Shown here one piece after another: positions 1-25,469 of a DNA stretch of 25,469 bases. How positions within the stretch are numbered: position 1 is the first letter of the stretch; each line of letters opens with the position of its first letter. The DNA comes from a virus: positions 1-25,469 of IMG/VR virus record IMGVR_UViG_3300022752_000355; one strand, given 5' to 3'. Under the pieces are notes generated by a model. That model was not told where the DNA came from, ran no database searches, and saw only the letters and a list, made by a program, of their open reading frames with translations. The translations under genes were made by a program, and so were the position numbers.

Positions 1-61
1 TACCCACCAAGTTTGCTAAGTCTTTGCTTAATCTCTCTATCGGCAAAGACCGTGAGTTTAG

Positions 62-247
62 TTATTCTTCGATTTCAGGGTCATCTTCGTCGTTGTCTGT
101 TTCTTGAGTGACGTCGATTGAGTACACACTCGCGTGGTGGCGGTGTTCTTCCCAGTTGTATCCCTCTTTTTCCGCGTCATCCCACGATTCGGCGTCAACT
201 TCGTACTCGACCTCGACGGTGACTTTGATTGAGTAGCGGTTGGTCAT
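62..247 (-). CDS. small acidic hypothetical protein
   Basis: A 61-residue protein of unknown function. The N-terminal third alternates hydrophobic and charged residues (IKVTVEVEYEV), which suggests a beta hairpin, followed by VDAESWDDAEKEG, a pattern seen in many small phage proteins where an Asp/Glu-rich helix follows a strand. The last 15 residues are almost all acidic. The ATG at 245-247 is preceded on the minus strand by an AAAGAGG ribosome site. It lies downstream of the minus-strand gene at 461-838 and behind a long inverted-repeat leader at 273-332. A DNA-mimic or nucleic-acid-mimic role is conceivable from the acidity but is only a guess. Confidence 0.7.
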   Translation of the reverse strand: MTNRYSIKVTVEVEYEVDAESWDDAEKEGYNWEEHRHHASVYSIDVTQETDNDEDDPEIEE

Positions 248-272
248 TGTGTGTATCCTCTTTGTTTTGTTT

Positions 273-332
273 GTGTGGGGATAGGTTTCCTTTCGCTTTT
301 GGGACTCTCCCTTACTGTTCCTATCCCCACAC
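273..332 (-). promoter_or_regulatory. 13-bp inverted repeat in leader of the 62-247 gene
   Basis: GTGTGGGGATAGG (273-285) and CCTATCCCCACAC (320-332) are perfect reverse complements separated by 34 nt. On the minus strand the hairpin would form in the untranslated leader, about 25 nt before the start codon at 247. The loop contains a possible inner GGG/CCC pairing. It could be a structured leader or an operator; no T-tract follows, so it is not a standard terminator. Confidence 0.45.
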
Positions 333-422
333 CTATAAGCCTAGTGCATGGCTGTTTGATACTCCAACATTTTTTGGTAACGATTTGATAACGACGGTTG
401 TTTAAAGTTTGGGGCATGAAGA

Positions 423-446
423 TAGGGCAGACCGTAGTCTGCCCTA
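423..446 (-). terminator. hairpin terminator after the 461-838 gene
   Basis: TAGGGCAGAC (423-432) and GTCTGCCCTA (437-446) form a perfect 10-bp stem with a CGTA loop, 14 nt past the stop codon of the minus-strand gene at 461-838. The following minus-strand sequence is only weakly T-rich, so termination may be partial. Confidence 0.6.
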
Positions 447-460
447 CCAACATTGTTTGA

Positions 461-838
461 TTAGACATTGACTGGTGCAAACGAGTTTGCAATTTCTAGA
501 TAGTCTGAATAATCACGCTTTTGCTCGGCGGTCAAGCCAGCAGACTTTATCCACGCTGTCTTGCTGATTTTTGACGCATTGGTTTTGAGACCGATAAAGC
601 GACGAATTGTGTGCAGAGTCAACAGAGACTGTCCAAACTTATCCATGAGCATCTTGCCGCGAGTATCTTCGATTAGTTTGATTCGTACCCAGAATTCTGC
701 CGACGATTCCAAAGTAATCTCATTGATTCCCGTATTCATAGTCAAGAAACAGATTGTTTTAAATATGTCGTAATCTGTCTCGTCATTTGCAATTTGTTCC
801 CAGTCTTTGATTGCTGTTGCATCGTAGTTGAGTGACAT
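461..838 (-). CDS. hypothetical protein, mostly helical
   Basis: A 125-residue protein that I do not recognise. It reads as alpha-helical and soluble, with a central basic stretch (HTIRRFIGLKTNASKISKTAW) preceding a Tyr/Asp-rich C terminus; there is no signal peptide, membrane segment or cysteine pair. The start at 836-838 has a purine-rich AGAAAGAGA upstream on the minus strand. It is followed by a perfect hairpin (423-446), so it probably forms its own transcription unit in the leftward region shared with the DUF932 gene. Confidence 0.7.
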   Translation of the reverse strand: MSLNYDATAIKDWEQIANDETDYDIFKTICFLTMNTGINEITLESSAEFWVRIKLIEDTRGKMLMDKFGQSLLTLHTIRRFIGLKTNASKISKTAWIKSAGLTAEQKRDYSDYLEIANSFAPVNV

Positions 839-1101
839 TGTCTTATCTCTTTCTCTTTTTGGATTTGGGGATTTTTTCCCTACACTTCATTTTACGCGCG
901 TCTGGCGCGGATTGCCACCTGCGTTACTGAATCGTTATATAGACACAGTAAGTAATGACTCTTGACTAATGTTCCAGAATGGCAGACTGTCTAATCTCTC
1001 TTGACATCTCTTGCTTATCCTTTGCTCACTCTTTGATTACTGTGACTAGAACAATAGTTTGCTGTCCAACAGACATTAGTTGCTGTTTCACATCCGCCAC
1101 T

Positions 1102-1229
1102 AATTAAACGAAGTTTAATTCGGGCGGGCATCGTCCTACTGTGGAACAACGTTCTAGAACAATGTTCTAGGGCAGGGTCGCGGTTTGTGTTGGAACGAAG
1201 TTCCAACTAATAAAGAGAATGAGCGAAGC
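1102..1229. repeat. cluster of triloop hairpins (C-GAA-G and related)
   Basis: AATTAAAC-GAA-GTTTAATT (1102-1120) and GTTGGAAC-GAA-GTTCCAAC (1189-1207) are both perfect 8-bp stems with the same GAA loop closed by C-G. CTAGAAC-AAT-GTTCTAG (1154-1170) is a 7-bp stem of the same design, overlapping the palindrome GTTCTAGAAC (1151-1160). GCGAAGC at 1223-1229 is the minimal GAA mini-hairpin. Stem sequences differ while the loop geometry is kept, which points to structure rather than a simple protein-binding word. Confidence 0.65.
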
Positions 1230-1256
1230 GAATTCGATTTTGATTTTAGAAAAAAG

Positions 1257-1299
1257 TTATCCACAGGCTGTGGATAACTTATCAACAACCTGTGGATAA
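1257..1299. promoter_or_regulatory. DnaA-box cluster 1
   Basis: Three exact 9-mer DnaA boxes: TTATCCACA at 1257-1265 on the plus strand, and TGTGGATAA at 1269-1277 and 1291-1299 (minus-strand boxes). An AT-rich run (about 1231-1256) lies immediately to the left and could act as the unwinding element. Three perfect copies in 43 bp are not expected by chance. Confidence 0.8.
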
Positions 1300-1306
1300 C
1301 TATTGG

Positions 1307-1327
1307 CAACTACCAGAGTCTAGGTGG
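1307..1327 (+). repeat. left arm of inverted repeat flanking DUF932 gene
   Basis: The core CAGAGTCTAGGTGG (1314-1327) recurs exactly in inverse orientation at 2395-2408. Including the flanking CAACTAC the match extends to 21 of 22 positions with a single one-base gap. The two arms bracket the DUF932 gene and both point inwards. The core contains the TCTAG word of the iteron array. Confidence 0.7.
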
Positions 1328-1333
1328 GATTTG

Positions 1334-2326
1334 TTAGGAGAGTACCGACTGAACGACAGAGAGTAAACGTGCTTTCTCTGCGTTCTGGCTGTCGGACATT
1401 CCGCTGGCATCCATCAACAGTTGTTCATTGTTGGATTTGCCGGTTTTGCTGTCGAATCGCTGTGTGCGATTCCAGTCGAGCGCGTCGTAAATCCCATTGA
1501 GGGCATACCATGCGTTGCCCGTGGATAGGTTGAAGTCTCCACGGTAGGCGTTCCAAATTCCGTCAACTTTGTTGTCGTATTTGGTTTGTTGTCCTCTGTC
1601 GTTGTCCTCTGGGCGAGGGTAAGCGGCGGCGATGATTTTCGAGAATTCGTTGTCGGTAATCTCACGCTCAAACAGGGTCTGAGCGAGAGCGTCGAATTCA
1701 TCCATGTACGCGCTTGCCATGCCTAGCGTGTCACGCGCCTCCGCGATACGACCGGTCACGCTCTGCGTGTGGCGCATCTTGAATTTGTTAGTCGCGCCCT
1801 TGAGCGCGATTGCCAGAGTGTTTGCGCATACGACCCGAGTGGGGGTCAAAGTCGCAACGAGCGACCCTGTCCCGTCGTAGGATGACGTGACTAGTAAGTA
1901 GGTTTCTACTTTGTCAGCGACTCCAGTAGGGTCAAGAACGGTTGAGCGAGTCATTGACATTGAGCCAAAGACTACCTGTCCACCCTTGAGACTTCCGGCG
2001 GTTTCCCACGTTGTTTCAGGGTCTGCTTCCATGATTCCGTCAGCGAGTGAGAACAATTCTTCATTCGAGACAACTTCGTAACGAGAACGAGCGTGTCCAA
2101 GAATTTCAGGCTGTCCCGTAAACGGATTGTCGCGCACGACGTACCGCATCGGGTCAACCGTTGTCCACCCCTCTGGCAGAATTTCATCGACCATTCGAGG
2201 ATTCCAATTTGCCATGTTTGCGAGTTCCAACATTTCTTGAGTGGTGACAGGCTCAGTAAAGACTGTCCCCAAACCGTGCCATGCCGGTTCGCGGTAACTT
2301 GCAAAACTTTCGATATCTGCGGACAT
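1334..2326 (-). CDS. DUF932 / TIGR03299 phage-plasmid protein
   Basis: A 330-residue soluble protein of the DUF932 family (phage/plasmid-like TIGR03299). The diagnostic start is FASYREPAWHGLGTVF, followed by an EMLELANMANWNPR segment, VRDNPFTGQPEILGHARSRYEVV, and a central strand-rich core around residues 110-180 (YLLVTSSYDGTGSLVATLTP). Length fits the family. Members occur on phages and plasmids; their biochemical role is not settled, and a link to replication or recombination is usually inferred from location. Here it sits between two DnaA-box clusters and inside a pair of inverted repeats, which supports a role at the origin. The ATG at 2324-2326 has an AGAAAGG site 8 nt upstream on the minus strand. 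No terminator is obvious after the stop. Confidence 0.88.
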   Translation of the reverse strand: MSADIESFASYREPAWHGLGTVFTEPVTTQEMLELANMANWNPRMVDEILPEGWTTVDPMRYVVRDNPFTGQPEILGHARSRYEVVSNEELFSLADGIMEADPETTWETAGSLKGGQVVFGSMSMTRSTVLDPTGVADKVETYLLVTSSYDGTGSLVATLTPTRVVCANTLAIALKGATNKFKMRHTQSVTGRIAEARDTLGMASAYMDEFDALAQTLFEREITDNEFSKIIAAAYPRPEDNDRGQQTKYDNKVDGIWNAYRGDFNLSTGNAWYALNGIYDALDWNRTQRFDSKTGKSNNEQLLMDASGMSDSQNAEKARLLSVVQSVLS

Positions 2327-2394
2327 TGTCTAACCTTTCTTTGTTGGCAGCCGCCAACGGTGAGTGTGCCTATAAATAGGCTTTGGATAGGTGT

Positions 2395-2416
2395 CCACCT
2401 AGACTCTGTGTAGTTG
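2395..2416 (-). repeat. right arm of inverted repeat flanking DUF932 gene
   Basis: Inverse copy of 1307-1327, located in the upstream region of the minus-strand DUF932 gene. A TTGACA hexamer (minus strand, 2415-2420) abuts the repeat, so this arm may also overlap a promoter. Nearby are two further short hairpins, GTTGGC/GCCAAC (2343-2358) and CCTAT/ATAGG (2369-2380). Confidence 0.7.
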
Positions 2417-2530
2417 TCAATGTTCTAAAGGTGAATCGGGCGGTTTTTCAGACTTCCCTTTTCCCTCTGTAACCAGTTTAGTCTATGTCTGTCCGAATCA
2501 CCTAATCCGTTTTATAACGATTTGGTAACG

Positions 2531-2552
2531 GAAACCTGAGAGAAACCTGAGA
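2531..2552. repeat. tandem 11-bp direct repeat
   Basis: GAAACCTGAGA occurs twice back to back (2531-2541 and 2542-2552), followed by a degenerate third unit beginning GTTTCCTGA. The unit length of one helical turn would place bound protein on one DNA face. Confidence 0.6.
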
Positions 2553-2602
2553 GTTTCCTGAAAAGTTTATGTTGGCGACTAATAAGTTGTTAGTAGGGGG
2601 GA

Positions 2603-2621
2603 ATGGGGGGTGTCCCCCCAT
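2603..2621. repeat. GC-run hairpin with TGT triloop
   Basis: ATGGGGGG (2603-2610), TGT, CCCCCCAT (2614-2621): a perfect 8-bp stem immediately left of the iteron-like array. The sequence before it is also G-rich (GTAGGGGGGAATGGGGGG), so alternative G-rich structures are possible on one strand. Confidence 0.6.
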
Positions 2622-2624
2622 ACT

Positions 2625-2795
2625 ATTGTTCTAGATTATTGTTCTAGAACATATACCTAGAATAAGAGTCTAATTAGAATACTGTTCTAGACTAACTATC
2701 TAGAATGATTGTCTAGACTTTGGTTCTAGTGTCTGATAACAAATAGACTTTGTTTCTAGACATTTGGTCTAATTAGTGATTGGAACAATGTTCCA
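2625..2795. repeat. iteron-like array, consensus ATTGTTCTAGACT
   Basis: The word TTCTAGA or a one- to two-base variant recurs at 2629, 2642, 2656, 2669, 2684, 2699, 2711, 2724, 2754 and 2768, that is at 13-15 bp steps apart from one weak position near 2740. The units preceding the core are also similar (ATTG, ACTG, TGGT). The array ends in TGGAAC-AAT-GTTCCA (2781-2795). Regular short repeats beside DnaA boxes are typical of iteron-controlled plasmid and phage origins. The binding protein is not identifiable from this window. Confidence 0.75.
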
Positions 2796-2857
2796 GCGGC
2801 AGTAGCCGACTCCATTCAGGTAACTATCAGACAATTCATAGACTTATACCAATAGTC

Positions 2858-3048
2858 TGGGGATAACCCTGTGCATAACTTTGCCAAAATCCCTGTGTTT
2901 ACGCGGATTTGCCTGTGGAAAACGATTCTAAGCCTTGTGGATAACACGCGGGGCACAATCATATCCCCCAAAGTTATCCACACACTATCCACAGGTGAGA
3001 GCCACTTATCCACAGGTTATACACAGGTTGTCCACAGAGTTATCCACA
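2858..3048. promoter_or_regulatory. DnaA-box cluster 2, helically phased
   Basis: Exact TTATCCACA boxes lie at 2974-2982, 3006-3014 and 3040-3048 on the plus strand and at 2936-2944 on the minus strand. TTATNCACA variants lie at 3017-3025 and (minus) 2870-2878. One-mismatch boxes lie at 2985-2993, 3028-3036, (minus) 2914-2922 and (minus) 2858-2866. The six same-strand boxes start at 2974, 2985, 3006, 3017, 3028 and 3040, spacings of 11, 21, 11, 11 and 12 bp, placing them on one helical face. No dnaA, dnaN or rnpA gene is near, so this is not a host chromosomal origin. Confidence 0.85.
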
Positions 3049-3157
3049 GCACCCCCCACCATTAGACTAAAAGTCTAGAACAATCGCCCCAGATAACATC
3101 CGCGACTACGACCCCAAAGTTGAGGCAGTAGCCAAAAGCGGTGTTTCTCTCTTGGGG

Positions 3158-3172
3158 GAAAGTGACACTTTC
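3158..3172. promoter_or_regulatory. 15-bp palindrome upstream of rightward genes
   Basis: GAAAGTG-A-CACTTTC is a perfect odd-centred palindrome about 55 bp before the first rightward promoter. It has the form of a dimeric repressor operator; no repressor gene is recognisable in this window. Confidence 0.4.
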
Positions 3173-3211
3173 ATAGCTAAATCCTAGCAGAAATGCGGGC
3201 TAAGCCTAAAT

Positions 3212-3234
3212 CGCCCTAGTAGGTGTGTCACAAT
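3212..3234 (+). promoter_or_regulatory. leaderless promoter for 3241 gene
   Basis: CGCCCT (3212-3217), 8 nt, then TGTCACAAT (3226-3234), then exactly 6 nt to the ATG at 3241. Read as an extended -10 (TG-N-CACAAT at -12 to -7), transcription would begin at the A of the start codon. The same module, with identical spacing, precedes the genes at 3693 and 4168. Confidence 0.65.
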
Positions 3235-3240
3235 TGCCCT

Positions 3241-3648
3241 ATGGATAATGATGACTCTTCATTCGAGGAACTCAGCCTAGGTCAGAATATAGCTAGGTGG
3301 CATGAACTGGCTCGAATAGAACGTCGTAGACCTGTTGATTTGTCAAACAAGGAAGACTTGATGGCACACTTGTCGTCTTACCATGGTCACGGCATAAAGT
3401 CGCCTAATCTAAGTAGTTCATACGTAGAACTGCCCTCTCCGGTAGGGTACGTGCTAGACAATACTTCGTACCGACATGGGCTGACCAGAGGATTTTCTCG
3501 TGGTACCCCAGAGTACAACATGGTCATGGAACCCAGCCGCGAGCTAAACCTTACAGAGATGCAGTTCCTTCATGAAAAACTGCATGAAGGCGTCCACAGA
3601 GGAATGGCTCACTACACCGAAGACGGCATCCACCAGCATCTTCAGTAG
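3241..3648 (+). CDS. hypothetical protein, first gene of effector array 1
   Basis: A 135-residue protein that I do not recognise. The N terminus is acidic (MDNDDSSFEELSLGQ), followed by a basic helix around WHELARIERRRPVDLS. It is rich in His and Tyr, with no cysteines, signal peptide or membrane segment. The C-terminal part has ELNLTEMQFLHEKLHEGVHR, an amphipathic helix. An earlier in-frame GTG at 3223 overlaps the promoter box, so the ATG at 3241, exactly 6 nt after TGTCACAAT, is preferred. There is no ribosome binding site, consistent with a leaderless message. It sits at the head of the rightward effector genes. Confidence 0.75.
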   Translation: MDNDDSSFEELSLGQNIARWHELARIERRRPVDLSNKEDLMAHLSSYHGHGIKSPNLSSSYVELPSPVGYVLDNTSYRHGLTRGFSRGTPEYNMVMEPSRELNLTEMQFLHEKLHEGVHRGMAHYTEDGIHQHLQ

Positions 3649-3663
3649 AAGTTAGCCATAGAA

Positions 3664-3686
3664 CGCCCTTACTGTTCTGTCACAAT
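3664..3686 (+). promoter_or_regulatory. leaderless promoter for 3693 gene
   Basis: CGCCCT (3664-3669), 8 nt, TGTCACAAT (3678-3686), 6 nt, ATG at 3693. The architecture is identical to the promoters at 3212 and 4139. Confidence 0.65.
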
Positions 3687-3692
3687 GTAAGT

Positions 3693-4130
3693 ATGTCCGA
3701 AAGCACCCCACTCAGCTCAGAGCAGTTCTTCAAACCTAGAGCTACTACTATGCCTGAGTTTGGTTCTATTAACTATGCCCGTAGGTTGATAAATGGCACT
3801 CAGCCCCCGGCAATGTTCGCTACGGCGCGGGAGATTGTAGCCACTCATGCCTTAGGTGATATCGGGATGCATGTCTATAAACAGGGGGAAGACGGGGAGT
3901 ACGACTATAACCCCATCCTTGATAACGACGAACTCCTTGAGCACAAAGTGAACAATGACCCTGATTTAGCTGAAAACATCCGTGACTACGGGTTTGATTG
4001 GGGACAAGAACACTTTAAAGAAGACCCCGTACGTCTTCGAGACGAGACACTCACGAACGGGCACCACCGTGTAGCGAGCATGCTGAAGTACCGTCCGGAC
4101 GAGTTCCTCCGTATTTATACAGAGCGTTAG
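3693..4130 (+). CDS. ParB-like GHHR-motif protein
   Basis: A 145-residue protein with the ParB/sulfiredoxin-like nucleotide-binding motif NGHHRVASMLKYRPDEFL (from residue 122), preceded by a strand ending in DETL, as in ParB-related phage proteins. In the wider superfamily this pocket binds CTP or ATP, and some members are nucleases; which applies here cannot be told. Residues 40-57 (MFATAREIVATHALGDI) share a motif with the ParB-like proteins at 6420 and 8275, so this is one of a local paralogous family. The start at 3693 is fixed by a leaderless promoter 6 nt upstream. There is no DNA-binding helix-turn-helix, so it is not a partition protein. Confidence 0.75.
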   Translation: MSESTPLSSEQFFKPRATTMPEFGSINYARRLINGTQPPAMFATAREIVATHALGDIGMHVYKQGEDGEYDYNPILDNDELLEHKVNNDPDLAENIRDYGFDWGQEHFKEDPVRLRDETLTNGHHRVASMLKYRPDEFLRIYTER

Positions 4131-4138
4131 TCCTAAAA

Positions 4139-4161
4139 CGCCCTAGCTAATCTGTCACACT
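4139..4161 (+). promoter_or_regulatory. leaderless promoter for 4168 gene
   Basis: CGCCCT (4139-4144), 8 nt, TGTCACACT (4153-4161), 6 nt, ATG at 4168. Third copy of the module; the bases before CGCCCT (CCTAAAA) also resemble the copy at 3212. Confidence 0.65.
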
Positions 4162-4167
4162 AGATAT

Positions 4168-5052
4168 ATGGGTGTAGAAGACAACGTCAGCCAACAGCTT
4201 AAACCGCTGTTTGAAGACCCGCCAGAGTGGTCACTGCCTCAACAGCAGAAAGACGAGGTCTACAAGGCACGTCTCAAGGTCAAGGGTCTGAAAGAAGCAA
4301 AGCCATTGCCCGAAGGGTACAGCACCCATATCGGTGCACCTCAACATCACGTATACGACAATGAAGGCAACTTACGCGGAGGGACGCAGTCCGTCTTTTT
4401 AGCGCACAACGGAGAACAAGTCGGTGAAGTTCGCTGGAACACACTGACTGGTCACGTCAACTGGTTAGGTGTACACCCAGACCACCGAATTATTGGTTTA
4501 CATCACTTGTTGAATGCAGCTCATGAGTGGGCAGCTAAAGAGGGTGGTCTTGGACCTTTTCACTCAGGAAACTTATCGGAGTACAGTGCTTCTCTGATGA
4601 AGCGATTTGTTCCTTCTGCCATCTCCAGTGGTACGTATCTTCCTCCACGTCGACAGCACTCTTACTACGAATCGTCTGTGCATGAAAGTCCTTATGCCGA
4701 TGTCGACCCTCAATCTGAACACGACTTTATGCGGGCTGCAAATACCGCATGCAACATTTTGGATGCAATGCACAGTATCTCCAATGCACAGGAAGTAATT
4801 CATGCACGACACGGGGATTTCATCCCCGTAGACCACCCTGATTTCCGAACAGCAAACCACTTAGCTTCAGTGCGTCTGAGGCTACGCCGAGTCCGTAACG
4901 AAGTGCTTAACAATCACAGCAACTACGACCTTGCTAATGAAGACGGGTACACCCTAGCAGATGAGATAGAGGAACACCCCTCGTATGACCATGTCCACTT
5001 AGAACCACACCTGAAAAACGCTGTCGAGTCCTTGAGAGCAAACGACCAATGA
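4168..5052 (+). CDS. GNAT-like acetyltransferase with helical C-terminal domain
   Basis: A 294-residue protein. Residues about 70-150 have the GNAT pattern: strand VFLAHNGEQVGEVRW, strand HVNWLGVHPDHR, then IIGLHHLLNAAHEWAAKEG as the acetyl-CoA pyrophosphate loop and following helix, although the usual Q/RxxGxG/A loop is degenerate (HRIIGLHH). The target is unknown. Residues about 180-290 form a separate helical domain rich in His and Asn (ANTACNILDAMHSI, TANHLASVRLRLRRVRNEVL), with no recognised family. It has a leaderless start 6 nt after TGTCACACT. The TGA overlaps the ATG of the next gene by 4 nt, indicating translational coupling. Confidence 0.65.
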   Translation: MGVEDNVSQQLKPLFEDPPEWSLPQQQKDEVYKARLKVKGLKEAKPLPEGYSTHIGAPQHHVYDNEGNLRGGTQSVFLAHNGEQVGEVRWNTLTGHVNWLGVHPDHRIIGLHHLLNAAHEWAAKEGGLGPFHSGNLSEYSASLMKRFVPSAISSGTYLPPRRQHSYYESSVHESPYADVDPQSEHDFMRAANTACNILDAMHSISNAQEVIHARHGDFIPVDHPDFRTANHLASVRLRLRRVRNEVLNNHSNYDLANEDGYTLADEIEEHPSYDHVHLEPHLKNAVESLRANDQ

Positions 5053-5258
5053 GTAGACAAGAAGAGTTCTCCAACAGCGCGAATCAACACCGCTTTAATC
5101 TGTTGTACTCAATTAATGGTATGCAAGCCGACCTCGAAAACCAGATACGCAAAATCGGCGTTGCAGGTAATGCTAGTGGCATCCACGGAGATGTTGCACC
5201 CGATGGAGAGATACTGCCCCATAAGAAGGGCAACTTCTCTTATGACCCTCCCGTATAA
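5049..5258 (+). CDS. small tagged protein, MSRQEEF N terminus
   Basis: A 69-residue protein of unknown function. The first seven residues MSRQEEF match the tag-like N termini at 8275 (MGRKEEF), 9193 (MSRQQEL) and the MGRNNxDF set at 16688-18604. It ends LPHKKGNFSYDPPV, and the protein at 9193 has LPHYAGDFSY, so the two share both ends and are probably paralogues. The middle (residues 18-45) is a likely helix. It is translationally coupled to the GNAT gene upstream through an ATGA overlap. Confidence 0.75.
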   Translation: MSRQEEFSNSANQHRFNLLYSINGMQADLENQIRKIGVAGNASGIHGDVAPDGEILPHKKGNFSYDPPV

Positions 5259-5275
5259 GCAAGGGCGTTTTAAAC

Positions 5276-5455
5276 ATGGCGAGAGTAATCGAATTCGACT
5301 CAAGTAGAGAGCAAGCCCAACAAGCACGTACCAAAGCAATAGTGCAAGACGTACAAGCCAATCAAGATGTACAAGCCATCCTCCAAGTAACGGGGGATAA
5401 GCGTGTGCGTCCAAAAGCCGTCAAAGCTTCGAGATATAAGCGAAAATCTAATTAA
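5276..5455 (+). CDS. small Gln-rich basic protein
   Basis: A 59-residue protein reading MARVIEFDSSREQAQQ at its start and ending in KAVKASRYKRKSN. It has a Gln/Ala/Val-rich central helix (about residues 11-38) and a strongly basic tail, which suggests nucleic-acid or acidic-surface binding, but no family is recognised. It starts 17 nt after the previous stop, with a modest AAGGG ribosome site. The next gene begins 9 nt after its stop with a good AAGGA site. Confidence 0.65.
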   Translation: MARVIEFDSSREQAQQARTKAIVQDVQANQDVQAILQVTGDKRVRPKAVKASRYKRKSN

Positions 5456-5464
5456 GGATTAAAA

Positions 5465-5857
5465 ATGGCAGAGTACTACCACGTATCTCCTACGTACAAC
5501 AAGAAGAGAATTCTTAACAGGGGTCTAGACCCTTACGCTCCCTCTAACGGGTGGGGAGACCCGATGGACGAAAAATACGAGGATTTGGACGATGCGGAGT
5601 TTGACGAGAAGTTCCACCAACCAATGCGTCGTGTCCACTTCGCTACAGGTATCGATGATGCACGTAAGTGGGCTGAACAGGTAGAGTTGACACAAGGGGA
5701 TACTACCGAGATGTCTCTATTCAAGATAGACACTAAAGGTCTCCCTCTTATCCAAAAAACATCCGACATTGGTTTAGTGGACACGTACACCCCCAAAACT
5801 GTAAAGCCACATCGCATTACCCACGTAGAAGACTTTTACCCCCACGACTATAACTAA
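5465..5857 (+). CDS. ADP-ribosyltransferase-fold protein (YYHVS type)
   Basis: A 130-residue protein with the layout of small ART-fold proteins of the KptA/Arr type. A first strand carries the NAD-contacting His (EYYHVSPTYNKKRIL, residues 3-17), then NRGLDP, then VHFATGIDDARKWAEQ (about residues 58-73), where VxFATxxxxAxxWA is the usual second motif. The closing strands are SLFKIDTKGLPLI and a HRITHVEDFYP end. Whether it modifies protein, RNA or a small molecule is unknown. AAGGA lies 7 nt before the ATG. It is one of about six ART-like genes in the window. Confidence 0.6.
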   Translation: MAEYYHVSPTYNKKRILNRGLDPYAPSNGWGDPMDEKYEDLDDAEFDEKFHQPMRRVHFATGIDDARKWAEQVELTQGDTTEMSLFKIDTKGLPLIQKTSDIGLVDTYTPKTVKPHRITHVEDFYPHDYN

Positions 5858-5934
5858 CTTGTAACAGAGTTTAAATAGCCAAAAAATAAAGGTGCCGCGA
5901 ATGCGCCAGATAACCTGTGTCTGTGGCTCTTGGA

Positions 5935-5943
5935 TGTCACAAT
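5935..5943 (+). promoter_or_regulatory. leaderless promoter for 5950 gene
   Basis: TGTCACAAT (5935-5943) followed by exactly 6 nt and ATG at 5950. The upstream CGCCCT box of the first three copies is absent. Confidence 0.6.
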
Positions 5944-5949
5944 AGGTAC

Positions 5950-6420
5950 ATGGCTTTAGACTTCTACGACAACGGGACTCTGTCGTCTCCAAATTGTGCG
6001 GAATGTAAGGGGGGCATTCATGTGGAAGACAATCAGTGGAAGCACAACCACTATTTAGACAAAATACCCCCTTTTTGGGGCAAGTTGGCTGATGAAGAAG
6101 AGTCGGGCAAGTCGCAGACTGGCTTAGGGTCGTTCTTCAGCGATGTGCGCAGCAATGCGGACGGCAAATTCAAAGACACGCAACATCAAGCGGTTCCTCA
6201 TGATGGTCGAACCATTGCTCAACAAAACGCCAGCGACGAACTCTTGCAGTACGAGCTTGTTTCTCGTCCAGAAGAAGCAAGTTACTACGCACCAAAAGAC
6301 CTTGAAGGCAAGGACATTGAGCCTAAGCTTTTTGCACACAACGTGGGTAAACAATTAAAGGGCTATGTCCCTCCGCCATCCAACAAGCGGGGACCACGCG
6401 GTCCCGGTAGGAGAGCATAA
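5950..6420 (+). CDS. hypothetical protein with single CxxC
   Basis: A 156-residue protein that I do not recognise. It has one CAEC pair (residues about 16-19) close to several His residues (HVEDNQWKHNHY), a possible metal site near the N terminus. The rest is hydrophilic and low in hydrophobic core, ending in a Pro/Gly/Arg-rich tail (PPPSNKRGPRGPGRRA). An in-frame GTG at 5917 would give a longer protein, but ATG 5950 sits exactly 6 nt after TGTCACAAT. The stop overlaps the next start by one base (TAATG). Confidence 0.7.
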   Translation: MALDFYDNGTLSSPNCAECKGGIHVEDNQWKHNHYLDKIPPFWGKLADEEESGKSQTGLGSFFSDVRSNADGKFKDTQHQAVPHDGRTIAQQNASDELLQYELVSRPEEASYYAPKDLEGKDIEPKLFAHNVGKQLKGYVPPPSNKRGPRGPGRRA

Positions 6421-6983
6421 TGCCTAGCCCTTTATCTGGACCTCTGTTTAAGCACAGTCCTGACGGCACTGTTCAGTTGCCGATGTTTGCGACTGCGGGC
6501 GAGATTCTTGACCACTACAAGCCCGCTGACCTCCAGTCATATCAAGGCAACGTAGAGCACATGTTGGCAGATAAGCAAGAAGAAGCTGACTCTCGCCCCG
6601 GTGTGGGGTATCGACCAGTCCCCGAAGACTTTAACACAATGCCTAAAGCTGACCGTGCGTCTGGTTGGTACGGCGGTCTCACACAGCGGATAAAGAAGCA
6701 CGGCTACGACTGGAGTAAGCCCGTAGAGGTCTGGGGTATGGGGAAACTTATCACCGATGGGCACCACAGACTTGCAGTGATGCACCGTGACCGTCCGGAT
6801 GAATTTATACCTATTAAGTATGACAATGACGAGATTTCTTACCGCATGCACTTGCAGAATAAATACGACGATTTGGCAGAGACTCTGGGACCTGACCTCG
6901 CCAATATCGCGTTCAAGCCCCACGAATACCCCTACATTAAACGTCAACTCAATAAGGGTCCGATTGAAGAGATTAACCTCTAA
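6420..6983 (+). CDS. ParB-like GHHR-motif protein
   Basis: A 187-residue paralogue of the 3693 protein. Residues 20-39 read LPMFATAGEILDHYKPADLQ, matching that protein's MFATAREIV segment. The pocket motif is DGHHRLAVMHRDRPDEFIP at residues 113-131. The core strand before it (PVEVWGMGKLITDGHHR) is well formed. A 55-residue C-terminal extension (ISYRMHLQNKYDD onwards) has no known family. It starts with a one-base TAATG overlap with the preceding gene, so the pair is probably co-translated. Confidence 0.78.
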   Translation: MPSPLSGPLFKHSPDGTVQLPMFATAGEILDHYKPADLQSYQGNVEHMLADKQEEADSRPGVGYRPVPEDFNTMPKADRASGWYGGLTQRIKKHGYDWSKPVEVWGMGKLITDGHHRLAVMHRDRPDEFIPIKYDNDEISYRMHLQNKYDDLAETLGPDLANIAFKPHEYPYIKRQLNKGPIEEINL

Positions 6984-6985
6984 TC

Positions 6986-7087
6986 GTGGAATTGTACGAT
7001 AATACCGAGTGGGGGCACGGTAACCGTCAGCTATACGGCACCAAGCTCAACCGCCACCAGTTCCCCAATACTCCTGAAAACCACTAA
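6986..7087 (+). CDS. possible 33-residue microprotein
   Basis: A GTG-initiated frame two bases after the previous stop, reading MELYDNTEWGHGNRQLYGTK and ending in PNTPENH. It has no ribosome site of its own but is well placed for re-initiation and fills an otherwise empty 117-nt gap. Composition (Asn, His, Tyr, Gly) resembles neighbouring proteins. It could equally be spacer DNA. Confidence 0.35.
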   Translation: MELYDNTEWGHGNRQLYGTKLNRHQFPNTPENH

Positions 7088-7100
7088 GGAAGAGCAATAA

Positions 7101-7214
7101 ATGGAATGCCAGATTTGCAGTAAGAATCAAGAGACGCTGTGGTTTAAAAAGTGCGTGGACTGTTGGGAAGAAGATGCGCGTGTCTATTACGACAAATGGA
7201 TAGCTGGAAAGTAG
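7101..7214 (+). CDS. zinc-ribbon microprotein, two CxxC pairs
   Basis: A 37-residue protein with two CxxC pairs (C3/C6 in MECQIC and C18/C21 in KKCVDC) separated by 11 residues, a compact zinc-ribbon arrangement, followed by a Trp/Tyr-rich helix (CWEEDARVYYDKWIAGK). The start is supported by AAGGAAGAG 5-12 nt upstream. Such short ribbons can bind nucleic acid or a protein partner; no partner can be named. Confidence 0.7.
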   Translation: MECQICSKNQETLWFKKCVDCWEEDARVYYDKWIAGK

Positions 7215-7224
7215 ACTGCCCCAC

Positions 7225-7464
7225 ATGATTACTATCGATACCCCCACCATGTACATCGGAACCGCTCTTACTTACGAAGAAAAACAACTTGTAGAGGACG
7301 CTGTATTCTTCGACAGCATTGAGCTTGCTAAGCCCACTGCTCAGCGTAAGGCTAAGGAAGCGGGCATGCTGTTTGGCAATGTCTATGCCATCAGTACCAT
7401 CGTAGACAATAAAGGTGTACGACACCCCTACCGCATCATTAAGCATGTTGACTGGTCCATCTAA
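7225..7464 (+). CDS. hypothetical protein
   Basis: A 79-residue protein that I do not recognise, with a compact alpha/beta pattern: YEEKQLVEDAVFFDSIELAK (helix), KAKEAGMLFGNVYAISTIV, and a final strand HPYRIIKHVDW. No cysteines or membrane segment. There is no clear ribosome site; the start follows the previous stop by 10 nt. Its 3' end overlaps the upstream in-frame part of the membrane-protein gene by about 20 nt if that gene starts at 7445. Confidence 0.65.
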   Translation: MITIDTPTMYIGTALTYEEKQLVEDAVFFDSIELAKPTAQRKAKEAGMLFGNVYAISTIVDNKGVRHPYRIIKHVDWSI

Positions 7465-8056
7465 GATTGACCCAGAAGACCCTATTTACCCCGGTTACCC
7501 GTTAATCGGGTGGCGTAAAATAACCCTGAAAGAAGAAAGTAAAGGAACTGAAGTGTCTGTTTTTCAACCTGCCCCTGTAAAAACCGTATCTAAGCCCCGA
7601 GGTGTTGCTAAGCGTCGCACAGGCGCGTCTACGCGCATCAATGCAGATAACATTTGGTTGTATCGCTTTATTGCTATCGGCGTCATTGCCGGAGCACTTG
7701 CCGCATTTGCCACATCATGGACAGGTCTTCTATACGTTGCAGGATGGCAAGCACTGCCCGTTGGGTGGGAATGGCTTACCCCCGTCATGATTGACATCCC
7801 CATCGTTGTTTTGAGCCTTGGCGCTCTGGCAAAGCGTAGTCGTGGGGAAAACCACTGGTGGTTCCTTGCATTTGCTATTTTCCTTACGCTCTTGTCTTCT
7901 GTGGCAAACTTTGCCCACACAGTGTCCGTAAATGGTCTGAATGACTACACGGGCTGGATTGGTGCGTCTTTGAACGCTCTTGCACCTGCGTTTGTTCTTT
8001 TGACCACTGAAGTTCTTGGTAGCCTTGTCACACGACCGGTTTCCAAAAAGAAGTAA
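7445..8056 (+). CDS. DUF2637-like four-helix membrane protein
   Basis: A 203-residue inner-membrane protein with four predicted helices, at about residues 73-97 (FIAIGVIAGALAAFATSWTG), 107-128 (LTPVMIDIPIVVLSLGALA), 137-159 (WWFLAFAIFLTLLSSVANFA) and 170-192 (IGASLNALAPAFVLLTTEVL). The polar residues inside helix 2 (MIDIPIV) and the NFAHT motif after helix 3 match the DUF2637 family, found on actinobacterial plasmids and phages, in some cases near transfer (SpdB-like) genes. The start is uncertain: GTG at 7553 has the better ribosome site (AAAGGA, 6 nt) and would give a 167-residue protein that keeps all helices; ATG 7445 keeps an N-terminal segment that reads as coding (PIYPGYPLIGWRKI). Confidence 0.8.
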   Translation: MLTGPSKIDPEDPIYPGYPLIGWRKITLKEESKGTEVSVFQPAPVKTVSKPRGVAKRRTGASTRINADNIWLYRFIAIGVIAGALAAFATSWTGLLYVAGWQALPVGWEWLTPVMIDIPIVVLSLGALAKRSRGENHWWFLAFAIFLTLLSSVANFAHTVSVNGLNDYTGWIGASLNALAPAFVLLTTEVLGSLVTRPVSKKK

Positions 8057-8057
8057 T

Positions 8058-8249
8058 ATGTCTACTAATGAGCACTTTGACACAGGCTTCTCTGAAGCTC
8101 TGAAGGTGGCTCAACAACAGGCTAACCGCGAAGGGCGCTCCGTCCGTGTCGGTGAGGTGTGGGTAAATCCTTCCTCAGCGTCGCTGGCGAAGCGCCCTCG
8201 CTTTGATAACATCAACAAAGGATTCGCAGAAGGTAAAGCCCTCAAATAA
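8058..8249 (+). CDS. small hypothetical protein
   Basis: A 63-residue hydrophilic protein starting MSTNEHFDTGFSEALKVAQQ. It has one N-terminal amphipathic helix followed by RSVRVGEVWVNPSS, a short strand pair, and a basic end. Family unknown. The ATG lies one base after the membrane-protein stop (TAATATG) with an AAAAGAAG purine tract upstream, so the two genes are probably co-translated. Confidence 0.65.
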   Translation: MSTNEHFDTGFSEALKVAQQQANREGRSVRVGEVWVNPSSASLAKRPRFDNINKGFAEGKALK

Positions 8250-8259
8250 CCGTCAAATT

Positions 8260-8268
8260 AGGCATACT
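8260..8268 (+). promoter_or_regulatory. leaderless promoter candidate for 8275 gene
   Basis: CATACT at 8263-8268 occupies exactly -12 to -7 relative to the ATG at 8275, as in the TGTCATACT promoters at 16557 and 18589, but the preceding bases are AGG rather than TGT. Confidence 0.45.
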
Positions 8269-8274
8269 GGTCTA

Positions 8275-8943
8275 ATGGGACGTAAAGAAGAGTTTTCTAC
8301 GGGAGGAACTCCCCACGTGTACGCGAGGGGAAGTATTCGCCGTCGTTTGCCCGCTACTATGACCCCCAACGAAATTGTTTCACAATATCGGTCTGGCGAC
8401 TTAAGGCATAGAGACAAAGCAGAGCAGGACTCCCTAGGAGAAGAGCGGGGCGGATTAAAGTGGCTAATGGACATCTCCTACCAAGGTGCTCATGGTCGAT
8501 GGAACGGGGCATCGACTTCTCTCGCTGAAAGCATTCAGGAAAAGGGATACGACCCGCAGTACCCAATCGTACTAAACCCCAACCATTCTCAGGGTCCTAC
8601 TATTATTGACGGGCACCACAGACTTGCAGTGATGTTGAAAACAGCCCCCGACACTCCTATCCCCGTAATGTTTACAGACGATGAGATGTACAACCGCACC
8701 ATCGAAGATGAGCCAGAAAAGTTTACTAAACGCAAATTAATGGAGCCAAAACCAAGACCAAATATTTACGCTGGAAACTGTAAAGCTTGTGGTCAAAAAG
8801 TACCAGAAGGAGAAGGCGTGCTTATTAAGGTTCAAGGTCGAGGAAATCCGTTCCACCTATATCATCCCCATCACTTGACCTCAAAACAACGAACTTTGTA
8901 CCCTAAGTACAAATCACGAAAGCAAACTACTGATGGGTCGTAA
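8275..8943 (+). CDS. tagged ParB-like protein with C-terminal CxxC
   Basis: A 222-residue protein beginning MGRKEEFSTGG, a variant of the tag on other effector genes. Residues 26-44 (PATMTPNEIVSQYRSGDL) and the pocket motif DGHHRLAVM (112-120) place it in the same ParB-like family as 3693 and 6420. Downstream, CKAC (169-172) with a His-rich HLYHPHH stretch (194-200) forms a likely small metal site not present in the other two. It starts 6 nt after CATACT with no ribosome site and overlaps the next gene by 11 nt. Confidence 0.75.
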   Translation: MGRKEEFSTGGTPHVYARGSIRRRLPATMTPNEIVSQYRSGDLRHRDKAEQDSLGEERGGLKWLMDISYQGAHGRWNGASTSLAESIQEKGYDPQYPIVLNPNHSQGPTIIDGHHRLAVMLKTAPDTPIPVMFTDDEMYNRTIEDEPEKFTKRKLMEPKPRPNIYAGNCKACGQKVPEGEGVLIKVQGRGNPFHLYHPHHLTSKQRTLYPKYKSRKQTTDGS

Positions 8944-9196
8944 CGAAAGCTTCAACCAAGGCAGAGGACGCCGTAAAATGGTTGGCGCACAGATTGCTGC
9001 TGAGAAACGCGCTGAGATTTCGCGCAAACTCCGCGAGGGCGACCGTCCTAGGCAGGGGCAAGACCCTGACCAAGGGTTCCCCATTACGGTTTACCCAGAG
9101 AACAAGTGCCCCCATGAAGGCTGCTCTGCTGCGTACTTCTTGCCAAAAGACCTCGATAACCACGTCGAAATCAAACATCCCCCAAAGAACCTATGA
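8933..9196 (+). CDS. tagged C2H2 zinc-finger protein
   Basis: An 87-residue protein starting MGRNESFNQGRGRRK, a tag-type N terminus followed by a basic segment and a charged helix (AEKRAEISRKLREGD). The C-terminal 29 residues hold a C2H2 finger: C59 and C64 (CPHEGC), then H77 and H82, with spacing C-x4-C-x12-H-x4-H and the usual Phe/Leu positions (YFLPKDLDNH). C2H2 fingers are uncommon in phage; DNA binding is plausible. The gene overlaps its neighbours on both sides (11 nt and 4 nt). Confidence 0.78.
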   Translation: MGRNESFNQGRGRRKMVGAQIAAEKRAEISRKLREGDRPRQGQDPDQGFPITVYPENKCPHEGCSAAYFLPKDLDNHVEIKHPPKNL

Positions 9197-9375
9197 GCCG
9201 CCAACAAGAGCTTCAGCAGGGGTATCTCGGCGTACGGGAACTTCCTCACTACGCGGGAGACTTCTCCTACGTACGTAAGCACCCCTACATTGATTTCCGC
9301 CACAGTGCCTCCCCTATTTACCAAAGTCAGAATAGTGAGTGGGCAAACGACTACAGAATGCCGGGTGAACGATGA
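9193..9375 (+). CDS. small tagged protein, MSRQQEL N terminus
   Basis: A 60-residue protein, Tyr/Arg/His-rich, of unknown function. Its start MSRQQELQQG and internal LPHYAGDFSY parallel MSRQEEF and LPHKKGNFSY in the 5049 protein, although here the motif is followed by 30 more residues (VRKHPYIDFRHS...). It shows little sign of a folded hydrophobic core and may be a short linear adaptor. ATGA overlaps link it to the genes on both sides. Confidence 0.7.
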   Translation: MSRQQELQQGYLGVRELPHYAGDFSYVRKHPYIDFRHSASPIYQSQNSEWANDYRMPGER

Positions 9376-9776
9376 CTGACGCAGCTAATGTTGGGCAACA
9401 AATGGATGGGATTCTAGAACCCATTACTTTCCGGTACCATTCCCGCGAACCGATGACGGGCAAAAACATCAACCACATCCTTGTGGCAAAAACAAAAGCA
9501 ATGATTGACTTCGGAGATGGCACTAAGTTTCCCACAACTGTTGGCGGGCAAATTCACTGGAGCAAGAAGAGTGGAAAGATTGCTTGGATTGAAGTCCCGG
9601 AAGCTGCTCGACACTTGGGTATCGGCACGGCTTTGGTTAATGAAGCTCATCGACTTTCTGAGGAAAAGGGGTTTGTAGCTCCTAAGCACAGTAACGTACG
9701 TACCGACGCTGGTGAGGGGTTTGTACAAGCTATTGACTCTGACGCTAAACCTCGCACGATTCGGGGAGAGGTTTAG
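9372..9776 (+). CDS. GNAT-family acetyltransferase
   Basis: A 134-residue protein with the core GNAT motif: strand GGQIHWSKKSGKIAWIEVP, then EAARHLGIGTALVNEAHRLSEEKG (about residues 77-100), where R80-HLGIG gives the RxxGxG acetyl-CoA loop. A final HSNVRTDAGEGFVQAI completes the fold. The N-terminal strand is short, so substrate recognition is probably simple; the target is unknown. It is clearly better conserved than the GNAT-like protein at 4168. It is coupled to the previous gene by a 4-nt overlap, and two bases separate its stop from the next start. Confidence 0.78.
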   Translation: MTDAANVGQQMDGILEPITFRYHSREPMTGKNINHILVAKTKAMIDFGDGTKFPTTVGGQIHWSKKSGKIAWIEVPEAARHLGIGTALVNEAHRLSEEKGFVAPKHSNVRTDAGEGFVQAIDSDAKPRTIRGEV

Positions 9777-9778
9777 CC

Positions 9779-10423
9779 ATGAGAAAATGGGAAGACATAG
9801 TTAACTCAGGGCTTATTCCCCAAGAGTACACCGACTACATGCAAAGGCATAAGCAAGGAGAAAAACCTAGAGTTTTTCTCGATATGCCCGAAGAAGAGGC
9901 TGATTCTCGGGGTCAGGCAATTAACGACGCCATTAATAGGGCTAAAGGACAAATTGGACGTAAGGGGGAACGAGGCGGAACCCCGGAGTACATGAAGGCG
10001 GAATGGAACTGGTCCGACGAACAGTTGGCTAAAGCAGCAACTTTTTACCACGCCACTCCCAAGCACAGCCGTCCCGGAATCGAACTCCATGGGCTTCGCC
10101 CGACTTTGACTACTACAGTCGGTGACCCGCACGAGATGAAGCAGCGTTACGGGGTATTTGGCAGCCCAACCACTCACGGTCCTAGCGCAGGGTATGGGCT
10201 TGACCCCGCACACCCCGACCCAGATGGAATCAAACGAGCAGACATTTACGAAGTACGTTTGCCTCTACAAGACCTGCGTATTGACCCTTACGGCGTCCCT
10301 TTTTCAGAACGAACTGTTAAGCCCCACGAATTTGAGCGCGTAGGTCACGCATTACGCCGACCCGGTAGTCATGAAGAAGAAGTTCACTGGGGTAAAGAAG
10401 AAGACTGTGAGCACTGCCGATGA
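9779..10423 (+). CDS. ART-fold protein with helical N-terminal region
   Basis: A 214-residue protein. Residues 1-85 are helical and charged. From residue 87 it follows an ART-like pattern: TFYHATPKHSRPGIELHGLRP, then GVFGSPTTHGPSAGYG, then ADIYEVRLPLQDLRIDP and a closing HEFERVGHALRRPG strand, comparable with the YHVS protein at 5465. It ends EEDCEHCR, a lone CxxC. The fold assignment is by motif order only; catalytic residues beyond the HAT histidine cannot be fixed. ATGA overlap with the next gene. Confidence 0.5.
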   Translation: MRKWEDIVNSGLIPQEYTDYMQRHKQGEKPRVFLDMPEEEADSRGQAINDAINRAKGQIGRKGERGGTPEYMKAEWNWSDEQLAKAATFYHATPKHSRPGIELHGLRPTLTTTVGDPHEMKQRYGVFGSPTTHGPSAGYGLDPAHPDPDGIKRADIYEVRLPLQDLRIDPYGVPFSERTVKPHEFERVGHALRRPGSHEEEVHWGKEEDCEHCR

Positions 10424-10962
10424 GTAGCGAATACAACTTCAGCAAGGAGCAGCTTGGAGACTATCTCCCCGGCATGGCTCCCGAACAAGATGACCTACAA
10501 GCTGCTGGGTTTGTAAAGGTATACCGTGGTCTCCACAAAGGGTACCCCAACACTATCCGTTCATCCAAGGATATTGACCTCAATAGTCTAGGTGCGCACT
10601 GGACTACTGAACGGGGTGTTGCACAGTCATTTGCGTCGCACAGCGGAAGAGTGATTGACCCCGATGGCTACTTGGTAGAGGGGTGGGTTCACCCGCGACA
10701 CACTGCTCAGGTCAAAACCAACCCAGAAGATGCGGCGAGGTATGGTAACCGGGGAATCTTCGGTAAAGACAGTGGTGAGGCTGAGGTTACAGTCCGAGAT
10801 GGTGCGCCCATCCGTTTAACAGCCATGTCAAAAGTTCACCAAGAAAACGACCCTGACGATGGCTGGGGCGAAGATATTTTCACTGAGAAGCCTGTAGTAA
10901 ACTTCAAACCTCAAATTGCACGTTCTCGGTCACACGAGCACTCTGTAGACTGGAGAATCTAA
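10420..10962 (+). CDS. R-S-E type ADP-ribosyltransferase
   Basis: A 180-residue predicted mono-ADP-ribosyltransferase. The three class motifs are in order: R36 in KVYRGLH (first strand), SLGAHWTTERGVAQSFA (56-72) in the STS position, and GEAEVTV with the ExE pair E120/E122, after the loop GIFGKDS. ExE enzymes normally transfer ADP-ribose to arginine. The middle motif is HWTT rather than STS, a variant also seen in phage members. The related protein at 17490 has SLGESWTLD and PEKEVTV. T4 Alt and ModA are the functional precedent (host RNA polymerase), but the target here is unknown. It is coupled to both neighbours. Confidence 0.75.
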   Translation: MSSEYNFSKEQLGDYLPGMAPEQDDLQAAGFVKVYRGLHKGYPNTIRSSKDIDLNSLGAHWTTERGVAQSFASHSGRVIDPDGYLVEGWVHPRHTAQVKTNPEDAARYGNRGIFGKDSGEAEVTVRDGAPIRLTAMSKVHQENDPDDGWGEDIFTEKPVVNFKPQIARSRSHEHSVDWRI

Positions 10963-11438
10963 TGACAGACCAAACTCAGCCCATCTACAAAGCAGAGCGC
11001 ATTTGGCGAGGTTCTACGCCATCTGCTGGACGTAGCATTAGCCCGCAAGCAGCGTACGACCTTACGGGGGAGATTATCCATCACCCCAACGCAAACAGTA
11101 TTGAGGGCATCCAAAACGTGCGGGAAGCTTTCACACCAGAGAAGTTTAAGCTCCATACTCCGGGAACCGAGTTTGAGCTTCCTCAGGGACTACACGCTGC
11201 AACCACCAGTGAGGGTCACATCATTGTGCGCCCTGAACGCCTGACTCCGGGAATAATTACGCACGAAGCTTCCCATCTTGTTACCAGACTCAGCTCACAG
11301 TTTGATGAGCACCTCCCCCAGCACGACGCTGCTTTTGCCCGCCAGCACGTAGAGACGGCACACGCTGTTTTGGGGCGTCCCGCTGGGCGCAGACTGGCTT
11401 TGGCATACGACCAGCATGGTGTCGAGTTAGGCAGATAA
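10962..11438 (+). CDS. HExxH zinc metallopeptidase-like protein
   Basis: A 158-residue protein with a zinc-peptidase signature: HEASH at residues 101-105 and a third ligand H121 in HLPQHDAAFARQHVETAH, matching the HExxH...H-x3-F pattern of the small actinobacterial TIGR04338-type metallohydrolases. The segment RPERLTPGIITHEASHLV forms the expected strand and helix before it. The substrate is unknown; a host protein is possible given the neighbours. It starts with a one-base TAATG overlap and ends the same way. Confidence 0.7.
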   Translation: MTDQTQPIYKAERIWRGSTPSAGRSISPQAAYDLTGEIIHHPNANSIEGIQNVREAFTPEKFKLHTPGTEFELPQGLHAATTSEGHIIVRPERLTPGIITHEASHLVTRLSSQFDEHLPQHDAAFARQHVETAHAVLGRPAGRRLALAYDQHGVELGR

Positions 11439-11797
11439 TGGCAGCATCAGACCACCTTGGCGCACAGTGGAAGAAGTTTCACGGAAGCGATGCTGAGTTG
11501 AACGAGGGCGACCTTGTTGAACCACGTGTTACGGAACGTACCCGTATGCTGGGGGATGTTGACCAGACTGCACTAGCACACGTAGTTTCTCACCCATTAG
11601 TGGCATCTACCTATGGAAAGCACGTCTACGAGGTAGTTCCTACCGGAATTGAGAAAGAGCACGGTAGCCACACCGGTCCCATGGGCGAAGCAATCCGTCA
11701 CTGGTCATCAACGTCAGGGTATCGGGTTGTCAAGAAAGTCGAGCCAAACGAGGCTCTCTACGAAATTCCTATTGAACACCTTTACCCCAAGCAGTAG
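11438..11797 (+). CDS. Arr-like ADP-ribosyltransferase-fold protein
   Basis: A 119-residue protein with the motif order of rifampin ADP-ribosyltransferase (Arr): KKFHGSDAELNEGDLVEP (first strand with the His, then a GDLxEP turn), a middle helix LVASTYGKHVYEVVPTG, where VYxVxPTG is typical of Arr, and a C-terminal SGYRVVKKV strand. The middle YxTA motif of Arr is not clear, so activity is uncertain. It is the last gene of array 1; the following promoter (11800-11808) begins directly after its stop. Confidence 0.6.
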   Translation: MAASDHLGAQWKKFHGSDAELNEGDLVEPRVTERTRMLGDVDQTALAHVVSHPLVASTYGKHVYEVVPTGIEKEHGSHTGPMGEAIRHWSSTSGYRVVKKVEPNEALYEIPIEHLYPKQ

Positions 11798-11799
11798 TC

Positions 11800-11808
11800 T
11801 GCTACAAT
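11800..11808 (+). promoter_or_regulatory. extended -10 promoter of hsp20 gene
   Basis: TGCTACAAT contains TG-N-TACAAT, an extended -10 directly after the stop of the preceding gene. Start of transcription is predicted near 11815, giving a leader of about 79 nt. Confidence 0.6.
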
Positions 11809-11810
11809 CC

Positions 11811-11893
11811 TTTTAGACATGCCAACCGGGTGTCGTTTAAGCTGCTGGTCTTCGGACAGCGGAGACTAGCAAATCTACGTCTAAGGAGTAGAA
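11811..11893 (+). promoter_or_regulatory. structured leader of hsp20, FourU-like pairing
   Basis: TTTTAGAC (11811-11818) can pair over 8 bp, with two G-U pairs, with GTCTAAGG (11879-11886), which covers part of the ribosome site AAGGAG. Between them GCTG(G)TC-TTCG-GACAGC forms a UUCG-capped hairpin. This resembles a FourU RNA thermometer and the gene is a heat-shock protein. The caveat is that the TTTT lies just upstream of the start site predicted from TACAAT, so it may not be in the main transcript. Confidence 0.3.
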
Positions 11894-12448
11894 ATGTATT
11901 ACAAGCAAGGACCCAATCAGTGGGAAGTTCCAAACCCCCACAAGAACCCGTATTCCCCCAGTCCCAAGGACGAATGGGATAAGTACACAGGTAAGCCACT
12001 AGAGAAGGCTAAGCCCCTCACCGTTTCGGACTTGTTCCCGAATCTTGACCGCTGGGCAATTGGCTTTGACCCCTTCTTCTCTGCTTTGGAATCTGCCAAG
12101 GCGACTAAGGCTCCGTCGTACCCGCCGTACAACGTAACCCGCTCTGGGGACGTGTACACCATTGAAATGGCATTGGCTGGTCTGAAGAAGAGCGACCTTG
12201 AGATTACCGTCAAGGAACGCACCCTCACCATCGCCACCACGGAAAAGGCGGTGGACAAGCCCTCTGGTAAGAAGGACTCTGTCGAGGTGCTTCATCAGGG
12301 CATCGCATCTCGTGCATTCACTACCAACTTCGCGTTGGGCGAGAATATCGAGGTCACGGACGCCAAGATGGAAGACGGTATTCTAACCGTCACCTGCACC
12401 GACGTCATTCCTGAAGACAAGAAACCAAAGACAATTACTATCAAGTAG
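11894..12448 (+). CDS. Hsp20 / alpha-crystallin small heat-shock protein
   Basis: A 184-residue IbpA-type small heat-shock protein, an ATP-independent holdase. The N-terminal 50 residues are Pro/Lys-rich. The segment LDRWAIGFDPFFSAL matches the IbpA hallmark before the alpha-crystallin domain (about residues 72-168): YPPYNVTRSGDVYTIEMALAG, then LEITVKERTLTI, VLHQGIASRAFTTNFAL and DGILTVTC. It ends with KPKTITIK in place of the usual I-x-I/V tail. Small heat-shock genes are known in T4-like cyanophages, where they may help virion assembly. AAGGAG lies 7 nt before the ATG; there is an own promoter and a strong terminator, so it is monocistronic. Confidence 0.95.
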   Translation: MYYKQGPNQWEVPNPHKNPYSPSPKDEWDKYTGKPLEKAKPLTVSDLFPNLDRWAIGFDPFFSALESAKATKAPSYPPYNVTRSGDVYTIEMALAGLKKSDLEITVKERTLTIATTEKAVDKPSGKKDSVEVLHQGIASRAFTTNFALGENIEVTDAKMEDGILTVTCTDVIPEDKKPKTITIK

Positions 12449-12454
12449 TTACTG

Positions 12455-12485
12455 GTAACCCCCGCTACGGCGGGGGTTACCTATT
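12455..12485 (+). terminator. terminator after hsp20
   Basis: GTAACCCCCGC (12455-12465), TACG, GCGGGGGTTAC (12470-12480): a perfect 11-bp stem followed by CTATTT. Strong intrinsic terminator geometry, possibly active on both strands. Confidence 0.85.
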
Positions 12486-12524
12486 TCGACACGCCGTAGT
12501 CAGCCCGTGCGAATTACACCCGTG

Positions 12525-12533
12525 TGATACGCT
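12525..12533 (+). promoter_or_regulatory. extended -10 promoter of metallophosphoesterase gene
   Basis: TGATACGCT contains TG-N-TACGCT. Start of transcription would be near 12540, giving a leader of about 29 nt containing AAAGGA. Confidence 0.5.
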
Positions 12534-12568
12534 GACCCAGACCATTGGACAACCAAAGGAACACTAAT

Positions 12569-13825
12569 ATGTCTCCCCTGATAGACGACCCAGAGTATCT
12601 CGCTGATATTCGAAACATGAATCTCAGTAGTCGAGATATCTCCCGCAAGTGGAGTATTGGAAAGACCACTGTAACAGACCATCGAGATAGATTGGGAATC
12701 CGTCGCCCAACCAGCAGTCAAACTGCTGGGATGCCATCTAAGGCACAAGAGTCGTTCTCTGAGGACTCTGACGGTACGCGCGTCGTAGAAGCTATTAGAG
12801 ACCGTCCTGTGACACTTGACGATGCTCGTGCGTGGATTGAAGCGTCTGGTGACAACCCGGATGACTACAACATCGCTATTCGCTCCATTGCGTATGGTCA
12901 GGATATGTTCTCTAACCGCATGTCGGCTAGTCCTAAATTTAAGAAGAACTCGGTCAAGGTAGACCAAGTTGACTTCGAGAAGGCAAGTAAGTTCATTCAG
13001 GACTTCACATATATTCCTCCTAAAAAGGACTTCCTTGTTGATTTGGCAGTTTTACAGCCCACAGATGAGCAATGGGGTAAAACAGACTTCAACGGTGGCT
13101 CAGAGCAGACTCTAGAACGAATCATGAACTCGTATGGCGGATTTGCCGAATATGTCAGGGAATACCGCCCACGCGAGGTTCTGTTTGCCAAGACCGGTGA
13201 CGGCATCGAAAACACGTGTAACACCTCAAGTCAGCGCGACACTAACGACCTTGACCTTCCTCATCAGATTCTGGCAATGTTTCAGGCAGATTTGGTTGGT
13301 ATTCGCATGATTGCGCCCCTAACGGAGTACTTAACAGTAGCCCACGTCCCGTCTAACCACGGACGCTGGCGCGTAGGTCAAAAGGCAGATGGCGGAGATG
13401 CACACGCTGATTTTGGCATTACAAACGCCAAAGCTATCGACCACGCACTTCAGACTCTCAGCAATTTTGATAACGTTGAAATTGTATTGCCTGAGCCTCA
13501 CATGGAGTCCTTGGCAGTATCCGTTGGGAATATGCGTATCGGTCTTGTACACGGACACCAGTCAAGCGGTCCCGACAAGATGGGCGAATGGTGGGCGCGT
13601 CAAGACCATGGACGTATGCCCACATGGGATGCGGATGCTCTATTTGTGGGTCATTGGCACTCATACCGCGTATACGAATCTGGGGATGGGCGACCTGTAT
13701 TTGTAGGTCCAGCTTCGGATAATGGCTCGTCATGGTTCTCTAATCTCAAGGGAGAACGCGCTACTGCGGGTATGTTGGCGGTAAGTTTTGTTGGTAAAAA
13801 ATGGAAATACCAAGACATCTTGTAG
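12569..13825 (+). CDS. metallophosphoesterase with N-terminal HTH
   Basis: A 418-residue protein. Residues about 18-45 (NLSSRDISRKWSIGKTTVTDHRDRLGI) form a helix-turn-helix. The calcineurin-like phosphoesterase motifs follow: DEQWGK at 167 in place of DxH, GDGIEN (210-215), SNHG (262-265), VHGH (327-330) and GHWH (361-364). The family of Mre11/SbcD-like phage enzymes uses these residues for a two-metal site acting on nucleic acid or phosphodiesters; many actinophages carry such a gene near their terminase or head genes. The DNA-binding domain suggests a DNA substrate. ATG 12569 has AAAGGA 9 nt upstream; a TTG at 12545 is unlikely. It has its own promoter and terminator. Confidence 0.85.
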   Translation: MSPLIDDPEYLADIRNMNLSSRDISRKWSIGKTTVTDHRDRLGIRRPTSSQTAGMPSKAQESFSEDSDGTRVVEAIRDRPVTLDDARAWIEASGDNPDDYNIAIRSIAYGQDMFSNRMSASPKFKKNSVKVDQVDFEKASKFIQDFTYIPPKKDFLVDLAVLQPTDEQWGKTDFNGGSEQTLERIMNSYGGFAEYVREYRPREVLFAKTGDGIENTCNTSSQRDTNDLDLPHQILAMFQADLVGIRMIAPLTEYLTVAHVPSNHGRWRVGQKADGGDAHADFGITNAKAIDHALQTLSNFDNVEIVLPEPHMESLAVSVGNMRIGLVHGHQSSGPDKMGEWWARQDHGRMPTWDADALFVGHWHSYRVYESGDGRPVFVGPASDNGSSWFSNLKGERATAGMLAVSFVGKKWKYQDIL

Positions 13826-13841
13826 GTAACAAGGTTATTTA

Positions 13842-13884
13842 AACTGCCTCTCGGTACAATTGTCTGAGAGGCAGTTGCCTTTTT
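13842..13884 (+). terminator. terminator with promoter box in its loop
   Basis: AACTGCCTCTC (13842-13852) and GAGAGGCAGTT (13866-13876) form a perfect 11-bp stem followed by GCCTTTTT. The 13-nt loop contains TACAAT (13855-13860), a consensus -10 for the next gene, with a start predicted at about 13867 inside the right arm. Confidence 0.8.
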
Positions 13885-13900
13885 ACGAAGGAGAGTTATC

Positions 13901-15004
13901 TTGGGAATGCCAAATCCCTTTGCAGGATATCCAGTTACTGATGACTGGGCAGCTCACCGTGCACGTGGGTCTCTTGGAGGTACCGATTATGGAACTCCAG
14001 TAGGTACCCCGATTTATGCACCTAACCCCGGTTATGTAAGCTACGAATATGGCAATGGGTCTGGTGGATACATCATTACCCTTGCCCTTGCTGACAGTCC
14101 CGGATACAAGATGCAGTTTTTGCACTGCTCATCTTTTGAAGGCACCAACCGCAACGTTAACACGGGAGACCTTCTCGGCTACACCGGAGGGGCAGCCGGA
14201 GCACCCGGTGCTGGTTCTTCAACGGGACCTCACGTTCACGTTCACATCATCAACCCCAACGGTGGACGTGAAGACGTACAGCCGTGGTTCGTCAACTCAA
14301 CGCCCTCCAGCTCTTCCGCACTATCTGTTGACGGAGATTTTGGTCCACGTACCCGGCGTGCTCTTCAAACAGCCCTCGGTGTAACGGCAGATGGTGACTT
14401 TGGTCCTGCAAGTACCCGTGCACTCCAGTCTTTCCTTGGAGTCACTGTTGATGGTTCATGGGGTCCTGCTACCACTCGCGCTTTGCAGGGATTCCTTGGC
14501 GTAACAGCGGACGGCAGCTTCGGTCCTCAAACGGTTCGTGCTCTTCAGGCAAGCTTGAATGCCGGAACGTTTGTTAAGCCCGCTCCGGCACCCGCACCCA
14601 AGCCTCAGCCAAAACCCGAACCTAAGCCCGAGCCTAAACCCGAGCCTGTTCCTGCACCGGAACCTCCTAAACCGGTAGTTGAGCCAGTAGTCCCCACTCC
14701 AGCCCCAGTAACCCCACCTCAACCTGTAAAGGACCCAGTAATGCCAGAAATCACGCCCCTTCCCGAGGCTTCTACTAATGCAGCAAATGACGCTCTTGGA
14801 ATCCTGATTCCTGACCCGAAGCGTCGTAAGCTTGCCTACGCGCTGTACGGTCTGACCTCTCTTGTCATCAGCAACGTTGCAGTTGGCGTCCTTGCCAGCG
14901 GAACTCAGGCTCCGGGCTGGCTGGTCATCGCACTCGCAGTCACCGGTAACCTCGCAGCACCCTTCGCCACGCTTGCCATCGCCAACGCGGGCAACAAGAA
15001 GTAG
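13901..15004 (+). CDS. endolysin: M23-like domain, four PG-binding repeats, holin-like tail
   Basis: A 367-residue lysis protein. Residues 1-130 are an M23 LytM-type peptidase: GGTDYGTPVGTPIYAP with D29, FLHC with H75, and HVHVH (111-115). The usual first zinc His, four residues before D29, is Leu. Residues 141-222 hold four PG-binding units (VDGDFGPRTRRALQ type, spaced 20 residues). A Pro/Lys/Glu-rich linker follows (226-290), then two hydrophobic segments (about 312-333 and 339-362) after PDPKRRK, resembling actinophage holins. Holin and lysin functions may therefore be fused. The TTG at 13901 is 7 nt after AAGGAG; ATG 13907 is the alternative. Confidence 0.85.
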   Translation: MGMPNPFAGYPVTDDWAAHRARGSLGGTDYGTPVGTPIYAPNPGYVSYEYGNGSGGYIITLALADSPGYKMQFLHCSSFEGTNRNVNTGDLLGYTGGAAGAPGAGSSTGPHVHVHIINPNGGREDVQPWFVNSTPSSSSALSVDGDFGPRTRRALQTALGVTADGDFGPASTRALQSFLGVTVDGSWGPATTRALQGFLGVTADGSFGPQTVRALQASLNAGTFVKPAPAPAPKPQPKPEPKPEPKPEPVPAPEPPKPVVEPVVPTPAPVTPPQPVKDPVMPEITPLPEASTNAANDALGILIPDPKRRKLAYALYGLTSLVISNVAVGVLASGTQAPGWLVIALAVTGNLAAPFATLAIANAGNKK

Positions 15005-15017
15005 CAAAAAACGAAGG

Positions 15018-15050
15018 AAGCCCCTCGGTAAAGCACCGGGGGGCTTTCTG
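15018..15050 (+). terminator. terminator after lysis gene
   Basis: AAGCCCCTCGGT (15018-15029) and ACCGGGGGGCTT (15035-15046) form a 12-bp stem with one T-G pair and an AAAGC loop, followed by TCTGCTTT. Confidence 0.8.
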
Positions 15051-15053
15051 CTT

Positions 15054-15062
15054 TGATACACT
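15054..15062 (+). promoter_or_regulatory. extended -10 promoter of nrdB
   Basis: TGATACACT contains TG-N-TACACT. The predicted leader is about 64 nt and includes a GC hairpin (CCCCCG 15076-15081 with CGGGGG 15091-15096), which might act as an attenuator or a regulatory fold. Confidence 0.5.
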
Positions 15063-15132
15063 AGAAACCTACTTGCCCCCGTCTTTGTGGCGGGGGTACT
15101 TCTATCTAAAAACCAACAGAAATGAGTGCATT

Positions 15133-16116
15133 ATGGGCATTTTGGGACAGGGATTACAAGAGGGCTTGCTTCTCAAGCCGGTCAAATACCAATGGGCTTA
15201 CGAGTTTTACAACCAAGCAATTCGCAACACATGGTTCCCTGAAGAAGTGCAGTTGGGAGAAGACCTTGCTGATTTCAAGAAAATGACCGAAGATGAACAA
15301 CACGCGCTAACCTTCCTTCTTTCGTTCATGAATCCGGCTGAACTCATTGTCAACAAAGCTCTTGCTTTTGGAGTTTACCCGTACGTTAACTCGGCTGAGG
15401 CGCACATGTACTTGGCTCGCCAAATGTTCGAAGAAACCAACCACGTTGCCAGTTTTGAGTACATGCTGGAGACGTTCCCGGTAGACCGAGAAACCATCTA
15501 CAACCAGCACATTGATGCGCCGGAAATTGCCGCTAAAGAAGCGTTTGAGATGCGCTACATTCGTCGAATGATTGAAGAAACCCTTGACATTAACACCGTT
15601 GAAGGAAAGCAGGACTTTGTCCGCAATCTCGTGGCTTACAACGTCATTATGGAGGGAATCTTCTTTTGGTCGCAATTTGCCGTGGCATTGTCGTTCCGCC
15701 AGCGTAACTTGCTCCGCAACTTCGGAACCATGGTGGACTGGATTGTCCGCGATGAGTCCTTGCACCTAAAGTTTGGAATCAATCTCATTCTCACGGTTCT
15801 CGAAGAAAACCCGGAAGTGGCTAACCCAGAATTTGCTGAAGAAATTAGACAAATGATTTTGGACGCTGTCGAATTGGAGCGCAACTACAACGCAGCCCTA
15901 CTGCCCAACGGAATCCTTGGGATGAACGCCGAGTACATCAACAAGTACGTCGAGTACACGGCAGACCGTCGTTTGGAAGAGTTGGGGTTTGAAGCCCACT
16001 ACAAAGCAGCTAATCCGCTGAAATGGATGGCTACGGCGTCGGATACGCTTCAGCTCGTAAATTTCTTCGAATCAACTAACACGAGCTACGAAGTTCGCTC
16101 TGGAGAGACTCGGTAA
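15133..16116 (+). CDS. nrdB: class I ribonucleotide reductase beta subunit, Tyr-less
   Basis: A 327-residue ferritin-like R2 subunit that makes the radical for deoxynucleotide synthesis together with an alpha subunit. Metal ligands by family alignment: E70 (MNPAEL), E101 and H104 (EETNH), E174 (MEGIFFW), E208 and H211 (DESLH). The radical-tyrosine position, four after H104, is F108, and the first ligand is Glu rather than Asp; both are hallmarks of the class Ic enzyme (Mn/Fe cofactor) described in Chlamydia. No alpha subunit is in the window, so it lies elsewhere or is supplied by the host. ATG 15133 gives the natural N terminus; a TTG at 15073 is inside the leader hairpin. The ribosome site is weak (GAAATGAG). 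Confidence 0.92.
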   Translation: MGILGQGLQEGLLLKPVKYQWAYEFYNQAIRNTWFPEEVQLGEDLADFKKMTEDEQHALTFLLSFMNPAELIVNKALAFGVYPYVNSAEAHMYLARQMFEETNHVASFEYMLETFPVDRETIYNQHIDAPEIAAKEAFEMRYIRRMIEETLDINTVEGKQDFVRNLVAYNVIMEGIFFWSQFAVALSFRQRNLLRNFGTMVDWIVRDESLHLKFGINLILTVLEENPEVANPEFAEEIRQMILDAVELERNYNAALLPNGILGMNAEYINKYVEYTADRRLEELGFEAHYKAANPLKWMATASDTLQLVNFFESTNTSYEVRSGETR

Positions 16117-16137
16117 CCAAACGCCAAAGCATCGTAG

Positions 16138-16143
16138 TAAGAT
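16138..16143 (+). promoter_or_regulatory. leaderless -10 box for 16150 gene
   Basis: TAAGAT occupies exactly -12 to -7 relative to the ATG at 16150; no ribosome site is present. Same geometry as the TGTCAYAMT promoters. Confidence 0.5.
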
Positions 16144-16149
16144 ACTTGC

Positions 16150-16455
16150 ATGACGCAGATGATACACAGCCCAAAATCAGAAGAGCAGATTGCTTTTGTT
16201 AGCGAGAAGCTGGGGCGCAAACCAAGCAATATTTCGTACAACCCTATTTGGGATACGTGGCAACTTACCTACCGCGTTCCTCGTGGGGCTAACTCTCAAG
16301 ATGTCATTGTAGAGCTTCGGGAAAACTCTCAAGAAGTGCGAGTTTTTGCAATGCCTCTACTTGACAGCTTCCATCCCATTGACGACATTGCGGATGCGTT
16401 TGAAAAGATGTCAAAAAGGGTAGAAGATATTCCACTCATTCTTCACGAAAAGTAG
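16150..16455 (+). CDS. hypothetical alpha/beta protein
   Basis: A 101-residue protein that I do not recognise. An N-terminal helix (KSEEQIAFVSEKLG) is followed by a three-stranded sheet (DTWQLTYRVPRG, DVIVELRENSQEVRVFAMP) and a C-terminal helix (IDDIADAFEKMSKRVED), a compact fold. Located directly after nrdB, 33 nt downstream, with a leaderless start and followed by two terminator-like hairpins. A functional link to ribonucleotide reduction is possible only by position. Confidence 0.75.
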   Translation: MTQMIHSPKSEEQIAFVSEKLGRKPSNISYNPIWDTWQLTYRVPRGANSQDVIVELRENSQEVRVFAMPLLDSFHPIDDIADAFEKMSKRVEDIPLILHEK

Positions 16456-16467
16456 TAGTATCTATAT

Positions 16468-16499
16468 GCAGACCGGCTAGCTAGCGTGTGTTGGTCTGC
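16468..16499 (+). terminator. hairpin after 16150 gene
   Basis: GCAGACC (16468-16474) pairs with GGTCTGC (16493-16499) around an 18-nt loop containing CTAGCTAG. No T-tract follows; it may act together with the next hairpin. Confidence 0.45.
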
Positions 16500-16504
16500 T
16501 TACG

Positions 16505-16554
16505 GAACCCCCGCTTTGGATTGGGCATACTCAATCGGGCGGGGGTTCTCTTTA
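16505..16554 (+). terminator. strong terminator before effector array 2
   Basis: GAACCCCCGC (16505-16514) pairs with GCGGGGGTTC (16539-16548); inside, GATTG and CAATC extend the stem. TCTCTTTAT follows. It separates the nrdB unit from array 2. Confidence 0.8.
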
Positions 16555-16556
16555 TC

Positions 16557-16565
16557 TGTCATACT
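16557..16565 (+). promoter_or_regulatory. leaderless promoter for effector array 2
   Basis: TGTCATACT followed by exactly 6 nt and ATG at 16572. It begins directly after the terminator and probably drives the coupled genes 16572-18319. Confidence 0.65.
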
Positions 16566-16571
16566 TTTTGT

Positions 16572-16688
16572 ATGGCAAACAAGTCTCGTAGCGCATCCAC
16601 GCGCAATGACAACCGCCCCAATGGTAAGGGCGCTAAGAAGCGTCCCAAGAAATTCGACACAATTAAGCGCAGATTGGTAACTGCGTAA
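16572..16688 (+). CDS. very basic microprotein
   Basis: A 38-residue protein, MANKSRSASTRNDNRPNGKG at the start then AKKRPKKFDTIKRRLVTA, with about a third Lys/Arg and few hydrophobic residues. It is probably disordered and nucleic-acid or phosphate binding; it could also serve as a leader coupling translation into the array. The start is fixed by the leaderless promoter, and the stop overlaps the next start by one base (TAATG). Confidence 0.7.
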   Translation: MANKSRSASTRNDNRPNGKGAKKRPKKFDTIKRRLVTA

Positions 16689-16996
16689 TGGGTCGTAATA
16701 ACGCAGACTTTCAAAACCAAGCCCTGTACCACGGGACCAACCATCCCTTTGAAATAGGCGATGTGGTAGTTCCGGGGTTTCACGGTGCCTACGCAACCAC
16801 TGATGCCGGTGTCGCTAGGGCGTACGCTGAGGATAAGGCTATGACAGAAGTATCCCCGGTGAACGAGTATCGAATCCCCAAGGTGTACACGGTAGAACCT
16901 CTCGACCACGATGAAGCGGGTCCTGATAGATACGACACCCCCGGAGTCATCGTAAGTACAAAGGGATTCCGCGTCACAGGTAAGGTAGAAGAGTAA
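16688..16996 (+). CDS. MGRNN-tagged Arr-like ADP-ribosyltransferase-fold protein
   Basis: A 102-residue protein: tag MGRNNADF, then the compact Arr-type fold directly from residue 12. ALYHGTNHPFEIGDVVVPG carries H15 and the GDxxxP turn, GAYATTDAGVARAYAEDKA (33-51) matches the YxTxDxxxAxxYA middle motif, KVYTVEPLD is the VYxVEP strand, and STKGFRVTGKV closes it. Arr enzymes ADP-ribosylate rifampicin, but related folds have other substrates, so drug modification should not be assumed. The tag ends immediately before the domain, suggesting a separable signal. TAATG overlaps at both ends. Confidence 0.75.
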   Translation: MGRNNADFQNQALYHGTNHPFEIGDVVVPGFHGAYATTDAGVARAYAEDKAMTEVSPVNEYRIPKVYTVEPLDHDEAGPDRYDTPGVIVSTKGFRVTGKVEE

Positions 16997-17490
16997 TGGG
17001 TCGTAATAACGCAGACTTCAAAGCTGGGCATGGGCTTACTCAAGCTCAAGCCACTTCGTGGACCCCTAACGAGCTGGACGTGACTCGTGACTTTGACGGA
17101 ACTCCGACAACTGTCGGGATGGTTCCCACCCACGTTGTTGCGCGATACACAGAGTTTGATAGGAACTCCGAGAATCCTGAAAAGGTAAACAGACTCGCTA
17201 AAGATATTGCGGAAAATGGAATCCGAGAACCTCTTCAGATTGACTACCACCACGACACCGGATGGGGAACACTGGTTGAGGGCAACCATCGAGTTGCTGC
17301 CGCTTTGAAGCTTGGCTTGACACATGTCCCGGTTGTTGTTACGGGCGTACTGAGTAGGCGACCTAAGGGTGCGCCTCTCCACTTGTCCGAGGGAGAAATG
17401 CCGACACCTCCCGAGTGGATGACCCACCGTAATCCTCCGTACTTCAAACAGGCTCACCCCTCTGCTTTCCAAGAGTTGGCTGGTCAATAA
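16996..17490 (+). CDS. MGRNN-tagged ParB-like protein
   Basis: A 164-residue protein: tag MGRNNADF, then a classic ParB/Srx core. VPTHVVARYTEFDR (43-56) is the first strand pair, NPEKVNRLAKDIAENGIREPLQI (60-82) is the helix and strand that follow, and VEGNHRVAAALKLGLTHVPVVV (94-115) contains the nucleotide-binding ExxHR signature. This is a more canonical ParB domain than those at 3693, 6420 and 8275, but again without a helix-turn-helix partner. The C-terminal 45 residues are Pro/His-rich and unassigned. TAATG overlaps at both ends. Confidence 0.8.
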   Translation: MGRNNADFKAGHGLTQAQATSWTPNELDVTRDFDGTPTTVGMVPTHVVARYTEFDRNSENPEKVNRLAKDIAENGIREPLQIDYHHDTGWGTLVEGNHRVAAALKLGLTHVPVVVTGVLSRRPKGAPLHLSEGEMPTPPEWMTHRNPPYFKQAHPSAFQELAGQ

Positions 17491-17831
17491 TGGGGCGTAA
17501 TAACGCAGACTTTGAGTCTCAAATACTTATTCATCGAGGGCTTACTGTACCCCCAGAACAAGTAAACACGGACTCTTTGGGCGAATCATGGACTTTAGAC
17601 CCGGAGATTGCTAAGACTTTTGCCGGGGAGTCAGGAAGTGTCGTTACTGGCAAGGTGAGCGTGAAGGACACGGTCCCAAGCGAATGGCAAACACGCAAAG
17701 AAGCATGGACAAAAGACCCGACTCATTTCGACCCCGAGGATGACTACTCCGGGGACGACCCTGAAAAAGAAGTAACTGTACACCCCGAAGCTAAGGTGAC
17801 CGTCACTTCGATTAAAAAGGTGAAAAAGTAA
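17490..17831 (+). CDS. MGRNN-tagged R-S-E ADP-ribosyltransferase
   Basis: A 113-residue protein: tag MGRNNADF, then a minimal R-S-E ART. R16 is in ILIHRGL, SLGESWTLDPEIAKTFA spans 29-45, and the ExE pair is E92/E94 in PEKEVTV, followed by AKVTVTSIKKV. The motifs parallel those of the 10420 protein (YRG, SLGAHWTTE, GEAEVTV). An acidic Asp/Glu-rich loop (77-93) replaces much of the usual ARTT region. Arginine-directed ADP-ribosylation is the family expectation; the target is unknown. TAATG overlaps at both ends. Confidence 0.72.
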   Translation: MGRNNADFESQILIHRGLTVPPEQVNTDSLGESWTLDPEIAKTFAGESGSVVTGKVSVKDTVPSEWQTRKEAWTKDPTHFDPEDDYSGDDPEKEVTVHPEAKVTVTSIKKVKK

Positions 17832-18319
17832 TGGGTCGTAATAACGAAGACTTTTTTGCTGAATACAACCGGCATCATGTCCCATTTAACTCGTGGGATG
17901 GCAATGGAAGTACAACAGAGTATTCTGACATCCGTAAAGGAGCATCCCATCCGGATGTAGTACACGCCTTTACTCACGGACATTGTCACGGACTTGCTTG
18001 TCAGATTAATGAGCTTGCGGGGCACCCCATTGGTAAAGTCGTGTACTCTAACCCCGACCCCGATAACCCCAATGAGCATGGGGCAATACACTACTTTAAC
18101 TACGATAAGTCAAACCCAAAATTTGGGTTTGATATTCATGGTCGTAGACCGGTAGAGGAAATTGTAAACAGTTGTAAAAATGGTTGGGGGGACCCCATGC
18201 ATCACGAGGTGGTCTCAAAAGAAGACTTCCACAAAGAAACTGCTAATGAAGAAGACTGGCTACCTATCCATCATGAGGCATCTAATACCGTTGCAAAACA
18301 AATTCTAGGTATGGAGTAA
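17831..18319 (+). CDS. MGRNN-tagged papain-fold-like cysteine protein
   Basis: A 162-residue protein: tag MGRNNEDF, then a probable papain/transglutaminase-like catalytic core. C52 is in FTHGHCHGLACQINELAG, H87 in GAIHYFNYD, and D101 in FGFDIHGRRPVEE, a C-H-D order. The GHCHGLA segment followed by a helix, then H, then DxxG, matches a family often seen beside toxin and phage genes with unknown substrates. It could be a protease, amidase or deamidase. It has a TAATG start and is the last gene before the ncRNA promoter. Confidence 0.65.
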   Translation: MGRNNEDFFAEYNRHHVPFNSWDGNGSTTEYSDIRKGASHPDVVHAFTHGHCHGLACQINELAGHPIGKVVYSNPDPDNPNEHGAIHYFNYDKSNPKFGFDIHGRRPVEEIVNSCKNGWGDPMHHEVVSKEDFHKETANEEDWLPIHHEASNTVAKQILGME

Positions 18320-18331
18320 TTGGTTACCAAT

Positions 18332-18362
18332 TTGACACACACCATAAAATGTGTGTTAGACT
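18332..18362 (+). promoter_or_regulatory. promoter of putative ncRNA
   Basis: TTGACA (18332-18337) and TAGACT (18357-18362) are separated by 19 bp. Between them ACACAC and GTGTGT form an inverted repeat around CATAAAAT, which could be an operator. A short ATTGG-TTA-CCAAT palindrome (18319-18331) precedes the -35. Start of transcription predicted near 18369. Confidence 0.55.
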
Positions 18363-18368
18363 CTCTGT

Positions 18369-18574
18369 AACGCAAGGGCGACGGTCCAAGCGGAGTGATG
18401 GCTGAATGTGTCCCTCCAGTGGGGAACTAAAGCACAGTTGGGCTTAGCGGCTTTCCCTAGCGGGAGTAACGACTGGTCGGGTGCGGTACAGAATATATCG
18501 CTGGGAACCCGTGGTGGTAAAAGGCAATCCACCCACTCACACACCCCCCTCTCCGGAGGGGGTTTCGTGTTTTA
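18369..18574 (+). ncRNA. putative structured ncRNA of unknown class
   Basis: A region of about 200 nt between a promoter and a strong terminator, lacking a convincing gene. Local helices are visible: TCCC-TAGC-GGGA, CGGGT...ACCCG enclosing GCG...CGC, and GGTGG...CCACC before the terminator. No match to tmRNA, RNase P, SRP, tRNA or a riboswitch that I can recall. It contains one 10-codon frame after a GGAG site (MAECVPPVGN, ATG 18398), which may be chance or a leader peptide. Confidence 0.5.
18545..18574 (+). terminator. terminator of putative ncRNA
   Basis: CCCCCTC (18545-18551), TCCG, GAGGGGG (18556-18562), followed by TTTCGTGTTTT. Confidence 0.8.
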
Positions 18575-18588
18575 TATAATAATGTCTC

Positions 18589-18597
18589 TGTCATACT
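18589..18597 (+). promoter_or_regulatory. leaderless promoter for 18604 gene
   Basis: TGTCATACT followed by 6 nt and ATG at 18604, identical to the box at 16557. A TATAAT at 18575-18580 just upstream could give a second, short-leader start. Confidence 0.6.
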
Positions 18598-18603
18598 TGA
18601 TTT

Positions 18604-18783
18604 ATGGGTGCTAATAATTCAGACTTCTTTGACGGCGGTAACAACGCTCGTCTTAACCAATACGGTGCTCCTAAGGAAACCGAAGAACTTGATGGTCCTC
18701 GTGCTCCAAGTCAGTCCGGTGCAGAGAATCGTTTTGCCGGTTATACGGCTGGTAAGGTTGCTGGCAGTGGGTCGTACTCATAA
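18604..18783 (+). CDS. MGANN-tagged Gly/Asn-rich small protein
   Basis: A 59-residue protein starting MGANNSDFFDGGNNARLNQY, a clear variant of the MGRNNxDF tag. The remainder is Gly, Ala, Ser and Asn-rich with no recognisable domain, so here the tag is carried by a probably disordered protein. The start is fixed by TGTCATACT-N6; the stop overlaps the next start (TAATG). Confidence 0.75.
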   Translation: MGANNSDFFDGGNNARLNQYGAPKETEELDGPRAPSQSGAENRFAGYTAGKVAGSGSYS

Positions 18784-19055
18784 TGCACCCCCGTCAAGAC
18801 CACAGTCAGCTTTCCTCTATCTTTGAAGATGAGTGGTACAAGCGTCTCAAGAATGACCCTGTGTACGCCGGTTTGGGCGGCAGGTACTACGGCTACCCAG
18901 CGTACATCGGCTCTATGTCAATGTACAACGGCATGACCACAGCACTTCCCCACGATGACCAAGCACAACCAGATGCTGATTCCAAGATAGCTGGGGCTGC
19001 CCAAGAAGTCGGGGCAACTGGGGATTCGATGGGCGGAACAGACGTAGGTCTTTAA
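18783..19055 (+). CDS. hypothetical Tyr/Gly-rich protein
   Basis: A 90-residue protein that I do not recognise. The N-terminal half is Tyr/Gly/Met-rich (WYKRLKNDPVYAGLGGRYYG), the C-terminal half Ala/Asp/Gly-rich and likely flexible. Composition is like a small virion or scaffold-associated protein, but nothing specific supports that. Translationally coupled to the tagged 18604 gene. Confidence 0.65.
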   Translation: MHPRQDHSQLSSIFEDEWYKRLKNDPVYAGLGGRYYGYPAYIGSMSMYNGMTTALPHDDQAQPDADSKIAGAAQEVGATGDSMGGTDVGL

Positions 19056-19095
19056 CACCCCAAGTGGAGTTAAGGGACTATGCTTGGCGTTCTTT

Positions 19096-19104
19096 TGTCA
19101 TCAT
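19096..19104 (+). promoter_or_regulatory. leaderless promoter for 19111 gene
   Basis: TGTCATCAT followed by 6 nt and ATG at 19111; a one-base variant of the promoter family. Confidence 0.55.
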
Positions 19105-19110
19105 AGATAT

Positions 19111-19335
19111 ATGATTCCCCGCAAGCCTCTGGCACCAAATAACGGTGCACCAAACAGGGGCTTGTTCTCTGAGTTCCCTTACTCTCCTACGTTCCCTAAA
19201 TCACGGGAACAATCGTCCATTTTTCGCTACAACTCTCCGGGGCGTGGCATGAATGGGGAACATAACAGCGGTAATCCCGGCTCAGAAGAGCTGTGGAGGA
19301 GTGTGTATGCCTTAGCAAAGCCTTGGGCAAAGTAA
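19111..19335 (+). CDS. hypothetical protein, Pro/Asn/Ser-rich
   Basis: A 74-residue protein starting MIPRKPLAPNNGAPNRG, mostly low-complexity and likely unfolded, with a C-terminal amphipathic helix (SEELWRSVYALAKPWAK). Family unknown. A slightly longer TTG start at 19084 is less likely because ATG 19111 has the fixed promoter spacing. Confidence 0.65.
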   Translation: MIPRKPLAPNNGAPNRGLFSEFPYSPTFPKSREQSSIFRYNSPGRGMNGEHNSGNPGSEELWRSVYALAKPWAK

Positions 19336-19368
19336 TAACAATTTTTGGGATACCAGAAGGAACTTTCC

Positions 19369-19719
19369 ATGATTCAAGTAGACATCCAAGTTTTGGCATC
19401 AATGGCAGCCGTGTTGACTGCAAGCATTACGTTACTGACCGTGGTGGTGATACCTCTTTTGCGTAGGGTTAGAAAAATTAACGATGGGTGGGATGACTTT
19501 ATGCGGGACTGGAAAGGTGAGCCAGCCGAGCCGGGACGAGACCATGCGCCCGGTGTCATGGAGAGGTTGAACGCCATTGATGGCGAGTTTAAAAAGAATA
19601 GTGGCTCAACTTTAAAGGATGCAGTAGCCCGTATCGAGCGTAAACTTGACGAAGTAGATGAGCGCCTCCAAAAGGGAGACGAGCGCATGACTCGCATCGA
19701 AAACAAGCTGGAGAAGTAA
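19369..19719 (+). CDS. DUF2746-like membrane-anchored coiled-coil protein
   Basis: A 116-residue protein: one membrane helix (about residues 8-31, LASMAAVLTASITLLTVVVI) followed by RRVRK, then a cytoplasmic part with DDFMRDWKGEPAEPGRD and PGVMERLNAIDGEFKKNSGS, and a long C-terminal coiled coil (DAVARIERKLDEVDERLQKG). The DWxGxPxxPG and GVMERL motifs are those of DUF2746 proteins found in actinophages, sometimes annotated as lysis or holin-associated. AAGGAA lies 8 nt before the ATG. A one-base overlap joins it to the next gene. Confidence 0.78.
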   Translation: MIQVDIQVLASMAAVLTASITLLTVVVIPLLRRVRKINDGWDDFMRDWKGEPAEPGRDHAPGVMERLNAIDGEFKKNSGSTLKDAVARIERKLDEVDERLQKGDERMTRIENKLEK

Positions 19720-20345
19720 TGCCCGGTCTAAACACCTCGCACGACGTAAGCGGTCACCGCTACGGTAAGGGCGAGCTTCCCATTGGCTCTCTTGCAAATG
19801 CTGCTAGAAAAGCGTTTCTTGCTGGGCGCGACAAAAAGCGCAAAGAGCTTGAAAAGAACAAGCCCAAAGATGACAACAAAACTACCGATAAAGAGCCGGA
19901 ACCACCAAAATCCAACAAGGTGTTTATTGCTGGTAACACTATCGGTAAGCGCCCAGTTGAGCTTCCTTCTCCCACAATTGTAGGTGAAGGTGGAAGGGTG
20001 GCAAGCAACGAGGATTATTGGAAAGCAAAGCAACGGAATACTGACGCTGCGGCGCATTATCAAGAGCAGTTAACTATTCAAAACCACAGTAATCATCAGT
20101 TCCAAAACTATGCTGTCCCCCATCTTCCGGGCAAACCCATGCGAGCCACAGGGTACGGACCTACCAACCCTAAGACCGGTGGGTTTAACAAAGTTAAGAT
20201 GGGCAAACTTCAAAAAGAAGCAAATAACATTGAAGCCCTGCGTGCCCACAACCGGGAGCTTCAATCTCGACGACCTCAACCACCGGCTGCGGAAAGTACT
20301 CCGCCATCTACCGGAGAAGCTCCAAAAACAATCAGCGATAGCTGA
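19719..20345 (+). CDS. hypothetical Pro/Lys-rich protein
   Basis: A 208-residue hydrophilic protein of unknown family. The start (MPGLNTSHDVSGHRYGKG) leads into a basic helix (AARKAFLAGRDKKRKELEKN), a Lys/Asp/Pro-rich linker, a region rich in Asn, Gln and His (IQNHSNHQFQNYAVPHLPG), and a C-terminal helix (KLQKEANNIEALRAHNRELQ) with a Pro-rich tail. It is probably largely disordered. TAATG coupling to the DUF2746-like gene suggests a shared role. Confidence 0.65.
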   Translation: MPGLNTSHDVSGHRYGKGELPIGSLANAARKAFLAGRDKKRKELEKNKPKDDNKTTDKEPEPPKSNKVFIAGNTIGKRPVELPSPTIVGEGGRVASNEDYWKAKQRNTDAAAHYQEQLTIQNHSNHQFQNYAVPHLPGKPMRATGYGPTNPKTGGFNKVKMGKLQKEANNIEALRAHNRELQSRRPQPPAAESTPPSTGEAPKTISDS

Positions 20346-20407
20346 GTTCAGCAGGAACTTTTCTCAACCATTTGACAAGGTAGTAACCTACCTTTAAGGA
20401 GTGACCC

Positions 20408-20683
20408 ATGACCCCGTGCGCTAACTGTTTAGACGAAGCGATTGTTGAATACCCCATTGCGGGCGACATCCGTATCTTCTATTGCGAAAAGCACATCCCT
20501 TCTTTTTTGCTTAAACCAGACTACAAAGGGCGGCTTAACTACAACATCAACGTAGCCGCTTCGATAGCGGAGAGTGTTGCTGAGGAATCAGCGGTCGAAC
20601 AGCCAAGTAAGAAGAAATCATCAAAAACTTCAACCGAAGAAACAACCACCACAAAGACGCCAGCAGAGGCAGAAGGAGAGTAA
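20408..20683 (+). CDS. zinc-binding small protein with acidic/Lys tail
   Basis: A 91-residue protein with C4/C7 (CANC) and C26/H29 (FYCEKH), a four-ligand zinc knuckle, followed by a Ser/Thr/Lys/Glu-rich disordered tail. Proteins of this form precede the head genes in several actinophages. It is preceded by AAGGAG, 7 nt before the ATG, and by the inverted repeat AGGTAG-TAAC-CTACCT (20378-20393) next to TTGACA (20372-20377). Confidence 0.7.
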   Translation: MTPCANCLDEAIVEYPIAGDIRIFYCEKHIPSFLLKPDYKGRLNYNINVAASIAESVAEESAVEQPSKKKSSKTSTEETTTTKTPAEAEGE

Positions 20684-20685
20684 TT

Positions 20686-20766
20686 ATGAACGAGTTTGAC
20701 ACTGTCGGGGGATACGCATGCCCTATCGACCCTGCTGAGGCTGAACTTTGCGAAGGATGCCAGTAA
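20686..20766 (+). CDS. 26-residue Cys microprotein
   Basis: MNEFDTVGGYACPIDPAEAE then LCEGCQ: Cys at 12, 22 and 25. The CPxDPAEAxxCxxCQ form looks like a recurring short actinophage protein, though its role is unknown. GAAGGAGAG lies just before the ATG, and the gene follows the zinc protein by two bases. It is terminated by the hairpin at 20783. Confidence 0.7.
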   Translation: MNEFDTVGGYACPIDPAEAELCEGCQ

Positions 20767-20782
20767 GTTAACTCTTTGCCTT

Positions 20783-20812
20783 AGCCCCCCGAAAAGGGGG
20801 CTTTGTGCTTTT
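20783..20812 (+). terminator. terminator after zinc-protein pair
   Basis: AGCCCCC (20783-20789), CGAAAA, GGGGGCT (20796-20802), followed by TTGTGCTTTT. Confidence 0.85.
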
Positions 20813-20847
20813 ATTGGAATATCCCTATAACCCGAAAGTATCGTGAT

Positions 20848-21102
20848 ATGCCGATAATCCGTAAATTTGCCATTCAAGGGCATCCGATTCCCAAAACCGC
20901 GCACGCTCCTCGTGGACCATTTCCTCCAGAGGTTATCTCCCAGTCCTCGGTGTACTACGGGGAAGAAACTCATGGAGATTCACTGCATGAAGCTTTGGAT
21001 GACATTAGGCTGTTTCGTTGCAAAGATTGTGCCACCATTTTATATGAGGACGAGTTATCTACGCACCAGTGTGAAGACGACGAATCCAACCCCGACGCGT
21101 AG
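20848..21102 (+). CDS. CCHC zinc-finger protein
   Basis: An 84-residue protein with a C-terminal metal site: C58, C61, H73 and C75 in FRCKDCATILYEDELSTHQC. The N-terminal half is Pro-rich (GHPIPKTAHAPRGPFPPEV) and probably an extended arm. ATG 20848 follows AAGTAT at -12 to -7, a weak version of the leaderless box; there is no ribosome site. An upstream in-frame start at 20803 would lie in the terminator, so it is rejected. It precedes the virion-type gene at 21133. Confidence 0.72.
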   Translation: MPIIRKFAIQGHPIPKTAHAPRGPFPPEVISQSSVYYGEETHGDSLHEALDDIRLFRCKDCATILYEDELSTHQCEDDESNPDA

Positions 21103-21132
21103 GGGTATTCACTCTCTAGAGAAAGAACAATC

Positions 21133-21810
21133 ATGGCAACTAACAACAATGGTCATCTTATTGATGACGCAGGTAACGTCGTTGTTGACTTCGTTTGGGG
21201 CAACATGCCGCTCCAGCCGAACGATGACCGCGTAGAGCCAAATCTGCTCAACTACACCCTTGACAACCACATCATTGCTGATTCAAACTGGGGCGGTTAC
21301 CCGCTCTTTACCGCAAACAGTGCTGGTTCGGATGTTTCTGGTTCAACCGATTACATCACCGTTCCCAACGTTCTTGGTAAGACAACTGCTCTTGCTATCG
21401 ACGCTCTTGAGGACGCTGGTTTCACCACAACTGCTGGTGTAAACACCATCACGACGGCGTCCGCCGCAACCAACACTGCAACCCAGCCGACCCGCATTAA
21501 CGTTACTGCAACTACGGCAGCTACCGTTTACGTAACCGGTGGAACCGGAACGTGGGCTACCGGCACTAAGGTGACCATTGCTGCTGGAACGGGAATCCCC
21601 GCTGCATTGGTTGGTACGTGGACTGTTACCGGGGGTAGCGGAAGCACCCTCACTATTTCTGGTAGCGGTTGGACTGTTGCCGACACTGGTGCGATTACCC
21701 CCGGAACTCGCCTTACTGGTGCAACGGGAACCATCAAGGCTCAGAGCATTGCTGGTGGCGCTGCTACCACCGCTCCGGGTACGGCTATCACCATTACTCC
21801 TTGGGCTTAA
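21133..21810 (+). CDS. virion-type protein with PASTA segment
   Basis: A 225-residue protein. Residues 1-70 are a mixed region (DFVWGNMPLQPNDDR), then a PASTA-like unit at about 75-100 (YITVPNVLGKTTALAIDALEDAGF), then 120 residues almost entirely Thr, Gly, Ala, Val and Ser in beta-rich repeats (VTGGSGSTLTISGSGWTV). PASTA units bind peptidoglycan or act as stacked spacers, and Thr/Gly-rich beta regions are typical of head-decorating or fibre proteins. A virion surface role is likely but not proven. An AGAAAG site lies 7 nt before the ATG. Confidence 0.65.
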   Translation: MATNNNGHLIDDAGNVVVDFVWGNMPLQPNDDRVEPNLLNYTLDNHIIADSNWGGYPLFTANSAGSDVSGSTDYITVPNVLGKTTALAIDALEDAGFTTTAGVNTITTASAATNTATQPTRINVTATTAATVYVTGGTGTWATGTKVTIAAGTGIPAALVGTWTVTGGSGSTLTISGSGWTVADTGAITPGTRLTGATGTIKAQSIAGGAATTAPGTAITITPWA

Positions 21811-21824
21811 GTCTTAGGTAACTG

Positions 21825-22541
21825 ATGGCTAATGCAGGTTTGCCCCTAGGGGGTCAATTCCCTACTCGTGGCGAGATAGGGGCAAACCTGCCACCCTACG
21901 TCGAGAACCCCCGTGCAGTCGGGGCTAACCGAGGTTACGGCAAGTACGACCGTCTTTCATCTATTTGGGCAAATGAATCCGCCCAGTACATGGACCAAGA
22001 GTACATTCAATCTGAAGAAAACACGCTGACTGCTAATAACCTCGCAGAGGACCAGCGTAACTTTGAAGCGCAAATTGTTAAGTTGACAGATATTCCCACA
22101 TCGTCAACTAACTACACCCGACCACGAACTGTTGCTGCGGGGTATGACCCGCAGAGTAAAACAATGACCGTAGTGTTCCGCGATGGGACGTTCTACAATT
22201 ACTACGATGTAAGTCCGGGTGAGTGGGAAAACTTTTCGGCGTCTTACTCTAAAGGTCGTCCGTGGCTTAACCGAAAAAATCGTAATCAGGGTGCTGACGG
22301 TTTGTTTATCGGTAAGCCTCGTGGTCAGGCTAACATTGAAGACATTGACCCGATTGTGCGGGAGCAACTTTACCGTGTTGCCCGTTCTCAGCAACTTTAC
22401 AAGAAACCTCGCCCACATCGTGGTTATAGTTACAAGTCCCCGTACGATGTAGAGGCTCAACGGCGTACGGCTAAATCTGGTGGAAAAATTCCAACTAGAC
22501 GTCGCACAGGTTACGTACCTAGACCAAGGAAAGCATCCTAA
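21825..22541 (+). CDS. KTSC-domain protein
   Basis: A 238-residue protein. Residues about 92-148 are a KTSC domain: SSTNYTRPRTVAAGYDPQSK, MTVVFRDGTFYNYYDVSPGEW, and FSASYSKGRPWLN. KTSC domains are small beta folds common in phages and near lysyl-tRNA-type enzymes, function unclear. The C-terminal 60 residues are strongly basic (KKPRPHRGYSYKSP, RRRTGYVPRPRK), suggesting DNA or capsid-interior contact. Weak ribosome site (AGGTAA). Confidence 0.75.
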   Translation: MANAGLPLGGQFPTRGEIGANLPPYVENPRAVGANRGYGKYDRLSSIWANESAQYMDQEYIQSEENTLTANNLAEDQRNFEAQIVKLTDIPTSSTNYTRPRTVAAGYDPQSKTMTVVFRDGTFYNYYDVSPGEWENFSASYSKGRPWLNRKNRNQGADGLFIGKPRGQANIEDIDPIVREQLYRVARSQQLYKKPRPHRGYSYKSPYDVEAQRRTAKSGGKIPTRRRTGYVPRPRKAS

Positions 22542-22544
22542 TAA

Positions 22545-22868
22545 ATGCCCAAGGTACACAACATCGGTTCTACTCGGTTTATTCAACTCCTTAACTTTCC
22601 CGCCCAATGGGGGTGGAAAGTTGTCGTTAAAGGTTGGACTCAAGAAATTGAGGAGCCTTATCGCACAGCCGAACCTTATATCCTGAGACTTCCTTTTAGG
22701 AAAGCGGTAGTATTTGGTCGTTGGACTGGAACACTTACGGAAGACGAAGCGCTAAATAAAGCGATTCAAAGACGGGACCTTACCTACGATGATTTTCAAG
22801 AAGAAAACGGATGGACACCAGCCCCAGACCAAGTTGGAGAAGAGAGTAGCGAGTATCTCTACTCCTGA
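22545..22868 (+). CDS. hypothetical protein upstream of terminase
   Basis: A 107-residue protein that I do not recognise. Central strands (GWKVVVKGWTQEI, YILRLPFRKAVVFGRWTG) are followed by LTEDEALNKAIQRRDLTYDDF and an acidic Trp-containing end. It lies three bases after the KTSC gene and shortly before the terminase, a place where phages encode small head-completion or packaging-associated proteins. Confidence 0.68.
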   Translation: MPKVHNIGSTRFIQLLNFPAQWGWKVVVKGWTQEIEEPYRTAEPYILRLPFRKAVVFGRWTGTLTEDEALNKAIQRRDLTYDDFQEENGWTPAPDQVGEESSEYLYS

Positions 22869-22875
22869 GCTAGTG

Positions 22876-23031
22876 ATGTGGGCAGAAAACTCTTTATTCG
22901 TTATTGGCAAAGAAGTTACTGGCTGGATGCGTACGCATGACCACGCACTGTTGGACGAGGCAGACCTCGGTGCCGAGGCTCTCTATGCAATAACCCAAGA
23001 ACTTAAACGACGGGCAAATAATGGATTCTGA
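22876..23031 (+). CDS. small helical protein overlapping terminase start
   Basis: A 51-residue helical protein (MWAENSLFVIGKEVTGWMRT then DEADLGAEALYAITQELKRR). The start is uncertain: the in-frame residues before this ATG (STPELV) look conserved in style, so the true start may be upstream (TTG 22831 or ATG 22789), overlapping the previous gene. It overlaps the terminase start by 11 nt, the position of a small terminase or packaging accessory, but it has no DNA-binding motif and is short for a small terminase. Confidence 0.6.
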   Translation: MWAENSLFVIGKEVTGWMRTHDHALLDEADLGAEALYAITQELKRRANNGF

Positions 23032-24607
23032 GTTCGAAGATAAGTTTGAAGAGATTAATCCCGAGTTTTATCGAGAAGACAATGACGTACCTGAGTTTGA
23101 AGAAGAACCCGAAGAGGACGTACTTTCTTCAGAGTTTGTAAACAAGCTCATTGAGAAGATTATGAAGTTTATGGTAGTGCTTGTCGGACACGATTTGCAC
23201 GTTTATCAAAAACCTTTAGCTCGACGCATTATTGAGTCTGTTCTTATTAACGACGGTGAAGAAATTACAGCTCTTGCTTCTCGTCAGTCCGGTAAAACCG
23301 AAACGGTGTCAGATACTCTTGCTACTTTAATGGTTATTCTTCCATTGCTATCTAAGCTTTATCCAGATTTGTTAGGCAAGTTTAAAGATGGATTATGGGT
23401 GGGAATGTTCGCCCCTACTGAGTCTCAGGCTGAAACCTTGTTTAGCCGTACCGTTACCCGGCTTACCTCGGAACGCGCTATTGAGATTCTTGGCGACCCC
23501 GAGATTGATGACACAGCAAAACGCGTAGGTGGCGTTACCCGAATGATTCGACTTACCCGTTCTGGCTCGACTATCACAATGATGACGGCTAACCCCAAAG
23601 CAAAGATTGAGTCTAAATCATTCCACGTCATCGTCATTGACGAGTGCCAAGAAGCTGATGATTTTACCGTTGCCAAGTCAATCTCCCCAATGCTTGCGTA
23701 CTACGCCGGAACAATGATTAAGACTGGTACGCCTACTACTTCTAAGAACAACTTCTATCGTTCTATTCAACTTAACAAGCGGCGTGCCACGGGTCGAGGT
23801 GCTCGTCAAAATCACTTTCAATGGGACTGGCGAGACGTAGCCAAAGTCAACGCAAACTATAACAAGTTCATTAAAAAAGAAATGCTTCGTATTGGCGAAG
23901 ACTCAGATGAATTTCAAATGTCGTACAATTGCAAATGGTTGCTTGAACGAGGCATGTTTGTTACTCAAGGTTTGATGGATGAACTAGGAGATATCTCGCA
24001 AGAACTTGTCAAGGTGTGGCACAAGACTCCTGTTGTTGTGGGAGTAGACCCAGCCCGTAAACTTGACTCTACAGTTGTGACTGTGGTCTGGGTGGATTGG
24101 GACCGACCAGATGAGTTCGGGTATTTTGACCATCGTGTACTAAACTGGTTGGAAATTCAAGGAGATGATTGGGAAGAACAGTATTTTCAAATTGTTAACT
24201 TCCTAAGCAACTATGACGTACTTGCTGTTGGAGTAGACGCCAACGGTGTTGGTGACGCTGTTGCTCAACGTTTGAAAATACTTATGCCTCGTGCAGAGGT
24301 CATTCCTCTTACTTCTAGTCAATCTGAGCAATCTAAGCGATATAAGCATCTTCAGGCTCTTATTCAACGTCGTATGTTGTCGTTTCCCGCTCATGCCAAA
24401 ACCCGACGACTTCGTGTTTGGAAACGATTTGTTCAACAAATGGTGGACGCAGAAGTTCAGTACAAAGGTGCGAACTTTCTTGTGGAAGCTCCTGATGAGG
24501 CTTATGCTCACGATGACTTTGTCGACTCATTATCTATTGCGTGTTCCATGACCGTAGATTTGGTCATGCCCGAGGTTCAGGCGACCAGTTCCCCATTCTT
24601 CAATTAA
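23021..24607 (+). CDS. terminase large subunit
   Basis: A 528-residue packaging motor that translocates DNA into the prohead and cuts it. ATPase domain: Walker A SRQSGKTE (87-94), Walker B VIVIDE (203-208), and coupling motif KTGTPTT (234-240). RNase H-like nuclease domain: D343 (VGVDPARK), D406 (VGVDANG) and D502 (HDDFVDSL) form the metal triad. The first 35 residues are strongly acidic. All key residues are present and the length is normal, so it is likely active. It overlaps the upstream small gene by 11 nt. No conventional small terminase is obvious. Confidence 0.96.
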   Translation: MDSEFEDKFEEINPEFYREDNDVPEFEEEPEEDVLSSEFVNKLIEKIMKFMVVLVGHDLHVYQKPLARRIIESVLINDGEEITALASRQSGKTETVSDTLATLMVILPLLSKLYPDLLGKFKDGLWVGMFAPTESQAETLFSRTVTRLTSERAIEILGDPEIDDTAKRVGGVTRMIRLTRSGSTITMMTANPKAKIESKSFHVIVIDECQEADDFTVAKSISPMLAYYAGTMIKTGTPTTSKNNFYRSIQLNKRRATGRGARQNHFQWDWRDVAKVNANYNKFIKKEMLRIGEDSDEFQMSYNCKWLLERGMFVTQGLMDELGDISQELVKVWHKTPVVVGVDPARKLDSTVVTVVWVDWDRPDEFGYFDHRVLNWLEIQGDDWEEQYFQIVNFLSNYDVLAVGVDANGVGDAVAQRLKILMPRAEVIPLTSSQSEQSKRYKHLQALIQRRMLSFPAHAKTRRLRVWKRFVQQMVDAEVQYKGANFLVEAPDEAYAHDDFVDSLSIACSMTVDLVMPEVQATSSPFFN

Positions 24608-24611
24608 TTTG

Positions 24612-24671
24612 AGTTTGATAAGTTTTGTTGTTAAAAATCAATCAAACTTGTAGTTGAAATGCGCATTTCAA
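24612..24671. promoter_or_regulatory. AT-rich inverted repeats upstream of 24691 gene
   Basis: AGTTTGAT (24612-24619) pairs with ATCAAACT (24641-24648), and TTGAAATGCGCATTTCAA (24654-24671) is a perfect 18-bp palindrome 19 nt before the next start codon. Possible regulatory site or leader structure. Confidence 0.45.
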
Positions 24672-24690
24672 ACAATTAAGGAGTTACATC

Positions 24691-25086
24691 ATGGGTATTG
24701 GACCCGCACCTATGTTCCCTGAGCGTTCGCCTCAGGTTTACGAGCGCAAGGGCGCTGGTAACATGGAACGCCGTGGACCGCTTCGCTTCGAAGAGGGCAT
24801 CGCTACAGACACCGACGTCCCCACCGATTTTCAGAAGGGCATCATGCAGGGCTTTGCCGCTGCACCGGGTCGCCCGAACCGCAATGCCCCTGTTTGGCAA
24901 AAGCCCGCTGCGGAGACGCTCTCGGAGCGTGCTCACGTCGGCTCGGCTTCGTGGATTGAAGCTCCGACGTTCCTCGGTGAGTTTGCTCACGGTTCGTTCA
25001 CCAACTACGCAGAGCAGACCGTTGAGGTTGTTGTACGCTCGGGTGCCCGCACCATGCGGATGAACCCGACTGTCGTAAACGACTAG
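24691..25086 (+). CDS. small virion-type protein
   Basis: A 131-residue protein. The N-terminal half is Pro/Arg/Gly-rich and probably extended (GPAPMFPERSPQVYERKG); the C-terminal half has a conserved-looking GSASWIEAPTFLGEFAHGSF and a strand TVEVVVRSGARTMRMNPTVV. The style, position after terminase and strong AAGGAG ribosome site suggest an abundant structural protein, but I cannot name the family. Followed by a long imperfect terminator. Confidence 0.68.
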   Translation: MGIGPAPMFPERSPQVYERKGAGNMERRGPLRFEEGIATDTDVPTDFQKGIMQGFAAAPGRPNRNAPVWQKPAAETLSERAHVGSASWIEAPTFLGEFAHGSFTNYAEQTVEVVVRSGARTMRMNPTVVND

Positions 25087-25096
25087 TTTGACCTGC

Positions 25097-25140
25097 GGGG
25101 GTCTGCTTAGCTGAGTAAGTTGGCTAAGTAGACCCCCTAT
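25097..25140 (+). terminator. terminator or attenuator after 24691 gene
   Basis: GGGGGTCTGCTTAGC (25097-25111) pairs with GCTAAGTAGACCCCC (25123-25137) over 15 bp with one G-T pair and an 11-nt loop. The 3' tail TATTGTAT is weak in T, so read-through into the next gene is likely. Confidence 0.7.
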
Positions 25141-25156
25141 TGTATGAGGAGACGCT

Positions 25157-25429
25157 ATGCCGCATCAAGTACCGCTTAATCAGCGCCTTTGGCAGCTGGT
25201 TATTACGCAAGCCAAGACGCGATTTGCTACGTACCCCTCACCGGCTGCTAGTCACTGGGTCCACTCCGAGTACCAGAAAAAGGGTGGACAGTTTAAAGAG
25301 GTCAGCGACGAAACCCGTCGCCAAGAAATACTCGCTAGACAGTTCCTCAAAAAGCGCCACGAGCGTCTTGCTGCTAAAGCAAAAGAAAAATCGGAACACA
25401 AATCGGACAAAAAGAAAGATAAGAAGTAA
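25157..25429 (+). CDS. hypothetical basic protein
   Basis: A 90-residue protein. The N-terminal helical part contains WQLVITQAKTRFATYPSPAA and a KKGGQFKEV turn; the C-terminal 40 residues are a Lys/Arg/Glu-rich helix ending in KKDKK. The basic tail suggests DNA or capsid contact. GAGGAGA precedes the ATG by a few bases. The stop overlaps the next start by one base. Family unknown. Confidence 0.72.
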   Translation: MPHQVPLNQRLWQLVITQAKTRFATYPSPAASHWVHSEYQKKGGQFKEVSDETRRQEILARQFLKKRHERLAAKAKEKSEHKSDKKKDKK

Positions 25430-25469
25430 TGTCATTTGCTGACTTTTCACCGCCCAGCTATCGTGCAGC
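25429..25469 (+). CDS. start of a further structural-region gene (partial)
   Basis: Only the first 13 codons are present (MSFADFSPPSYRA) before the window ends. It starts with a TAATG overlap with the preceding gene. Position after terminase makes a portal or other head protein plausible, but the fragment cannot show it. Confidence 0.5.
   Translation, partial: MSFADFSPPSYRA

Follow-up and report, generated by a model that had tools for sequence, protein, structure and literature searches.

A tandem array of TAGA-N7-TCTA dyads near DnaA boxes in a freshwater actinophage resembles chromosomal operators beside TetR genes

Arrays of short repeats that bind a protein are known from replication origins, partition sites and repressor-controlled regions. 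In the phage lambda origin, dimers of the O protein bind dyad iterons beside an A+T-rich element, and A+T-rich 13-mer repeats occur in oriC and in plasmid RK2 (PMC5043065). The actinophage RedRock, an example of an extrachromosomal prophage, has two parS sites, each with eight repeats of 8 bp (PMC7157519). The operators and stoperators of Cluster A mycobacteriophages are described as asymmetric, monomer-bound and dispersed over the genome (PMC9283540). Here, we describe a repeat array in the IMG/VR virus record IMGVR_UViG_3300022752_000355, the whole of which (25,469 bp) was analyzed and is hereafter called the window.

The source phage is a freshwater actinophage. Its terminase has 597 relatives among the IMG/VR stretches scanned, and shares 88% identity with the terminase of a 94.5-kb contig and 51% with those of Streptomyces phages of 112–116 kb; because these relatives sit in genomes of that size, the window probably represents part of a genome some 100 kb long, about three quarters of which would lie outside it. 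Leftward genes at 62–247, 461–838 and 1334–2326, the last coding for a DUF932 protein, diverge from rightward genes that begin at 3223, and the main array sits inside the 896-bp gap between DUF932 and the rightward genes. A tRNA search and an Rfam search of the window gave no match, and GC skew, read over this 25-kb fragment, has no sharp switch at the array. The features referred to below are as follows:

461–838, minus strand: 125-aa ORF, with some 300 bp between its start codon and the left module (1142–1205)
1142–1205, unstranded: a smaller second module upstream of the leftward gene 461–838, with dyads at 1142, 1155 and 1191
1257–1299, unstranded: second group of DnaA-box-like sites, at 1257, 1269, 1279 and 1291
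1334–2326, minus strand: DUF932 gene, with some 300 bp between its start codon and the main array
2603–2621, plus strand: G/C hairpin ATGGGGGGTGTCCCCCCAT bordering the main array on the left
2625–2795, unstranded: main array, ten overlapping dyads TAGA[AC][CT]-N3-[AG][GT]TCTA, 13-bp step, 56-bp super-repeat, 30% GC
2632, 2645, 2658, 2675, 2688, 2701, 2714, 2744, 2757 and 2781: starts of the dyads in the main array
2670–2677 and again 2769–2776, unstranded: CTAATTAG, a 4-bp phase jump between two 13-bp grids
2781–2795, unstranded: separate dyad TGGAACAATGTTCCA, off the 13-bp grid, no flanking CTAG
2858–3048, minus strand: DnaA-box cluster, boxes at 2858, 2870, 2914 and 2936 (at most one mismatch)
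2858–3048, plus strand: the same cluster, boxes at 2974, 2985, 3006, 3017, 3028 and 3040 (at most one mismatch)
3063–3077, unstranded: TAGACTAAAAGTCTA, a perfect dyad standing alone after the DnaA boxes and ahead of the first rightward gene

Two further features of the genes in this phage were seen. The motif CGCCC(C/T)-N8-10-CTGTCACA(C/A)T stands directly ahead of the start codon in many rightward genes, both in the window and in a relative, G002 (window, about 3208–3245, 3664–3695 and 4137–4170; L237, 18394–18430 and 18876–18912); it may serve as a phage promoter for leaderless genes. The motif GCAGTAGCC, common to the window and G002 at the junction, was set aside because a 16-base scan returned mostly unrelated coding matches. 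In addition, many otherwise different ORFs (window 5049, 8203–8943, 8933, 9193, 16688, 16996, 17490, 17831 and 18604; L237:18909) share an N-terminal tag like MGRNNADF or MSRQEEF, which has the look of a signal for sorting or packaging proteins that may be injected. Beyond the tag, these proteins include ADP-ribosyltransferase-like and ParB-N-like domains.

The array is genuine and far above chance expectation. Exact TCTAGA begins at 2630, 2643, 2686, 2699, 2712 and 2755, and CTAG occurs eight times between 2631 and 2756. In 5000 dinucleotide shuffles of 2620–2795 the expected numbers were 0.30 for TCTAGA (six observed), 1.37 for CTAG (eight observed) and 0.009 for pairs of CTAG exactly 13 bp apart (five observed), and none of the shuffles equalled any of these three counts. 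A preliminary description of this DNA had reported at least ten TTCTAGA-like cores at 2625–2795, at steps of 13–15 bp. The cores are indeed there (10–11 with degenerate copies) and regularly spaced, but successive copies within a group stand exactly 13 bp apart; the autocorrelation has maxima at 13 and 56 bp, groups of 13-bp steps being interrupted by 17-bp (13 + 4) jumps to give the 56-bp super-repeat. Besides the two jumps at CTAATTAG, a third lies between 2726 and 2743. Isolated TTCTAGA sites at 494, 9412 and elsewhere were left uncounted, as they fall within coding sequence. The array also folds strongly as a single strand (z −6.8), as any tandem palindrome would, and no convincing σ70 promoter was found to overlap it.

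The likely unit is a 15–17-bp dyad, (C)TAGA[A/C][C/T]-N3-[A/G][G/T]TCTA(G), and not the TTCTAGA core proposed at first: the cores are palindromic, as stated then, but a dyad spanning the spacer also fits the off-grid sites at 1191 and 2781, which keep the dyad and lose CTAG. At 1191, for example, TGGAACGAAGTTCCA retains the inverted halves and the 3-bp centre. The dyad is further favoured because all TAGAACNNNGTTCTA-like sites fall in the two non-coding modules; sites with at most two mismatches number seven in 25.5 kb, against a mean of 1.0 in shuffles, and all seven are inside the modules. Adjacent dyads in the array overlap through common CTAG ends, so that TCTAGA recurs every 13 bp. All 14 units compared have T, G and A at positions 1, 3 and 4 of TAGA, and all have the C and the last A of TCTA; in the main array both half-sites are nearly invariant.

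The two modules are built alike. Read leftward, each has DnaA boxes followed by a GGAAC-N3-GTTCC dyad, then the tandem dyads and, after about 300 bp, a gene start, the left module (1142–1205, with boxes at 1257–1299) preceding 461–838 and the right module preceding DUF932. The related sequence noticed earlier at 1151–1160 is present as GTTCTAGAAC and belongs to two overlapping dyads at 1142–1169. The word TCTAG had also been seen in inverted repeats around the DUF932 gene; it does occur there (1302–1327 and 2395–2421), but within AGAGTCTAGGTGG, a sequence other than the dyad. These flanking sequences form a 27-bp inverted repeat, CAACTAC(A)CAGAGTCTAGGTGG, whose two copies are 93% identical.

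The window has 20 DnaA-box-like sites with at most one mismatch to TTATCCACA, against 5.2 expected, and 14 of them lie in two clusters, ten at 2858–3048 and four at 1257–1299; exact TTATCCACA, on either strand, is found at 2936, 2974, 3006 and 3040. The left group is less sure because part of it doubles as a possible terminator of DUF932: on the minus strand, positions 1254–1280 form a stem with a run of T behind it, which may be an intrinsic terminator. The array had been described as directly beside the DnaA boxes; it is near them but does not touch them, the first box-like site being at 2858. By nearest-neighbour energies no other 60-, 100- or 170-bp stretch of the window is as unstable as the array, a property expected of an unwinding element; the window contains an easily melted, A+T-rich element adjoining a DnaA-box cluster.

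The DUF932 protein had been put forward as the binding partner of the array, and a search for similar arrays beside other DUF932 genes had been suggested as a check. A single-protein scan of viral contigs confirmed no DUF932 relatives; an alignment-based scan then found 80 loci, 69 of them with distinct upstream regions. Neither a TTCTAGA array nor another strong tandem array lies beside DUF932 in any of the 69, although the DUF932 proteins compared are 52–55% identical. In these comparisons DnaA boxes, and not the array, travel with DUF932 promoters, because boxes occur within 400 bp upstream of DUF932 in 20 of the 69 distinct actinophage loci and the array in none. The 27.6 kb upstream of DUF932 holds 33 boxes and the remaining 425 kb of the loci nine, an approximately 56-fold enrichment, and the boxes usually form a pair 11–12 bp apart, about 150–190 bp before the coding match. 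In loci L318–L397 the pairs, about 60–190 bp before DUF932, are often near a CRP-like TGTGA-N6-TCACA dyad.

Close nucleotide relatives of the array were not found in phages or plasmids. Among 2.9 million viral contigs, only two stretches matched the three-site pattern that fits the window; one is a low-complexity repeat and the other, G032 (IMGVR_UViG_3300009184_000217; L407/L507), is an actinophage contig of which 24 kb was available. Other viral TCTAGA arrays (L406, L412, L416, L411 and L020) were set aside as simple tandem repeats with identical spacers, that is, as low complexity. The dyads of G032, TAGACT-N3-[AT][GT]TCTA at 5116, 5129, 5142 and 5212, lie in a divergent gap ahead of rightward genes, and an isolated perfect dyad is found at 8316. 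A single exact DnaA box is present in G032, at 5023, 92 bp from the array. The G032 array is one among several weak stretches rather than the least stable, so low stability is no general property of such arrays. In relatives of G032, whose neighbouring proteins are 66–78% identical, the array is absent and the corresponding gap carries DnaA-box clusters. The array is therefore rare, and is gained or lost independently of DnaA boxes. It is also absent from phages with related terminases; 31 records of such relatives yielded no array and no DUF932 save one marginal fragment, and the four longest had no DnaA clusters. Conservation of the array is accordingly limited to two phages. The binder was sought among proteins common to the window and G032, which comprise only a region of a peptidoglycan-binding/endolysin-type protein and a short acidic protein. 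In the Streptomyces phage GiJojo (L126:29750–30162; L125:1–200), a terminal repeat with a different word, TTTGC/TGCAAAT, is found at the matching divergent junction.

Similar arrays were found in bacterial chromosomes. The pattern TCTAGA-N7-TCTAGA-N7-TCTAGA matched 77 stretches in 84,980 species genomes. Those with near-identical spacers are simple repeats. A TetR-family gene lies within 66 bp of the array centre at 18 of 47 loci with variable spacers, a set that includes several related species and hence fewer than 18 independent lineages, against two of 31 loci with near-identical spacers; eight Pfam-confirmed loci among those counted had supplied the TetR profile, and one of the 18 (L522) came from a mismatch search. 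Pfam confirms TetR_N at individual loci. The TetR-adjacent arrays are from Acidovorax, Erythrobacteraceae, Streptomyces and other actinobacteria (L432, L434, L439, L440, L456, L466, L472, L479, L487, L490, L494, L522 and others, from actinobacteria and proteobacteria), and at further loci, many in Nocardia, a TetR-like gene is 634–730 bp away. At L522, an actinobacterial operator-like TAGAACGATGTTCTA followed by TAGAATAGCGTTCTA lies directly before the TetR gene and matches the window dyad TAGAACAATGTTCTA at all but one base; another array, with five sites, lies operator-like between a TetR gene and an NAD(P)H-binding gene.

The window array has the tandem TAGA-N7-TCTA dyads, 13-bp step and variable spacers of these TetR-type operators. 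It resembles a TetR tandem operator, but we do not claim membership in that class because an adjacent regulator gene was sought and not found; TetR-family genes were found neither in the window nor in 11 related or comparison phage records. From the motif and its chromosomal counterparts we tentatively favour, at somewhat less than even confidence, a cooperative operator through which a dimeric, TetR-like repressor controls the divergent early region. Dimers of such a regulator, or of an equivalent two-fold symmetric helix-turn-helix protein, encoded outside the window or by the host, would bind the 15-bp dyads side by side, sharing CTAG ends and coating about 150 bp; this would shut off or tune leftward DUF932, the lone dyad at 3063 could extend control to the rightward genes, and the smaller copy at 1142–1205 would act likewise on the next leftward gene. 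Since the array melts most easily and adjoins the DnaA-box cluster, an origin firing there, if any, would be expected to come under the control of the bound protein as well. In this scheme the dyads, their spacing, placement and likeness to operators beside TetR genes are observed, and from them we infer the binder, the repression and the effect on replication. The count of more than ten sites, beyond the three to five of chromosomal arrays, speaks against an operator, as do the failure to find a TetR-family gene in the window or the 11 other records, the lack of a convincing overlapping σ70 promoter and the restriction to two phages. The fuller proposal, in which one TetR-like protein array covers the unwinding element at a DnaA-box origin and so silences both early transcription and the start of replication, in a design found in at least two unrelated actinophages, is improbable as a whole.

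The main rival, possible but doubtful, is modelled on phage lambda and takes the array as the part of a phage origin where an initiator binds and/or the DNA unwinds, with host DnaA also acting at the adjacent boxes. The low stability at all three scales, the excess of DnaA boxes, the divergent intergenic position, the single exact box in 24 kb of G032 so close to its array and the box clusters in the matching region of its relatives agree with such an origin, as do the dimer-bound iterons of lambda and the 13-mers of oriC and RK2. Against it, no initiator gene was found in the window, a 13-bp step is out of helical phase, the lone dyads and second module suit a regulator better, the G032 array is not its least stable stretch, and other phages have DnaA clusters without the array, implying separate elements. 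The preliminary description had likened the array to plasmid-origin iterons or a centromere. The findings do support a repeat array that would bind a protein near DnaA boxes, and an origin role is possible, but the details differ: the units are dyads at an out-of-phase step, and the window lacks the helically phased direct repeats and rep gene of an iteron plasmid origin. No typical Rep or ParA gene was found in the 25 kb, as had been stated, and by the features examined the array is neither an iteron-plasmid origin nor a parABS locus.

Two sites flanking DUF932 could instead form a centromere, like parS-L and parS-R of extrachromosomal actinophage prophages. Two repeat loci do bracket one gene, RedRock uses two parS sites (PMC7157519), and ParB-N-like proteins are encoded in the window; but neither a ParA ATPase nor a DNA-binding ParB was found near the repeats in 25 kb, the short ParB-N-like proteins (e.g. 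16996–17490) lack, by inspection, the DNA-binding half of a centromere ParB, and the left site has just three units. As no ParA was seen and the units are overlapping dyads rather than short direct repeats, we regard a centromere as unlikely. Autoregulation by DUF932, the partner first proposed, is less probable still: the array is upstream of the gene and many DUF932 promoters have conserved upstream elements such as DnaA boxes, but the 69 loci and G032, which carries the array with no DUF932 in 24 kb, argue otherwise, and DNA binding is backed by no solved homologue or usable model (structure models were too poor for a fold search, with pLDDT 45 for DUF932 and 35 for 461–838). A decoy, in which many copies of a host TetR operator titrate the host repressor, seems the most improbable of all; actinobacterial TetR operators carry the dyad almost letter for letter and the sites outnumber what an operator needs, but the three-site pattern occurs in only three of 395 genomes of the actinobacterial class searched, and the position in a divergent control region suggests action in cis.

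If the preferred operator reading is true, it offers a concrete regulator site and a testable replication-control model for one member of a very large group of freshwater actinophages, for which we found no description of an origin or repressor. Two recurring patterns could be used to predict regulators: chromosomal operators made of overlapping TAGA-N7-TCTA dyads next to TetR genes, and the association of DUF932 promoters with DnaA boxes. The papers searched, few of them subscription papers, describe neither the tandem TCTAGA operator type nor the DUF932–DnaA link, which is weak evidence of novelty.

Compared with known systems, the window shares with the bacterial oriC and iteron plasmid origins DnaA boxes by A+T-rich repeats and a 13-bp periodicity, but its units are palindromes, not helically phased direct repeats, and it has no Rep or DnaA gene. 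As at the lambda origin, dyad sites for a dimer adjoin easily melted, A+T-rich DNA; lambda, however, has fewer and longer iterons with an initiator gene around them, which was not found in the window. Like RedRock-type parS, two repeat loci flank a gene or operon, whereas RedRock has 8-bp direct repeats with parA and parB (PMC7157519) and no ParA was found here. Many copies of a repressor site (predicted here) are also a trait of the Cluster A mycobacteriophages, but the window sites are symmetric and clustered, unlike the asymmetric, dispersed sites of those phages (PMC9283540). G032 is closer, with TAGACT-N3-AGTCTA dyads likewise at 13-bp steps, an intergenic position before rightward genes, a nearby DnaA box and a lone perfect dyad; it differs in its fewer sites (about five), its preference for the half-site TAGACT, its different phage group and its lack of DUF932 in 24 kb. 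The chromosomal TetR operators have three to five sites and a TetR gene within 66 bp, whereas the phage has ten sites, extra modules and no TetR gene nearby; the two nevertheless share the TAGA-N7-TCTA dyad, the common CTAG, the 13-bp step, the variable spacers and a short distance to the gene start.
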